Shown here one piece after another: positions 1 to 64,000 of a stretch of DNA of 64,000 nt. A model generated the notes under the pieces. That model was not told the origin of the DNA and searched no databases. It saw only the letters and a program-made list of their open reading frames with translations. Each line of letters begins with the position of its first letter. The stretch's first letter is position 1. Origin of the DNA: Levilinea saccharolytica (GTDB lineage: Bacteria; Chloroflexota; Anaerolineae; Anaerolineales; Anaerolineaceae); the NCBI RefSeq assembly GCF_001306035.1, contig NZ_LGCM01000045.1, positions 1 through 64,000 on the forward strand, given 5' to 3'. The translations under genes were made by a program, and so were the position numbers.

Positions 1-905
1 CCAAGTTCTGGCAGGACCTGGGCTCCATGGACGGCAAATGGCTGGCCGTGCCCGTCAAGGCCGACATCAAGTCCATCGTCTGGTACTCCCCCGTCCAGTT
101 TGAAGCCTTCGGCTACACGCCTCCCGCCACCTTCGAAGAGCTTGAAGCCCTGGTGGAGAAAATGATCGCCGACGGCAACATCCCCTGGTCGATGGGCATG
201 GAATCCGGCGCCGCCACCGGTTGGACTGGCTCCGACTTCATCCAGGATATCCTCCTCGCCCAGCAAGGCCCGCAGTACGTCATGGATCTCATCTCCGGCA
301 AGGTCGCCTATAACGACGCCGGGGTGGTCAAGGCTTACGAAACCTACGCCAAATGGGCCGCTTCCGACAAGCACACCGTCGGCGGCGCCACCGGCACTGT
401 CTCCACTCCCTTCCTGGATGCCATCTACAAGGTCTTCGCCGATCCCGCCGAGGCCATGATGGTCAAGCAGTCCGGTTTCGCCGGTGGTGAGGTGGCCAAG
501 AAGTTCCCCACCCTCGAATACGGCACCGACTATGATTTCTTCCCCTTCCCCGGCGCCAAGGGCATGCAGGGTGGGGCCGACTACATGATGGCCTTCTCGG
601 ACTCACCCGCTGCCAAGGCTCTGGTGGGCTACCTCACCGGTGCCGCCGGTGCCGAGACCTGGGCCTCTGTCGGCTTTGACCTCTCCCCCAACAAGCTGGC
701 CGACGGCAAATACACCGACGCCCAGCTCACCAAGAAGGCCGCTGCCCTCTCCGCCGCCGCGGGTTTCACCCCTGACCTGGGCGACACCATCCCTGCTCCC
801 TTCGGTGAAGCCGAATGGAAGGCCATCATCGCCGTCGTGCAGGGTACCGCCGCCGCTGAGGCGCTGGCCCCTGCCGCCGCCGCGCAGGCCGAAGCCTTGA
901 AATAA
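1..905 (+). CDS. Sugar ABC transporter substrate-binding protein, AglE-like (5' truncated)
   Basis: The frame is open from the window edge to a TAA at 903-905, so only the C-terminal ~300 residues are visible; signal peptide and lipobox would lie upstream. The visible part has the look of a family 1 (alpha-glucoside type) solute-binding protein: WYSP, a GTDYDFFPFP stretch and a KALVGYLTGAAGAETWA helix, ending in an Ala-rich tail. Two permeases and trehalose synthase follow on the same strand, so it probably captures a maltose- or trehalose-like alpha-glucoside outside the membrane. Family call is strong; the exact sugar is inferred. Confidence 0.85.
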   Translation, partial: KFWQDLGSMDGKWLAVPVKADIKSIVWYSPVQFEAFGYTPPATFEELEALVEKMIADGNIPWSMGMESGAATGWTGSDFIQDILLAQQGPQYVMDLISGKVAYNDAGVVKAYETYAKWAASDKHTVGGATGTVSTPFLDAIYKVFADPAEAMMVKQSGFAGGEVAKKFPTLEYGTDYDFFPFPGAKGMQGGADYMMAFSDSPAAKALVGYLTGAAGAETWASVGFDLSPNKLADGKYTDAQLTKKAAALSAAAGFTPDLGDTIPAPFGEAEWKAIIAVVQGTAAAEALAPAAAAQAEALK

Positions 906-914
906 ACTGTTTTC

Positions 915-944
915 AGGGGATGGGGCGTTTCCGCCCCATCCCCT
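915..944 (+). terminator. GC-rich hairpin after the binding-protein gene
   Basis: Perfect 13-bp stem (915-927 with 932-944) and TTTC loop, 10 nt after the stop. It is followed by C residues, not a T-run, so it looks more like an mRNA-stabilising or attenuating hairpin that lets the binding protein be made in excess over the permeases than a full terminator. Confidence 0.6.
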
Positions 945-1057
945 CCCCCCGTTCGACTCCAAACCCACTTCACCCCTGTTTCACCCCGCCATACCGCCGC
1001 ATCGCGAGCGAATGAACCCTTTCAAGCTGCCCCCGCGGGCCGCGAAGGAGAAACCGA

Positions 1058-1972
1058 ATGAACACTCCAACGATCATGAAACAAAGCCGCTGGGTTCCGT
1101 GGCTGTACCTGGCCCCGGCTTTGTTGGTCATGGCGGTGTTTGTGCTGTACCCCATGTTCAACACCTTTGTCTTGAGTTTCATGGACAAAACCGGCACGCA
1201 GTCGGCTGCGGTGAGCTGCGTCGCGGGTCAGCCCTGCTGGGGCTCCTTTGAAAATTACCGCTACGCCCTCACCAACCCTGAAATGCTGCAAGCCCTGCGC
1301 AATAATGCCTTGTGGCTGCTGCTGATGGTTCCCGGCACGGTCATCACCGGCCTGCTGTTCGCCGTGCTGGCCGACCGGGTGCGCTATGAGGCCCTGGCCA
1401 AAGCCATCATCTTTATGCCCATGGCCATCTCCTTTGTGGGCGCGGGCATCATCTGGCGCTTCGTGTACTACATCGAAACCGGCTCCGGCCAACAGATCGG
1501 CCTGCTCAACGCCGTGCTGGTGGCCTTTGGCGGCCAGCCGGTGGCCTGGCTGAGCAACCCCGCCTTTAACAATTTTGCCCTGATGATCGTGGGCGTATGG
1601 CTGTGGGCGGGCTTTTGCATGACGATCCTCTCCGCGGCCTTAAAATCGGTGCCCGCTGAAATCTTAGAGGCAGCCCGCGTGGACGGTGCGCGCGAAGTGG
1701 AAGTCTTTTTCCAAATCATGCTGCCCATCATCATGCCCACCATCCTGGTGGTCACCACCACCATGGTCATCAACGTCCTCAAGATCTTCGATATCGTTTT
1801 CGTGCTCACCGGCGGCAATTTTGGCACCGAAGTCATCGCCAACCGTATGTTCAAGTTGATTGTCACCGACACCGGCCGCTCCATGGCCATCGCCGTGCTG
1901 CTGGTGCTGCTCACCATCCCGGTGCTGATCTTCAACGTCAACCGCTTCCGCCAGCAGGAGGCTTCGCGATGA
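1058..1972 (+). CDS. Sugar ABC transporter permease, MalF/AglF-like
   Basis: Inner-membrane permease of 304 residues. The first TM segment is at ~15-37, followed by an external loop with two Cys (SCVAGQPC), then five or so further TM segments. The EAA loop that contacts the ATPase is visible as EILEAARVDGAREVEVFFQI around residue 205. Start: ATG at 1058 behind AAGGAG at ~1046. Its TGA overlaps the next ATG (ATGA at 1969-1972), so the two permeases are translationally coupled. No ATPase gene is in the window; a shared MsmK/MalK-type ATPase elsewhere is likely. Confidence 0.93.
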   Translation: MNTPTIMKQSRWVPWLYLAPALLVMAVFVLYPMFNTFVLSFMDKTGTQSAAVSCVAGQPCWGSFENYRYALTNPEMLQALRNNALWLLLMVPGTVITGLLFAVLADRVRYEALAKAIIFMPMAISFVGAGIIWRFVYYIETGSGQQIGLLNAVLVAFGGQPVAWLSNPAFNNFALMIVGVWLWAGFCMTILSAALKSVPAEILEAARVDGAREVEVFFQIMLPIIMPTILVVTTTMVINVLKIFDIVFVLTGGNFGTEVIANRMFKLIVTDTGRSMAIAVLLVLLTIPVLIFNVNRFRQQEASR

Positions 1973-3183
1973 AACCCTTCCAGCGGCTTAACCGCATTTT
2001 CAACCATCTGCCGGTGCATCTGGCTCTGATTTTGATGTGCGTGGCGTGGGTACTGCCTACGATGGGCCTGTTTGTCACCTCCTTTCGCAACAGCGAAGAC
2101 GTGCGCACCACCGGTTGGTGGACGGCCCTGGCCGCCCGCCAGACCCCCGGCGAGCCGGAATACACCACCTACTGCGCCTCCTGCCACGGGGCCGACGGCA
2201 AAGCCCTGCCCGCCGCCGATTTGAGCGACCCGACTTTGATCGAAAAATATCCGCGCTCCAACCGCCTGTTGGCCATGCTGCGCAAAGAAATCAACGGCCA
2301 GCCGCATCTAACCGACCCCGCCCTGCCCGAAAACCCTAACGAGGCCCTGGAAAAGCTCTCCCCCATCCTGACCTATATGCAGGACTTCTCCGGCAGCAGT
2401 CAGGACCAGTCGCGCTTCACCCTGCGCAACTATGCTGACGCGCTGGTGGGCTATAAAGGCACGCAAAACTACCTCACCGATTGTGAACAGGGGGTCGAAA
2501 GCGCCCTGAGCAAGTTCAAATGCACCGCCGCCGACCTGCTTAACCCCGAAGGCATGGGGCGTGCCTTTGTGAACTCGCTGCTGGTGGCCGTGCCCTCCAC
2601 CCTGCTGCCCATTCTGCTGGCGGCCTTCGCGGCCTACGCCTTCGCCTGGATGGATTTCAAGGGCCGCATGTGGCTGTTTGCCCTGCTGGTGGGGCTGCAA
2701 ATCGTCCCCCTGCAAATGACCCTGGTGCCCATCGCGCGCATGTACGTCAGCCTGGGCATGGAAGGCAGCTTCATCGGGATCTGGCTTTTCCACACCGGTT
2801 TCGGTCTGCCCTACGCCATCTATCTGCTGCGCAACTATCTCAGCGGTCTGCCCAAAGAGGTGTTTGAATCCGTCTATCTGGACGGGGCCAACCATTGGAC
2901 CGCCTTCTGGCAGCTGGCCATTCCTTTGGCCACCCCCGCCATCGCCTCGCTGGCCATCTTCCAATTCCTGTGGATTTGGAACGACTTCCTGGTGGCCAAG
3001 ATCTTCCTGTCCAATAACCCCGTGCTCACCGTACAGATCACCAATTTGATTGACCCGCGCGGCGGCAACTGGCATATCCTCACCGGCGCGGCCTTCTTGT
3101 CCTTCCTGGTTCCTATGATCGTTTTCTTCGGCTTCCAGCGCTACTTTGTGCGCGGGATGCTGGCCGGCTCGGTAAAGGGCTAG
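1969..3183 (+). CDS. Sugar ABC permease, MalG/AglG-like, with inserted cytochrome c-like segment
   Basis: 404 residues, over 100 longer than a typical ~280-residue MalG. TM1 is ~14-38. A long external loop follows, and permease homology resumes at FTLRNY (150-155) and continues to the C terminus, with the EAA loop EVFESVYLDGANHWTAFWQL. The loop holds a heme c attachment motif CASCH (C69, C72, H73; bases 2173-2187) followed by GADGKALP, a helix RLLAMLRKEING and a helix LSPILTYMQDF, the usual class I cytochrome c order. The normal distal Met position appears to read QPHLTDP (H113), so the sixth ligand may be His or absent. The positive-inside rule puts the loop outside, where heme is attached. 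Heme binding is inferred. Confidence 0.88.
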   Translation: MKPFQRLNRIFNHLPVHLALILMCVAWVLPTMGLFVTSFRNSEDVRTTGWWTALAARQTPGEPEYTTYCASCHGADGKALPAADLSDPTLIEKYPRSNRLLAMLRKEINGQPHLTDPALPENPNEALEKLSPILTYMQDFSGSSQDQSRFTLRNYADALVGYKGTQNYLTDCEQGVESALSKFKCTAADLLNPEGMGRAFVNSLLVAVPSTLLPILLAAFAAYAFAWMDFKGRMWLFALLVGLQIVPLQMTLVPIARMYVSLGMEGSFIGIWLFHTGFGLPYAIYLLRNYLSGLPKEVFESVYLDGANHWTAFWQLAIPLATPAIASLAIFQFLWIWNDFLVAKIFLSNNPVLTVQITNLIDPRGGNWHILTGAAFLSFLVPMIVFFGFQRYFVRGMLAGSVKG

Positions 3184-3238
3184 GCCCACTCTACGACTGC
3201 CGTCCGTTTGGGCGGCCCCCCGCCGACAGCCTCATCGA

Positions 3239-3268
3239 CCCACAGCCAGTCACCCGGCTGGCTGTGGG
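3239..3268 (+). other. Intergenic hairpin before treS
   Basis: Perfect 11-bp inverted repeat (3239-3249 with 3258-3268, 8-nt loop) in the 118-nt gap between permease and treS. There is no T-run, so it may tune transcript stability or read-through. AAAGGA of treS starts ~18 nt downstream. Confidence 0.5.
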
Positions 3269-3301
3269 CGGGCTGCGCGCGGCAGAAAGGAATTTGTTTC
3301 C

Positions 3302-4912
3302 ATGTCTCAAGCCTGGTATAAAAACGCCGTCTTTTATCAAATTTACACCCGCGCCTTCGCCGACAGTTCGGGCAACGGCTACGGCGACCTGCGCGGCGTG
3401 ATTCAGCACCTCGACCACCTGCAAGCCCTGGGCGTGGACTGCATCTGGCTCATGCCCATCTACCCCTCGCCGCGCAAAGATGACGGTTATGATATCTCCG
3501 ATTTTTACAGCATTGACCCCCAATACGGCACGCTGGACGACCTGAAAGAGCTGGTGGCCCAGGTGCACGCGCGCGGCATGCACATCATCATGGACCTGGT
3601 GCTCAACCACACCTCCGACCAACACGCCTGGTTCCAGAGCGCCCGTTCCGACCCAGCCTCCCCCTACCGCGAATATTACGTGTGGAGCGACACCGATCAG
3701 AAATACAGCGACGCCCGCATCATCTTCCTGGACACCGAAAAATCCAACTGGACTTGGGATGAGCAGGCCGGGCAGTATTATTGGCATCGCTTCTACAGTT
3801 CACAACCTGACTTAAACTATGACAGCCCGCGCGTGCAGGAAGAAATGCTCAACGTGGTGCGCTTTTGGCTGGAGCTGGGCATTGACGGCTTCCGCGCCGA
3901 CGCCGTGCCCTACCTCTTCGAACGCGAGGGCAGCAACTGTGAGAATTTGCCCGAAACGCATCAGTACCTCAAACGCCTGCGCGCCTTTATTGACCAGCAC
4001 TTCCCCCAGGCCATCCTGCTGTGCGAGGCCAACCAGTGGCCCGAAGACGTGCGCCCCTATTTCGGCGACGGCGACGAATTTCACATGGGCTTCCATTTCC
4101 CCGTCATGCCGCGCATTTTCATGTCCCTGCGCCAGGGCCGCCGCGACTCGCTGGAATGGATCCTCGACCGCACCCCGCCCATCCCCGAAAACTGCCAGTG
4201 GTGCACCTTCCTGCGCAACCACGATGAACTCACCCTGGAAATGGTCACCGAGGAAGAACGCCAGTGGATGTGGCAGGAATACGCTCCCGACCCGCGCATG
4301 CGCCTGAACCTGGGCATCCGCCGCCGCCTGGCCCCCCTGCTGGGAAACGACCGCCGCAAAATTGAGCTGGCCTACTCGCTGCTCTTCACCCTCCCCGGCT
4401 CGCCCATCGTATACTATGGGGATGAAATCGGCATGGGCGACAACATCTGGCTCTTCGACCGCAACGGCGTGCGCACCCCCATGCAGTGGACCTCTGGCCT
4501 CAATGCCGGTTTTTCCAGCGCGCCCGCCGATAAGCTGTACGCCCCCATCATCGCTGAACCGCCCTTCGCCCCTGCCCAGGTGAACCTGGCGGATCAGCGC
4601 AGCGATCCCGGCTCGCTGTATAACCTGGTGCGACGCCTCATCCAGGTGCGCAAGCGCACCCCCTCCCTCTCCTGCACCCATTTCGAATGGCTGCGCGCGC
4701 TGCCGCCCGCGGTAGCCGCCTACCGCCGCTGCGCCCAGGGTGAAATTGCCCTGATCCTCAACAACCTTTCGGATCAGCCGGTACAGTTTTCTCTGACTGC
4801 CGACCTGCCCGCAGGGTCGCTGTGTACCGATCTGATCACCGGCGCGGCTTTCCCCGCACCCTCCGAATGGGTTCTCTCCCCGCACCAATACCGCTGGCTG
4901 CGCCTTCACTAA
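3302..4912 (+). CDS. treS: Trehalose synthase (maltose alpha-D-glucosyltransferase), GH13
   Basis: 536-residue cytoplasmic GH13 enzyme expected to interconvert maltose and trehalose. GH13 motifs in order: DLVLNHTS (D98, N102, H103), DGFRADAVPYL with nucleophile D200, EANQWP with acid/base E242, and FLRNHDE with D308. TreS hallmarks are FGDGDEFHMGFHFPVMPR and DRNGVRTPMQW. There is no fused maltokinase domain and no signal peptide. ATG at 3302 follows AAAGGAA. Its place after an alpha-glucoside importer fits trehalose/maltose uptake coupled to interconversion. Oligo-1,6-glucosidase is a less likely reading because the GDGDEFHMGFHFP stretch is TreS-like. Confidence 0.93.
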   Translation: MSQAWYKNAVFYQIYTRAFADSSGNGYGDLRGVIQHLDHLQALGVDCIWLMPIYPSPRKDDGYDISDFYSIDPQYGTLDDLKELVAQVHARGMHIIMDLVLNHTSDQHAWFQSARSDPASPYREYYVWSDTDQKYSDARIIFLDTEKSNWTWDEQAGQYYWHRFYSSQPDLNYDSPRVQEEMLNVVRFWLELGIDGFRADAVPYLFEREGSNCENLPETHQYLKRLRAFIDQHFPQAILLCEANQWPEDVRPYFGDGDEFHMGFHFPVMPRIFMSLRQGRRDSLEWILDRTPPIPENCQWCTFLRNHDELTLEMVTEEERQWMWQEYAPDPRMRLNLGIRRRLAPLLGNDRRKIELAYSLLFTLPGSPIVYYGDEIGMGDNIWLFDRNGVRTPMQWTSGLNAGFSSAPADKLYAPIIAEPPFAPAQVNLADQRSDPGSLYNLVRRLIQVRKRTPSLSCTHFEWLRALPPAVAAYRRCAQGEIALILNNLSDQPVQFSLTADLPAGSLCTDLITGAAFPAPSEWVLSPHQYRWLRLH

Positions 4913-4934
4913 TCTTCACCGCAGCCTACCCAAC

Positions 4935-4975
4935 AGAAAGCCCGGCCTTGCTCACCGGGCTTTCTCTTTATTTAC
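4935..4975 (+). terminator. Intrinsic terminator after treS
   Basis: 11-bp perfect stem (4935-4945 with 4955-4965), 9-nt loop and a T-rich tail (CTTTATTT). It closes the importer/treS unit. Confidence 0.85.
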
Positions 4976-4979
4976 CGAG

Positions 4980-5008
4980 TTGCTTTAAAGCCCAAAAGCG
5001 CGTACACT
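4980..5008 (+). promoter_or_regulatory. Promoter of the channel gene
   Basis: TTGCTT at 4980-4985, 17-bp spacer, TACACT at 5003-5008, directly after the treS terminator and 37 nt before the ATG at 5045. Confidence 0.6.
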
Positions 5009-5044
5009 ATCCAGATCATTTTGCCTTGAAAGGATCCCCTCACC

Positions 5045-6943
5045 ATGCCCCGAAAAATTACCTTCCGCGAACGGTTTCAGTACTGGCAGGACAACCTCTT
5101 CTCCCGCGGCACCGCTGCCCTGATTGGGGCATTGTTCGTCCTTTCCTTCTTGATCATCGCCGTCGGCGCGGCGGCCGTCGTTTTGGGCGGGGACCTCACC
5201 TCGCCCCCCGGCGGTGAACGCCTCAGCCTGGGCGAAGCCATGTGGGAAGCCCTCATGCGCACCCTGGACGCCGGAACCATGGGCGGCGATCAGGGCTGGG
5301 GCTTTCGCCTGGTGATGCTCTTTGTCACCATCGGCGGCGTGTTCGTCATCTCCAGCCTCATCGGCGTGCTCTCAGCCGGGGTCGAAGAGCGCCTGGCGCA
5401 GCTGCGCAAGGGCCGCTCACGCGTGTTGGAAAGCAACCACACCGTCATCCTGGGCTGGTCGGAGCAGGTCTTCACCATCCTGTCGGAACTGGCAATTGCT
5501 AACCAAAACCAGAAACGCCCCTGCATCGTCGTCATGGGCGACGAGGATAAAGTCGTCATGGAAGAGGAGATCGCCGCCAAGGTGGCAGACCTGGGCAGCA
5601 CTCGCCTGGTGTGCCGCAGCGGCAGCCCCATGGAAATGTCGGATCTGCGCATCGCCAACATCAACCAGGCCAAAGCCATCATTGTCGTTTCGCCCAACAC
5701 CCCCGAAGCCGATGCCGAGGTGATTAAAACCGTCCTGGCCATCACCAACCACCCCGACCGCCGCCCAGAGAAATACAATATCGTCGCTGAAATTCACGAT
5801 GTTAAAAATATGGACGCCGCCCGCGTGGTGGGCAAAGATGAAGTCGAATGGGTGCTGGTTGGCGACCTGATCGCGCGCATCATCGCCCAAACCAGCCGCC
5901 AATCGGGCCTGTCGGTGGTCTACACCGAACTGCTCGATTTTGGCGGGGATGAAATTTACTTCACCCGCCAGCCCAGCCTGACCGGCAAAACCTACGGTGA
6001 GGTGCTCAACGCCTTTGAAAAAAACGCCGTCCTGGGCTTGCAGCGCCCCGGTCAACTGGCCCGCCTGAACCCGCCTATGGATACGGTCTTGAGCACGGAG
6101 GATGAGCTGATCGTCATTGCTGAGGATGACGACAAAATTGCCCTGGACGGCCGCGCCCAGCCAGACACGAGCCGCATTCTGCAAACCCCCCACAGCCCCC
6201 AGGCCCCCGAACACAACCTGATCCTGGGCTGGAACTTGCGCGGGCGCTCCATCCTCACCGAGCTGGATGCGTATGTGGCCCCCGGCTCCGTCGTTCACGT
6301 GGTGGCCGACCGCGAGGATTTTGGCGACCTGGAATGGCTCCACGACCAGATGCACAACCAGAAAATCATCTTCCGTTCCGGCGATACCACCGACCGGCGC
6401 GTGCTGGAAAGCCTGGGTTTGGATCAGGTGCAGCACATCATCTTACTATGCTATTCCGACACCCTCGAACCGCAGCAGGCCGACGCCCGCACCCTCATCT
6501 CTCTGCTGCACCTGCGCGATCTGGCCGACCGCCAGGGCTACACCTATTCCATCGTCTCCGAAATGCTCGACATCCGCAACCGCAACCTGGCGGATGTGAC
6601 CCGTGCGGACGACTTCATCGTCAGCGATAAGCTCGTCAGCCTGATGCTGGCCCAGGTGAGCGAAAACGCCAATCTCAACGCAGTCTTTGCCGACATTTTT
6701 GACCCCGAAGGGGCCGAGATTTACCTCAAGCCCGCTAGCGATTACGTTGCGGCGGGTCAGGGGGTGCAGTTTGCCACCCTGATCGAAGCCGCCCGCCAGC
6801 GCGGGGAAACGGCCATCGGCTACCGCCTGGCGGCGCAGTCGAAGGACGCTTCGCAGATGTACGGCGTTCACCTGAACCCGGTAAAATCCCAAACCGTCAC
6901 CCTGACCGCCGCCGACCGGCTGATCGTCCTGGCCGAATCCTAG
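5045..6943 (+). CDS. CASTOR/POLLUX-type ion channel with two RCK-like domains
   Basis: 632 residues. TM segments at ~24-48 and ~88-111 flank a pore-loop candidate EALMRTLDAGTMGGD (68-82), whose DAG resembles the CASTOR/POLLUX filter. Two TrkA-N/RCK-type Rossmann repeats follow, starting NHTVILGWSEQVF (131-143) and HNLILGWNLRGRS (~395). Relatives in plants conduct cations across the nuclear envelope; bacterial members are poorly known. Predicted role: gated cation passage across the inner membrane, with ligand sensing by the RCK domains. It is a single gene behind its own promoter. A TrkA-like regulator is less likely because of the N-terminal pore module. Confidence 0.87.
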   Translation: MPRKITFRERFQYWQDNLFSRGTAALIGALFVLSFLIIAVGAAAVVLGGDLTSPPGGERLSLGEAMWEALMRTLDAGTMGGDQGWGFRLVMLFVTIGGVFVISSLIGVLSAGVEERLAQLRKGRSRVLESNHTVILGWSEQVFTILSELAIANQNQKRPCIVVMGDEDKVVMEEEIAAKVADLGSTRLVCRSGSPMEMSDLRIANINQAKAIIVVSPNTPEADAEVIKTVLAITNHPDRRPEKYNIVAEIHDVKNMDAARVVGKDEVEWVLVGDLIARIIAQTSRQSGLSVVYTELLDFGGDEIYFTRQPSLTGKTYGEVLNAFEKNAVLGLQRPGQLARLNPPMDTVLSTEDELIVIAEDDDKIALDGRAQPDTSRILQTPHSPQAPEHNLILGWNLRGRSILTELDAYVAPGSVVHVVADREDFGDLEWLHDQMHNQKIIFRSGDTTDRRVLESLGLDQVQHIILLCYSDTLEPQQADARTLISLLHLRDLADRQGYTYSIVSEMLDIRNRNLADVTRADDFIVSDKLVSLMLAQVSENANLNAVFADIFDPEGAEIYLKPASDYVAAGQGVQFATLIEAARQRGETAIGYRLAAQSKDASQMYGVHLNPVKSQTVTLTAADRLIVLAES

Positions 6944-6981
6944 GCCGTTTCGCCTATCCCTTGTCCCTCTCAGGAGTTGCC

Positions 6982-7749
6982 ATGACCGCCACACCCCCGC
7001 TGTTTGAACCCAACTTGCAGCCCGAGGCGATTCTCTCACCCCAAGCGCCCACCATCGAAAACGGCGGCTCGCCGCGCTATGTGCTGTGTTTTTTCCATGA
7101 TGTGCTGTCCCGCCTGCACCAAAACGGCCTGCTGCGCCCAGTGGGCTATGTGGCCTCTGAAATCGGCCGCAACCCCATCTACGAGCTGCAGCAGCCCGGC
7201 GAGCGCGTGCTGGTGGTGCACCCCGGCGTGGGCGCGCCCCTGGCTGTCGGCTTCCTGGAAGAACTCATCGCCGCCGGGGGGCAGAAGTTCATCGTCTGCG
7301 GCGGCTGCGGCGTCATTGACCGCGATATCGCCGCCGGGCATCTGGTGATCCTTACCAGCGCCGTGCGCGACGAGGGCACGTCCTACCACTACCTGCCGCA
7401 CTCGCGCGAGGCCTTCCCTGCCCCCGCCGCGGTGGCTGCCCTGCAAAGCGTGGTGGAAGGGCGCGGTCTGGATTACAGACTGGGCAAGGCCTGGACCACC
7501 GACGCCATTTACCGCGAAACCATCCAACGGCGTGAGCAGCGTCTGGCGGACGGCTGCTGTGTGGTGGAGATGGAAGCCTCGGCTTTGTTTGCGGCGGCCG
7601 CCTTCCGCCAGGTGACATTGGGGCAAATTGTCTACGGCGGCGACCTGGTCGTTCCCGACGGTTGGGATAAACGCGCCTGGCACGAGCGTGCCGACGACCG
7701 CGAGCTGCTTTTCTGGCTGGCGGTCGAGGCGGTGTTGGCGATCCCGTAA
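6982..7749 (+). CDS. Nucleoside phosphorylase (uridine/purine phosphorylase family)
   Basis: 255 residues from the ATG at 6982, which has CAGGAG 7 nt upstream; an in-frame TTG at 6961 would add seven residues without support. Family signs: GVGAPLAVGFLEELIAAGGQKFIVCGGCGV, the phosphate/ribose part of the PNP_UDP_1 fold, and VVEMEASALFAAAAF, the ME-A substrate loop. Expected reaction: phosphorolysis of a nucleoside to base and pentose 1-phosphate in salvage. The base cannot be decided from sequence. It lies 38 nt after the channel gene and may be co-transcribed with it. Confidence 0.88.
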   Translation: MTATPPLFEPNLQPEAILSPQAPTIENGGSPRYVLCFFHDVLSRLHQNGLLRPVGYVASEIGRNPIYELQQPGERVLVVHPGVGAPLAVGFLEELIAAGGQKFIVCGGCGVIDRDIAAGHLVILTSAVRDEGTSYHYLPHSREAFPAPAAVAALQSVVEGRGLDYRLGKAWTTDAIYRETIQRREQRLADGCCVVEMEASALFAAAAFRQVTLGQIVYGGDLVVPDGWDKRAWHERADDRELLFWLAVEAVLAIP

Positions 7750-7763
7750 TATCCCCCCGAATC

Positions 7764-7799
7764 AAAAAAACGGCCTGCCGTACACGGCAGGCCGTTTCA
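7764..7799. terminator. Bidirectional intrinsic terminator
   Basis: 12-bp perfect stem (7770-7781 with 7784-7795), A-rich on its left and T-rich on its right, placed between the convergent nucleoside phosphorylase and lipA. It can serve both strands. Confidence 0.85.
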
Positions 7800-7818
7800 T
7801 GTACGCAATCCGAAATCC

Positions 7819-8775
7819 CTAGGCTGCCGCCTGCATGGCCGCATCGCCGTACAGCTTGCGGTGCACCACGCTCAGCGCGCGCACCTGCTCGGCGGCATGG
7901 TAAGACGACCGCACCAGCGGGGCGCTCTCTACCCAGCGGAAGCCGATCTCCAGCCCGTAGCGCTTGATCTCCGCAAACTCCTCCAGGGTGTAATAGCGCG
8001 CAATCGCCAGGTGCTGGCGCGAAGGCTGCAAATACTGGCCGATGGTCAAAATATCCACCCCCCAGGAGCGCAGATCGCGCATCACTTCCTTCACCTCGTC
8101 CATCGTCTCGCCCAACCCCACCATCATGCCCGATTTGGTCAGCACCTCGGGATCCATGCGCTTGGCGTTGGTCAGGGTGGCCTGAGACCATTCGTAACGG
8201 TCCTGCGGCTGCACCTGCTTAAACAGGCGCGGAACCGTCTCCACATTGTGGTTCAAAATCTCCGGCCGGGCCTGCATGACGATATCCAGGGCGGAAGGGC
8301 TGCCCTTGAAATCCGGAATCAGCACCTCAATGGAGCAGCCGGGCTGCAGGGCGCGGATGCGGCGGATGACCATCGCAAAAATCGGCGCGCCGCCGTCTTT
8401 GCGCTCATCGCGGTTCACGCTGGTGATCACGGCATGGCGCAGGCCCATGGCCTTCACCGCCTGCCCCACCCGCTCCGGCTCCAGCCAGTCCATGGCCTGC
8501 GGCTGGCCGTGCTTAATATCGCAGAAACCGCACGAGCGCGTGCAGATATCACCCATAATTAAAAACGTGGCTGTGCCGCTGCCCCAGCACTCACCCATAT
8601 TTGGGCAGCCCGCTTCTTCACACACCGTGTGCAGCGCCTTGCGCCGCATCAAGGATTGAAGCCATTCATACGTTTCACCCGACGGCGCGCGCACTTTGAT
8701 CCAATCCGGGCGGCGCAGAGGGGTGGTATCCAATTTTTGTGGATCCACACGATCACGAGTAGGGTTTGCAGGCAT
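7819..8775 (-). CDS. lipA: Lipoyl synthase
   Basis: 318-residue radical SAM enzyme that inserts two sulfurs into octanoyl groups on lipoyl domains. The LipA-specific auxiliary cluster motif CX4CX5C is C52, C57, C63; the radical SAM CX3CX2C motif is C78, C82, C85. Length is typical. ATG at 8775 is behind AGGAGG. Transcription starts from a good promoter at 8794-8822, divergent from rsmI. No lipB is adjacent. Product supports pyruvate/2-oxoacid dehydrogenase or glycine cleavage complexes. Confidence 0.97.
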
Positions 8776-8793
8776 GGTGACCTCCTGGGGGTG

Positions 8794-8822
8794 ATTATAA
8801 AGGTAAACGGGAAGAATTTCAA
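8794..8822 (-). promoter_or_regulatory. lipA promoter
   Basis: On the minus strand: TTGAAA at 8817-8822, 17-bp spacer, TATAAT at 8794-8799. It is one of the closest matches to the sigma-70 consensus in the window and sits 18 nt before the lipA ATG. Confidence 0.8.
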
Positions 8823-8852
8823 ATTACCCCAGTCAGCCCCGCCCGTAATCCG

Positions 8853-8861
8853 TGATATACT
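8853..8861 (+). promoter_or_regulatory. Extended -10 element of rsmI
   Basis: TGATATACT, an extended -10 (TGn plus TATACT at 8856-8861) with a poor -35, 32 nt before the rsmI ATG. The same nonamer occurs in the nuo promoter on the other strand. Confidence 0.55.
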
Positions 8862-8893
8862 GCAAGCAATCCCACCCTGTGAGGCGCACACGT

Positions 8894-9649
8894 ATGCTCT
8901 ATCTGGTGGCAACCCCCATCGGCAATTTAGGCGATATCACCCTGCGCGCGCTGGAAGTCCTGCGCACGGTGGACCTGGTGGTCAGCGAAGACACCCGCAC
9001 CACCGGTTTCCTGCTCAAGCACTTTGAGATCAAAAAGCCCCAGATGGCCTTCCACGAATACAACGAAATCCGCGCCCTGCCGCGCATTTTGGACACCCTG
9101 CGCAGCGGCCAATCCGTGGCGGTGGTCACAGACGCGGGCAGCCCGGCGGTCAGCGACCCTGGGTTCGTGCTGGTGCGCAGCGTGCTGGCCGAGGGTCTGC
9201 CCGTCACGGCCATCCCCGGCCCCACCGCGGTCATCCCTGCCCTGGTGCTCTCCGGCCTGCCCGTGCACAGCTTCACCTTTCGCGGTTTCCCCCCGCGCAA
9301 AAGCGGCGCCCGCCGCCGTTTTTTGGCCGTGGATTTAACCTCCCCGCACACCCTCATCTTTTACGAATCACCCCACCGCCTAGTGAGCTTTTTGGAAGAC
9401 GCCCAGGCCGTGTTCGGCGACCGGCGCGCCGCCCTGGCCAACGACCTGACCAAAATGTTCGAGGCCGTTTTCCGCGGGCGGCTGAGCGAATGTATCGCCC
9501 ACCTGCAGGCCGTCCCGCCCCGCGGCGAATACACCGTGGTCATCGAAGGCGCCGCGGCTGAGCCCGAAGCCGAAGGTGAGGACGGGGCCGAACCTGCCCC
9601 CAAACCGGGCAAGCGCAACAAATACCCGCGCCAACCGGCCGAGGACTGA
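8894..9649 (+). CDS. rsmI: 16S rRNA (cytidine1402-2'-O)-methyltransferase
   Basis: 251 residues from the ATG at 8894. The N terminus reads [16 protein letters not shown], the standard RsmI start; an upstream in-frame ATG at 8852 lies within the -10 region and is discarded. SAM-dependent tetrapyrrole-methylase fold with VSEDTRTT and [11 protein letters not shown]. It methylates the 2'-OH of C1402 in the decoding centre. The C terminus carries an acidic tail, then a basic one. rsmE starts 7 nt after the stop, giving an rRNA methylation pair. Confidence 0.94.
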
Positions 9650-9656
9650 GACCCCC

Positions 9657-10379
9657 ATGCACCGCTTTTTCCTGCCGCCCGAAGCCTTCCAGGCCGATAC
9701 CGTGCATTTCCCCCCCGAAACCGCCCATCAGATCCGGCGGGTGCTGCGCCTGGGGGCCGGGGCCGAGGTGTTGGCCCTGGATAACCAGGGCTGGCAGTAC
9801 CGCGTGCAGTTAACCGGGGACGACCTGGGGCAGGTGCTCAGCCGCCAGGCAGCCGCGGGCGAACCCGCCCTGCACCTGACCCTTTACCTGGCCCTCACCC
9901 AGCGCGAAAAATTTGAATGGGCGCTGCAAAAATGCACCGAAGCCGGGGTTTCGGCCTTTGTGCCCTTTGTCTCCACCCGCTCCCTGGTGCAGGACGCCCA
10001 GGACGCGCACAAAAAGCTGCCGCGCTGGCAAAAGATCGTGCAGGAAGCCGCCGAGCAAAGCGGCCGCGGGCGCATTCCCCCCGTGGCGGCCCCCCTGCCC
10101 TGGGCTGGCGCCCTGAAAAGCGCCCAGGCAGCCAGCCTGCGCTGGATCGCCTGGGAGGAGGAACAGCAAACCGGCCTACGCGCAGCCCTGCGCGGCCTGT
10201 CCCCCGCCCCCGGCCAGACCGCCGCCGTGTTCATCGGCCCCGAGGGGGGCTTTACCCCCGCCGAGGTGGAGCAGGCGCGCCAAAGCGGCTGCCAGCCGCT
10301 CAGCCTGGGGCCGCGCATCCTGCGTATGGAAACCGCCGCCCTGGCGGCGGCGGTCTTGTTGGTGTACGAATTGGGCTGA
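9657..10379 (+). CDS. rsmE: 16S rRNA (uracil1498-N3)-methyltransferase
   Basis: 240 residues from the ATG at 9657, 7 nt after rsmI; an in-frame ATG at 9576 lies inside rsmI and is not used. N-terminal PUA-like RNA-binding part (MHRFFLPPEAF, HQIRRVLRL), then a SPOUT knot domain with IGPEGGFTPAEVEQA and LGPRILRMETAALAA. It methylates N3 of U1498 in the 30S subunit. No separate promoter is seen, so it is likely co-transcribed with rsmI. It converges on ftsK with 7 nt between stops. Confidence 0.95.
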   Translation: MHRFFLPPEAFQADTVHFPPETAHQIRRVLRLGAGAEVLALDNQGWQYRVQLTGDDLGQVLSRQAAAGEPALHLTLYLALTQREKFEWALQKCTEAGVSAFVPFVSTRSLVQDAQDAHKKLPRWQKIVQEAAEQSGRGRIPPVAAPLPWAGALKSAQAASLRWIAWEEEQQTGLRAALRGLSPAPGQTAAVFIGPEGGFTPAEVEQARQSGCQPLSLGPRILRMETAALAAAVLLVYELG

Positions 10380-10386
10380 GGCAGCC

Positions 10387-12828
10387 TCAGGCGCCGTCGT
10401 CCTCCGGCGGCGCGGTGGGGCCGTAATCCAACACCTCGCGCACCTGGGTGTTGGGCTGCACCGGGCCCACAATCCCTTTTTCTTCCATCGCGTCAATCAA
10501 ACGCGCCGCGCGGGTGTAGCCGATGCGCATGCGCCGCTGGAGCATGGTGATGGAGGCCCGCCCCTCGCGCCGCACCAGATCCACCGCGTCCTTCATCAAA
10601 GGATCGCCGCCCTCTTCCATATCCTCCCACAGCGCTCCCTGATGCAGCGGTACGCCCGCCGGAATCCATTCGCCGGAGGACATGGGCTGCGGCGTCCCCG
10701 AAGTTGAACCCAAACGCGCCGACTCATCCCGCCAATAATCCACCACCCGCTGAATTTCCACATCGGAAACATACACACCCTGCAGGCGCACCGGCGCCGA
10801 GGCGTCGGGGGCCTGGAAGAGCATATCCCCGCGCCCCAACAGGCGCTCAGCCCCAGGTTGATCCAAAATGACGCGGCTGTCAATGCCCGAAGCCACCATA
10901 AAGGCCACCCGCGCCGGGAAATTGGCCTTGATCAGGCCGGTCACCACGTCCACCGAAGGGCGCTGCGTGGCCAAAATCAGGTGAATGCCGGTGGCGCGCG
11001 CCAGCTGCGCCAGGCGGGTGATGGTGCGCTCGGTTTCGTCCGGCGAAAGCATCATCAAATCGGCCAGCTCGTCAATCACCACCACCAGATAGGGCAGCTT
11101 TTCGGCAGGGAAGCGGGTGTTAAATTCCTGAATATTGCGCACGCCGCTGCGCGAAAACTTGTGGTAGCGGCTGTCCATCTCGCGCATCATCCACTGCAGC
11201 GCGCCGATGACCCGATCGGCCTCCACCACCACCGGAGCCAGCAGGTGGGGGATGCCGTTGTAGCCGGTCAGCTCCACCCGTTTGGGGTCCACCAGCACCA
11301 GGCGCAGATCCGAAGGGGTGTTGTTCAGCAGAAAACCGGCCAAAATGGCGTTCACGCACACCGATTTGCCCGAACCGGTGGTGCCCGCGATGAGCAGGTG
11401 CGGCATGGCCGACAGGTCGTAGGCCGCCGGGTGCCCGGCCACATCCTTGCCCAGGGCAAAGCGCAGGCCGGAGCGCAGGCGTTGGAAACGTTCCGATTCG
11501 ATCACCTCGCGCAGGCTCACGCGGCTGATTTCCAAATTGGGCACTTCGATGCCCACATAGCTGCGCCCGGGCACGGGGGCCTGAATACGGATGCGCGGGG
11601 CGGCCAAAGCCAGGGCCAAATCATCCGCCAGGCTGGCGATCTTGCCCACGCGCACACGCGTGCGGCCGGTGCGCGTCTCCACAAAATCTGGCTCCACCCC
11701 AAACTGGGTCACGGTGGGGCCGGGGTTGACCTCCACCACATGGCAGGGGGCGCCAAAGGAAGCCAGGGTCTCTTCAATCAGCCGCGCCCGCTCCTGGTTG
11801 CTGGTGTTCTGCACCGCCGCCGGGGTGGGCGGGTCTAAAATGTCCTCCACTGCGGGCAGAGTCCAGGCGATGGACACCGCCGGAACTGGCGCCGCCGCGG
11901 GGCGCGCACCTTCTGCTGTCTGGGATGCCTCGCTCACCGCCCCCGCCGGGGTGGGCTCTGCCGCCGCTGGAAGCGGGCTTTGACCCGCGGGCGCGGGACG
12001 GACGCCGCCGCTGCGCTGGGGCAGGGGCGCGTATTCGGGCGGCAGGGGCGTATATACGGGGGGTTCCCCCGCGGGCGTGCTGGCCGCCGTTGAGCGGCTT
12101 TCGGCCTCCGGCGCGGGCTGCCGCACCCGTTCCCACAGGGGCCGCAGCCAACCGAGCAGCTCCGGAACAGTCACATCCAGCGCCAGGGCCAGTCCCAAAA
12201 TGAGCCAGGCGATGAGGGCCACCACCGCCCCCGGCCCGCCCAGGGTGGATACCAGCAGCCGCTCCAGCGCGCCGCCCACATACCCACCGCCGCGGCCCGC
12301 GCTGGCCAGTTCCCAGCCGCCGCCAAACAGCAGATGCAGCCAGGTCAGCAGATTCAGGAAGAGCAAAATCAACCCCAGGCTGCGCTCCCCCGAAAGCACC
12401 GGCAGGCGCTCCACGTTGCGGAACACCAGCCACAGTCCAAAGCCCACCAGCAGCACCGGCAGCACCAAAGCCCCCCAACCCGCCGCCTTGTATAAGAAAG
12501 TCACCCACCAGCCGGTCAGCAGGCCGTTTTCCGAAGAGAGCAGGGCCAGCAGGCTGAGCAGCCCCACCAGGGCCAGCGCGCCCCCCAAAATATCCAGCTT
12601 GCGCTCGGCGGAAAGCCCCTGGAACTGCCAGGAGGGCAGCCGGGGCGCAGGGGGGGGTGAAGAAGAGCGGCGTCCGCTGCGGCGTGAAAGCAGCCCCGCG
12701 GATTTGCTTTGCCGGGCGGGTTTAGCCGCGCTGCGCGGGCGCACGGCAGGCTTGGCCGCGCCTTTGGAGACCGGTTTGGCCATGGATTTGGGGGCCGCTT
12801 TGCGCGGCGTGGGTTTACTGGGAGACAC
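10387..12828 (-). CDS. ftsK: DNA translocase FtsK/SpoIIIE
   Basis: 813 residues from a GTG at 12828, chosen because AAGGAGG lies 5 nt upstream and because a longer frame would overlap the methyltransferase. Basic Ala/Pro/Lys-rich N terminus, four or five TM helices (~75-215), a Pro/Ala-rich linker, then the motor: Walker A GTTGSGKS, the LLVLVDPKRVEL strand, VVIDELADLMM, and a C-terminal winged-helix gamma domain (ASITMLQRRMRIGYTRAARLIDAME). It pumps chromosome dimers through the septum, normally with XerCD. The compact membrane domain resembles other short FtsK/SpoIIIE proteins. Confidence 0.96.
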   Translation of the reverse strand: MSPSKPTPRKAAPKSMAKPVSKGAAKPAVRPRSAAKPARQSKSAGLLSRRSGRRSSSPPPAPRLPSWQFQGLSAERKLDILGGALALVGLLSLLALLSSENGLLTGWWVTFLYKAAGWGALVLPVLLVGFGLWLVFRNVERLPVLSGERSLGLILLFLNLLTWLHLLFGGGWELASAGRGGGYVGGALERLLVSTLGGPGAVVALIAWLILGLALALDVTVPELLGWLRPLWERVRQPAPEAESRSTAASTPAGEPPVYTPLPPEYAPLPQRSGGVRPAPAGQSPLPAAAEPTPAGAVSEASQTAEGARPAAAPVPAVSIAWTLPAVEDILDPPTPAAVQNTSNQERARLIEETLASFGAPCHVVEVNPGPTVTQFGVEPDFVETRTGRTRVRVGKIASLADDLALALAAPRIRIQAPVPGRSYVGIEVPNLEISRVSLREVIESERFQRLRSGLRFALGKDVAGHPAAYDLSAMPHLLIAGTTGSGKSVCVNAILAGFLLNNTPSDLRLVLVDPKRVELTGYNGIPHLLAPVVVEADRVIGALQWMMREMDSRYHKFSRSGVRNIQEFNTRFPAEKLPYLVVVIDELADLMMLSPDETERTITRLAQLARATGIHLILATQRPSVDVVTGLIKANFPARVAFMVASGIDSRVILDQPGAERLLGRGDMLFQAPDASAPVRLQGVYVSDVEIQRVVDYWRDESARLGSTSGTPQPMSSGEWIPAGVPLHQGALWEDMEEGGDPLMKDAVDLVRREGRASITMLQRRMRIGYTRAARLIDAMEEKGIVGPVQPNTQVREVLDYGPTAPPEDDGA

Positions 12829-12838
12829 CGCTTCCTCC

Positions 12839-13939
12839 TTAGGCTGCGCCGTGAGAATCCGCCAGCAGGCGCTGACGCAGTTCATCAATCACGCACAGGC
12901 GTTGGTTTTCATCTTCGTAATACCAGGCCAGCCAGCCGTTGGCGGGCGCGCCGCCCGAAAGCTGCGAGGCCAGGCCGTGGATCGAGGCGCACAGCCCGTC
13001 CAGCATCAGCCGCCCGTCCGCGCGCACCTGAGCCGCCTGAGCGCGCTCGCCGCGGTAATACAGGCTCTGCCCCGGCTGCAGCAGCCCGGCCTCCAACAGC
13101 CGTCCAAAGGGCAGCCGCCGGGTTTTGGCCGGGGCGCGCCCTTCCAGCGCGTACACTGCGTCCTCTTCGCTCAACGGCTGCACCTGCGCCAGCCGTTCTT
13201 CGGCCACGCGGATGTATTCCGCCTCGCGCTCAATGCCAATCCAATGGCGGCGCAGTTTTTTGGCCACCGCGCCGGTGGTGCCGCTGCCGAAAAATGGATC
13301 CAACACCACATCCCCCGGGCAGCTGGCGGCGGTGAGCACGCGGTAGAGCAGCGCCTCGGGCTTCTGGGTGGAGTGAGCTTTCTGCCCGTTGTGGCGGATG
13401 CGCTCCGGGCCGTTGCAAATCGGCAGCAGCCAGTCGCTGCGCATTTGCAGATCGTCATTGAGGGCTTTCAGCGCGTGGTGGTTAAAGGTGTAGCGCGCCC
13501 CTTTGAATTTGCTCACCCACAGCAGGGTCTCATGCGCGTTGGTAAAGCGCACCCCGCGAAAATTGGGCATGGGGTTGGTCTTGATCCAGATGACATCGTT
13601 GAGGAACCAGAAGCCCAGGTCCTGCAGCAAGGCCCCAATGCGGAAGATATTGTGATACGAGCCGATGACCCACAGCGTGCCCGTGTCTTTCAGCACGCGG
13701 CGGCAGGCGGCGATCCACTGGCGGCAGAAGGCGTCATACGCCTCCAGGGAATCATAATGATCCCAATCGTCATCCACCGCGTCCACGCGGGTCTGATTGG
13801 GCCGCCAGAGTTCCTTCTGAAGCTGCAAATTGTAGGGGGGATCTGCAAAGATCAAATCTACCGATTTTTCCGGCAGACGTTCGAGGATCTCAACGCAGTC
13901 ACCCTGCAAAATCTGGTCTAGGGGAAGGTTTGCACACAT
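12839..13939 (-). CDS. ccrM: CcrM-like DNA adenine methyltransferase (predicted GANTC) with RAMA domain
   Basis: 366 residues. Beta-class order: catalytic DPPY (33-36) first, SAM-binding FFGSGTTG (216-223) later. The central part closely follows CcrM as I know it: [45 protein letters not shown] and QMRSDW. A RAMA domain fills ~274-358, as in CcrM. No endonuclease gene is adjacent, so it looks like an orphan epigenetic enzyme rather than half of a restriction system. A GATTC site (a GANTC match) lies in its own leader at 13965-13969. GANTC specificity is inferred from similarity. ftsK starts 10 nt downstream. Confidence 0.9.
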
Positions 13940-13990
13940 GCCAGGGCCGCACCGGAACGAGAAGGATTCTCAGAACAAACGTACAACCCT

Positions 13991-13996
13991 ATTGTA
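13991..13996 (-). promoter_or_regulatory. -10 element of the ccrM-like gene
   Basis: TACAAT on the minus strand (13991-13996), 51 nt before the ATG, in the 72-nt gap after the Nudix gene. No convincing -35. The leader contains one GANTC site at 13965-13969. Confidence 0.45.
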
Positions 13997-14011
13997 ACAT
14001 AAGCAGCCCAT

Positions 14012-14536
14012 TTACAGCTCGGGCGGAGCGGGGCGGCCTTCGTCCTCAGCCCCCAGGCCCAGTACGTGCCGGGTGGCGTAAAAAGCCAGCGGCGGCAGCC
14101 CCCCGCGAGGGAAAAAGGCGGCGCTGTCAGCGTCGTCCCCCGCCGCCAGGGTTCCCCCCTGCACCTCCGCGCGGTAAATGATGAAAATATCCGCCCCGCG
14201 GCGGTGTTCACGCCCAGCCAAAACCGTCACCAGGCCGGTGACGCGCACGCGCAGGCCGGTTTCTTCCCAACATTCGCGCTCCGCCGCCCGCTGGGGGTCT
14301 TCATGCGCGTTGACAAAGCCCGCGGGCAGGCTCCACAGGCCGCGCAGAGGTTCGTTAACGCGCCGCACCAGCAGCACGCCCGCCTCCCCTTCCACCAGCA
14401 CGCCCACCGCCACTTTGGGGTCCGCAAAATGAATATAGCCGCAGGCCGGGCACACCGGGCGCAGCTCCCCAAAGCGCATTTCCTGCGTTAACGGGGCAGC
14501 ACAATACGGGCAAAAACGAAAGGGGTCGTCTTGCAT
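14012..14536 (-). CDS. Nudix hydrolase with N-terminal zinc ribbon
   Basis: 174 residues. Zinc ribbon CPYC (9-12) and CPAC (29-32), then a Nudix fold. The Nudix box runs from G73 with E79, R87, E88, E91, E92 and G94, matching GX5EX7REUXEEXGU. The architecture is that of NUDT-like/ADP-ribose or NADH pyrophosphatase relatives, but the NudC SQPWPFPxS signature is missing, so the substrate is open. Cytoplasmic house-cleaning or nucleotide-sugar hydrolysis is likely. It lies 3 nt after the anti-sigma gene and may share its transcript. Confidence 0.88.
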   Translation of the reverse strand: MQDDPFRFCPYCAAPLTQEMRFGELRPVCPACGYIHFADPKVAVGVLVEGEAGVLLVRRVNEPLRGLWSLPAGFVNAHEDPQRAAERECWEETGLRVRVTGLVTVLAGREHRRGADIFIIYRAEVQGGTLAAGDDADSAAFFPRGGLPPLAFYATRHVLGLGAEDEGRPAPPEL

Positions 14537-14539
14537 CGG

Positions 14540-15514
14540 TTAACGGCGCCGAACCTGCCAGGCGGCCAGGCCCAGCCCCACCCCCAGAGTCAGCAGACTC
14601 AGGGGCAAAACCCACGGCTGCGCAGTGGGGTAGGCGCTCTCCTGGCTTTCGCGGTTCTCACTGGGCGCAGCATAGGCCTCTGCCGCAGCGCTGCTTTGGG
14701 GAACCAGCATCTGGCCCTGTTCCTCCGGCGCGGGCAGCCCCAGGATCAGATCCCCACTTTGAAGGGGCACTTCCGTGGGGGCTTCCATCGGCACGGTAGG
14801 GGCTTCCTTGGCAGACGGCGGCTCAGCGGGCACCTCCGTGGGGGCTGGTTCCGCGGCAGCCGTTGCTCCCTCAGGCTCAGCGGGCAGCTCCGTGGGGACT
14901 GCGTCCGCGGCGGTCATTTCGCCCTCTGGTGCAGCTGGCGCGGCCAACTCGGCGGGGGCGGGCACAGGCATTGCATCTTCCATCTCCGTGCCGCCGCCGC
15001 GGCCCATCGTGTCACCACCACCGCCGCCCATGCCAAAGCCCGGAACCCCCTGGAAACCCCAGGTGATGATCATGGGCGTGGGTTCAGCGGCCATTTCCGC
15101 GCCCGCCTCAGCCGGGGCCGAGGCAGCATCCATACTTTCCATCATCATCGGCGCGGGGGCCGCCGCGGGGGCGGCCATCAAGTTAGGGGCCGAGAGGGGC
15201 AGCAGGCGCAGCCCCATCAGCACCACCGCCGACAGGGTGGCGATGACCGATGAGAAGCTGAGCACCGGGAACCAGCGCGAAACGCGCCGAGCTTCCGCCG
15301 CCATAGCGCGCGTCAGGGTGAAATTGTGGGGAACGGGGTGAGGGCGCAGCGCGCGCAGCATGGCGCGCGTGTGTTTTAAGTCTTCCAACCCTTGCCGCAG
15401 CTCTGCTGACAGCGACAGGCGGGCTTCCAGCTTTCGCGCGGCCTCAGCTCCCAGCTGGCCGTCCAGATATTCAGAAAGTTGTGCCCAGTCTTGGGGGGTA
15501 AGTGTTGGTTTCAT
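14540..15514 (-). CDS. Predicted anti-sigma factor with low-complexity external region
   Basis: 324 residues. The N-terminal ~70 residues (WAQLSEYLDGQLGAEAARKLEARL) look like an anti-sigma/zf-HC2 helical domain but lack its His and Cys ligands. TM1 is ~82-105. Then ~180 residues of Pro/Ala/Glu-rich sequence with a Gly/Met-rich patch (GMGGGGGDTMGRGGG), a second TM and a terminal RRR. Its ATG overlaps the sigma factor TGA, strongly suggesting partnership: sequestration of the sigma at the membrane with the outer region as sensor or spacer. No sequence identity to a named anti-sigma is claimed. Confidence 0.75.
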   Translation of the reverse strand: MKPTLTPQDWAQLSEYLDGQLGAEAARKLEARLSLSAELRQGLEDLKHTRAMLRALRPHPVPHNFTLTRAMAAEARRVSRWFPVLSFSSVIATLSAVVLMGLRLLPLSAPNLMAAPAAAPAPMMMESMDAASAPAEAGAEMAAEPTPMIITWGFQGVPGFGMGGGGGDTMGRGGGTEMEDAMPVPAPAELAAPAAPEGEMTAADAVPTELPAEPEGATAAAEPAPTEVPAEPPSAKEAPTVPMEAPTEVPLQSGDLILGLPAPEEQGQMLVPQSSAAAEAYAAPSENRESQESAYPTAQPWVLPLSLLTLGVGLGLAAWQVRRR

Positions 15515-16128
15515 GCGCGTCCCTCAAGTACCTGACGAAACTGGGGCGGCAAAAGTTCCCAGAAGCCCTGCAGGCAGTCGCGCAGCCGCACCCGCCCGCG
15601 AGCCAGGCGGCTCTTGACCGTCCCCAGGGGCGTGCGCACCGCCTCCGAAACCTCCAGATAGTCCAAACCCTGCACATCCACCAGCACCACCACAGCGCGG
15701 AATTCATCCGGCAGCCCCTGCAGGCAGTGTTGGATGGCTTTTTCCAGTTCGCCCTGCGCCACCTGATCCTCCGGCGAAGGGCCGTCATCCGCCAGCCAGG
15801 CCGGGGATTCGATTTCTTCTTCGCCGTCGTCCGAAAGCGGCTCCAGAGGGGTGGTGGGCCGCCGCTTGCGCCGCCGCAGCTCGTCGTAGCAGGCGTTGGT
15901 GACCATGCGCATGACCCACGCGCGGAAGGACCCCCCGCGGAAGCTGCTCAGGCTGCGGTACGCGGCAATAAAAGCGGTCTGGGTCACATCCTCGGCCGCG
16001 GCGTCGTCGCTCAGGATGCGCAGGGCCACGTTATAGGCCAACCCCTGATATTGCAGCACCAGTTGGTTAAAGGCGTCCAAGTCGCCCGCGCAGGCCTGTT
16101 GAACCAGGCTGTGTTCATCTGTGTTCAT
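15511..16128 (-). CDS. ECF-type RNA polymerase sigma factor
   Basis: 205 residues from the ATG at 16128 (AAGGGA upstream, and ATGA overlap with the DUF3054 stop); the frame is open further up but only through that gene. Region 2: NVALRILSDDAAAEDVTQTAFIAAY; the -10 recognition helix is followed by SFRAWVMRMVTNACYDELRRRKRR. An acidic linker precedes region 4: LPDEFRAVVVLVDVQGLDYLE with TPLGTVKSRLARGR as HTH. No anti-sigma other than the downstream coupled gene is near. Its regulon is unknown. Confidence 0.93.
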   Translation of the reverse strand: MNTDEHSLVQQACAGDLDAFNQLVLQYQGLAYNVALRILSDDAAAEDVTQTAFIAAYRSLSSFRGGSFRAWVMRMVTNACYDELRRRKRRPTTPLEPLSDDGEEEIESPAWLADDGPSPEDQVAQGELEKAIQHCLQGLPDEFRAVVVLVDVQGLDYLEVSEAVRTPLGTVKSRLARGRVRLRDCLQGFWELLPPQFRQVLEGRA

Positions 16129-16520
16129 GCGCGTCCCTTCGGTTTGAACAGCCACATCGCTAGAATTCGCCATAAGCCCATTCCCAACGCCGTTGTGCCC
16201 GAAAGCACCAGCGCGAACACCGGTATCACCGGCGCGCTCCCCAGCCATAATCCGCGCAAGACGGCGGCCAGGGGGCCCGCGGCGATGCCAGCCAAGACGG
16301 CGCGCCAGGCCGTGCTTTTCCAGGTGACCCACCCCGGTTGGTACAGGCCGCCCAGGAAGGCCGTCAGCCCCCAGGCTGCCAGCAGCGGCACGACCATCGC
16401 CAGCAGGCGCCCGCCCGCCGGGTTGGATTGGTGGGTGGCAAAACCCGCCAAAGACACCCCCAGCAGCACCAGGGCGTCGCCCACCGCCGTCCACAGCACA
16501 GCGCGAATTGTCCACTTCAT
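16125..16520 (-). CDS. DUF3054-type membrane protein
   Basis: 131 residues from the ATG at 16520 (MKWTIRAVLW). Four TM helices are predicted, with a basic C terminus KPKGRA. It resembles DUF3054 proteins, which have no known function. Its stop overlaps the sigma factor start, so it is translationally coupled to the sigma/anti-sigma pair and may be part of the same signalling unit. A TACAAT box 6 nt before the ATG suggests a leaderless start. Confidence 0.75.
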   Translation of the reverse strand: MKWTIRAVLWTAVGDALVLLGVSLAGFATHQSNPAGGRLLAMVVPLLAAWGLTAFLGGLYQPGWVTWKSTAWRAVLAGIAAGPLAAVLRGLWLGSAPVIPVFALVLSGTTALGMGLWRILAMWLFKPKGRA

Positions 16521-16526
16521 GGGTCT

Positions 16527-16532
16527 ATTGTA
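16527..16532 (-). promoter_or_regulatory. -10 element abutting the DUF3054 start
   Basis: TACAAT on the minus strand, 6 nt from the ATG at 16520. A start seven nt downstream would be the A of the ATG itself, giving a leaderless mRNA. No good -35. Confidence 0.45.
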
Positions 16533-16555
16533 ATATGATTTTGGCCGCTTGGGGG

Positions 16556-17251
16556 TCAGGCCGTCAAGGCCCAATCCACAGCCGCCTCGGCATGGATGCG
16601 CGTGGTGGGGAAGAGCGGCAGAGGGCTGTCTTCGGGACGCACCAACAGCTCAATTTCCGTGCAGCCCAAGAGTATCCCCTGCGCCCCCGCCGCGGCCAGG
16701 TCCGCGATGATCTCGCGGTAGGCGGCGCGCGATTCTTCGCGGATTTGACCCAGGCACAGTTCATCATAAATCACGCGGTGAACGGTTTCGCGTTGGGCCG
16801 GGGGCGGGGTGAGCACGGTAAGCTGGTGCAGCTGTTCCAGGCGGCCGCGGTAGAAATCCTCTTCCATGGTGAAGCGCGTGCCCAGCAGCCCAATGCGCTG
16901 AACGCCGGCAGCTTTCACCCGTTCGGCGGTGGCGTCCGCGATGTGCAGGAAGGGAATCTGGATGGCAGCCTGGATGTCGTCTACCAACTTGTGCATGGTA
17001 TTGGTGCACAGAATGACCACATCCGCCCCGGCGCGCTCCAGGCTGGCCGCCGCCTCTGCCATGCGCTGCCCGCTTTCTTCCCAGCGGCCTTCGCGCTGCA
17101 AAACCTCGATCTCGGCAAAATCCACCGAGGTCAGGATGCAGCGGGCCGAATGCAGGCCGCCCAGGCGGGCGTGTACGGTCTGATTGAGGATGCGGTAATA
17201 TTCCAACGAAGATTCCCAGCTCATGCCGCCGATCATTCCGATGGTTTTCAT
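16556..17251 (-). CDS. Aspartate/glutamate racemase family protein
   Basis: 231 residues. PLP-independent racemase fold with the two catalytic Cys in CTNTMHK (C82) and GCTEI (C197), and the N-terminal IGMIGGMSWESS typical of the YgeA/aspartate racemase branch. Probable role: D-aspartate or broad-specificity D-amino acid formation. It lies 17 nt after the upstream molybdo-enzyme gene on the same DNA but downstream in transcription, so it may be co-transcribed. Substrate not determinable. Confidence 0.9.
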   Translation of the reverse strand: MKTIGMIGGMSWESSLEYYRILNQTVHARLGGLHSARCILTSVDFAEIEVLQREGRWEESGQRMAEAAASLERAGADVVILCTNTMHKLVDDIQAAIQIPFLHIADATAERVKAAGVQRIGLLGTRFTMEEDFYRGRLEQLHQLTVLTPPPAQRETVHRVIYDELCLGQIREESRAAYREIIADLAAAGAQGILLGCTEIELLVRPEDSPLPLFPTTRIHAEAAVDWALTA

Positions 17252-17268
17252 CCTGCCTCCTGAGGGGA

Positions 17269-20070
17269 TTAAAGGGTTGGGTCAGCGGCGGCGCGCAGAG
17301 CCGCCAGCAGTTTCTCGGGGGTCACAGGCAGCTCCGTCATCCACACCCCCACCGCGTCGTGAATGGCGTTCACCACCGCCGGAGCAGTGGGTGAGATGGT
17401 CAATTCGCCCATACCCTTGGCCCCAAACGGCCCCAGCACATGCGGGTCTTCAATGATGATGGGTTCAATTTCGGGCAGGTCGCGAAAACGCAGCAGCCCC
17501 AGGTCTTTGAATTTCAGCGTTTTCGGCAGGCCGTTTTCCACCACAAAGGATTCGCTCAGGGCGTAGCCCAGGCCCTGCACAATGGCCCCTTCGATCTGGC
17601 CAATGACGTTGCGGCGCGAGATGGTGCGGCCCACATCGTGGGCGGCGATCACTTTGAGCACGCGTACCGCGCCGGTTTCGGGCTGCACGGCCACCAGAGC
17701 GGCCTGCACGCCGTAATCGTAGGCAAAATGCAGCGGCGGGCGCTTTTCGGTGGGCTGAGCGGGTGAATAGCCAGGTTGGTCGGCGGTGGTGGGGGGGTCG
17801 TAGGTGATGCGCGCCTCAAAGCGCGGGCCGCTGGCAGCCAGGGTTTGCAGGTCAATCAGGCGGCGCCCGCTGGAAAGCTGCACAAAGGCCCGTTCGCGCA
17901 GGGCCAGGTCCTCCACCGGCACGCCAAATTCTTCCGAGACAGTTTTCCAGAGCTGTTCGCGCACGGCCTCGGCAGCCCGCAAAGCCGCATTGCCGGAGAT
18001 GAAGGTCTGGCGCGAGGCTGTGGTGACCCCGCCGGGCGGGTCGTAGCGCGTGTCGGCGGTGTGGACGGCCACATCCTGGGTGGGAATGCCCAATGCGCGC
18101 GCCGTGATCATGACAATGGCGTCGTTGATGCCCTGACCCATGTCGGTGGCCCCGTGGCGCACCAAAAAACGCCCATCCGCCTCCAGAGACACGCTGGCCC
18201 CGGCGGAATCGGGCAGATTCTGCCCCAGGCCCACGTTTTTGTAGGCAGCAGCCACGCCCACCCCCAGTTTTTCCCCCGGCAGCAGTTGCGGGGGCGGGGT
18301 TTTGGCCAGGGCCTCGCGCACGGCCAGCAAACAGGCCTTGATGCTCACACCGACTTCGTGGGTGAGGATGTCGCCGGTGATGGTGGCCTGCCCCACTTCC
18401 AGGGCGTTGCGCAGGCGAAATTCGATGGGGTCCAGGCCCAGCGCGTCAGCCAGCTTCTGCATTTGAATTTCAGAAGCGAAGGCCACCTGGGGGCTGCCAA
18501 AACCGCGAAAGGCCCCGGCGACGGCGTTGTTGGTGTGCACGGCCAGCGAATCCACCTGAGCGTGGGGAACGACATACGGCCCGCAGGAAAATACGCAGGC
18601 ACGGAAGAGCACCGCCTCGCCTACCGAGGCGTAGGGGCCGGTATCGCCGACAATATAGGCTTCGGCGGCGGTCAGCTTGCCGCTGCGGTCGGCGCCGGTG
18701 CGGTAGCGCATGCGCAGGGCGTGGCGCTTGGTGCTGACCGCCAGGGACTCGGCCCGCGTCCACTGCACTTTCACCGGCCGACCGGTGTGATAGGCCCCCA
18801 GGGCGGCGTGGATCTGTCCGGCGATGTCCTCTTTGCCGCCAAAACCGCCGCCCATGAACTGGTGGGCGATGCGCACGCGCTCTTCGGGCAGGCCCAGGGC
18901 GGCGGCCACCTGATGCCGGTCTTCCATCGGGCCTTGTGTGCCGCAGTACAGGGTGAGGCTCCCGTCGCTTTCGGGCACGGCGGTGCTGCATTCGATTTCC
19001 ATATAAGCGTGTTCCACAAAGGGCACGCTGTACTCACCTTCCACGATCACATCCGCAGCGGCGAAACCCTCCGCCACATCCCCTTTGCGCGTGCGGTGGT
19101 GGGCCAGCACGTTAGCCTCTTCCGGGTGGGCCAGCCGCAGACGTTCATGCAGAACGGGGGCGTCCGCAGCCAGGGCCTGCTGGGGGCTGGTGAGCACTGG
19201 CAGCGGCTCCAGGGCAAAATCCACCGCGGCGGCTGCGGCAGCGGCCTGCTCGGGACTTTCGGCCACAACCACCGCCAACACGTCCCCCACATGACGCACT
19301 TCGTCGCCGGGGCTGAGGAAAATGGGCTGATCAAAAACAAAAATGCCGAAGGCATTCGCCCCCGGCACTTCTTTGCGGGTCAAAATCTTCGCCACCCCGG
19401 GCATGCTCTCGGCCTGCGACACATCCAGGCGGGTGAGGCGGGCGTGGGCAGCTCCGGCGCGCACAGCCTGGGCATAGAGCATATTGGGGAAGCGCAGGTC
19501 GGCCGTGTAGGGCATTTTGCCGGTCAGGCGGGCCAACAGGCGCTCTTCGGCGGCGGTGTCAGCGGGGGTCCAGGTGCTGGGCTGGTCGCCGCGCAGAATG
19601 GCCGCCGCCCGCTGCACAGAGCGGTCCATGCGGTTGAGTCCGGCGCAGCGGCAGATGACAGTCGAGAGGGCGCGCTCGATCTCTTTTTCGGTGGGGTTCA
19701 GGTTCTCGTCCAGCAAAGCCTTGGCCGAAAGCAGGGCGCCGGGGGCGCAGTAACCGCATTGAAAAATGCCGTCCTGCACCACGGTTTGCAGCAGAGGGTG
19801 AGGAATCTGCTCTGGGCTTATCTGCAGGGCCTCGATGGTTTCCACCCGCGCCCCAGACAGGTTTTTGATGGGCGTCAGGCAGGCGCGGCGCGCCTTGCCG
19901 TTGACAATGAGCGTGCAGGCCCCGCAGGTGCCCTCGCTGTCACAAGACCATTTGGTTCCGGTGAGGCCCAACACATCGCGCAGGTAGCGCAGCAAAGACC
20001 AGTTCCAATAGCGTTCGGGGATTTCGAGAGGCTGCTGATTGACCGTCAGGGAAAGGGTGGGGTCTGCCAT
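17269..20070 (-). CDS. Fused [2Fe-2S]/molybdopterin oxidoreductase (aldehyde oxidase/xanthine dehydrogenase family, FAD-less)
   Basis: 933 residues. N-terminal ferredoxin-like domain with cluster ligands C43, C49, C52, C64, then a second [2Fe-2S] domain with C105, C108, C140, C142, then the large molybdenum domain with GGGFGGKE, the GAFRGFG loop and catalytic Glu in GAKGMGE (E889). No FAD domain is present or adjacent. The layout matches single-chain aldehyde oxidoreductases of the Desulfovibrio Mop type or selenium-dependent xanthine dehydrogenases. The first Cys pair is spaced CX5C instead of the usual CX4C. No signal peptide. Substrate (aldehyde, purine or N-heterocycle) is open. SD GAGGA precedes the ATG. 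Confidence 0.92.
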   Translation of the reverse strand: MADPTLSLTVNQQPLEIPERYWNWSLLRYLRDVLGLTGTKWSCDSEGTCGACTLIVNGKARRACLTPIKNLSGARVETIEALQISPEQIPHPLLQTVVQDGIFQCGYCAPGALLSAKALLDENLNPTEKEIERALSTVICRCAGLNRMDRSVQRAAAILRGDQPSTWTPADTAAEERLLARLTGKMPYTADLRFPNMLYAQAVRAGAAHARLTRLDVSQAESMPGVAKILTRKEVPGANAFGIFVFDQPIFLSPGDEVRHVGDVLAVVVAESPEQAAAAAAAVDFALEPLPVLTSPQQALAADAPVLHERLRLAHPEEANVLAHHRTRKGDVAEGFAAADVIVEGEYSVPFVEHAYMEIECSTAVPESDGSLTLYCGTQGPMEDRHQVAAALGLPEERVRIAHQFMGGGFGGKEDIAGQIHAALGAYHTGRPVKVQWTRAESLAVSTKRHALRMRYRTGADRSGKLTAAEAYIVGDTGPYASVGEAVLFRACVFSCGPYVVPHAQVDSLAVHTNNAVAGAFRGFGSPQVAFASEIQMQKLADALGLDPIEFRLRNALEVGQATITGDILTHEVGVSIKACLLAVREALAKTPPPQLLPGEKLGVGVAAAYKNVGLGQNLPDSAGASVSLEADGRFLVRHGATDMGQGINDAIVMITARALGIPTQDVAVHTADTRYDPPGGVTTASRQTFISGNAALRAAEAVREQLWKTVSEEFGVPVEDLALRERAFVQLSSGRRLIDLQTLAASGPRFEARITYDPPTTADQPGYSPAQPTEKRPPLHFAYDYGVQAALVAVQPETGAVRVLKVIAAHDVGRTISRRNVIGQIEGAIVQGLGYALSESFVVENGLPKTLKFKDLGLLRFRDLPEIEPIIIEDPHVLGPFGAKGMGELTISPTAPAVVNAIHDAVGVWMTELPVTPEKLLAALRAAADPTL

Positions 20071-20120
20071 TCGTCCTCACATAAGGTTAAGGGTCTTCCA
20101 GCGGATAAGGGGCGCAAAAA

Positions 20121-20126
20121 ATTATA
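20121..20126 (-). promoter_or_regulatory. -10 element of the molybdo-enzyme gene
   Basis: TATAAT on the minus strand, 50 nt before the ATG at 20070, in the 108-nt gap after the photolyase gene. The -35 is weak. Confidence 0.5.
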
Positions 20127-20178
20127 CCTGAGAAACAGGCAGATGAATATCCAGACATCTAGTACACTGGGCGCGGAG

Positions 20179-21546
20179 TTAAGTCGGGCGGTAGAGGCGC
20201 AAGGCGCGTTCGCGGGCAGCGGCATGATCCACGATGGGCGGGGGGTAATTGGCGGCGCGGCGCTCGCCAGGGGTCAAATGGTTGGGGTCGTGCAGGCCCG
20301 CCAGCGAGGCGCGGGCCAGTTCCGGCAGCCAGCGGCGGATATACACGCCCTGGGGGTCAAATTTGGCGCTCTGCAGGCTGGGGTTAAAAATGCGGAAATA
20401 CGGGGCGGCGTCCGTGCCCGTTCCCGCGGCCCACTGCCAGCCGCCGTTGTTGGCGGCCGGGTCGCCGTCCACCAGGTTGCGCATGAACCATCGCTCGCCT
20501 GCCTGCCAGTTGATCAGCAGGTCTTTGGTGAGGAAGGAGGCCACGATCATGCGGGCACGGTTGTGCATCCAGCCGGTGGCAGCCAACTGGCGCATGGCGG
20601 CGTCCACCACCGGGTAACCCGTGCGGCCTTGCTGCCAGGCTTCCAGCTCAGCAGGGGCGTTTCGCCAGGGCACGCCGCGCAAGCCGGGGTTGAAAGCCGT
20701 TTGCATCACAAAGGGGAAGGCGTAAAGAATGGCGTGATAAAACTCGCGCCAGATCAGCTCGTTCAGCCAGGTTTCGGCCCCGCGGCGGGCCTGGGGGTGG
20801 GGAGCCAGCCGGGCGGACTCCAGGGCAGCCCAGGCGGCCTTGCGCGCCGAGAGCATGCCGAAGCGCAGGTAGGGCGAAAGGGCAGAGGTGCCCTCCAGAT
20901 CCATGCGGTCGCGCGTATCAGCATAAGCGGCGATGCGCTCGTCCAGAAAAGCTCCCAGTCGGCGGTTGGCTTCGGCCTCGCCCGCGGGAAAATCCGCTGG
21001 GGCGGGGGTGGTGGGGATGGGTAAGGAGGTGAGCGCATCCGGCACGGCGGGCAAGCGCGCCGGAGCAGGCTGGGGCGCGCCGGGGAAGGGCAGGGCTTTC
21101 CAGGCTTTACTGTAGGGAGTGAAAACTGTGTAAGGGGAGCCGTCGGCCTTGCGCACCTGCCCGGCGGGGAACACTGTGGCGCCGGTGACCAGGCGCAGGG
21201 TGAGGGCCGCGGCCGCCTGGGCGTCGCGGCGGCGGGCGTAGGGGCTGATGTCCTCTTCAGCATACACGGCGCTGGCCCCGCTTTCGGCGCTCAGATGGGC
21301 CAGAACTTCCACAGGCGGGCCTTCACGCACCACCAGGCGGCTGCCGCGGTCGCGTAAGTCAGCATCCAGGGCGCGCAGACCGGCAAAGAGGAAGGCCTGA
21401 CGTTTTTCAGCGGGGCGCGCCATCAGAGTGGGGTCGAGAATGAACACCGGCACAACCCGGCGGTCGCCGTTGAGCGCCAACCGCAAGGCGGGGTTATCTT
21501 CCAGGCGCAGATCGCGCCGCAGCCACCAAAGGACAGTATCGGTCAT
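20179..21546 (-). CDS. phrB: Deoxyribodipyrimidine photolyase, class I
   Basis: 455 residues from the ATG at 21546, with GGGAGG upstream; extra in-frame codons upstream have no SD. N-terminal antenna domain ([16 protein letters not shown]), C-terminal FAD domain with [42 protein letters not shown] and APYFRIFNP. These are standard CPD photolyase residues for flavin and dimer binding, rather than cryptochrome-DASH. It repairs UV dimers using blue light. The terminator of a small transcription unit ends ~70 nt upstream of its ATG, so expression could depend on read-through. Confidence 0.94.
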
Positions 21547-21616
21547 GGGTGCCTCCCAATGCAGTGTAAGAGCCGCGTCCGCGAGCAAACCCGCGGGGGT
21601 GGGAATGTGGGCTGTT

Positions 21617-21647
21617 TAAAAGAAGACCGCCCAAGGTGGGCGGCCTT
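21617..21647 (-). terminator. Intrinsic terminator of the small unit upstream of phrB
   Basis: On the minus strand an 11-bp stem including one G-U pair (arms 21637-21647 and 21623-21633), 3-nt loop, followed by CTTTT. It lies ~25 nt after the 17-codon ORF and ~70 nt before phrB, so it could be a terminator or an attenuator. Confidence 0.8.
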
Positions 21648-21654
21648 CCGTTTG

Positions 21655-21701
21655 GCTGCGGCATCAGTTGGCTAAACAGAAGCCAGGAGGGATGCCGCAG
21701 C
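21655..21701 (-). other. Long RNA hairpin overlapping the end of the small ORF
   Basis: Perfect 11-bp inverted repeat (21655-21665 with 21691-21701) with an inner 5-bp stem (21669-21673 with 21681-21685). The right arm and loop are coding, the left arm is after the stop. The loop side includes CCTCCTG (minus strand), complementary to the ORF's own SD. Confidence 0.7.
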
Positions 21702-21725
21702 GCTGGGTTGATAACTACTATCCAT
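21672..21725 (-). CDS. 17-residue ORF with consensus Shine-Dalgarno (leader peptide or small protein)
   Basis: ATG at 21725, TAG at 21672-21674; predicted product MDSSYQPSAAASLLASV. The SD AGGAGGTGAT (21733-21742) is a full 10-nt match to the anti-SD, better than almost any other in the window. It is framed by its own promoter (21796-21824) and terminator (21617-21647), making a ~170-nt transcript. The message also has CCTCCTG (21684-21690) complementary to CAGGAGG of the SD, and an alternative hairpin using the same bases. No homologue is recognised. It could be a regulatory leader for phrB, a stand-alone small protein, or a dual-function RNA. Confidence 0.6.
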   Translation of the reverse strand: MDSSYQPSAAASLLASV

Positions 21726-21795
21726 TGTTGACATCACCTCCTGTTCGTAAAGATGGCATGCGTGCGGGGGTGTAAAGGCGTGCCCCATTGATAGT

Positions 21796-21824
21796 AGTAT
21801 CCCTGATCCGATGCGAAAAGTCAA
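21796..21824 (-). promoter_or_regulatory. Strong promoter of the small unit
   Basis: Minus strand: TTGACT (21819-21824), 17-bp spacer, GATACT (21796-21801). Predicted start ~21789. GATAGTAGT at 21790-21798 overlaps the -10 and is repeated inverted at 21714-21722 just inside the ORF. Confidence 0.8.
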
Positions 21825-21882
21825 GTTAACAAAACCTCATGGTTCAGGATGTATAGGGTTTGCCCCCCGCTCCAATCTCCGC

Positions 21883-21888
21883 TACAAT
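21883..21888 (+). promoter_or_regulatory. -10 element of the racemase trio
   Basis: TACAAT 51 nt before the ATG at 21940. It is divergent from the small unit's promoter. The -35 is not clear. Confidence 0.45.
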
Positions 21889-21939
21889 CAAGATGACACC
21901 GCTGCGCCGGTGAATTTGTGAACCACAGGATAGCCCCTC

Positions 21940-23046
21940 ATGAAAATCGAACGAGCCGAAATTCGCATTGTCAAATTGCAGCTGCTGCACCCCTTTGAAA
22001 CCTCCTTTGGCGTGGAAACGGACAAATACGTGCCGCTGCTGCGCCTGTTTGGCGAGGGCTTGGAGGGGCTGGCCGAAGGGGTCATGGATCCCCAGCCCAT
22101 GTTCCGCGAGGAGTTCATCCCCGGCGCGCTGGCCCTGCTGCGCGAAGTCTTTTTGCCGCGCATTTTGGGGGTGGATTTGCAGCACCCCCAGGAGGTGATG
22201 GAGCGTCTGGCGCCGTTTCGGGGCAACCGCATGACCAAGGCCATGCTGGAGATGGGCGTTTGGGACCTGTGGGCCAAGCAGTTGGGCCTGCCGCTCTACC
22301 GGCTGTTGGGGGGCACGCGCACGCAAATTCCCGTGGGGGTCAGCCTGGGCATTCAGCCCTCGGCAGAGGCCACCCGCGACCTGGCCGGGGCGCATTTGGC
22401 CCAGGGCTACAAGCGCGTCAAGCTCAAAATCAAGCCGGGCTGGGATGTGCATGTGGTGGCGGCGGTGCGCGAGGCTTTTCCGCAGGCCGATTTGACCGTG
22501 GACGCCAATTCGGCTTACACCCTCAGCGACCTGCCCACCCTGCGCGCCCTGGATGCCTTTGACCTGGATTACATGGAACAGCCCCTGGCCTATGACGATC
22601 TGCACGACCACGCCAAACTGCAGGCCCAAATCCGCACCCCGCTGTGCCTGGATGAATCCATTTTAAGCGCGGCGGATGCGCGCAAGGCCCTCGAATCCGG
22701 CGCGGGGCGGGTGATTAACATTAAAGTTGGGCGGGTGGGCGGCCTGTTGGAGGCGCGGCGCGTACACGACGTGGCCGCGGCCTTTGGCGCGCCGGTGTGG
22801 TGCGGCGGCATGTTGGAAAGCGGGGTGGGGCGGGCCCACAATATCCACCTGGCCACCCTGGAAAACTTCCGCAAGCCCGGCGACACCAGCTCCAGCAGCC
22901 GCTACTGGAAGCGCGACCTGGTCAACGAAGCCCTGGAGACCCAAAACGGGATGATGCCCGTTCCTGCTGGCCCCGGCATTGGCGTGACCCTGGACATGGC
23001 CTATGTCGATCAGCTCACCCTGTCGCGCGAGGAATTCCGCCCATGA
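21940..23046 (+). CDS. N-acylamino acid racemase / o-succinylbenzoate synthase (enolase superfamily)
   Basis: 368 residues. Capping domain ([12 protein letters not shown]), then the barrel with KLKIKPG (acid/base Lys), [15 protein letters not shown] and LDES metal ligands, and the opposing Lys in NIKVGRVGG. This family carries both OSBS (MenC) and N-succinylamino acid racemase activity. The neighbours, a coupled GNAT and an M20 hydrolase, match the trio known from Geobacillus for irreversible D- to L-amino acid conversion, and no other menaquinone gene is near, so racemase is the better call. Its TGA overlaps the next ATG. Confidence 0.9.
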
Positions 23047-23879
23047 GAGAGCTGGACACCTCACGGGGCAAATTGACCCTGCGCGAGCTGGCCGGGGCGC
23101 GTGAGATGGTGGAGGCCGAACAGGTGCAGTTGGCCGTGTGGGGGGCCGATACCTACCCGGAGTGCAAAGAGGTGCTCATCGCCGTCCAATTCAGCGGGGG
23201 GCTGGTGGCGGGGGCTTTTGCGCCGGACGGGCGCATGGTGGGCTTCAGCTTCAGCCTGCCCACGCGTGAGCCGGAGGTGCAGCATTCTCACCGCCTGGCG
23301 GTGCTGCCCGAATGGCGCGGCCAGGGCATTGGTGCGGCCCTCAAATGGTTCCAGCGCGATTGGTGCCTGGAGCGCGGCGTGACCCTGGTGCAGTGGACGG
23401 TGGACCCGCTGCGGGCGGAGAACGCCGAGCTGAACATCCGCCACCTGGGGGCCTCCAGCCGCGAATATCTGGTGGATTATTACGGCACCATGCAGGGCAT
23501 TGACAGCGGTGCGCCCACCGACCGGCTGCTGGTGGATTGGCCCTTGGCCAGCCCGCGGACGGCAGCCCTGGCCCTGGGCACCCCGCCGGATGCGGGCTTT
23601 GCGGACGCCGAGCCGGTGAACGTGGTGGCCGACGGTCAGCCCACTGCGCTTTATCTGGGCTTGACTGCGCCGCGGCTGCTGCTGCGCCTGCCAGAGCGCT
23701 TCACCCGCCTGGCCGACAACGACCCTCAGCTCGCCCTGGAATGGCGCCTGCACAGCCGCCAGCTCTTTCTGCATTATTTTGAGCGCGGCTACGCCCTTAC
23801 CGGCTTCACCCGTGTGGGCGGCCCGGCCTATTTATTGGAAAAACAAGAGGAGAGACATCATGTCACACCTGCCCATTGA
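23043..23879 (+). CDS. GNAT N-acetyl/succinyltransferase
   Basis: 278 residues from the ATG at 23043, which overlaps the racemase stop as ATGA. The acetyl-CoA loop is [20 protein letters not shown] (Q/RxxGxG/A type) near residue 85-105; the second half is a divergent GNAT-like region. In the proposed pathway it N-acylates (probably N-succinylates) amino acids to make the racemase substrate. Overlaps the M20 gene by 20 nt, so all three are translationally linked. Confidence 0.85.
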
Positions 23880-24996
23880 GTTCTTTGCCCGCCGTGAGGC
23901 GGAAATGTTGGCGCTGCTGGGCGAGCTGGTGAACTGCGAATCGCCCTCCACCGAGAAACCCGCCGTGGACGCCCTGGGACGGCGGCTGGCGGAGATTTTG
24001 GGCGGCCTGCCCGGCACGGTGGAAACCTTTCCACAGACGCAAAGCGGAAACCATCTGCTCTACCGCTGGGGCGGGGATGATCGCCCGCTGCTGATCCTTT
24101 GCCACATGGACACCGTGTTTGACCTGGGCACCACCGCGCAAAGGCCCTTCCGCGTGGAGGGAGAGCGGGCCTATGGGCCAGGCGTGCTGGATATGAAGGC
24201 CGGCATCGCCATGGCCGTCACCGCGCTGCGCGCGCTGCACGAAACCCCCGGCGGGCCGGGCCTGCCCGTGCAGCTGCTGATCAACTCCGATGAAGAAATC
24301 GGCAGCACGTCATCGCGGGCGCTGATTGAAAAACTGGCTGCACAGGCGCGGGCCGTGCTGGTGCTGGAACCGGCCACCCCCAGCGGAGCCATCAAGACCT
24401 CGCGCAAGGGGGTCGGCGACCTGAGGATCGAGACCCAGGGGACGGCAGCGCACGCCGGGGCAGCCCACGCCGAGGGGCGCAACGCCATCGAAGAGCTGGC
24501 CCACCACATCCTGGCCGCCCAGGCCCTCACGGATTACAGCCGGGGCACCACCGTGAACGTGGGGGTCATCCGCGGGGGCACGCGCAGCAACGTGGTCCCC
24601 GATGCGGCTGAGGCCGAGGTGGATTTCCGTGTGACGCAGATGGAAGAGGCCCTCCGCCTGGAGGAATGGGCGCGCAGCCGCACCCCCCAGGTGGTGGGAA
24701 CCGGAGTGCGCGTGCGCTACGAGCTGAACCGCCCGCCCATGCCGCGCGACACCTTGATGGAAGTCTGCTACGCCAAAGCCTTCGCCCTGGCGGTGCAGCT
24801 GGGCTTTTTCCTGAACGAAGAAGCCGTGGGGGGCGCTTCGGACGCCAATTTTGTCGCCCCGCTGGGCGTGCCCGTCTTGGACGGTCTGGGGGCGGTGGGC
24901 GACGGCGCCCATTCGGACCGCGAATTCATTATGGTTCCGTCCCTGGCCGAACGCACCGCCCTCGTGGCCGCCCTCATCCAGAGCTGGCAGGAATAA
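23860..24996 (+). CDS. M20 family metallopeptidase (predicted N-acyl-L-amino acid deacylase)
   Basis: 378 residues from the ATG at 23860 (AAGAGGAGAG upstream). Metal/catalytic motifs: LCHMDTV, GPGVLDMKAG, NSDEEIGS, and HSDREF near the C terminus; dimerisation insert around GTAAHAGAAHAEGRNAI. M20 enzymes of this type (ArgE/DapE/CPG2-like) remove acyl groups from amino acids. With the preceding racemase and acyltransferase it would hydrolyse only the L-acyl product, pulling the conversion forward. Carboxypeptidase G2-like activity is the alternative. Confidence 0.88.
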   Translation: MSHLPIEFFARREAEMLALLGELVNCESPSTEKPAVDALGRRLAEILGGLPGTVETFPQTQSGNHLLYRWGGDDRPLLILCHMDTVFDLGTTAQRPFRVEGERAYGPGVLDMKAGIAMAVTALRALHETPGGPGLPVQLLINSDEEIGSTSSRALIEKLAAQARAVLVLEPATPSGAIKTSRKGVGDLRIETQGTAAHAGAAHAEGRNAIEELAHHILAAQALTDYSRGTTVNVGVIRGGTRSNVVPDAAEAEVDFRVTQMEEALRLEEWARSRTPQVVGTGVRVRYELNRPPMPRDTLMEVCYAKAFALAVQLGFFLNEEAVGGASDANFVAPLGVPVLDGLGAVGDGAHSDREFIMVPSLAERTALVAALIQSWQE

Positions 24997-25002
24997 CCCG
25001 CG

Positions 25003-25047
25003 GGAAAAATCAAAAAAATCCGAGGGTCTGCGCGTGCAGGCCCTCGG
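25003..25047. terminator. Terminator between convergent genes
   Basis: 7-bp stem (25020-25026 with 25041-25047) with an inner CTGC/GCAG pairing. On the minus strand it is followed by ATTTTTTT, so it is strong for the DUF3048 gene; on the plus strand the T-run is weak. Confidence 0.8.
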
Positions 25048-25100
25048 TTGGGTTTAACCTGGGTTTTATTGCATCCGCCAGGGATCAGCGCAAAGCGAGG

Positions 25101-26255
25101 CTACGGCACCGGTTGGAAAGTGAAAACCCAGTCAGCGCCCTCCTGGCGCACGGCGCTGTCATCCTCCAACAGCGAGAACCAGGTCTGGCCGGGTTTCATG
25201 GGCACGGGCTGTCCGCTCTCATCCACCAGACGCAGCACATCTTCCGCCGCGTCACGCTGCCAGCGCACGCGGAAGAGCTGGCCGTCGCGGGCCAGGTCCG
25301 CCGGGCCGCTGCCCAGCAGTTCGGCCTGATACACCTCGGCCCCGGCCTTAACGCGCTCATACGGCACCCACAGCACGACCACATTCTCCGCGCCGATCGG
25401 CTGACCGTTGGCGCGGTCCACGGCGGCGGTGTACACCGGCTTGTCGCGGTTCAGGTCGTCCTGAGCGTCGGCGAAACGCAAATAGCGCCCGCTGGCGGGG
25501 TCGTAATCCCAACGGTTGTACATGCCGCCCGAAAAGCGCACAAACACGCGCTCGGCTTTTTCACCCCCCGCGGGCGGCGCGGCGCTGAAGACCATGCCGT
25601 TCAGCTCCTGCGGGCTGTCATCCATGCCGTAGCGCTGGTAAACCTCCGGCAGCAGGCTGAGGTTCACCAGCAGGCTGTTGCGGCCGGTGGGATCGTAACG
25701 GAAGAGGGCCGGGGCGGTGTTGGGGCCTTCGCGGATCAGGCGCTCCTGAAAATCAGATTCCAACAGCAGGTCAAACAGCTCATCGTACGCGCCGCCAAAG
25801 ATCAGAAAGGATTTGTACATCTGCACCAGGGGGATATCAATATGGCGGGCGGAACGGATGGGACCCACGGCGGTGGGCTGCTGGCCGTAAAAGAGGGCCG
25901 CAAAGCGCGTGTCGCCGTATTCTATGTAGTATTCAAACACCAGATCGGCCTGCGAAAGGCCCCACTGCGGGCGGTCTTCGCGCGGCACATTCTGCACCTT
26001 CACCAGCACCGGGCGGCGCAGCAGCAGCTCTGGCGCGGCCGGGGGCAGGCCGGTGAGGGGGTTCAGCGCTGGGCCGCTGGGCGAGGGCGCAGCCGTGGGG
26101 CCCAGGGTGGGGCTGGGCAAAGCGGGGTTGGCGGCGGGTGCGGCGGGCTGGCCGGGGGCGGCGGTGGGGGCAAGAGCGGCGGGCGCGGGGGCACAAGCCC
26201 CCAGCAGCAGAGCAGCCGCCAGCATGGTTTTGGCAAAAGTCTGCAGAGGGTTCAA
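25101..26255 (-). CDS. DUF3048 lipoprotein (YerB-like)
   Basis: 384 residues from a TTG at 26255 with AAGGAGAT 5-7 nt upstream. Signal peptide with lipobox LLGAC (C21), an Ala/Pro-rich linker to ~60, then the DUF3048 domain (NPLTGLP, RPVLVKVQN, QADLVFEYYIE, GPIRSARHIDIPL). The protein would be anchored outside the membrane. Function of the family is unknown; Bacillus YerB is a member. Has its own strong promoter at 26279-26307. Confidence 0.88.
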   Translation of the reverse strand: MNPLQTFAKTMLAAALLLGACAPAPAALAPTAAPGQPAAPAANPALPSPTLGPTAAPSPSGPALNPLTGLPPAAPELLLRRPVLVKVQNVPREDRPQWGLSQADLVFEYYIEYGDTRFAALFYGQQPTAVGPIRSARHIDIPLVQMYKSFLIFGGAYDELFDLLLESDFQERLIREGPNTAPALFRYDPTGRNSLLVNLSLLPEVYQRYGMDDSPQELNGMVFSAAPPAGGEKAERVFVRFSGGMYNRWDYDPASGRYLRFADAQDDLNRDKPVYTAAVDRANGQPIGAENVVVLWVPYERVKAGAEVYQAELLGSGPADLARDGQLFRVRWQRDAAEDVLRLVDESGQPVPMKPGQTWFSLLEDDSAVRQEGADWVFTFQPVP

Positions 26256-26278
26256 GCGGATCTCCTTTACTGAAGGGG

Positions 26279-26307
26279 ATCATACCCGATTTTGTGGCGC
26301 GTGCCAA
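26279..26307 (-). promoter_or_regulatory. Promoter of the DUF3048 lipoprotein
   Basis: Minus strand: TTGGCA (26302-26307), 17-bp spacer, TATGAT (26279-26284). It is back to back with the promoter of the divergent DUF2085 gene. Confidence 0.75.
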
Positions 26308-26312
26308 TGCAC

Positions 26313-26341
26313 TTGCGCGCAGGCCCATTCACCTCTATAAT
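26313..26341 (+). promoter_or_regulatory. Promoter of the DUF2085 gene, probably leaderless
   Basis: TTGCGC (26313-26318), 17-bp spacer, TATAAT (26336-26341). The expected start ~26348 is only ~2 nt before the ATG at 26350, and no SD fits between. Confidence 0.7.
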
Positions 26342-26349
26342 GAACCATA

Positions 26350-27171
26350 ATGGAAGAAACGCCAACCCAGCCCCAGCGCCGCACATTCCCATTCCTACGC
26401 TACCTCCCGTTTGCGGCGGCCCTTTTGGTTTTGGGGGTGTGGCTGGCGCTGACTCCGCCCGGTTTGCTGGGCAAGGCCGATGCGGTGGGGTATGCCGTCT
26501 GCCACCGCATTCCGCAGCGCTCCTTTTTCCTCGACGACCGCCCCGTGCCCCTGTGCGCGCGCTGTTCCGGCATGTACCTGGGCGCGCTGGTGGGCATGAT
26601 CTACCAGTTCCGGCTGGGAAAACGCGGCGGCATGCCGCCCTGGCGGGTGGTGGCCGTGTTGGGGCTGTTCGTGGCGGCCTTCGGCGTGGACGGGCTGAAC
26701 TCGTATGTGCAGTTCTTTCCGAACATACCGCAGGTGTACGAGTCGCACAACCTGCTGCGGCTGCTGACCGGTTCGGGCATGGGGTTGGGCATGGCAGCGC
26801 TGCTGGTGCCGCTGGTCAACCAGAACCTGTGGGTAGACTGGGACCCGCGCCCGGCATTGACCGGCTGGCGCGACATGGCCGTTCTGACGGCGGCGGTGCT
26901 GGTGGTGGACGCGGCGGTGTGGAGCGAGAATCCGATCTTGCTGTACCCGCTGGCGCTGCTCTCGGCGCTAACGGTGGTGATCATCTTGACCCTGATTTAC
27001 AGTGTGATGTGGACGTTGGTCTTGAAGAAAGAAAACGCCTACACCCGTTGGGGTCAGGCGGCGGGTCTGTTGGCGGCGGGCTTTTTCGTGGCCATGCTGC
27101 AAACCGGCGTGCTGGATTACGCCCGCTACTGGCTGACGGGCAGCTGGAACGGGTTCTTTTCCGGCCTGTAA
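26350..27171 (+). CDS. DUF2085 membrane protein
   Basis: 273 residues, six or so TM helices. The family signature is visible: C51-H52 in VCHRIPQRSFF and C69xxC72 in PLCARCSGMYLG, a possible metal site near the outer face after TM1. Function unknown. It starts a run of small membrane protein genes (DUF2085, DUF4126, DUF4190-like, single-TM) on the plus strand. The start is fixed by the promoter position. Confidence 0.85.
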   Translation: MEETPTQPQRRTFPFLRYLPFAAALLVLGVWLALTPPGLLGKADAVGYAVCHRIPQRSFFLDDRPVPLCARCSGMYLGALVGMIYQFRLGKRGGMPPWRVVAVLGLFVAAFGVDGLNSYVQFFPNIPQVYESHNLLRLLTGSGMGLGMAALLVPLVNQNLWVDWDPRPALTGWRDMAVLTAAVLVVDAAVWSENPILLYPLALLSALTVVIILTLIYSVMWTLVLKKENAYTRWGQAAGLLAAGFFVAMLQTGVLDYARYWLTGSWNGFFSGL

Positions 27172-27192
27172 GGGCTGGGGAGGTAGAAGAAG

Positions 27193-27762
27193 ATGGAAGT
27201 TTTGGGCATTTTCACCGCTTTTGGCTTATCGGCCAGCGCCGGGCTGAATGCCTACATCCCGCTGCTCATCGTGGCTTTGTTGGCGCGTTTTACCAACTTG
27301 ATCACCCTGCGCGCTCCGTGGGATACCCTCAGCAGTTGGTGGATCATCGGCATTCTGGTGGTCCTGTCGTTGGTAGAATTTTTTGCGGATAAATTTCCGG
27401 CGGTCAATCACATCAACGACGCCATTCAGACCTTCGTGCGCCCGGCGGCGGGGGCGGTGGCCTTTGCGGCCAGCGCCAACGTCATCACCGACATCCACCC
27501 CATCCTGGCGATGGGCATGGGCTTGCTGGTGGCGGGCGGCGTACATGCGGTCAAGGCCGGGGCGGTCCGTCCAGCGGTCACCGCAGCCACGGGCGGCGCG
27601 GGCAATGTGCCCGTGAGCATTTTGGAAGACCTGACCTCCACCCTGATCTCCATCCTGGCGGTGGTCATCCCAGTGGTGATCGCCTGCCTGTTGGTGCTGT
27701 TGACGGCCGGTGTCATCTGGTGGTTCTGGCGGCGCAGTAACCGTACTGCGGCCGCGCATTAA
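27193..27762 (+). CDS. DUF4126 membrane protein
   Basis: 189 residues with four or five TM helices. N terminus MEVLGIFTAFGLSASAGLNAYIPLL and the VEFFADKFPAVNHINDAIQTFVRP stretch are typical of DUF4126. No known activity. GGGAGG precedes the ATG. It lies 21 nt after the DUF2085 gene, probably the same transcript. Confidence 0.85.
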   Translation: MEVLGIFTAFGLSASAGLNAYIPLLIVALLARFTNLITLRAPWDTLSSWWIIGILVVLSLVEFFADKFPAVNHINDAIQTFVRPAAGAVAFAASANVITDIHPILAMGMGLLVAGGVHAVKAGAVRPAVTAATGGAGNVPVSILEDLTSTLISILAVVIPVVIACLLVLLTAGVIWWFWRRSNRTAAAH

Positions 27763-27795
27763 TCAATCATCTTAATCAGAGAGGGAGGTGCACGG

Positions 27796-28161
27796 ATGTC
27801 ACAGGTTCCATATCCGCCCCCAAACGCCCAATATCCCCCGCCCGTGGCGGTGACCACCAGCAGTTCGGCCATCATCAGCCTGATCTGCGGCATTTTGGGC
27901 TGGCTGGGTGTGTTCGGCCTGGGAGGGCTGTTGGCGGTCATTTTTGGCCATGTGGCCAAAGGGGAGATCAAAAAATCCTACGGCCGGGTGAGCGGTGACG
28001 GCATGGCCACCATTGGCCTGGTTTTGGGCTACGCCAATATCATTCTAGCGCTGATTGGTCTGTGCCTGGGCGTGCTGATCTTCGCCGGGGCCATCTCTGC
28101 GCCCCTGTGCATGCTGCCCTTCATGAACGAGATCAACAGCAGTTTTTACTACGTCCCCTAG
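27796..28161 (+). CDS. DUF4190-like small membrane protein
   Basis: 121 residues. Pro/Tyr-rich N terminus (PYPPPNAQYPPP), then two TM helices separated by a short loop with FGHVAKGEIKKS, the pattern of DUF4190 proteins. GGGAGG precedes the ATG. Function unknown; the C terminus carries a third hydrophobic piece. Confidence 0.75.
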   Translation: MSQVPYPPPNAQYPPPVAVTTSSSAIISLICGILGWLGVFGLGGLLAVIFGHVAKGEIKKSYGRVSGDGMATIGLVLGYANIILALIGLCLGVLIFAGAISAPLCMLPFMNEINSSFYYVP

Positions 28162-28169
28162 GAGGAGCC

Positions 28170-28583
28170 GTGAGCGAGTATAAAGACCCCCGTGATACCG
28201 ACCCGCCTGTGCCGCCGGAAACGCCCTCCAACAGCAGCCCGACGGTCTTCGCTCCCAAAGTAGAGAAAGCAGCACCGGACGCGGCGGATTCTGCCCCCAA
28301 ACCCCAATGGGAAGAGCCGCTGCCGCCCGAAGAAGTCCCCCCGGTTTCATCCGATACCCCAAAGGAGAAGGCAAAAATGAATGATTATACTCCCCCCGCT
28401 GTTCCGCCCGTTGAAGAGAAGAAAAGCAACAAGACCCTGTGGATCATCTTGATTGTGGTCCTGGTGCTGCTGTGCTGCTGCTGCGTGGTTGTGCCCCTGG
28501 TGGTGTTCAGCACGGGCATGATGGATTTCGATCAGCTCATGAACGAATTCAGCCGCGTCGCCCCGCTGTTGGCGTTGATCTAA
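28170..28583 (+). CDS. Single-TM small protein with Pro-rich N terminus (two possible starts)
   Basis: 137 residues from a GTG at 28170 with AGGAGG just upstream. An internal ATG at 28377 has its own AAAGGAG and would give a 68-residue form. The long form has an acidic Pro/Ser-rich N-terminal half; both share a TM helix containing four consecutive Cys (LLCCCCVVV) and a short tail. No homologue recognised. It is 8 nt after the DUF4190-like gene. Confidence 0.65.
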   Translation: MSEYKDPRDTDPPVPPETPSNSSPTVFAPKVEKAAPDAADSAPKPQWEEPLPPEEVPPVSSDTPKEKAKMNDYTPPAVPPVEEKKSNKTLWIILIVVLVLLCCCCVVVPLVVFSTGMMDFDQLMNEFSRVAPLLALI

Positions 28584-28603
28584 TCCGCTGTCATTCAGAA
28601 GAT

Positions 28604-28640
28604 AAAGCCAGGGTCGGGGTCATGCCCGGCCTTTGCTTTT
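28604..28640 (+). terminator. Imperfect terminator hairpin
   Basis: Imperfect GC-rich stem around a GTCAT loop followed by TTTGCTTTT, after the single-TM gene. Confidence 0.5.
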
Positions 28641-28655
28641 AAGCGCCAAAAAAGG

Positions 28656-28663
28656 TGTAAAAT
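28656..28663 (+). promoter_or_regulatory. Extended -10 abutting the aminotransferase start
   Basis: TG plus TAAAAT (28658-28663); TTGCTT at 28633-28638 is 19 bp upstream. The expected start ~28670 is one nt before the ATG at 28671, suggesting a leaderless mRNA. Confidence 0.55.
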
Positions 28664-28670
28664 CAGCCTC

Positions 28671-29855
28671 ATGGACTATCAAGCTCCCCCACGCATTCCC
28701 ATGTCGTCCCCGGATCTGACCGAGAGCGAACGCCAGGCGGTGCTGAGCGTTTTGCAGACCCCCAATTTAAGCATGGGGCCGCAGATTCGGGCCTTTGAAG
28801 AGGCGTTTCGGCGCTTCACGGGCAGCCGCCACGCCCTGGCGGTGAATTCCGGCACGGCCGGGCTGCATCTGTGTGTGCTGGCCTGCGGGGTGGGCGCCGG
28901 AGACCGCGTGCTGACCACGCCCTTCTCCTTTGTGGCCTCTACCAACGCGCTGCTCTATGAACGGGCCGTGCCCGTGTTTGTGGATGTGGACCCCGTGACC
29001 GGCAACATGGACGTCGAACAGACCGCCCAGGCTGCCCAGGATTTACAGGCGGGCGGGGCGGCGGCCCAGCGCTGGCTGCCGCGCACCGGGGCCGAAGCGC
29101 CCGGGGCTTTGAAAAGCCTGCTGGCGGTGGACGTGTTTGGTCAGCCCGCCGATTACGACGCCCTGCGCGGCATCAGCGCCCGCCACGGCCTGAGCCTGAT
29201 CGAAGATTCCTGCGAAGCCCTGGGGGCCGAGTATAAGGGCCGTCCGGCGGGGACGCTGGGCGACTGCGGGGTGTTTGCCTTTTACCCCAACAAGCAAATC
29301 ACCACCGGCGAGGGCGGCCTGGTGATCACCGACGACGAGCGCATGAGCACGCTGATGCAGGCCCTGCGCAACCAGGGGCGCGCCCCCGGCGACACCTGGC
29401 TGGAACACACCTACCTGGGTTACAACTACCGCCTGGATGAACTCTCGGCGGCCCTGGGCGCGGCCCAGATGGCGCGCATTGACGAGCTGCTCACCTCCCG
29501 CCAACAGGTGGCGGATTGGTACGCTGAGCGTCTGGCCGAGATCCCTGGCGTGGAAGCCCCCGTGCTGATCCCTTCCACCACGCGGGTGAGCTGGTTTGTG
29601 TATGTCATCCGTCTGGCGCGGGGCGCCGATCGGGCAGCCCTGGCCGAACGGCTGGGGGCGCGCGGCGTACCGGTGCGGCCCTATTTCTCTCCCATCCATT
29701 TGCAGCCCTACATGATGGAACGTTTCGGCTACCGCCGCGGCGACTTCCCGGTGACAGAAGACCTGGGCGAGCGCGGTCTGGCCCTGCCGTTTTCCGGCAA
29801 GATGAGCGAAGAACAGGTAGACGCCGTCTGCCGCACGTTGGCGAGCTGTCTGTAG
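28671..29855 (+). CDS. DegT/DnrJ/EryC1/StrS family aminotransferase
   Basis: 394 residues, PLP-dependent. NSGTAGLHL binds phosphate, LIEDSCEALGAEYKG holds the cofactor-binding Asp, and FYPNKQITTGEGG carries the Schiff-base Lys (K208). These enzymes usually aminate keto-sugars for surface polysaccharides or glycosylated metabolites. No sugar-nucleotide genes are adjacent here, so its pathway is not visible. A 10-residue Ala/Gly-rich insertion (~125-147) interrupts the usual sequence. No SD; see the abutting -10. Confidence 0.92.
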   Translation: MDYQAPPRIPMSSPDLTESERQAVLSVLQTPNLSMGPQIRAFEEAFRRFTGSRHALAVNSGTAGLHLCVLACGVGAGDRVLTTPFSFVASTNALLYERAVPVFVDVDPVTGNMDVEQTAQAAQDLQAGGAAAQRWLPRTGAEAPGALKSLLAVDVFGQPADYDALRGISARHGLSLIEDSCEALGAEYKGRPAGTLGDCGVFAFYPNKQITTGEGGLVITDDERMSTLMQALRNQGRAPGDTWLEHTYLGYNYRLDELSAALGAAQMARIDELLTSRQQVADWYAERLAEIPGVEAPVLIPSTTRVSWFVYVIRLARGADRAALAERLGARGVPVRPYFSPIHLQPYMMERFGYRRGDFPVTEDLGERGLALPFSGKMSEEQVDAVCRTLASCL

Positions 29856-29866
29856 GCAAAGCGAGT

Positions 29867-30769
29867 ATGTCCGAAGCACAGATTTTCACCCCCGTTCGCC
29901 GCCAGGGCCTGCTGCTGCATTTTGGCCTGGCCCTGCTGCTGTTGGGGGTGAGCGCGGGCAGCCTGTACTTTGCCACCCAGGCTGCCGTGGGGGCCTATTT
30001 TGTGCTGCTGCTGCTCCTCTCGGTGCTGCTGCTGCCCCCGGCGGTTCTAGCGGCCTACCGCGGCTACGCCCTGCTGCGGGCCAGCTACACGTTGGAGCGC
30101 GACGGGCTGAAGCTGCGTTGGGGGCTGCGCGGCGAGGATATTCCCCTGCCGGAAGTTGAATGGGTGCTTTCCGCGGCGGATTTGGGCTATGCCCTGCCGC
30201 TGCCGGGGCTATCGCTGCCGGGGGGCATCTTGGGGCGGCGCATGGTGGAGGGCCTGGGGCTGGTGGAGTACCTGGCCGGGGACGCCGAAACGCTCATCCT
30301 GGTGGCCACCCGCCAGCAGGTGTACGTCATCTCTCCGGCAGACCCGCGCGAATTCCTCAGCGCCTTTCAGCGGGTGATGGAAATGGGCAGCCTCTCGCCC
30401 ATCGAGCCGCTTTCCGCTCGTCCGGCGGCCTTTGTGCAGAACGTGTGGGGCGAGCCCTTTGCGCGCGTTCTGCTGGCCGCGGGGCTGGGGGTGATGGTGG
30501 TGATGTTCATCACCGCGGGGGTACTCATCCCTGGGCATGGGCCGGTGGCTTTGGGCTACGACGCTCGCGGCCTGCCCCTGCAAGCCGGGCCGCCGGAACG
30601 AGCGCTGCTGCTGCCGGTCTTGGGCGCGCTGACCTACGGCTTTAATTTACTCCTGGGTTTGTTTTTCTTTCGCCTGCCCGAAAATCGCCCGGTAGCCTAC
30701 CTGCTGTGGATCAGCAGTGTGGCGGCGGGGATTTTGCTCTTCGCGGCGGTGCTGATTCTGCTGCTGTAA
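29867..30769 (+). CDS. Membrane protein with PH-like domain
   Basis: 300 residues. Two N-terminal TM helices (~14-36, ~42-64), then a soluble part with YTLERDGLKLRWGLRGEDIPLPEVEWV, which looks like a bacterial PH (bPH2) domain, then three C-terminal TM helices. Function unknown. It follows the aminotransferase by 11 nt and is probably co-transcribed. The PH assignment rests on pattern only. Confidence 0.6.
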   Translation: MSEAQIFTPVRRQGLLLHFGLALLLLGVSAGSLYFATQAAVGAYFVLLLLLSVLLLPPAVLAAYRGYALLRASYTLERDGLKLRWGLRGEDIPLPEVEWVLSAADLGYALPLPGLSLPGGILGRRMVEGLGLVEYLAGDAETLILVATRQQVYVISPADPREFLSAFQRVMEMGSLSPIEPLSARPAAFVQNVWGEPFARVLLAAGLGVMVVMFITAGVLIPGHGPVALGYDARGLPLQAGPPERALLLPVLGALTYGFNLLLGLFFFRLPENRPVAYLLWISSVAAGILLFAAVLILLL

Positions 30770-30820
30770 CCTTCCCCTGGTGACTCATGCCCTCCTTCAG
30801 CGCGTGTTTTTTCAGCGCTG

Positions 30821-30829
30821 TGCTATACT
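30821..30829 (+). promoter_or_regulatory. Extended -10 before the small membrane gene
   Basis: TGC-TATACT, 70 nt before the ATG at 30899. Confidence 0.5.
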
Positions 30830-30898
30830 GATTCTGAAGTGTCCAGCCTGCCTTGCCGCCCGCGGACGGGCAGGGTTTAGTCAACAGGGAGGTTGTGG

Positions 30899-31396
30899 AT
30901 GTCTGCACCCTATCGTATTGTCAGCCCTGCTGTTACCGCCCGAAGAGAAGCCGCCGCCCGGCGGCACGACCGCCCCGGGTCAGCGGCGGCCGCGGCGCCC
31001 GTCACGGCTGCGGCTCCGGCCGCCAGCACCAAAGAGCAGTTCGAATTTTTCCTGGAAAAGCTCACCAAGCTGCTGCCCGGCGAAGCCATCAGCCTCTACC
31101 TGGTGGGCAGCGGCCTGATCCCCAGCGAGCAAAAGGTGGGCCTGCTGGTGTGGTCGGTCATTTGCCTCGTCGGCGTGGTGCTGCTGCGCATTTTCGGCAC
31201 ACGAGACCCCAAGAAAAAACTGGCGGTGGATTGGTGGCATGTGGTCATCTCCGCCGTGTCCTTCATCATCTGGGTCTACACCCTGGGCGGCCCCTTCGCC
31301 GCCTACGGCGTGCATATTTCCTGGATCGGTTCGCTGGCGGTGCTGGCCTGGACCTTCTTCCTGCCGATTTTCTACAACGGCCCCGCCAACGGCTGA
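30899..31396 (+). CDS. Hypothetical membrane protein
   Basis: 165 residues from the ATG at 30899 (AGGGAGG upstream; a TTG two codons earlier is less likely). Ala/Arg-rich N-terminal ~45 residues, then a conserved-looking stretch FEFFLEKLTKLLPGEAISLYLVGSGLIP and three TM helices. The LLPGEAISLY motif followed by three helices recurs in uncharacterised bacterial proteins, but I cannot name the family. Own promoter and terminator, so it is monocistronic. Confidence 0.65.
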   Translation: MSAPYRIVSPAVTARREAAARRHDRPGSAAAAAPVTAAAPAASTKEQFEFFLEKLTKLLPGEAISLYLVGSGLIPSEQKVGLLVWSVICLVGVVLLRIFGTRDPKKKLAVDWWHVVISAVSFIIWVYTLGGPFAAYGVHISWIGSLAVLAWTFFLPIFYNGPANG

Positions 31397-31414
31397 CCGA
31401 TTGTGAACCGACCG

Positions 31415-31448
31415 ACTCCCCCGGCCCAAAACGCCAGGGGAGTTTTTT
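31415..31448 (+). terminator. Intrinsic terminator
   Basis: 7-bp stem ACTCCCC/GGGGAGT (31415-31421 with 31437-31443), extended by three inner G-C pairs, and a TTTTT tail. Confidence 0.88.
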
Positions 31449-31470
31449 CATCTCTGACGCTCCGGCCTGT

Positions 31471-31476
31471 TATAAT
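31471..31476 (+). promoter_or_regulatory. -10 element of the DUF92 gene
   Basis: TATAAT 23 nt before the ATG at 31500; leader includes GAAAGGTGA as SD. The upstream terminator T-run occupies the -35 region. Confidence 0.6.
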
Positions 31477-31499
31477 CGGGCCCGAAAGGTGACACGCCC

Positions 31500-32330
31500 A
31501 TGAAGATCAACGCGATACAACTGGTCATCGGTTTGGCAGCCGCCGTGGTCATCGCCCTGGCGGCCTACCGCGCGCGCAGCCTCAGCCGTTCGGGGGCGCT
31601 GGCCGCGGCCGTTTTGGGCACGGTGGTGTTTGGCCTGGGTGGTTTGGGCTGGGCGGTGCTGCTGGTGGGCTTTTTTGTGTCTTCCAGCGGGCTGTCGCGC
31701 TTCGCGGGCCGCCGCAAGGAAGCCCTCAACGAGAAATTTTCGAAAGGTTCCCAGCGCGATTACGCCCAGGTGGCCGCCAACGGGGGCATCGCCGGTCTGT
31801 TCGTGATCCTGCATGTGCTCTTTCCACAGGCGCTTTGGCCGTGGGCCGGTTTTGCCGGGGCGCTGGCCGCCGCTAACGCGGACACCTGGGCCACCGAATT
31901 GGGCGTGTTGAGCCGCAGCGCGCCGCGGCTGATCACCACCGGCCAGCGCGTGGAGCGCGGCACCTCCGGCGGCATCAGCGCGGCTGGCACGCTGGCGGCC
32001 GGCAGCGGGGCCTTGTTCATCGCCCTGCTGGCGGTGCTGTTTTGGCCTGGGGGTCTTTTGGCCCTGGGCTGGGAGCAGATCGCCGCGGCCCTGGCGGCCG
32101 TGACCCTAGCGGGTCTGGCCGGCAGCCTGGTGGATTCGCTCCTGGGCGCCACCCTGCAGGCCATTTATCACTGCCCGGCCTGCGGCAAAGAGACCGAGCG
32201 CCATCCCCTGCACCTGTGCGGCACGCCCACCACCCGCCTGCGCGGCCTGAGCTGGCTGGGCAACGACTGGGTCAACACCCTGTGCACCCTCAGCGGGGCG
32301 CTGGCCGCTGCCCTGTGGTTTGTCTTTTAA
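31500..32330 (+). CDS. DUF92 family membrane protein (polyprenol/phytol phosphate kinase-like)
   Basis: 276 residues, about six TM helices. Family signs: SGALAAAVLGTVVFGLGG, SSGLSRFAGRRKEAL, AANADTWATELGVLS, TSGGISAAGT and GNDWVNTLCT. Relatives include plant VTE6 (phytyl phosphate kinase); bacterial members are unassigned. A membrane CTP/lipid phosphate kinase role is possible but inferred. A small CPAC...C pair sits near the C terminus. Confidence 0.87.
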   Translation: MKINAIQLVIGLAAAVVIALAAYRARSLSRSGALAAAVLGTVVFGLGGLGWAVLLVGFFVSSSGLSRFAGRRKEALNEKFSKGSQRDYAQVAANGGIAGLFVILHVLFPQALWPWAGFAGALAAANADTWATELGVLSRSAPRLITTGQRVERGTSGGISAAGTLAAGSGALFIALLAVLFWPGGLLALGWEQIAAALAAVTLAGLAGSLVDSLLGATLQAIYHCPACGKETERHPLHLCGTPTTRLRGLSWLGNDWVNTLCTLSGALAAALWFVF

Positions 32331-32354
32331 GATCCCATTTTTGGACACATCCTC

Positions 32355-33599
32355 TTGATAAAACGCACCGCAGCCTACCCCCTGTTCTTAATCTACAGCG
32401 GTCTGACCGCTTTCGGTTTTTCAATGGCCTTCACCGTCGCCAGCCTGTACGAGGTGACCGTGGCGGGGCTCAACCCGCTGCAGCTGGTGCTGGTGGGCAC
32501 CACCCTGGAGGCGGCGGTGTTCCTCTTCGAAGTGCCCACCGGCGTGGTGGCCGACAGCTTCAGCCGCCGCCTGTCCATCATCATCGGCCTGTTTCTGGTG
32601 GGAGCGGGCTTCATCACCGAAGGGCTGCTGCCCTTTTTTGTGCCCATCTTGCTGGCCCAGGTATTGTGGGGGGTGGGCTACACCTTCACCAGCGGGGCGC
32701 TGCAAGCCTGGATCAGCGATGAGATCGGCGAAGAACGCGCCAACCAGGCCTTCCTGCGGGCGCGCCAACTGGAAATGCTCACCGGCCTGGCGGGCATCGC
32801 GGCCGGAACCCTCTTGGGGCGGGTCAACCTGGCCTTTCCGCTGGTGGCCTGCGGTGCGCTGATGGCCTTGCTGGGGCTGGGGCTGATTTTCACCATGCCC
32901 GAAAACGGCTTTAAGCCCACCCCCAGCGCCGAGCGCACCACCTGGGGCAATATGTTCGAGACCTTCCGCGGCGGCCTGCGCACGGTTCGTCAGCGCCCGG
33001 CCTTGCGCGCCATCTTGTGGATTGGGCTGTTTTACGGCCTGTACAGCGAGGGCTTTGACCGTCTGTGGGTGGCGCACCTGCTGCAAAATTACAGCTTTCC
33101 GTGGGCCGAACCGGTGGTGTGGATGGGCCTGCTGCGCGGGACGGCCATGCTGCTTTCGGTGGCCGCGGTGGAGATGGTGCAGCGCCGCGTGGATGTGACC
33201 CGCCTGCGCAGTCTGGCGGGTTGGATCGCGGCGGCCAGCGCGGGGATTGTGCTCAGCCTGGCGGGTTTTGCCGTGACGCGTTGGCTTCCAGCCGCGCTGC
33301 TGCTGTATTTGATCATTTCGGTGCTGCGCAATTGGGTGGAGCCGCTGTACACCGCCTGGGTGAACCAGCGCCTGGATTCACAGGTGCGCGCTACCGTGCT
33401 TTCCATGAGCAGTCAGGTGGACGCCATCGGGCAGATTGGCGGCGGGCCGCTGGTGGGGCTGGTGGCCCAGCAGGTTTCCATCACGGCGGCGCTGCTCAGT
33501 TCCTCGGCGCTGCTCACCCCCGTCCTGGGTCTCATCCGCCCCCAACTGCGCGCCCCGAATCCACCCGCCGCCGGGCAGGGGGAAGACCCGCGCGATTAG
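32355..33599 (+). CDS. MFS transporter
   Basis: 414 residues with about 12 TM helices. Start taken as TTG at 32355 because the previous stop is only nine codons upstream in the same frame and the first TM needs this start; SD is weak. The MFS loop 2-3 motif appears as PTGVVADSFSRRLSIIIG. Substrate unknown; drug or metabolite efflux is typical of this group. It follows the DUF92 gene by 24 nt. Confidence 0.87.
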   Translation: MIKRTAAYPLFLIYSGLTAFGFSMAFTVASLYEVTVAGLNPLQLVLVGTTLEAAVFLFEVPTGVVADSFSRRLSIIIGLFLVGAGFITEGLLPFFVPILLAQVLWGVGYTFTSGALQAWISDEIGEERANQAFLRARQLEMLTGLAGIAAGTLLGRVNLAFPLVACGALMALLGLGLIFTMPENGFKPTPSAERTTWGNMFETFRGGLRTVRQRPALRAILWIGLFYGLYSEGFDRLWVAHLLQNYSFPWAEPVVWMGLLRGTAMLLSVAAVEMVQRRVDVTRLRSLAGWIAAASAGIVLSLAGFAVTRWLPAALLLYLIISVLRNWVEPLYTAWVNQRLDSQVRATVLSMSSQVDAIGQIGGGPLVGLVAQQVSITAALLSSSALLTPVLGLIRPQLRAPNPPAAGQGEDPRD

Positions 33600-33600
33600 G

Positions 33601-35652
33601 TCATTCGGCGGGGCTGCCCAGTTCGTCGCAGGCCGCCACCATCAGGGTGATGTCATCGGATTGGTCCACGCCGCCGCTGTGCGCCGCCACGGCTTCTAAA
33701 ACCGCCTGGTGAATGGCCGCGGCGCTTTGGCCGCGCAGGGTTTTCAGCAGCTCGTAGAAAGGTTCATCCCCCAAACATTCCTGAGCGGCGTTCTGCGCTT
33801 CGGTGATGCCGTCGGTGTACAGCACCAGACGGTCTCCGGCCTGCAAGCGCACGCTGACCTGCTCCCAGGTGACATCCTCATAGATGCCCAGGGGGATGCC
33901 TGTGCGGCGCAGCAAGGGTGTATCGCTGGAATCCGCGCGCAGCCAGCAAGGGGGGTTGTGCCCGGCGTTGCAGTAAGTCATTTCGCCGCTGATGGGGTCG
34001 AGCACGGCATAAAACACGGTCACAAACAGATCGGCGCGCGTATCTTTGAGGATGCGCTGGTTGGCCACGCGCATGACATAGTCGGGGCGGGTGTGGTAAG
34101 CCACGGCATAGGTGCGAATGAGGGTACGGCTGAGGGCCATATACAGGGCCGCGCCCATGCCCTTATCGGCCACGTCGGCGATCACCAGGGCCACCCGTCC
34201 GTTGGGCAGAGGGATGATGTCGTAAAAATCGCCTGAGGTTTCGCGGGCGGGCAGCAGGGCGGCGCTGAAATCCCAGCCTTTGAGAGCGGGCAGTTCATCG
34301 GGCAGCAGGCTGGCCTGAATCTCCCCGGCCAGCTGTAATTCCTGCTCCACGCGTTGGTGGGCCAGGGTGCGGGCGTAAATGCGGGCGGCGTCCAGCGCAG
34401 CGGCAATCTGCGCCGCCAGGGACTGCGCCGCGGGCACGGTGGCGTCAATTTGCTCGGCAGAGCGTTGGCGCGCCAGGAACAGGGCGCCGATAGGCGCGGG
34501 GTGATCCTTCAAAACGATCGGCACGGTCACCACCGCCGAACGGGAGCGGGTCTGGTTCCAGGGCAGCACGCTGTCCAGGGGGAACACGCGCGACTGCTCC
34601 GCGCTGCGCGCCCAATCCCAAAAGGTCTCATCCGCGGCGGGGCTGTCGTGATCCGAACGGAACAGGGTCTCCCCGTTGAACAAACGAATGTCCACGTAAC
34701 AGCTGGCGAACATGCTGGGGATATGCTGCTGCAGCACCTGCGGCAGGGTGGAGGCGTCCGGCGGAGCCAGCAGCAAGGCCTGCGATAGGCGTTCCAGCTC
34801 ACCCAGCTCGCGCGAACGCATGTGGCTGCGGTCAGCGGCGCGGCTGAGCTGATTAGCCATCAGGCTGACCAGCAGGGTGCCGCTGAGCAAATAGAGATAG
34901 GCACCCAGGCCGTTTTGCACGAACAGGCCCGCCAGCAGCACCGCGTAGGGCATCACCAGCAGGTGCCAGCCGGTGGTCATGAGCGAAAAACGCCAAAATA
35001 TCGAGGAACCCTTCTGCATGCGGGCGTTAAAATTGGCGGTCTGCCACAGGTAGGGCAGCCACAGCAGGAAAGACAGGATTTGCCAGATGAGGCTGATGCC
35101 CAGGGCCGGGAACACGCTGCGGCGGGTGAGGCCGGTCATGGGCACGCTGCCGCCGATTAAGGGGTAAATGCTCAGGGCCGCCAGGGCCAGCAGCACCGCG
35201 CGGGTGAGGTCGAGGGTCAGGTTCCAGGCGATGTTGAGGCTGGAGCGGGTAATGCGGTCGCGGCGCCAGCGCAGAATCTGGCTGAAGATGGCCCACAGCA
35301 CAAACGGCCACAGCCCGTTGGGGCCAAAAACCAGCACCGCCGGCCAATGCACCAGGCTCCACAGGTTCTCCTGCCACGAGGCGTAGTTGCCGGGCTGGAT
35401 TTCATAATAGGTGTAGAAATCGTACTGCTCAAAGAGGAAAAATAACGCCAGCAGCCCCAGCAGGTAAAAAATCTGTTCTGGGAGGGCTTCCAGGTCGGTG
35501 GCCAGGATCAGCCACACCACACCCGCCAGGGCCAGCGGGGCGGTGTACAGCAGGGCAAAGGCCTCGGTGACGTTTTCCCCTCGCTCCTGAAAGCCTTTTG
35601 AAGTTTCGCCGCGGTTGAACAGCCGGGCAATGCGCAGTAAGAAGTTGTGCAA
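33601..35652 (-). CDS. Membrane PP2C/SpoIIE-type serine phosphatase with GAF-like domain
   Basis: 683 residues from a TTG at 35652 (AGGTGAG upstream). The N-terminal ~270 residues hold seven or eight TM helices, then a GAF-like segment (~290-445), then a SpoIIE/PP2C domain (~455-680) with ELQLAGEIQASLLP, RETSGDFYDIIPL, LVIADVADKGMGAALYMA, NAGHNPP, YTDGITEAQN and SDDITLM, carrying the metal-binding Asp residues. It would dephosphorylate a partner such as an anti-sigma antagonist in response to a membrane or GAF-bound signal. No anti-sigma/antagonist pair is adjacent. Confidence 0.92.
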   Translation of the reverse strand: MHNFLLRIARLFNRGETSKGFQERGENVTEAFALLYTAPLALAGVVWLILATDLEALPEQIFYLLGLLALFFLFEQYDFYTYYEIQPGNYASWQENLWSLVHWPAVLVFGPNGLWPFVLWAIFSQILRWRRDRITRSSLNIAWNLTLDLTRAVLLALAALSIYPLIGGSVPMTGLTRRSVFPALGISLIWQILSFLLWLPYLWQTANFNARMQKGSSIFWRFSLMTTGWHLLVMPYAVLLAGLFVQNGLGAYLYLLSGTLLVSLMANQLSRAADRSHMRSRELGELERLSQALLLAPPDASTLPQVLQQHIPSMFASCYVDIRLFNGETLFRSDHDSPAADETFWDWARSAEQSRVFPLDSVLPWNQTRSRSAVVTVPIVLKDHPAPIGALFLARQRSAEQIDATVPAAQSLAAQIAAALDAARIYARTLAHQRVEQELQLAGEIQASLLPDELPALKGWDFSAALLPARETSGDFYDIIPLPNGRVALVIADVADKGMGAALYMALSRTLIRTYAVAYHTRPDYVMRVANQRILKDTRADLFVTVFYAVLDPISGEMTYCNAGHNPPCWLRADSSDTPLLRRTGIPLGIYEDVTWEQVSVRLQAGDRLVLYTDGITEAQNAAQECLGDEPFYELLKTLRGQSAAAIHQAVLEAVAAHSGGVDQSDDITLMVAACDELGSPAE

Positions 35653-35710
35653 CGCTCACCTGTGTTGGGAAAGAGTGCGGTCCGTTGCGGCCGCGAACCT
35701 GCCATTGATG

Positions 35711-36460
35711 TCACTGCTTGCCCTCGCCTTTTGAGGACGAAGCAGTCTCTACCTAAAAAGAGCAGATCCCTTCAGCCTACCATGTCACTGCGAGCCCCCG
35801 CCTTTTGGGGGCGAGCCCCCGCCTTTTGGGGGCGAAGCAGTCTCCACCTCAGAAAAGCAGACCGCTTCACATTGACATGTCACTGCGAGACCCGATGGGT
35901 TTTCGGGTCGAAGCAGTCTCTACCTAAAAAGAGCAGATCCCTTCAGCCTACTATGTCACTGCGAGGCCGGGTGACCTTCCCGGCCGAAGCAGTCTCTCCC
36001 ACAAAAGGTACGGATCCCTTTGGGGCGTGGTGCGTTCAGACAACGAACGCACCCTACCGGGGCTTCCCGGCCGAAGCAGTCTCCACCTTGAGGGAAGAGA
36101 TCACCGCGCCGCTTTGCGGCTCGCGATGACACCAAGAAGTGTCACTGCTTGCCCTCGCCTTTTGAGGGCGAGCCCCCGCTCTTTGGGGGCGAAGCAGTCT
36201 CTACCCAGAAAGAGCAGATCCCTTCAGCCTACCTTGTCACTGCGAGGCCGGATGATCTTTCCGGCCGAAGCAGTCTCCACCCTGAGGGAAGAGATCGCCG
36301 CGCCCTCGAAGTGCGAGGGCACGCCGCTTCACGGCTCGCGATGACACCAAGAAGTGTCACTGCGAGGCCGGGTGACCTTCCCGGCCGAAGCAGTCTCTCC
36401 CACAAAAGGTACGGATCCCTTTGGGGCGTGGTGCGTTCAAAAAGCGAGCGCACCCTACCG
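35711..36460. repeat. Cluster of REP-like palindromic repeats
   Basis: Seven full units and one partial unit. Each starts GTCACTGCGAG or GTCACTGCTTG and ends CGAAGCAGTCTC, with self-complementary middles that differ (for example GGCCGG...CCGGCC, GCCCCC...GGGGGC). Starts: 35711, 35784, 35879, 35955, 36141, 36236, 36356; partial at 36063. Spacers repeat too: AAAGAGCAGATCCCTTCAGCCTA occurs after three units, and a ~55-bp block with GGTACGGATCCC occurs at ~36006 and ~36405. Half-units in inverse form (CTCGCGATGACA) occur at ~36119 and ~36335. Non-coding; open frames through it are artefacts. Confidence 0.9.
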
Positions 36461-36497
36461 GATCAAGGCTGCGAGGACAGGGCTGGGCGAACCGCCA

Positions 36498-36519
36498 GGG
36501 TTAATTATACAATTAACCC
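36498..36519. promoter_or_regulatory. Perfect AT-rich palindrome, operator candidate
   Basis: GGGTTAATT-ATAC-AATTAACCC: 9-bp arms, 4-bp centre, an AT-rich island ~37 bp upstream of a TATACT -10 (36556-36561). It looks like a dimeric repressor site. Confidence 0.5.
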
Positions 36520-36602
36520 CACAAAATGAAACCAACGGATCGAAAAGAGGGGTAGTATACTTCATGGCTGAATTCCACACCCCTGGGAGGCAGTTCGCAC
36601 AC

Positions 36603-37748
36603 ATGCACCACCGTACCGCCTGGAGCCTATATGCCGCCGCAGCCGCCGCCGCGGCGCTGTGGACTGCGGCTGCCTTTTGGGGGCAAGGCCGCACAACCAT
36701 CGCCTGGGCCGGCGCGGCTGCCTTTGCCCTGCTGACGGCGGGCCTGACCCTGTTCGCCTGGGGGCTGCGCCAGGGCTGGCCGCGGCTGAGCGGCTTTGTG
36801 GACCATCTGCGCCCCAGCTGGGTCTGGGCAGGGGCAGCCCTGGGCTGGCTGCTCCATCTGATCACTGTGGTGATCCTCTCCCTGCCGCCGGAAGCCTATT
36901 CCGCGGCCGTGCAGCCCTTTGCCCTGCGGCTGCGCCCGGCGGGCGCCTTCCTGACCGTGTGGGGCGCCCTCACCGCCCTCACGGGCTGGCTCCTGGCCTC
37001 CGGCGCAGGCCAAACCCCGCTGGGGCCGCAGCCCGCGCAGACCGGCCTGACCCCCGCGCAGCGCCGCATCCTCGCCTGGGGCGGTGGGGGTCTGCTGGTG
37101 GGGGTGGGGACGTTGTTTCTCTCCGGTGCGGTCACCCCCCAGCAGATGAGCTATTTCCTCTTCACCCAACATCCCCTCCTGGGCGCGTCCCTGTGGCTGG
37201 GCAGCGGGCTGTGGCTGGCCGGGCTGCTCCTTTGGGGCGGTCGCTGGCTGCGCCTCACACCGCTGATCTTCATGGCGGCGGTCTGGGCATTAACTACAAC
37301 CCATGCGGCGCGCTTCTACGACACCAACACTTTTTCTTACTACCACCTCGACCGCCAGCCCGACAACAGCCTGATGGAGCTGATCACGGATGAGGGCTAC
37401 GAGTTCGCCACCTACCCGCTGCTGGTCTACCTGAGCGATCACTTTGCGGGCAGCACCTTGGTGGTTCGGCCCGAACTGGCCCGCGAACTGAGCCTGGGCG
37501 CAGAAAAACTGACCTACGCCGGGCGTCTGGCCGGTGTGGAAGCTCGCGCCACGGAGGCACCGCCAGTGAGCCGCCTGGAAGCCCTGGCTGAACGCCCCCA
37601 GGATACCCTATCCATCCGCAATCCCGACAGCGGCCTATGGCAGCGCTACACCCTGCTGCGCGTGACGCCCGCCGAAGACGCAGTCCGTATCTGCCTGGAG
37701 GCGCTGACGGCGGATCATTTGCTGGTGTACCCCTGCGCCTGGGAATGA
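36603..37748 (+). CDS. Hypothetical multi-pass membrane protein
   Basis: 381 residues from the ATG at 36603 (GGGAGG 12 nt upstream). An earlier ATG at 36564 lies before the predicted transcription start from TATACT (36556-36561) and is rejected. About seven TM helices in the first ~250 residues, then a ~130-residue soluble C-terminal domain with no recognised motif, beginning around ARFYDTNTFSYYHLD. It lies 13 nt before the next membrane protein and may form a surface-glycan unit with it. No function assigned. Confidence 0.7.
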   Translation: MHHRTAWSLYAAAAAAAALWTAAAFWGQGRTTIAWAGAAAFALLTAGLTLFAWGLRQGWPRLSGFVDHLRPSWVWAGAALGWLLHLITVVILSLPPEAYSAAVQPFALRLRPAGAFLTVWGALTALTGWLLASGAGQTPLGPQPAQTGLTPAQRRILAWGGGGLLVGVGTLFLSGAVTPQQMSYFLFTQHPLLGASLWLGSGLWLAGLLLWGGRWLRLTPLIFMAAVWALTTTHAARFYDTNTFSYYHLDRQPDNSLMELITDEGYEFATYPLLVYLSDHFAGSTLVVRPELARELSLGAEKLTYAGRLAGVEARATEAPPVSRLEALAERPQDTLSIRNPDSGLWQRYTLLRVTPAEDAVRICLEALTADHLLVYPCAWE

Positions 37749-37761
37749 GGGGGAGGACGCT

Positions 37762-39756
37762 TTGAACCTGATCGGCTTGAGTGTGGGGTTGTTTCTGGTG
37801 GGGCTGAGCCTGGGGCTGGCGGCTGGGCGGCGGCTGCCGCTGGGTGTGCTGGCAGGCTCGGCCTATCTGCTGGGCGCGGCCGCCTGGGCCGCGGTGACGG
37901 CAGTGATCCTGGTGCTAGGCATCCCCTACACCCTGATCTCAGCCGGGTTGGGGACGGCGGCGGTGGGGTTGGCGGCGCTGCTCTGGGCGCGGCGGCGCGG
38001 CGAGCTGAACCTGAGCCGCGCGCAAGGGCTGGTCCTGGCCGGGAGCGGGCTGCTCTTCACCCTGTTGGCCGCTCTGGGCACACGCTTCAACTTCTCGCAG
38101 GCCACCGGCGACAGTGTAGTCAAAATTCTGACCGGCCGTGCCCTGGTGCTCGACGGCCTTTCCGCGTCGGTGCAGGCCAATTTGCAGGGCAACAGCCTGC
38201 TGCCCGTGTCGCTGCAAGCCGCGGCCTATTGGGTGGGGGCGGAATATCACGTTCTGCACCAGCCGCTGACGGCCCTGTCGCTGTGCACCCTGTTTTTGAC
38301 CCTGGGCGTGCGCAGCCTGCGCGCGCTGGGCGCACAGGCGGGCACGGCCCGCACGGCGGCCGGGTTGACCCTGGGGGGCTTTGCCGCCAGTTACCTGTTT
38401 CTCTTCCACAGCGGGCACATTCACGACAATCTGACGGCCGCCGCATTCCTGTTCACCGGCATGGTCAGCCTGTGGTGGGCGCAGCGCGAACCCGAGGCGG
38501 GTTGGCTGGGGCTGGCCGCGGCGGCCTTCACCGGCCTGAGCCTGACGCGCATTGACGGAGCCCTCTACGGGCTACTTTCGCTGGCGGTCTTCCTCAGCCT
38601 GGGCGCGGTGCCCCCCGCACGGCTGCTGCGGGTATGCGCGCCGTTTTTAGCGCTGGCGGGCCTGTGGATGGGGCGCATCCTGTTTTTTGGCCCCAGCGGC
38701 ACGAACTACCTCAATGCTGGGAACGCGGCCTTCATCCTGGCTGCGCTGGCGGGCTTTGCCCTGCTGCTGGCAGCGGCGCAGCGCTGGCCCAGCCTGGCGC
38801 GCGTCTGGCTGCCGCGCCTGCATTGGGTGGAACTGGCCGCGGTGGGGCTGGCCTTTGCTGTCTTCACCCTGGCCGCGCCGCAGACCATGCTCCAGAGTTT
38901 GCGGGTGACGGCCGATAACCTACTCTTCAAAGGCTGGTGGTGGGGGCCGCTGTGGCTGGTGGTGTTGGGCCTGGGTCTGCTGGCCCTGACCCAGCCCGCG
39001 CTGCCCGCCGAGCGCATCTTCAGCCTGGGGATCGGCGTGTTTTTCCTGTTCCTGATGACGGAGAGCGGGCTGCGCGACCCCTACCGCTACGGCATCGGCG
39101 ATTCGGCCAACCGCGCCGTTCTGCACATCCTGCCGGTGGTGATGTTCTACCTGCTGCTGAAATTTTCCCCGGGACGCGCCCCCGACCCGTCCGCCGAAGC
39201 TCGTCTGCGTTCCGGCGGACGCTACGCAGCCGCCCTGCTGATGGCAGGCGGGCTTTTCGCCGGGGTCAGCCTGCTGTGGGCCTTCCAGCCCCAGGATTAC
39301 GCCCGGAGCGCCCAGGTGGCGGAGGGGGCAGCGGCATTTACGGAAGAGACGGGGATCGAATGGGCGCTGCGCGGCTTCGCGGATGAGCGCTTTGCCCAGG
39401 CGGGCAACAGCGGGCCGCTGACCCTGACCCTCGATTTAGGGCATGTGCGGCGGGCCAGCGTGTTGGAAGTGAAATCCGGTTATCAGGGCGAGGGGCGGGG
39501 CATCGCGGCGGTGTTCAGCGATTACCGCTGGGAGACTTCGGCCGACGGGCGAGCCTGGCAGGTGGTTTATGATTCACGCGCCGGGGATGCGGGCCGCCGG
39601 CGCACCGTGTCGGAGACGGTCTACCAGTACCCGCTGGCCCAGCAGGGGGAATTTCGTTATGTGCGTCTGCGCTACCGCGGCGGGCCCGATCAGCGCCTGA
39701 TGCTGTGGCGGCTGAGCGTGTACTCGCATTCACCCGACGGCTTTTTCCGGCCTTAG
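37762..39756 (+). CDS. Large membrane protein, GT-C-like, with C-terminal discoidin-like domain
   Basis: 664 residues from a TTG at 37762, supported by GGGGGAGG 5 nt upstream. About 12-13 TM helices; the layout, with a loop holding ATGDSVVK and HSGHIHDN, suggests a GT-C-type glycosyltransferase, but no decisive motif is present. The last ~150 residues after the final TM (LTLTLDLGHVRRASVLEV ... YVRLRYRGG) look like an F5/8-type carbohydrate-binding sandwich outside the cell. Its stop overlaps the stop of the convergent gene. Confidence 0.65.
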   Translation: MNLIGLSVGLFLVGLSLGLAAGRRLPLGVLAGSAYLLGAAAWAAVTAVILVLGIPYTLISAGLGTAAVGLAALLWARRRGELNLSRAQGLVLAGSGLLFTLLAALGTRFNFSQATGDSVVKILTGRALVLDGLSASVQANLQGNSLLPVSLQAAAYWVGAEYHVLHQPLTALSLCTLFLTLGVRSLRALGAQAGTARTAAGLTLGGFAASYLFLFHSGHIHDNLTAAAFLFTGMVSLWWAQREPEAGWLGLAAAAFTGLSLTRIDGALYGLLSLAVFLSLGAVPPARLLRVCAPFLALAGLWMGRILFFGPSGTNYLNAGNAAFILAALAGFALLLAAAQRWPSLARVWLPRLHWVELAAVGLAFAVFTLAAPQTMLQSLRVTADNLLFKGWWWGPLWLVVLGLGLLALTQPALPAERIFSLGIGVFFLFLMTESGLRDPYRYGIGDSANRAVLHILPVVMFYLLLKFSPGRAPDPSAEARLRSGGRYAAALLMAGGLFAGVSLLWAFQPQDYARSAQVAEGAAAFTEETGIEWALRGFADERFAQAGNSGPLTLTLDLGHVRRASVLEVKSGYQGEGRGIAAVFSDYRWETSADGRAWQVVYDSRAGDAGRRRTVSETVYQYPLAQQGEFRYVRLRYRGGPDQRLMLWRLSVYSHSPDGFFRP

Positions 39757-41642
39757 CGCGGCTGCGCCCAGATCACCCGCTGCACACGGAAAAGGAAGGG
39801 CTTTTCGGCGCTGTCGGGGGTCTCCAGCAACGACCCGCACACGCCCAGCCAGGCGGCCTGTTCCGGCGCGGGCGGCGGTTCGTCCAGCACCACCCACACC
39901 CGTTTCAGCGTGCGCCGGTCCACATCCAGCCATACCCAGGCCGGAGCCTTCAGGCTTTCAAAATGCAGCGCGGCTTCGCTGTTGGGCAGGTTGTGCACCT
40001 GACGGCGGAACAGCTCCGTGTGGAAGCTGGGCAGCACGTCCGGGCGCAAGTCGCTTTTGGGGATGAGCTGAATGAATGTCCCCGGCTGGTAACGCACCAC
40101 CGCCGACTCCTGCGGGGCGGGGCAGGTCAATTCCGGCAGGGGAGCAGGCGCATGCCCCATCAGCAGGCTGAGCGGCCCCGCCAGCACCACCAGCCCCGCC
40201 AGGGCCAGCACCGCGCCGGGCAGTCGGTTCATGGGCGGGGTTTCGCCCAGGGCGCGGCTTTCCCAGGCCTCCAGGCGCAGCCAGCGCAGCAGCTCGGCGG
40301 TTCCCAGGGCGGGCAGCCAGGCAAACACGGCGATGGTGGCGGCGTAGGGGCGCATTTTGTGCGCATCTTCCGGGGGCACAAAGGGCACCGAGAGCAGCAC
40401 CCCCACCCACACCGCCAGCACCAACCAGGGGATGGGCTGCGGCGGGCGGCGCAGAGCGCGCACCAGGGCCAACCCCCACAGCACATACAGTCCCAGCCAG
40501 GCGGCCGTCTGCAGGCGCGGGTTCTCGCCGCCCACATAGGAATACACCCCAAACCAGGGATCGGTAAAGAATAATTGCCATTGGCGCAGCGCGCCGCGCG
40601 CAAAATTCAACGGTTGGCGGCGAATTTCATCCAGGGCCAGGGCGTACACCGTCTGCGAACGCTGCGGCTCCGGCAGGTTGGCCACCTCTGGGTGATCGCG
40701 GAAGACCTGCGTCCAGCCCTTGCCCCCCACCGACACGCCGTAGAGCGAAAACGAAAAGTTGGAAAAAGCCGCCGAGGTGGGCGAGGCCACCACCCGCAGC
40801 ACGGCGAAATTGAGGGCAAAGCCCAAAGCCACCGCCAGCCCGCCCCACAGCACGGGTCTCCAGGCAAAGCGGCGCACCCCGCGGAAAGCCCAGCCCAGCC
40901 ACAGCAGCAGCAAGGGCAGCACAAAGAAGGTTCCAGCGCGGGCGTTGAGGGCCAGGGTCAGGGTCAGCAAACCCGCCGCGGCGTGCCAGAGGCGTTGGTG
41001 GGCCGCGCCGCGCCACAAAAGGGCCAGCCCCAGCACCCCCAGCGAAAAGCCCACCGATTCGGTCAGGGCGATGCCGGTGAAGCGCCGGGCAAACAAGAAC
41101 AGCACCGCCCAGGAGGCCGCCGCAGCGGCCGGGCCGTGGGTGCGCTGAATTTCGCGTGTGAAGGCATGGGCGCTGAGGGCCATCAGCAAGGTCAGCGCCG
41201 CCAGGGCCGCTTGCAGATGCCCGCCGGTGACGGTCAGCAGCAGGGCCAGCGTCCCCGCGAAGAGCGGACGGCGCGCCGAAAAACTGGTGACGGGGCTGCC
41301 TTGCAGCAGGCGCAGCGCGTCCTGATAATACGAAGCGGCGTCGTTCCAGGGCAGCAGCCCGCTGACCACGGCGGTTTCGCTGAGACCGTTGGCCCACAGC
41401 CCCACCAGCGCCAGGGCGTACGCCGCCAGGGTGACGGACAGGCTGAGGGCGTTTCGCCAGCGCCCCGGCAGGCGCAGGGCACCGTAGAGCAGGGCAGCGC
41501 TGAGCAGCAAAGGCACGCTGAAATCGGTGCGCGCTGCCCCTCCGGCGGTTTTCAGCCAGGGCAGGGGCGCCGCCAGCAAAGCGGCGAAGAGCAGCAGCGG
41601 GGCAAGGCTTTCCAGGGGCCAACGGGCGAGTCGCGTTTTCAT
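39753..41642 (-). CDS. GT-C-like membrane glycosyltransferase candidate
   Basis: 629 residues from the ATG at 41642. About 12 TM helices. First external loop has NDAASYYQDA (acidic residue where GT-C enzymes bind metal or substrate), followed by RRPLFAGTLA and LTESVGFSLG, patterns common in PMT-like proteins. A ~130-residue C-terminal external domain follows. Predicted to transfer sugar from a lipid carrier; target unknown. A -10 (TACAAT, 41651-41656) lies 8 nt from the ATG, so the mRNA is probably leaderless. Converges on the preceding gene with stops overlapping by 3 nt. Confidence 0.65.
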   Translation of the reverse strand: MKTRLARWPLESLAPLLLFAALLAAPLPWLKTAGGAARTDFSVPLLLSAALLYGALRLPGRWRNALSLSVTLAAYALALVGLWANGLSETAVVSGLLPWNDAASYYQDALRLLQGSPVTSFSARRPLFAGTLALLLTVTGGHLQAALAALTLLMALSAHAFTREIQRTHGPAAAAASWAVLFLFARRFTGIALTESVGFSLGVLGLALLWRGAAHQRLWHAAAGLLTLTLALNARAGTFFVLPLLLLWLGWAFRGVRRFAWRPVLWGGLAVALGFALNFAVLRVVASPTSAAFSNFSFSLYGVSVGGKGWTQVFRDHPEVANLPEPQRSQTVYALALDEIRRQPLNFARGALRQWQLFFTDPWFGVYSYVGGENPRLQTAAWLGLYVLWGLALVRALRRPPQPIPWLVLAVWVGVLLSVPFVPPEDAHKMRPYAATIAVFAWLPALGTAELLRWLRLEAWESRALGETPPMNRLPGAVLALAGLVVLAGPLSLLMGHAPAPLPELTCPAPQESAVVRYQPGTFIQLIPKSDLRPDVLPSFHTELFRRQVHNLPNSEAALHFESLKAPAWVWLDVDRRTLKRVWVVLDEPPPAPEQAAWLGVCGSLLETPDSAEKPFLFRVQRVIWAQPR

Positions 41643-41650
41643 CGGCTCCA

Positions 41651-41656
41651 ATTGTA
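41651..41656 (-). promoter_or_regulatory. -10 element abutting the GT-C-like gene start
   Basis: TACAAT on the minus strand; expected transcription start ~41644, two nt before the ATG at 41642. Confidence 0.5.
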
Positions 41657-41683
41657 CCGTGTTTTCCGGTCGGCGAGAATCAA

Positions 41684-41710
41684 ACGACCCGCCGGGGGTG
41701 GGCGGGCCGT
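41684..41710 (-). terminator. Possible terminator after nuoN
   Basis: CCCGCC/GGCGGG stem (41688-41693 with 41701-41706) extended by ACG/CGT, followed on the minus strand by TCGTTTG. The T-run is weak. Confidence 0.4.
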
Positions 41711-41730
41711 TGTGAGTCAACGCAGAGTCC

Positions 41731-43176
41731 TCAGCGCAGCAGCATCAGCGCGGCCGAGGCGTAATCCAGCAGAGGGCCGGGGAACAGGCTCAGCGCCACC
41801 ACCAGGAAAGCCGACACCAGGGCGGTGAGCTGAATCCAGGGGTCCTGGGTGAGGGTGGGTTCGCCGGGTTTCATGAACATGTACACCACCACGCGCAGGT
41901 AGTAGTAAGCCGAGATCAGCGAGGTCAGCAGGCCCACCAGGGCCAGGCCGGTGAAACCGCCTTCCACCGCGGTGCTGAACAGGTAAAATTTGCCCCAGAA
42001 GCCCAAAGTGAGGGGCATGCCGGTGAAGGACAGCATGAAGACCGTCATGGCCGCGCCCAGCCAGGGGTATTTGCGCCCCAGCCCGGCGTAATCGGCGATC
42101 TCCAGGTCTTTGTTTTCCTCTTTTTCCAGAGCAATCACCACCGCCCAGGCCCCCAAGGTGGCCAGCGAATAGGTCACCAGGAAGAAGAGCATGGCGGCGA
42201 TGGTGTCTTTGAGCACGGCTCCCTGCCCGTAAGGCACAAAGGCCATCAGCATGTAGCCAGATTGGGCGATGCTGGCATAGGCCAACATACGTTTGATGTT
42301 GGATTGGGCGATGGCCAGGATATTGCCGCCAAACATGGTCAGGGCGGCCAACGCCCACAAGATGGGGGTCATATCTGCTGAGATGCTTTGGAAGGCCACC
42401 ACAAACACGCGCAGCAGCGCGGCGAAACCAGCGGCCTTGGCCCCCACGGTCATGAAGGCCGTCACGGAGGAGGGCGAACCCTGGTACACGTCCGGCGCCC
42501 ACATGTGGAAGGGCATCACCGCGGATTTGAAGCCAAAGCCCACCAGCAGCATGGCCGCACCCACCAAGAAGAAGACCGGGTTGGCCGTTCCGCCCTGCAC
42601 CGCCGCCACCACCCCCGGCAGATCGGTGCGGGCGGTGGCGCCGAAGATGAGGGCCACGCCGTAGAGCACAAAGGTGGAGGAGAAGGCCCCCATGAGGAAG
42701 TACTTGAGGGCGGCTTCTTCAGACAAAAGCTGCAAGCGCGCAAAGCCAGCCATAACGTACAGGGGCAGCGAGAGCAGCTCCAGGGCCAGGAAGACGATGA
42801 CCAGATCGTTGGCGTAGGTCATCAGCATCATGCCCGCCACGGTGAAGAGCAGCAGGGAGTAATACTCGCCGCGTTCGATGTGCGTGCGCTTGAGGTAGTC
42901 ATAAGCCAGGGCAATGCCCGCCAGGCCGCTGCCCAGGAAGATTACATCCAGGAAGACGGCAAAGCCGTCCACAGAGACCATGCCGTTAAAGGCTTCCAGG
43001 CTGTGCTGCCCGCGCGCCAGGGTCAGGCCCAGGGTCACGGCCAACCCGCCCGCCGCCAAGATAGCGGTGAGGCCCTTGCGGTTGGCGGGGATCCACAGAT
43101 CCACCAGCAGCAGCAGCACACCCCAGGCCGCTAAAAAGGCCAGAGGAAGGATCGTGATCAGATCGTTCAGTGTCAT
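41731..43176 (-). CDS. nuoN: NADH-quinone oxidoreductase subunit N
   Basis: 481 residues, ~14 TM helices, antiporter-like proton-pumping subunit of complex I and last gene of the operon. Motifs: DLVIVFLALELLSLPLYVMAG with the conserved TM5 Glu, EAALKYFLMGAFSS, GFGFKSAVMPFHMWAPDVYQGSP with TM7/8 Lys, and IAQSNIKRMLAYASIAQSGYML. ATG at 43176; 14 nt after nuoM. Confidence 0.97.
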   Translation of the reverse strand: MTLNDLITILPLAFLAAWGVLLLLVDLWIPANRKGLTAILAAGGLAVTLGLTLARGQHSLEAFNGMVSVDGFAVFLDVIFLGSGLAGIALAYDYLKRTHIERGEYYSLLLFTVAGMMLMTYANDLVIVFLALELLSLPLYVMAGFARLQLLSEEAALKYFLMGAFSSTFVLYGVALIFGATARTDLPGVVAAVQGGTANPVFFLVGAAMLLVGFGFKSAVMPFHMWAPDVYQGSPSSVTAFMTVGAKAAGFAALLRVFVVAFQSISADMTPILWALAALTMFGGNILAIAQSNIKRMLAYASIAQSGYMLMAFVPYGQGAVLKDTIAAMLFFLVTYSLATLGAWAVVIALEKEENKDLEIADYAGLGRKYPWLGAAMTVFMLSFTGMPLTLGFWGKFYLFSTAVEGGFTGLALVGLLTSLISAYYYLRVVVYMFMKPGEPTLTQDPWIQLTALVSAFLVVALSLFPGPLLDYASAALMLLR

Positions 43177-43190
43177 CGCGTCACTCTCCG

Positions 43191-44687
43191 TTAATGCAGC
43201 GCCAGGGCCGCAGATTGAACCGCCGCGAGGATCTGGGCGACGCCGGGTTCGATCAGCCCAAAGAAGGGCTTAGGATACAGGCCAATCCAGAAAATCACCA
43301 CCAGCAGCGGCAGGATCACCGCCAGTTCGCGCGGGCTGAGATCGGGCAGGCTGCGGTTTTCCGCGTGGGTGATGGGGCCGAGGAAGACCTTTTCCATCAT
43401 GTGCAGCAGGTAGACCGCTGCCAGGATGACGCCTAGGGTGGACAGACCCGCAAACCAGGGGCTGCCCAACGCCGCCGAGCCAAAGGCCCCCGTCAGAATG
43501 GTGAACTCGCCCACGAAGCCGTTCAGACCCGGCAGGCCCATCGAGGACAGGCTGACGATGAGGGCCAGGGCCGCCAGAACGGGGACGCTCTTCCACAGGC
43601 CGCCAAAGGACTCCATCAGGCGGGTGTGGCGGCGCTCGTAGAGGAAGCCCACCATCAGGAACAGCGCGCCGGTGCTCAGACCGTGGTTCACCATCTGCAA
43701 AATGGCCCCGCTCAGGCCTTCAGCGTTCAGGGCGAAGATGCCCAGCATGACGAAGCCCAGATGGCTGACCGAGGAATAGGCCACCAGCTTTTTGACATCC
43801 TTTTGGGTGTACGCCACCGCCGCGCCGTAGAGGATGCCGATCACAGCCAGCCCCGCCATCCAGGGAGCCAACTGCAGGCTGGCCTGGGGGAAGAGCAGCA
43901 AATTGAAGCGCAGGAAACCGTATGCGCCCATCTTCAGCAGCACGCCCGCCAAAATGACCGAACCGGCGGTGGGCGCTTCCACATGCGCATCGGGCAGCCA
44001 GGTATGCAGCGGCCACATGGGCACTTTGATGGCGAAGGCCAGGGCAAAGGCCGCAAACAGCGGGATCTGCGCGGCGGCGAAGCTGTCGCGAGCGGCCAGC
44101 AGGGCCGGCAGATCAAAGGTCTTGGCGTTCCACCCCAGGTACAGGATGGCCAGCAGCATGATCACCGATCCGGCCATGGTGAACAGGAAGAACTTGACGG
44201 CGGCGTAGATGCGCCGTTCGCCGCCCCACAGGCCGATGAGGAAGTACATGGGGATGAGGGTGAATTCCCAGAAGATGTAGAACAGCACCAGATCCAGCGC
44301 CAGGAACACGCCCAGCATGCCCACTTCCAGCAGCAGGAAGAAGATCATGAAGCCTTTGACCCGTTCTTCCACCGCTTTCCAGGTGGAAAGCACAGCCAGC
44401 GGGGTCAGGAAGGTGGTCAGCAGCACCATGAGGATGTTGAGGCCGTCCACGGCCATGTGGAAGTGGATGGGCAGACCGGCGATGCGGAACCACAGGCGGT
44501 GAATGCCCACGTCCTGGCGGCCGTATGCGGCCAGCACCCACAGCGACAGCCCAAAGGTCACCAGGCTGGTGATCAGAGCGGTCCAGCGGATGGCCGATTT
44601 TTGCTCCGATTTGAAGAACAAAATGACGGCAGCCCCCACCAGCGGGAAAAAGGTCATCAAAAGGATTGGATTCAAAACCATAGTCAT
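43191..44687 (-). CDS. nuoM: NADH-quinone oxidoreductase subunit M
   Basis: 498 residues from the ATG at 44687 (GGGAGAG upstream); extra upstream codons lie in nuoL. Antiporter-like pump subunit with LFYIFWEFTLIPMYFLIGLWGG (TM5 Glu), FAIKVPMWPLHTWLPDAHVEAPTAGSV and AYTQKDVKKLVAYSSVSHLGFVMLG, and the C-terminal Glu helix region PGLNGFVGEF. All expected proton-path residues are visible. Confidence 0.97.
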   Translation of the reverse strand: MTMVLNPILLMTFFPLVGAAVILFFKSEQKSAIRWTALITSLVTFGLSLWVLAAYGRQDVGIHRLWFRIAGLPIHFHMAVDGLNILMVLLTTFLTPLAVLSTWKAVEERVKGFMIFFLLLEVGMLGVFLALDLVLFYIFWEFTLIPMYFLIGLWGGERRIYAAVKFFLFTMAGSVIMLLAILYLGWNAKTFDLPALLAARDSFAAAQIPLFAAFALAFAIKVPMWPLHTWLPDAHVEAPTAGSVILAGVLLKMGAYGFLRFNLLLFPQASLQLAPWMAGLAVIGILYGAAVAYTQKDVKKLVAYSSVSHLGFVMLGIFALNAEGLSGAILQMVNHGLSTGALFLMVGFLYERRHTRLMESFGGLWKSVPVLAALALIVSLSSMGLPGLNGFVGEFTILTGAFGSAALGSPWFAGLSTLGVILAAVYLLHMMEKVFLGPITHAENRSLPDLSPRELAVILPLLVVIFWIGLYPKPFFGLIEPGVAQILAAVQSAALALH

Positions 44688-44706
44688 CGGTTCGCTCTCC
44701 CGCGGC

Positions 44707-46695
<1,989 letters not shown>

Positions 46696-46742
46696 GTTCC
46701 TCTCCCGTGTCCAAGACACCCGCCGCAGCGGGTGCAGTTGGA

Positions 46743-47042
46743 TCAGCCTTTCAGGCTGCTCATCTGGTCCACATCAATGCTGTGCTTGGTGCGGAAAATA
46801 GCCACCATCAGCGCCAGCCCCACCGCCACCTCCGCCGCGGCCACGGTCATCACGAAGAAGACTGAAATCTGGCCGATGATGGTGCCGTAATAGGCGGCAA
46901 AGGTGACAAACAGCAGGTTCGCGGCGTTAAACATCAATTCCAAGGACATGAAGACGATCAGGGCGTTGCGGCGCACCAGCACGCCCACAATGCCGATGAC
47001 GAACATGACAGCCGACAAAGCCAGGTAGTAACCCAACGGCAT
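46743..47042 (-). CDS. nuoK: NADH-quinone oxidoreductase subunit K
   Basis: 99 residues, three TM helices, normal length. [27 protein letters not shown] carries the conserved membrane Glu residues of the E-channel; [18 protein letters not shown] the second. GGAGGG precedes the ATG; 4 nt after nuoJ. Confidence 0.96.
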
Positions 47043-47046
47043 GGTT

Positions 47047-47598
<552 letters not shown>

Positions 47599-47612
47599 GG
47601 GATTCCTTCCTT

Positions 47613-48104
47613 TTAGTCGCTGGGGTCTTGCATGGCCGGCACCGAACGGGTGAACACACCCGGCGGGGTCTCTTGGGGGGTCAGTTGGCCGCCTTCCGCC
47701 ACCGGCTCCAGAAGCAGATCTTTGGTGTAAATGGAGGCGGCGCGGTCCACAAAAGACAGCTCGTAGTTATCCCCCAGCACAATGGCTTCGGTGGGGCAGG
47801 CGTCTTCGCAAAAGCCGCAGAAGATGCAGCGCAGCATATTGATTTCATAGGTGCTGGCGTAGCGCTCACCCGGGGAATAGCGCGCCGCATCCGTGTTTTC
47901 GGCGGCTTCCACAAAAATGGCGTCCGCGGGGCAGGCGGCAGCGCACAGGGCGCAGCCGATGCATTTTTCCAGCCCGTTGTCATAGCGCTTCAGCGTGTGG
48001 CGTCCCTTAAAGCGCACGCGCACGGGGCGCTTCTCTTCAGGGTATGAGATCGTCACCGGCTTGCTGAAAAAGGCTTTCAGCGTGGTCCACAGTCCTTCGA
48101 TCAT
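47613..48104 (-). CDS. nuoI: NADH-quinone oxidoreductase subunit I
   Basis: 163 residues. Two [4Fe-4S] clusters (N6a, N6b): C48, C51, C54 with C103 and C93, C96, C99 with C58. Passes electrons from the peripheral arm to NuoB. A short Pro-rich C-terminal tail extends beyond the ferredoxin fold. It starts 3 nt after nuoH stops. Confidence 0.97.
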   Translation of the reverse strand: MIEGLWTTLKAFFSKPVTISYPEEKRPVRVRFKGRHTLKRYDNGLEKCIGCALCAAACPADAIFVEAAENTDAARYSPGERYASTYEINMLRCIFCGFCEDACPTEAIVLGDNYELSFVDRAASIYTKDLLLEPVAEGGQLTPQETPPGVFTRSVPAMQDPSD

Positions 48105-48107
48105 CGC

Positions 48108-49118
48108 TTAACCTCCTACCAATACAATCACAACGGCTGTGATCACAATGTTGACCAGGGCGACCGGGAAGAGCACCTTCCAGCCGTAGAACATCAGCCG
48201 GTCGTAGCGGATGCGCGGCAGGGTGGCGCGCAGCCAGATGATGACAAACAGCCACACCAATACCTTGGCCAACAGGTTGATCGGCCCGGCAAAGCCCCCC
48301 AACCATTCGGGCGGCAGCGGCCAGGCATAGCCCCCCAGGAAGAGGGTGGAGCCGATCATGGCCACGGCGATCATCTTGATGTATTCAGCCATGAAGAACA
48401 GGGCGAACTTCATGCCGGAATATTCGGTGTGATACCCGGCGGTCAGCTCCTGCTCGGCTTCGGGCATATCAAAGGGGGCGCGGTTGATCTCCGCCAGGGA
48501 GGACATGAAGTAAATCAGAAAGGCCACCGGCTGGAGGACGATGAAGGGCAGGGTGCGCTGACTTTCCACCACGTCCACCATGCTCATCGAGCCGGCCATC
48601 ATCACCGGCGCCAGCATGGCCAGACCCAGGGCCAATTCGTAGCTGATCATCTGCGCTGTGGCGCGCAGACCGCCCATCGTGGCGTATTTGTTGTTGGAAG
48701 ACCACCCCGCCAGGGCGATGCCGTACACGGAGATGGAGGTGACGGCCACGATGTAGAGCACGCCGATGTTAAGGTCCACCAGATACAGGGGCACAGGCCG
48801 CCCAAAGAGCATCACCTGCGGCCCCCAGGGGACCACGGCGGTGATGATCAGCGCGGGGATGACGGTGAGCACCGGCGCAAGGACGAAGACAAATTTGTCG
48901 GCGTAGGCCGGGATCAATTCCTCTTTGAAGATCAGCTTAACCCCGTCTGCCACCGGCTGCAGCAGGCCAAACGGCCCGGCGCGGTTGGGGCCGATGCGCA
49001 CCTGCATGCGCGCCAGCACGCGCCGTTCCAGCAGGGTGACGTAGGCGAAGCCCGCGGTCATGAAGAGGATGATGAAAAGGGACTTGATGACCCATTCCCA
49101 GATTAATGCAGCATCCAT
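48108..49118 (-). CDS. nuoH: NADH-quinone oxidoreductase subunit H
   Basis: 336 residues from the ATG at 49118 ([10 protein letters not shown]); a longer frame runs into nuoG. Eight TM helices forming the quinone chamber. Motifs: [67 protein letters not shown]. 7 nt after nuoG. Confidence 0.97.
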
Positions 49119-49125
49119 GCGCACC

Positions 49126-51633
49126 TCACTCCTTGTTAGCCTGCCCGCTGGGGACAGGCGCCGGTACACGCACGACCACCCACGGCACATTGGGGGTGGG
49201 GAAACCCGCGCTGCGCGGCAGGCCAGCCGCATTCAGCGGCAGGTTTTCATCCGCCGCCGCGGGCAGCCGCAGGATCTCATCCCCGGCGGTTATTTCCACT
49301 TCCTCGCCGGGCTGAACGCCCAACTGCACCAGCAGGCTGGGGTGCAGCCAGACGGCGCGGGCCGCCAGGCGCTGACCGATCAGCGGGGAATGCCGCACCA
49401 GGCTGCCGTGGTCGTACAGGCGGCTGAAGCGCACCAGGCGCAAAGCCCCGGCAGGGACCGGCGCGGGCGCGTAAGCCTTGGGCGCGGGCAGGCTCACCAT
49501 CTCCGGCAGGGGCAGAGACACGCCCAACCCCTGGGTATTCTCATACGACGTGCCGCCGTAATACAGGTCTTTGCGCCCGATGATGGGCCACTGCTCCTGG
49601 GTTTCGGCCAGGCGCTGGTAGCTGATCGCGGCGTAGGCGGGGATCTGAGCGGCGATGCGCTGCATCACCAGGGCGGCGGCGCGGCCTTCCACATCCGTCA
49701 GCAGACCCGTGCCCAACTGGGCGGCGATGACGAAATCGGGGCGGGCATTGGCGCGCGGCGGGGTGACGGGGTAAAAGCGCTGCACGCGCCGTTCGCCGGA
49801 GGTGTAGGTGCCTTCGCGCTCGGTATAAGCCGCGGCGGGCAGCACCACATCAGCCCGGCGCGCGCTTTCCGTCAGGAACAGCTCCTGCACCACCACAAAC
49901 CCGGCCTGCTCCAGGGCAGCCGCCAGCGCGGGGTCGTCGCCCGCCGGGTCGGCCCCAGCCAAAAGCACCCCGCCCGCGCCCGCCAGGCTGTGCGCCAGTT
50001 CGGCGGGGGCCTGCGGGTGGAAGCCCATGTCCCAGGCGCCCTGGGTGTTGCCGTGCGGCCAAACCCCCACCAGCCCGTTGTTGGGGCGGGCGGTGTGGCC
50101 GGTGTGCACCAGCAAATCGGCGGCGGCGCGGGCCAAAGCCTCGGATTCGGCCAGTTCAACCCCGTCGCTGCCGAAGAAAATGACCACATTTTCGGCGCTG
50201 CGCAGGGCTTCGGCGGCCTCGCGGAAATCCCCTTCCAGCCCAGCCGGTTCCAGCAGGCTGGCCAGGGCCTGGGCTTGCTGGCCGTAATCGGCGCGCAGGC
50301 GCAGGCTGGCAAATGCCTCCAGCCGGGTCGGGCGGGCGCCCAGGGTGATCAGCCGCGCTCCGCGCTGGGCGGCCTGCTTGATGCGCAGCCACCACAGGGG
50401 GGCCTCTTCGTGCAGATCGCTGGCGGCCACCAGCACCACCGAACCCGCGCCCAGATCGGCCAGGTTGCTGCCGGGGGCCAGGCCCACTTGAGCGGTCAGG
50501 TCGCCGCCGGCCATATCGCTGTACAGCACGGCGCGGCCTTTGCGTGCGGCGGCCAGGGCGTGCAGGTTGAACAGGTCTTCGTTGCTCAGCCGCCCGCCCG
50601 CCAGCACCACCAGCTTTTCACCGGCGCTGCGCAGACCCTGGGCAGCGGCCTCCAGGGCTTCGTCCCACGAGGCGGGGGTCAGCTCGCCGTTCCTGCGCAC
50701 CAGGGGCGTGGAAAGGCGTTCGGGGCTTTCGGTGTAGTGATACACAAAGCGGGCCTTGTCGCAGATCCAAATCTCGTTGACGGCCTCGTTTTGGCGCGGC
50801 AGGGCGCGCTTGATGACGGACTTGCCGTCCGAACGGGCCTCGCGGCGTACGTTGTAGGTCAGGTTGCAGCCCACCGGGCAGTGGTTGCACAGCGAGGCGG
50901 CGGATTTCAGTTCCCAGGGGCGGGCGCCAAAGCGGAAATCGGCGGTGGTCAGCGCGCCCACCGGGCAGATGTCGGTGGTGTTGCCGGAGAAGATCGAATC
51001 AAAGCCCGGCTCAGAATGGGTCATGATCTCCAGCGAGCGCCCGCGCTGGCTGAAGCCCAACACAGGGTCGGCGGCGATGTCGCTTTGGAAGCGCACGCAG
51101 CGCGCGCATTGGATGCAGCGTTCGCGGTCGAGGAAGATCAGCTCGCCCAGGGGCACATGCTTCTGCTGGCGCATTTTCTCGTCAAAGAGGAAGCGGCTTT
51201 CGCCGGGGCCGTGGGCCAGGGTCAGGTTTTGCAGCGGACATTCGCCGCCCTTGTCGCAGATGGGGCAGTCCAGGGGGTGCGAGGTGAGCAGAAATTCCAA
51301 CACCTCTTTGCGGGCCGCGGTCACCTTTTGGTTTTCGGTGAGAACCACCATGCCCTCCGAAACGGGGGTGGTGCAGGCCGTCTCCAGCTTGGGGGCAAAC
51401 TGGATGCGGGGCTTGCCGTCCGGCTCCAGCACGGGCTGTCCGCTGGCGCGGTCCATCACCGGGCGGCCGATTTCCACCAGGCACATGCGGCACATGCCCA
51501 CCGGTTCCATCTTAGGATGGTAGCAGAACACGGGGATGTCGTTGCCAATCTTCTTGGCCGCATCCACCACCAGCGTTCCGGCGGGGACGGTTACGGTCTG
51601 ATCATCTATGCTGAGCGTTACCATTTTCGCCAT
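49126..51633 (-). CDS. nuoG: NADH-quinone oxidoreductase subunit G
   Basis: 835 residues. [2Fe-2S] N1b ligands C37, C48, C51, C87; N5 ligands H119, C123, C126, C132; N4 in RCIQCARCVRF with a later DICPVGAL; and an N7-type site in CNHCPVGC followed by a fourth Cys in IWICDKARF. The C-terminal two thirds are a degenerate molybdopterin-oxidoreductase domain without Mo-binding expectation. N7 occurs in only some bacterial complexes I (E. coli and Thermus are examples). Confidence 0.96.
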   Translation of the reverse strand: MAKMVTLSIDDQTVTVPAGTLVVDAAKKIGNDIPVFCYHPKMEPVGMCRMCLVEIGRPVMDRASGQPVLEPDGKPRIQFAPKLETACTTPVSEGMVVLTENQKVTAARKEVLEFLLTSHPLDCPICDKGGECPLQNLTLAHGPGESRFLFDEKMRQQKHVPLGELIFLDRERCIQCARCVRFQSDIAADPVLGFSQRGRSLEIMTHSEPGFDSIFSGNTTDICPVGALTTADFRFGARPWELKSAASLCNHCPVGCNLTYNVRREARSDGKSVIKRALPRQNEAVNEIWICDKARFVYHYTESPERLSTPLVRRNGELTPASWDEALEAAAQGLRSAGEKLVVLAGGRLSNEDLFNLHALAAARKGRAVLYSDMAGGDLTAQVGLAPGSNLADLGAGSVVLVAASDLHEEAPLWWLRIKQAAQRGARLITLGARPTRLEAFASLRLRADYGQQAQALASLLEPAGLEGDFREAAEALRSAENVVIFFGSDGVELAESEALARAAADLLVHTGHTARPNNGLVGVWPHGNTQGAWDMGFHPQAPAELAHSLAGAGGVLLAGADPAGDDPALAAALEQAGFVVVQELFLTESARRADVVLPAAAYTEREGTYTSGERRVQRFYPVTPPRANARPDFVIAAQLGTGLLTDVEGRAAALVMQRIAAQIPAYAAISYQRLAETQEQWPIIGRKDLYYGGTSYENTQGLGVSLPLPEMVSLPAPKAYAPAPVPAGALRLVRFSRLYDHGSLVRHSPLIGQRLAARAVWLHPSLLVQLGVQPGEEVEITAGDEILRLPAAADENLPLNAAGLPRSAGFPTPNVPWVVVRVPAPVPSGQANKE

Positions 51634-51686
51634 TAATTCTCAACTCCTTCGCGCTCCGGTCAGCGCCGGTGGGCGCGCGGTGGGCT

Positions 51687-52931
51687 TTATTTGTGCAGAA
51701 AATCCTCGCGGAATTTCTCGATGCCAGAAACGACCGCCATGGTGGAAAATTCACCCAGGGCGCACAGGCATTTGCCTTGCATCTGACGGGCAACCGCCGC
51801 CAGCAGATCCACATCCTTTTCGCTGCCCTGCCCCGCGGCGATGCGGGTGGCCAGGCGGTTCATCCAGAAGGTTCCTTCGCGGCAGGGGGTGCATTTTCCG
51901 CAGGATTCGTGCTTGAAGAAATGCACCGTCTTCTGCACCAGGTCGGCCATGTTCACGGTGTCATCCAGGATGATGACCGAGGCCGAACCCAGGGGGGCGT
52001 TAAGATTGTTCTGCGTGGATTCGTAATCCATGGGCGTGTCCAGGGCGGCGTCATCCGCGGCCACGATGGTGGACGAAGCCCCGGCGGACATGAAGGCCTT
52101 CACCTGGCCGCCGTTGGGGATGCCGCCGCCGTGCTGGAAGATCAGCTCACGGAAGGGCGTGCCCAGGGGCAGCTCATAGTTGCCCGGCTTGTTCACGCAG
52201 CCCGACAGCGAGAAGATCTTGACCCCGGGGCTTTTCTCGGTGCCGAAGGAGCGGTACCAATCCGGGCCGTGTTCCACAATCAGGGGCACATTCGCCAGGG
52301 TTTCCACGTTGTTGACCACGGTGGGGCTGTTGTACAGGCCGTGGGTGGCGGGGAAGGGCGGGCGCAGCCGCGGCTGACCCAGCTTGCCTTCCAGCGATTC
52401 CAGCAGGGCGGTTTCTTCACCGCAGATATAGGCTCCGGCCCCCAGGTGGGTGGCCAGGCGCAGGTGGTAGGCCGTGCCGAAGAGGTTTTCGCCCAGCAGC
52501 CCGGCCTTTTCCAGCTCGGCGATACAGCCGTCCAGCTTTTGGGCCAGCGCCCAGAATTCGCCGCGCAGGTACACGTAAGATTGGTTGGCCTGCACCGCGT
52601 AAGAAGCCAGCATCAGCCCTTCCAGGAACTGGTAAGGGTTGGATTCCAGCAGCTCGCGGTCTTTAAACGTGCCCGGTTCGGATTCGTCCGCGTTGGCCAC
52701 CACGTAATGCGGCCAGCGGTCGTTGGGCAGAAAAGCCCATTTCATGCCGGTGGGGAAGCCCGCACCGCCGCGCCCGCGCAGGCCCGAATTTTTGACCGCC
52801 GCCAGCACATCCGCGGGGGTCATGCTGGTGACGGCTTTGCGGAAAGCCTCAAAACCGCCGTGGGCGCGGTACACGTCCAATTGGTGCAGGTTGGGTATTT
52901 CTCGGTGGCGCAGGAGGAGATATTGACCCAT
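51687..52931 (-). CDS. nuoF: NADH-quinone oxidoreductase subunit F
   Basis: 414 residues from the ATG at 52931 with AAAGGAGG upstream; the longer frame lies in nuoE. FMN/NADH site GLRGRGGAGFPTGMKW (50-65), NADESEPGTFKDR and GAGAYICGEETALLESLEG. N3 cluster ligands C344, C347, C350 and C390. First electron acceptor from NADH. Confidence 0.97.
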   Translation of the reverse strand: MGQYLLLRHREIPNLHQLDVYRAHGGFEAFRKAVTSMTPADVLAAVKNSGLRGRGGAGFPTGMKWAFLPNDRWPHYVVANADESEPGTFKDRELLESNPYQFLEGLMLASYAVQANQSYVYLRGEFWALAQKLDGCIAELEKAGLLGENLFGTAYHLRLATHLGAGAYICGEETALLESLEGKLGQPRLRPPFPATHGLYNSPTVVNNVETLANVPLIVEHGPDWYRSFGTEKSPGVKIFSLSGCVNKPGNYELPLGTPFRELIFQHGGGIPNGGQVKAFMSAGASSTIVAADDAALDTPMDYESTQNNLNAPLGSASVIILDDTVNMADLVQKTVHFFKHESCGKCTPCREGTFWMNRLATRIAAGQGSEKDVDLLAAVARQMQGKCLCALGEFSTMAVVSGIEKFREDFLHK

Positions 52932-52933
52932 GC

Positions 52934-53443
52934 CTAGGCCTCCTTTCCAGCCCGCGCGCGCAGCTCTTCCACCAGGGCGCGCACGGTTTCGAGGGTTTGG
53001 TCTTCGTGGTAGGTGATTTGCCCATCCCCTTGCAGCTGGAACATGGGCGCGCGGTGGCAGGCCGCCAGGCACTTGACCTCTTCCAGGCTGAACATGCCGT
53101 CAGCGGTAGTCTGGCCGACCTCAATGCCCAGGTAGGCCTTCAGTTCCTGCAAAAAACGGTCTGCGCCGCGCAGCACACAGGGCAAATCGGTGCACACCTG
53201 AATGCGGTAACGCCCGCCCGGCTCTTCGTGGAAGAGGGTGTAAAAACCAGCCACCGAAGCCACCTCGGTGGCAGAAACCTCCGCAATTTCGGCGATTTCC
53301 GCGATGGCCTGCGGGGTGATGTAGTTCTTCTCGGCCTGCGCCAGGAAGAGGAGCGGCATAACCGCCGAGCGTTTACGCTCAGCCGGGTAGCGCGCCAGGA
53401 TGCGCTGGACTTCTTGGGGGTATTTGCTCAGCAGCTCGTTCAC
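52934..53443 (-). CDS. nuoE: NADH-quinone oxidoreductase subunit E
   Basis: 169 residues, thioredoxin-like [2Fe-2S] (N1a) subunit. Ligands in VCTDLPC and KCLAAC, the CX4C...CX3C pattern. N-terminal helical bundle SAVMPLLFLAQAE. Its start overlaps the nuoD stop (ATGA), so the two are coupled. Confidence 0.96.
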   Translation of the reverse strand: MNELLSKYPQEVQRILARYPAERKRSAVMPLLFLAQAEKNYITPQAIAEIAEIAEVSATEVASVAGFYTLFHEEPGGRYRIQVCTDLPCVLRGADRFLQELKAYLGIEVGQTTADGMFSLEEVKCLAACHRAPMFQLQGDGQITYHEDQTLETVRALVEELRARAGKEA

Positions 53444-54669
53444 CGGTCAGCATCTCCCAGAACAATATCAATGGAACCAATGATCGCCACCACGTCCGCC
53501 ACAAAATGACCGCGGCTGAGCAGCGGCATAATTTGCAGGTTGGGGAAGGTGGGGGTGCGGAAGTGCACCCGGTAGGGCTTGGGGCCGCCGTCGCTTTCTA
53601 AGAACACGCCCAGCTCGCCGCGGGGCGATTCAATGGTGGCGTACACCGACCCCTGCGGGGCCGAAAAGCCTTCCGTCCACAACTTGAAGTGGTGGATGAG
53701 GGCTTCCATGCTGACGCCGATCTCAGAGCGCGGTGGGGGCACGTATTTGCGGTTGTTGGAGCGCACCGGCCCGTAGGGCAGGCGGTCCATGCCCTGCTGA
53801 ATGATACGCAGGGACTGGCGCATCTCGGCCATGCGCACCAGGTAGCGCGCGCGCACATCCCCGGCGGTCTCGGTGGGGATGTCGAAATCGTAGGTCTCAT
53901 AGCCGCTGTAGGGGCGGGCTTTGCGCAGGTCATAGGCCATGCCGGCGGCGCGCAGCACCGGGCCGGTAGCGGCATAGCGCAGGCAGTCCTCTTTCGAGAT
54001 GATCCCAATCTGGCTGGTGCGTTCCAGGAAGAGGGGGTTATTGTTCAGCAGGCGCTCGTATTCGTCCAACCGGGCGGGCATGAGGGCCAGAAAATCGCGC
54101 ACAGCGGCCTCAAATTCCACCGGCACATCCCGCCACAAACCGCCCGGCCGCACGTAGGTGGTCATCATGCGCTGGCCCGCGCACATCTCAAAGATGTCCA
54201 GAATCAGCTCGCGCTCGCGCATGGCGTACAGGAAGAGGGACATGGCCCCCAGATCCAGAGCCGAAGTGCCCACCCACACCAGGTGCGAGTTGATGCGGGT
54301 CAGCTCGGCCAGGATCACACGGATCACCTGGGCGCGCTCCGGCACGTCCAGATCCAGCAGCTTCTCCACCGCCAGGCTGTACACCAGGTTGTTGCCGATG
54401 GGGTTGAGGTAATCCAACCGGTCTGTCATCACCTCAGCCTGCTGGTAATTCTTGGATTCCATGTTCTTTTCCACACCGGTGTGCAGGAATCCAATGTCGG
54501 GAATACAGCTGACCACCGTTTCGCCGTCCAGCTCCAACAGCAAACGCAGCACACCGTGGGTGCTGGGGTGCTGCGGGCCCATGTTGAGCAGCATGGTCTC
54601 GCCGCTGCGGGCGCGGTCGGATACCAGATGGCGGAGTTCATCCACACTGACTTCGCGGATTTCGGTCAT
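53440..54669 (-). CDS. nuoD: NADH-quinone oxidoreductase subunit D
   Basis: 409 residues. NMGPQHPSTHGVLRLLLELDGE carries the quinone-site His; GFLHTGVEKNMESKNYQQ, VGTSALDLGAMSLFLYAMRERE and the C-terminal VLGDADR are family hallmarks. A separate nuoC precedes it, so it is not the NuoCD fusion of E. coli. 15 nt after nuoC. Confidence 0.97.
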   Translation of the reverse strand: MTEIREVSVDELRHLVSDRARSGETMLLNMGPQHPSTHGVLRLLLELDGETVVSCIPDIGFLHTGVEKNMESKNYQQAEVMTDRLDYLNPIGNNLVYSLAVEKLLDLDVPERAQVIRVILAELTRINSHLVWVGTSALDLGAMSLFLYAMRERELILDIFEMCAGQRMMTTYVRPGGLWRDVPVEFEAAVRDFLALMPARLDEYERLLNNNPLFLERTSQIGIISKEDCLRYAATGPVLRAAGMAYDLRKARPYSGYETYDFDIPTETAGDVRARYLVRMAEMRQSLRIIQQGMDRLPYGPVRSNNRKYVPPPRSEIGVSMEALIHHFKLWTEGFSAPQGSVYATIESPRGELGVFLESDGGPKPYRVHFRTPTFPNLQIMPLLSRGHFVADVVAIIGSIDIVLGDADR

Positions 54670-54684
54670 GAACGCTCCTCCAGC

Positions 54685-55206
54685 CTATTCTTTGGGGTGC
54701 GGCTTGCGCAGGCTGATGTCGTCAAAATTAAAGGTAAACTGGACTTCTTCATAGCCCAGGGGGTAATCTTTGCGCAGGGGGTGGCCCACCCAGTCGTAGG
54801 GCATGATGATGCGGCGCAGATCGGAATGCCCCTCAAATTGGATCCCGAACATGTCCCACACCTCGCGCTCATACCAGTTGGCGCCGGGGTACACGCCCTC
54901 CAGCGTGGGCACTTTCGGTTCTGCCGCCGAAAGGGGCACACGCACGCGCAGCAGGCCGTGGTGGCTGACGGAGTTGAACTGGTAAATGACGTGGAAGCGC
55001 GGTTCTTCTTGGGGCCAATAATCCACCGCGGTCACATCCACCAGCATCTCAAATTGGAAGCGGTCGCGCAGGGCCTGGGCAGCAGCCGCGATCTGTTCGC
55101 GGGCGAGGATCAGGGTGTGCTCGCCGCGAAAGGTTTGCAGACTGGCGCCGAACTCGGCCTGAATCGCATCAACAGCAGCTTGGAGATTTTCGTTCATCGG
55201 CATCAT
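54685..55206 (-). CDS. nuoC: NADH-quinone oxidoreductase subunit C
   Basis: 173 residues if the first of three close in-frame ATGs (55206, 55203, 55197) is used; none has a strong SD, and MNENLQAAVDAI (55197) is equally plausible. ERGVWDMF-like motif seen as EREVWDMFGIQFEGHSDLRRIIMPYDWVGHPLRKDYPL. Peripheral arm scaffold. Confidence 0.95.
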   Translation of the reverse strand: MMPMNENLQAAVDAIQAEFGASLQTFRGEHTLILAREQIAAAAQALRDRFQFEMLVDVTAVDYWPQEEPRFHVIYQFNSVSHHGLLRVRVPLSAAEPKVPTLEGVYPGANWYEREVWDMFGIQFEGHSDLRRIIMPYDWVGHPLRKDYPLGYEEVQFTFNFDDISLRKPHPKE

Positions 55207-55242
55207 CCATCTTCGATCGGGAGAAGGGTGCAGGCAGGGGTA

Positions 55243-55715
<473 letters not shown>

Positions 55716-55725
<10 letters not shown>

Positions 55726-56072
55726 TCGAGCGCTCCTTTCTTCCAGGCGTACACGTAGGCTACCTCTAAAACCAGCAGGAAGACGATCATCAGCCACAGG
55801 CCGGGCATGCCCAGGTCGCGGAAGGTGACCGCCCAGGGTAAGACAAAGATGACCTCAATATCGAACAGGATGAAGAGCACCGCCACCAGGTAGTAGCGCA
55901 CAGACATGCGGCGGCGGCCGGGGCCGTAGGGAACCATGCCGGATTCATAGGGGGAGGATTTGCGTTCGGTGGGGCGTTTGGGGCCGAAAATGGTCCCTAA
56001 GACGACCACCAAAACCCCGACGAAGACCGCCAGGCCCAAGATGACAAACAGGGGGAGATAATGTTCGATCAT
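55716..56072 (-). CDS. nuoA: NADH-quinone oxidoreductase subunit A
   Basis: 118 residues from the ATG at 56072; an upstream in-frame ATG at 56120 falls ahead of the predicted transcript start and is rejected. Three TM helices; [42 protein letters not shown] is the conserved core. First gene of the operon. Confidence 0.96.
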
Positions 56073-56110
56073 AGGAATCCTTACCGGATAGGTCTTATTT
56101 GTGTGTAATG

Positions 56111-56139
56111 AGTATATCACATGTCCAGATTGGTGGCAA
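56111..56139 (-). promoter_or_regulatory. nuo operon promoter
   Basis: Minus strand: TTGCCA (56134-56139), 17-bp spacer, TATACT (56111-56116) with an extended TGA just before it. The leader to the nuoA ATG is ~30 nt. No other convincing promoter was seen across the 14 genes. Confidence 0.8.
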
Positions 56140-56190
56140 TTTTCACATACAAGGGAAATGGAATCATGAATAAATTTCGCGGATTAACCC

Positions 56191-56221
56191 CGTAAGGGCG
56201 AGGTAGTACCTCGCCCTTACG
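56191..56221. repeat. 31-bp palindrome between protease gene and nuo promoter
   Basis: Perfect 15-bp arms (56191-56205, 56207-56221) around one base, centred on GTAGTAC. REP-like; on the minus strand it follows the protease stop but has no T-run. Confidence 0.75.
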
Positions 56222-56246
56222 CTCATTTTTGCGCTGCCTCAGCCCG

Positions 56247-59200
56247 CTACGGCAGCACCTCGATCCAATCCAGGTTAACCTCACCGCTGACGCTTTCCAG
56301 GGTGAGGGTGTGCTCCCCGGCTTTGAGCAGCTTGCTGGTCCATACCAGGCCGTCCTCCTGCACCAGCGAACTGGATTGATTCAGGGTGGTCAGGGTCACG
56401 CCGTCCACCTTGACGCGCAGCTTGCCCAGCCCCAGGGGCAGGCGGCTGTAGGCCAGGCGGATCTGGCGGCCCTCAAAATTCAACCCGGCGCTGGCGCGCG
56501 GGGCCGAAGAGGTCAGCAAAGCCCCGCTGTCCTCCCACAGCCCCAGGGTGGTCAGGTTCCCCAGGTCGGCTTCGTAATGGTTCTCGGTCAGCGCCGCGGC
56601 GGGCGCAAACTGGAGTTGGAAGTTCAGATTCGAGCCCAGCGCGCCAGGGGCGGCGGCCACTTCGATATAATACGTGACGCGGCCGACCAGATCCACCGAC
56701 AGGCGGGAAGTGCCCTCCGCGCCGCCGTTGTCATCCCAGGCCACCAGCTGCGGGGCGCTGCGCGAGCCGTACCACACCCCCAACAGGGTATCATACTGGC
56801 TGCCCTCCGTGCTGACGGTCAGCGTGCCGCTGCGCAGTGGGGTAAAGCGGTACCACACGCTGCGCTGGCCCTGGCCGATACCGGGGAAAACCGGGTCGAG
56901 CAGGCTGGTGGTGGCGGCGTACACGTCGTCACTGCGCTGGAAATCCGTTCCCGTCAGGCTGTCGCGCACCAGGCGGCCGTAGGCGATGAGGTTGTTGGAG
57001 GCCTTGCGCGGCGTGAATTTGGTGCTGACCACCAGGTTCTTGGCGGTGTCGCTCTTGGCGGCAATTTCCACATAGTAGGTCGTGCCCGGGTTCACCGTCA
57101 GGCTCACCGAAGAATTCTTCTTCTGGTTGGGGCGGTTGTCATTCCATGCCACCCGCGTCCATTGGTCCGCGGTGCGCGTCCACACCCCCAAAACCGTGTC
57201 GTAGTCGCTGCCGAAGGTATTCACCTTCAGCGTCCCGCTGGCGAAAGGTGAAATCTGATACCAGACGGTGCGGTAGCCCTGGAATGGTTTCTTCTGGATG
57301 GTGTAGGTGGGGTCGCCCGGGTCAGCCGTGGCAAAATCCACCGACTGCACAAAGCGCGATTCGCGAATCCCGCCCGGCGTTTCCAGCAGCACCGCCCCCG
57401 CAGGGGTGTCGTTATCCGGAGGCAGGCCAAAGGCGGCCGTCACGGCGGCGTCGCTGTTCAAAATCACCTGGAAGGGGTTGTTAAGGGACTGATACGTGCC
57501 GCTCCAGCCGCCAAAGCGGTAATCCTCCGCGGGCACGGCGGTGAGGGTGAGGGTGGTGTTCTTCAGATATTTGCCTGCAATAGGGCAATTGGGCTCAGGG
57601 CTGACCTGCACCTGCCCGCCCTCCAGCGGCTGAACGCTGGTGGTGAGGGTGTAACATTCCAAGGCCGGGCCGCTCGCGCTGAATTTCAGCGCACCGCCCA
57701 CCCCATTCAGGCCGTACGCGCCGATGCGGAAGTAATAGGTGCTGCCGGCCGCGGCCTGGAAGGAGATGCGCGAGGTGGGGTCGCTGCTGCTGACGTCGTC
57801 ATTCTCACCTATTTTCACCAGGCTGTCATTTTCCATGCGGAACAAAGCCAGAACGGTGTCGTAATCACTGCCGCTGGTGTGGACGGTGGTGGTTCCGCTG
57901 GCGTAGGCGGTGAATTTGTACCAGACGGTGGCCGAAATGGGGATGGTATTGTCGTTGGCGGCGCCGGAATCTTCAACCCCCGCCCCGTAGGTGACCTGGT
58001 TGGCCGTGTAGGGCAGGGTGGTGAAGACCGCGGCGTTGGCCGGCAGGTCGTTGGCCGGGGCCGGCAGAGGGGTGTCGTAGAAGGTGTGCAGCCATTCATC
58101 CCAGGCGGTGTTGGCGGTGAACTGCAAGATACCCGCCGAGCCGTCGTAATGGATGATGGACGAGGTTTCGCGGACGGGGAAGAAAATGCTGATTCCGTGC
58201 GCCGCGGCGTATTGGGCGCGGTTGTGAATGACCGCCGCGCTGACGGCCGTCTGCACGGCCTGGGCGGCGTTTTGCACCGCCGTGTCCGTCACCTTAGCCT
58301 GCACCTGGGCGGCGAAATCGTAGAGGTCAATGTAACCGTCCAGGTCAAATTCCAGGGCGGCCAGACGGGCTTCCATGATCTCCCCGGCGTGGTCGGGCGC
58401 GGCCGTGATGAGCGCCTGGGCCAGGTTGTGCGTGGCGGTGTTCAGGGCGGTGTAGGGCGCACCCAGGTCCACCGCCGCCTGGGTTTCGGAATTCAAGTAG
58501 GAGGTGTAGTAACTCTCCGCAATCTGGGTTCCCAAAGCAGCGGCGGTGATGGCCGGGTTGCTGGTGATGGCGCTGAGGATGGGGGTGTAGGGCCAGCCGT
58601 TGCCGGGTTCGGTTTTCTCTGAGCCCACGCGCACCGAAGCGTAGGGGATGATCTGGTTATCCACTTCGGTCATGGCCATCAAGCAGGCGTCAAAGCCCAG
58701 CAGATCTATGGGATGCCCGATTTGAGCCGCCGCGGCCGAAAGCACCTGGCGCAGCTCCGGCATTTGCAGATGGTCGCCGTCGGTGGAGTCGCTCAGAATG
58801 GATTTGAGCACCACTTCGGGAGAAGCCTGCAGCCAGCCGTCGCCGTGATCCCACAGCACCACGGCGTAATGTTCTGCGGGGTAATTAGTGACCGCCCAGG
58901 AGATAAAATCGGTCAGCGCCTCGGGGCTGCCCATGTTCACCTCGCCCAAACTGGTGCCGTTGGCGGCCAGGGGGGTCATGCCGGGGGTGACGTAGAAACG
59001 GCGCGTGTCGGTCCAGTTGCCGTAGGTGGTGTCGTAACCGCTGATACGGTCCATCTGCACCACGATGTTAAGATCGGCGTTGGAACCCACCGCTGACATC
59101 TCCAAAAAGTCCGCGATGGCGTAAGGCTCCAGGTTGTTGTCGCCGTCCAGGAAGACCATGAAGGTCCAGTCCTTGGGGGCGGCGGGTTCGGCGGTGAATT

Positions 59201-61301
59201 GGGCGCTCACCGTGCGCGCGGCGTTCATGGTCACGCTGGCGGTGGCCTCCGTGCCGCTGGCGTCGCCGCCCCAGCTGGTGAAGGTGTAGCCGTCCGCCGG
59301 GCTGGCGCTGAGGGTCACCACGGTGCCCTCGGTGTATTTGCTGCCGCAGTTGGGGGCGGGGTTGGCCTGCACGCTGCCGCCCAGGGCGGGGTTGGCGCTG
59401 GCGCTCAGGGTGTAACAAGGAGCCCCAGCGGGCACAAAGCTGGCGTTAAGGGTCAGCGAACCGCCGGCATCGCTGTAATTGGCGACCTCAATCTGGTAGG
59501 GGGTGTCTGCGGTGACGGCCAGTTCCACACGCGACTGTAGGTTGGAGCCCGAAGTGATGTCATCATTAAACGCCCGCAGGGTCAAACTGCCACGGCTGCC
59601 CGTCCACACCCCCAGCATGGTGTCATAATTGCTGCCCTGAGTGTCCACGGTGAGGGTGCCGTCCTGGCTGGGGGTGTAGCGGAACCAGAGGGTCTTGTAG
59701 CCTTTGATGCCGTAGGCCATGATGGGGTCGTCGGCGGCGGTGGAGGCGCTGTCCACGGTCTGGGTGTGGGTGTAGGGGAAGCTCTGGATCAGCTCCGGCG
59801 AGTCGAAATCGTCATTACTGGGAGCGGGAGGCTCCTCATAGAGGATGTAGGCCGCGCCGTAGCCGACGTTGTTCACCCCCCAGCGGATGCGCATGTAGCC
59901 GCTGTCGCCCCAGGTGGTGCCCCAGGAGTTGCGTAAAATCCAGCTTTGGGTGGCGTCTTCCCAGCCCACCAGGACGATGCCGTGGTTAACAGCCACCTCC
60001 TGCCCGCTGCTGTTGTAACAGGTGTAATTGGTGTCAAACACGCCGTTAGAATAGCCGCCAAAGCCCTCGGCGCACACACTGGCGCTGATGGGACCGTATT
60101 CATAAATGGCCTGCTTGATCTTTTCGACCGAAGGGATATAGGCATAGGGATCCACTTCGTTCCAACTGTAAAGCGTATAGGGGTGGTTATACACCGCGCC
60201 GCAGGTGCCGTTGGTGGCGGTGTAGGGCTTGGCCGATTCCAACACCGCGCCGGGGGGGTTGCTGTTGGCCCCGTAGGTATCCATGTGATAGTCATGCGCC
60301 CACCAGCCGCCGCTGCAGCTCCAACCGCTCTGGTTGCAGGATACCAGGTACTGCTCAGAAAGATCGGTGGTGAGGTTTTCATGGATCAGCAGGGCTGATT
60401 CCAACGGTCCAACAGTGCCAAAGGCCCAGCAGCTGCCGCAGCCGCCCTGGTTACGCACAGCGGTGACCACCCCCTGGGTGCGCCAATCGAAAGAGGCGGG
60501 AAGGGACCGGATGCTGTCCCCGTCCTGGGCTTCAACCGAAGGTTTCGCGGCCGGCGCGGTCAGCGGAGGCACGGAGAAATCGGGGGCGGGCAGCGGGCTG
60601 GTCAGGTTGAGGGTTTCGGGCAAGGCCGCGGCCTCGATCCACAGGCGGCGGGTGGCGTTTTGGGCTTCGAAAGAACGGCGGTACTGCAAGCTCAGCGGGC
60701 GGCCGCCAAACCCAGCTGCCTTAATGGAAAGGGTGCTCACGGCGGGCGCGCCCAGCGAGCCGCTGCGGTAGGCGTTCTGCGGCGGCTGGCGCAAAGCCCA
60801 GCTTTCCTGCGCGCTGGCGGTCAGATCCCAGGCGTAGCCGGTGGTGGGGCGGCTTTCCAACAGCAACTCCACCCGGCGCACGCTGCCTTCGGGCAGCGCC
60901 AGGCTCAGGTCAATCGGCCCGCCCAAGAAGTCAAACTCGCTGCCCAGTTGGGCGTAAAGCAATTGGCGCAGGGCCTCGAAATCGCTCTGCCCTTCCATGC
61001 GCAGGGTATATTCCCAGCCTTCCGCAGTTTCACGCGGGCTGCTGACGGCCAGAGAGGCCGCGAAACCGTCCGCGCGCTCGGCGGCCAGGTCGTAGAGCAT
61101 CTGGCGGGCGGCCTCAGCCCCGCCGCGCTCCTCGGCTTCGGCCTGCGGGATGGGCAGATCCATCTCCAGCACCCAGGTGGGCAAGGCGGCTTGCGCTGGG
61201 CCTGCCGCGGGCTGCGGCTGGGCGGATACGTTGATGGTAGAGAAAAGCAGGGCGGCCAGAGCTCCAAAGAGCACGGCTTTACGCAGCAGGGAAGTTTTCA
61301 T
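56247..61301 (-). CDS. Secreted dual cysteine protease: chagasin-like + papain (C1A) + clostripain (C11) + PPC repeats
   Basis: 1684 residues. Signal peptide ~1-27. A chagasin (I42)-like segment ~130-230 with PTTGY (152-156). Papain domain ~265-490: Q285, nucleophile C291 in CGSCWAF, H440 in VNHGIVLVG, N458 in RNSWG. PPC-type beta sandwich ~495-625; InlB-like repeat ~628-702. Clostripain domain from ~712: MVFLDGDNNLEPY, H819 in WDHGDGW, C873 in GFDAC. Then further PPC sandwiches (three) with an InlB-like repeat between, and a C-terminal ligand-binding-like domain. Likely extracellular protein degradation with a built-in inhibitor acting as propeptide. Activity of both sites is inferred from intact residues. 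Confidence 0.88.
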   Translation of the reverse strand: MKTSLLRKAVLFGALAALLFSTINVSAQPQPAAGPAQAALPTWVLEMDLPIPQAEAEERGGAEAARQMLYDLAAERADGFAASLAVSSPRETAEGWEYTLRMEGQSDFEALRQLLYAQLGSEFDFLGGPIDLSLALPEGSVRRVELLLESRPTTGYAWDLTASAQESWALRQPPQNAYRSGSLGAPAVSTLSIKAAGFGGRPLSLQYRRSFEAQNATRRLWIEAAALPETLNLTSPLPAPDFSVPPLTAPAAKPSVEAQDGDSIRSLPASFDWRTQGVVTAVRNQGGCGSCWAFGTVGPLESALLIHENLTTDLSEQYLVSCNQSGWSCSGGWWAHDYHMDTYGANSNPPGAVLESAKPYTATNGTCGAVYNHPYTLYSWNEVDPYAYIPSVEKIKQAIYEYGPISASVCAEGFGGYSNGVFDTNYTCYNSSGQEVAVNHGIVLVGWEDATQSWILRNSWGTTWGDSGYMRIRWGVNNVGYGAAYILYEEPPAPSNDDFDSPELIQSFPYTHTQTVDSASTAADDPIMAYGIKGYKTLWFRYTPSQDGTLTVDTQGSNYDTMLGVWTGSRGSLTLRAFNDDITSGSNLQSRVELAVTADTPYQIEVANYSDAGGSLTLNASFVPAGAPCYTLSASANPALGGSVQANPAPNCGSKYTEGTVVTLSASPADGYTFTSWGGDASGTEATASVTMNAARTVSAQFTAEPAAPKDWTFMVFLDGDNNLEPYAIADFLEMSAVGSNADLNIVVQMDRISGYDTTYGNWTDTRRFYVTPGMTPLAANGTSLGEVNMGSPEALTDFISWAVTNYPAEHYAVVLWDHGDGWLQASPEVVLKSILSDSTDGDHLQMPELRQVLSAAAAQIGHPIDLLGFDACLMAMTEVDNQIIPYASVRVGSEKTEPGNGWPYTPILSAITSNPAITAAALGTQIAESYYTSYLNSETQAAVDLGAPYTALNTATHNLAQALITAAPDHAGEIMEARLAALEFDLDGYIDLYDFAAQVQAKVTDTAVQNAAQAVQTAVSAAVIHNRAQYAAAHGISIFFPVRETSSIIHYDGSAGILQFTANTAWDEWLHTFYDTPLPAPANDLPANAAVFTTLPYTANQVTYGAGVEDSGAANDNTIPISATVWYKFTAYASGTTTVHTSGSDYDTVLALFRMENDSLVKIGENDDVSSSDPTSRISFQAAAGSTYYFRIGAYGLNGVGGALKFSASGPALECYTLTTSVQPLEGGQVQVSPEPNCPIAGKYLKNTTLTLTAVPAEDYRFGGWSGTYQSLNNPFQVILNSDAAVTAAFGLPPDNDTPAGAVLLETPGGIRESRFVQSVDFATADPGDPTYTIQKKPFQGYRTVWYQISPFASGTLKVNTFGSDYDTVLGVWTRTADQWTRVAWNDNRPNQKKNSSVSLTVNPGTTYYVEIAAKSDTAKNLVVSTKFTPRKASNNLIAYGRLVRDSLTGTDFQRSDDVYAATTSLLDPVFPGIGQGQRSVWYRFTPLRSGTLTVSTEGSQYDTLLGVWYGSRSAPQLVAWDDNGGAEGTSRLSVDLVGRVTYYIEVAAAPGALGSNLNFQLQFAPAAALTENHYEADLGNLTTLGLWEDSGALLTSSAPRASAGLNFEGRQIRLAYSRLPLGLGKLRVKVDGVTLTTLNQSSSLVQEDGLVWTSKLLKAGEHTLTLESVSGEVNLDWIEVLP

Positions 61302-61324
61302 GACCCCTCACAGGTTAGATAGAA

Positions 61325-61341
61325 TGATCAAGCTGATCATA
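61325..61341 (-). promoter_or_regulatory. Candidate promoter/operator of the protease gene
   Basis: Two TGATCA palindromes (61325-61330, 61334-61339) separated by AGC, overlapping a TATGAT -10 (61336-61341, minus strand), 35-40 nt before the ATG. A factor bound here would block transcription. Confidence 0.4.
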
Positions 61342-61419
61342 TCGCGCGCGTTGGGCGCGGGGTATCCAAGGTGGGTGCTGCAAATCATAGCCATTTGTCA
61401 TTGCAAACCGCCGTCAGGC

Positions 61420-61537
61420 GTCGTAGGGGCACGTCGTAGGCGCACGTCGTAGGGGCGCGTCGTAGGGGCGCGTCTGAGACGCGCCCATTACATTCCCGCG
61501 CCCATTACATTCCCGCGCCCATTTCATTCCCGCGCCC
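61420..61537. repeat. Two adjacent tandem repeat arrays
   Basis: Four 13-bp units GTCGTAGGGGC(A/G)C at 61420-61471, then a short bridge with GTCTGAGACGC, then three 17-bp units GCGCCCATTACATTCCC at 61481-61531 and a partial fourth. The rest of the 359-nt gap 61302-61660 holds the protease promoter and the rpoD terminator; no gene is seen. Confidence 0.88.
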
Positions 61538-61613
61538 GCCCAACCATCTTTAATTGTATGCCCGCTAAGTGCAAGCCAACATTACAAATCTGCAAATTGA
61601 CCCACCGCAGGCG

Positions 61614-61650
61614 ATAAAAAAGCCGCACTCTCGGTGAAGTGCGGCTTTGA
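61614..61650 (-). terminator. rpoD terminator
   Basis: GCCGCACT/AGTGCGGC stem (61622-61629 with 61638-61645) with flanking AAA/TTT pairs and a TTTTTT tail on the minus strand, ~15 nt after the rpoD stop. Confidence 0.9.
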
Positions 61651-61660
61651 GAGGACAAAA

Positions 61661-63295
<1,635 letters not shown>

Positions 63296-63328
63296 GGCTT
63301 AACTATACCATAACACTTTGTAAAGGAT

Positions 63329-64000
63329 TTAATCGGGCTGGATTGGCTTTTGCAGGGCGCTGTCCAGCAGTTGGCGGGTGCGGTGATACTGCACCACAAT
63401 GGCGTAATAGGTGCGCAGGCTGTCGTCGCCCTGCTCTTCCAGATCGCGCTGCATGAGCTGAATTTGATCAATGGCGCTGTTGATGCGCACCAGGCGCAGG
63501 CTGAGCAGCGAGCGGGCCAGGTCTTCCAGACACTCTTCGGCGGTGGGTTCTCCAAAGGGCAGCGGGCGGAGCATATCCTCCAGGGTTTCGCCCAGGCTCT
63601 CCGGCGCGTGTTCGCGCACATAGTGATGGGCGTCCATTTGATCCTGCTCCACCCCTTGCAGCAGCAGGCGCGAAAGGGTCTGAAAATCGCCGCGCTCAAA
63701 ATCTTCGGGGGCCAGGGGGGGCAGCTTGGAGGCATGCAGGTGGCGGTTGAGCAGGAACAGGGTTTCGGGCTGGCGCATCAGCAGGCGCAGGATATGATGT
63801 TCCAACTCCTGGGCGCGCAGGGCCGAGGTGGGCAGCAGCACGGGGGTCTGCGGGCGGGCGCTTTGGGCCGGGGAGGACTTGCGGCGGCGGCCAGAGGGGG
63901 CTGGACGCGCAGCAGGCCGCCCGCCCAGCAGGGAACGCTCGTCCACACGCAGCAGGCGCGCCAGGCGCTGGCGGTAAGCCTCGCGTTCCACCATATCGGG
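63329..64000 (-). CDS. dnaG: DNA primase, C-terminal part (truncated by window)
   Basis: 224 residues visible, open to the window edge; catalytic TOPRIM lies outside. PDMVEREAYRQRLARLLRVDE is the end of the RNA polymerase domain, then a basic linker, then the DnaB-binding helical domain (ELEHHILRLLMRQPETLF, FQTLSRLLLQG, LRLVRINSAIDQIQLMQRDLEEQGD). Identity rests on this C-terminal pattern and on the dnaG-rpoD gene order. Confidence 0.88.
   Translation of the reverse strand, partial: PDMVEREAYRQRLARLLRVDERSLLGGRPAARPAPSGRRRKSSPAQSARPQTPVLLPTSALRAQELEHHILRLLMRQPETLFLLNRHLHASKLPPLAPEDFERGDFQTLSRLLLQGVEQDQMDAHHYVREHAPESLGETLEDMLRPLPFGEPTAEECLEDLARSLLSLRLVRINSAIDQIQLMQRDLEEQGDDSLRTYYAIVVQYHRTRQLLDSALQKPIQPD

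Follow-up and report, generated by a model that had tools for sequence, protein, structure and literature searches.

An AglG-type sugar permease of Anaerolineae with a CcoP-like cytochrome c domain in its first external loop, and its possible role in redox-responsive import

ABC sugar importers are generally regarded as driven by ATP and regulated by their substrate, their binding protein and their ATPase subunit; AglG, a permease of this kind, is not known to have a redox cofactor. In the window analysed here, a stretch of 64,000 nucleotides from Levilinea saccharolytica, the frame of a sugar permease contains a heme c attachment motif in the first external loop of its product. This raises two questions: is a c-type cytochrome really built into the importer, and what would it do there?

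The permease and its operon

The protein is a CUT1 sugar ABC permease of the AglG/MalG type (Table 1). The NCBIfam models GlcU (E 3e-36) and MalG (E 4e-24) match it, both under their equivalog cut-offs, and it has an EAA-like cytoplasmic coupling segment (FESVYLDGA). The first-pass annotation had described a sugar ABC permease with a heme c motif in a continuous frame, and both parts of this description hold: BPD_transp_1 and Cytochrome_CBB3 lie in one frame of 404 codons, which is open throughout and conserved across 78 sequences, ruling out chance or a frame artefact. A positively charged N terminus precedes the first transmembrane helix, so the loop after this helix is expected on the outside, as analogy with the MalG family would also place it. 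The window permease shares with AglG of the CUT1 family the permease core, a P1 loop with GWW and the gene order binding protein-permease-permease-glucosidase, and it is 43% identical to the AglG of S. meliloti, where the genes stand in the row binding protein, two permeases, alpha-glucosidase, ATPase.

Table 1. Positions of the permease, its parts and its operon neighbours in the window
Feature	Position	Strand	Basis or remark
Substrate-binding protein gene, 3' part (contig starts inside)	3..905	+	Full 861-aa form at L140 5587-8172
AglF/MalF-type permease, 304 aa	1058..1972	+	BPD_transp_1 E 4e-14
AglG/MalG-type permease with inserted cytochrome c-like domain	1969..3183	+	404 aa, open continuous ORF
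First transmembrane helix, about residues 16-37	2014..2079	+	Sequence; helix 16-37 in low-confidence model
Cytochrome c-like domain, about residues 58-141, first external loop	2140..2391	+	PF13442 match at 58-116
CASCH heme c attachment motif, residues 69-73	2173..2187	+	Kept in 78/78 domain-bearing rows
His113, putative distal heme ligand replacing Met, in QPHLTDP segment	2305..2307	+	77/78 homologues
Further external insert specific to the clade (the second), about residues 160-195; contains Cys172 and Cys185	2446..2553	+	Alignment, Cys pattern
Permease core BPD_transp_1 (PF00528), residues 215-397	2611..3159	+	Pfam E 3e-12
Amylase-family enzyme, 536 aa, downstream	3302..4912	+	Alpha-amylase PF00128 E 2e-101

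The genes follow one another on the same strand in the order LacI, binding protein, AglF, AglG and amylase-family enzyme, the last of which we take to be trehalose-synthase or alpha-glucosidase-like. Our neighbour survey targeted these four proteins plus AglG. Around the 78 permeases with the cytochrome domain, AglF is in view at 77 loci, the binding protein at 71 (upstream), the amylase at 56 and LacI at 16; around 12 loopless members of the same clade the figures are 12, 12, 7 and 8. Many loci are too short for the outer genes, and several of the longer stretches have no amylase gene directly beside AglG. The operon partners are thus alike with and without the domain, which marks it as an add-on that is dispensable for transport itself. 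Near the operon, the longest frames that do not overlap were examined for CXXCH at 90 clade loci, which often span only 3-7 kb. No other such frame was found, and no cytochrome partner is therefore seen in the operon. AglG is part of the alpha-glucoside importer AglEFGAK, and the composition of the operon and the S. meliloti gene row make an alpha-glucoside such as maltose or trehalose the probable cargo.

The partner proteins have features of their own. AglF has a clade-specific external Cys pair (residues 54 and 60, window 1217-1237), which occurs in 61 of 77 proteins from loci of the cytochrome type, 11 of 12 from loopless clade members and 0 of 36 others. The second external insert of AglG has two Cys in every row that could be parsed (61 of the cytochrome type and 6 loopless, with 17 and 6 unparsed), and both pairs are seen in members that lost the domain. 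The operon binding protein of the window's genome is a tandem fusion of two near-identical binding proteins in one frame, identical at 388 of 392 positions; an independent relative, L009, has a tandem protein of 853 residues, the only one among 89 frames compared (52 of at least 380 residues). We also looked for co-change with domain loss in two loss lineages. Of 146 conserved columns of the binding protein, 3 had changed there vs 0 in control lineages, and of 117 in AglF, 1 had changed vs 1 in controls, too weak a signal to use. Downstream of the operon, window 5045-6943 encodes a membrane protein with NAD-binding-like segments, presumably a CASTOR/POLLUX-type channel.

A second exact copy of the permease gene is found on the same contig. 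By self comparison, however, window 1-64000 (contig C64) is the reverse complement of C64:83491-147491 at 99.998% identity. This palindrome is most likely an assembly fold-back, so the second copy is most likely an assembly artefact, gene duplication was set aside, and gene copy numbers on this contig are unreliable. The same self comparison revealed direct repeats of 60-107 bp, about 96% alike, at window 35738-36461.

The inserted loop as a cytochrome c-like domain

Pfam Cytochrome_CBB3 (PF13442) matches residues 58-116 with an E value of 4e-4 for the whole protein and 3e-5 for the loop alone. Because the window loop, at 24.9 bits, falls just under the curated cut-off of 27 bits, domain membership was tested on relatives. 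Across 78 non-identical loop-bearing homologues, whose loops are 33-94% identical to that of the window, C69, C72, H73 and G74 are invariant in the alignment, while G77 and H113 are each kept in 77. The CXXCHG of loop 1 is thus common to all these related AglG permeases, and such conservation excludes a chance origin of the motif. At E<=1e-3, PF13442 matches 72 of the 78 loops and PF00034 matches 35. In the window permease, CASCH is followed by GADGK.

The 78 rows had been picked out because CXXCH follows GWW in them, and the circularity of this sorting was then tested by means of a domain-core profile. Each of the 78 reaches E<=2.7e-17, against E 3.1 for the best-scoring of the other 48 rows, none of which has CXXCH; these 48 have either a short loop or a different insert and show no match to the profile. 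The domain is therefore whole or absent in the 126 aligned permeases, and neither a decayed domain nor one without the motif was detected among them by the profile, so that circular sorting was rejected as the source of the CXXCH conservation. The first-pass annotation had pointed to homologues with the same loop but without its Cys and His as the case against a heme; they were sought, and none occurs among the 126 permeases.

When the profile of the loop was compared with PDB sequences, CcoP (cbb3 oxidase subunit III) ranked first with a whole-chain E of 3e-7, a value that adds up the contributions of several cytochrome domains; taken singly, even the best of the CcoP domains matches weakly, at E about 0.014. 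Cytochrome c-552 (7o38) gave a nearly full-length match with E 0.0055. CcoP and the loop have both CXXCHG and a distal nGQ segment in common. They differ in that CcoP1 has a Met in GQMP, whereas 77 of the 78 homologues have the His one residue further, and in that the host protein here is a sugar permease. The usual distal Met of a class I cytochrome c, which had already seemed replaced in the window sequence, indeed gives way to H113 in all these homologues but one. The exception, L071 (genome G319), is the only one with NGQMP, and in the profile alignment CcoP1 reads identically around its Met; the axial ligand of L071 seems to have changed kind while the site stayed. Cytochromes c with a distal His exist, so the distal His would make this domain a variant rather than a plain member of class I. 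A five-coordinate heme is less likely given a distal His that is nearly invariant, and ligand exchange is thinkable because a Met adjoins His113 in 33 of the 78 homologues.

Two structure models, each built with seven aligned rows, have low confidence (mean pLDDT 53 and 43). The two flanking helices of the first-pass annotation do appear, in an order fitting a cytochrome (helices at residues 62-73, 95-108 and 123-140), in the low-confidence model of mean pLDDT 43 alone. Foldseek with the low-confidence model returned one match, with E 7.6, which is not a cytochrome. In nine close pairs of homologues, dN/dS is 0.04-0.28 for the domain (0.04 for the window vs L010) and 0.04-0.07 outside it; in a tenth pair the domain is saturated. 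The domain is thus under purifying selection, though in most pairs it changes more quickly than the permease does. Taken as a whole, the sequence comparisons support well the assignment of the loop insert as a class I cytochrome c-like domain, which would carry a covalent heme with bis-His ligation.

Distribution, history and cytochrome content of the genomes

A species-genome scan gave seven loci, six with the loop and one (L015) without it. In the order of the window, 226 of 400 genomes match the permease at E<=1e-45, and the match spans the loop in 69 of the 400, the window's genome included. A class sample of 298 genomes added 16 loop-bearing genomes outside the order, for 85 carriers in the samples. 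Outside the class, no loop was detected at E<=1e-85 in a phylum sample of 301 genomes, where eight matches start at residue 182 or later. Beyond the phylum, the survey comprised the species-genome scan and plasmid records (best ten rows). No CXXCH occurs in the loops read from three plasmid records, of which two belong to other phyla. The 78 aligned sequences represent 75 of the 85 carrier genomes and three named records; the remaining 10 carriers (G326, G198, G292, G236, G310, G369, G035, G022, G086 and G048) were counted by full-length match and left out of the alignment.

We built a tree of the 126 permeases by a quick method with SH-aLRT only, after removing the loop columns and six duplicate rows. 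L084 (a frame of 257 residues) and L085 (cut by the contig end) have no GWW and were left out, which leaves G187 and the nearer hit of G089 unclassed. The 78 cytochrome forms and 12 loopless permeases make up one starred clade, with the loopless ones nested inside. The best tree requires four changes and the starred branches alone force two, which suggests one gain and about three losses of the domain. The loss lineages have 19-35 residues between GWW and the next NY, and the loopless clade members retain the second insert, with its Cys pair in each of the 6 of 12 that were parsed. Other Chloroflexota AglG and that of S. meliloti have at the same place either no insert or one free of CXXCH, so loop 1 is a site where domains get added. 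We propose that the permease of an ancestral member of the class Anaerolineae (the class name being taken from named records) received a CcoP-like class I domain, a proposal that shares the nearly even standing of the whole explanation given below.

Do the genomes with the domain have what a heme c protein needs? The heme c assembly domain PF01578 is present in 66 of the 69 carrier genomes of the order and in all 46 of those of good quality, and the three carriers without it are genomes 72-85% complete. Among 15 loopless relatives, 8 have PF01578 and 7 do not, in counts taken from 73 genomes that are not a random draw; three of the 15 (G105, G203 and G141) enter the genome counts and lie outside the fetched locus set. 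All 8 loopless genomes with PF01578 have a pentaheme cytochrome. As raw tree-row counts, with kinship ignored, domain and heme c assembly genes are associated (53/3 vs 6/6, Fisher p 5e-4), but a test that takes phylogeny into account would need more than the one to three independent pairs that exist. Class I cytochromes separate the two groups more clearly: 85 of 85 carriers have one or more PF13442 matches, where AglG itself can count, and 15 of 15 loopless relatives have none. This fits the idea that the domain is a real cytochrome, dropped when a cell gives up class I cytochromes.

Most carriers (72 of 85) have more than one class I match and hence at least one besides AglG. In 13 of 85 there is a single match, so the usual class I partner is not always present. 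The single match was placed in AglG for two of these genomes (G261 and G295); in five further ones, from genera g15 and g16, the AglG loop was shown to match PF13442, and for the last six the match is presumed to be AglG. Seven genomes of g15 and g16 have a single class I match. No NrfA was found in these seven. A pentaheme cytochrome is present in five of them and in 9 of the 15 loopless genomes. AglG as the sole c-type cytochrome of g15 and g16 was therefore rejected, while its place as the only class I match stands. The window's genome has NrfA, seven other class I (PF13442) matches and two PF01578 matches; on another of its contigs, a frame of 718 residues (C38 6116-8083) has two pentaheme cytochrome repeats.

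At two loci, L157 (9980-14460) and L160 (7699-12996), a pentaheme cytochrome stands beside a ferric-reductase-like FAD/NAD protein and near a PF01578 protein; the reductase domains were tested in L157. One of the two genomes has the cytochrome permease and the other is without it. In G249 the pentaheme cytochrome adjoins a ferric-reductase-like protein and a PF01578 protein. The cytochrome and the ferric-reductase-like protein are perhaps an electron export pair.

What the domain may do for the importer

Based on these findings, we propose an explanation to which we give not quite an even chance: an AglG-type permease received a CcoP-like cytochrome c in its loop 1, which would serve redox-responsive control of alpha-glucoside import. 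Within it, a true heme c module on the permease is the best reading of the loop, and its use in redox-responsive control is probable. Heme c is attached on the outer side of the membrane, and MalF-P2 and MalG-P1, which are not known to be heme proteins, occupy matching places in the two half-transporters. In our scheme, Ccm-type machinery would attach heme c outside the membrane at Cys69 and Cys72, and the axial ligands would be His73 and, probably, His113. The heme would equilibrate with external electron carriers, and its redox state would alter the docking of the binding protein or the ATPase cycle. Loop 1 would be equivalent to MalG-P1 and, by its position in the half-transporter, to MalF-P2.

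In E. coli MalFGK2 these two are external loops in contact with the binding protein (PMC3150292, PMC8134467): MalE contacts MalF-P2 and MalG-P1 (Daus 2007, cited in PMC3150292), and MalF-P2 is linked to transport activation (Jacso 2012 and Grote 2009, cited in PMC8134467). With the loop expected outside and such contacts of MalE known, a cytochrome here would be well placed to sense redox and act on docking, and the loop may touch the binding protein and gate import. The roles suggested in the first-pass annotation, gating by the external redox state, reporting on it or handing electrons to a partner, are thus plausible. Redox control cannot be essential, since loopless relatives keep the same transporter genes.

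Other roles for the domain have to be weighed against redox-responsive control. The permease might simply anchor, near the importer, a cytochrome for electron transfer among external carriers (class I and multiheme cytochromes, NrfA) without controlling transport. The NrfA, the seven further PF13442 matches and the frame with two pentaheme-like repeats in the window's genome agree with this role, as do the further class I matches in 72 carriers, but in 13 there is a single match, shown in two to be AglG itself, and the protein that bears the domain is one of the permeases of a conserved sugar operon, with no other CXXCH frame in the fetched neighbourhoods; we consider this role unlikely. We judge equally unlikely that the cytochrome fold is only a sturdy external domain holding the binding protein, its heme needed for folding and not for redox. 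In the corresponding position MalF-P2 is a domain not known to bind heme, and the same loop has like-sized, CXXCH-free inserts in AglG of S. meliloti, Shinella and other Chloroflexota. A CXXCH and a nearly invariant distal His kept over deep divergence, however, exceed the needs of a scaffold, and the lineages that lost the domain keep their short GWW-to-NY spacing with no like-sized replacement.

It is still less probable, and in our judgement a distant prospect, that the heme binds NO, CO or peroxide and so shuts off or shields the importer, a role of sensing or scavenging. With a Met beside His113 in 33 homologues, ligand exchange is thinkable, and heme c sensor domains that bind NO are known (PMC12889525), but the nearly universal His113 favours a six-coordinate heme. 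Finally, the loop might be no cytochrome at all, its CXXCH being due to chance in an ordinary loop or serving a metal site. The window copy is under the Pfam cut-off and the structure models are of low confidence; against this stand the conservation of the motif, the agreement with cytochrome profiles and the co-occurrence with class I cytochromes, and we regard it as very improbable.

With redox-responsive control kept as the preferred explanation, how does the permease compare with known heme c recruitments? The nearest published parallel in the literature searched is sCache_heme (DUF3365/Tll0287), a group of Cache sensor domains that acquired a heme c motif of cytochrome origin (PMC12889525). 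In both cases a cytochrome-derived heme c piece lies in an extracytoplasmic protein that is not a cytochrome; there it is a short CXXCH fragment in a Cache fold, whereas here it is a whole cytochrome-like domain in a transporter. The CKACH segment of the human BK channel has been proposed as cytochrome-like inside a transport protein (PMC12346439). That protein is a eukaryotic ion channel with CKACH in its RCK1-RCK2 linker, and the comparison made here is of the CXXCH segment. None of the papers listed by our literature search, which lay outside most subscription journals, deals with an ABC sugar permease that contains a cytochrome domain. The importer type and the cofactor domain, as read from the sequences, are each familiar, but their combination appears not to be described in the literature searched.

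If the explanation is true, a conserved heme c domain on the loop expected to face the binding protein would make redox a direct, protein-level input to an importer. The fullest form of the idea is a tentative one, somewhat more doubtful than the explanation as a whole: an importer with a built-in c-type cytochrome would gate sugar uptake by the redox state outside, and carbon intake would then track the supply of electron acceptors. In g15 and g16 the sole class I cytochrome of the cell may be the one in the permease, and the transporter may thus be the reason for keeping the fold. The same operon with and without the domain in close relatives offers a system in which such ideas can be tested. 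In one bacterial group that has long kept the domain, sugar uptake may be tied to the redox chemistry of the surroundings.
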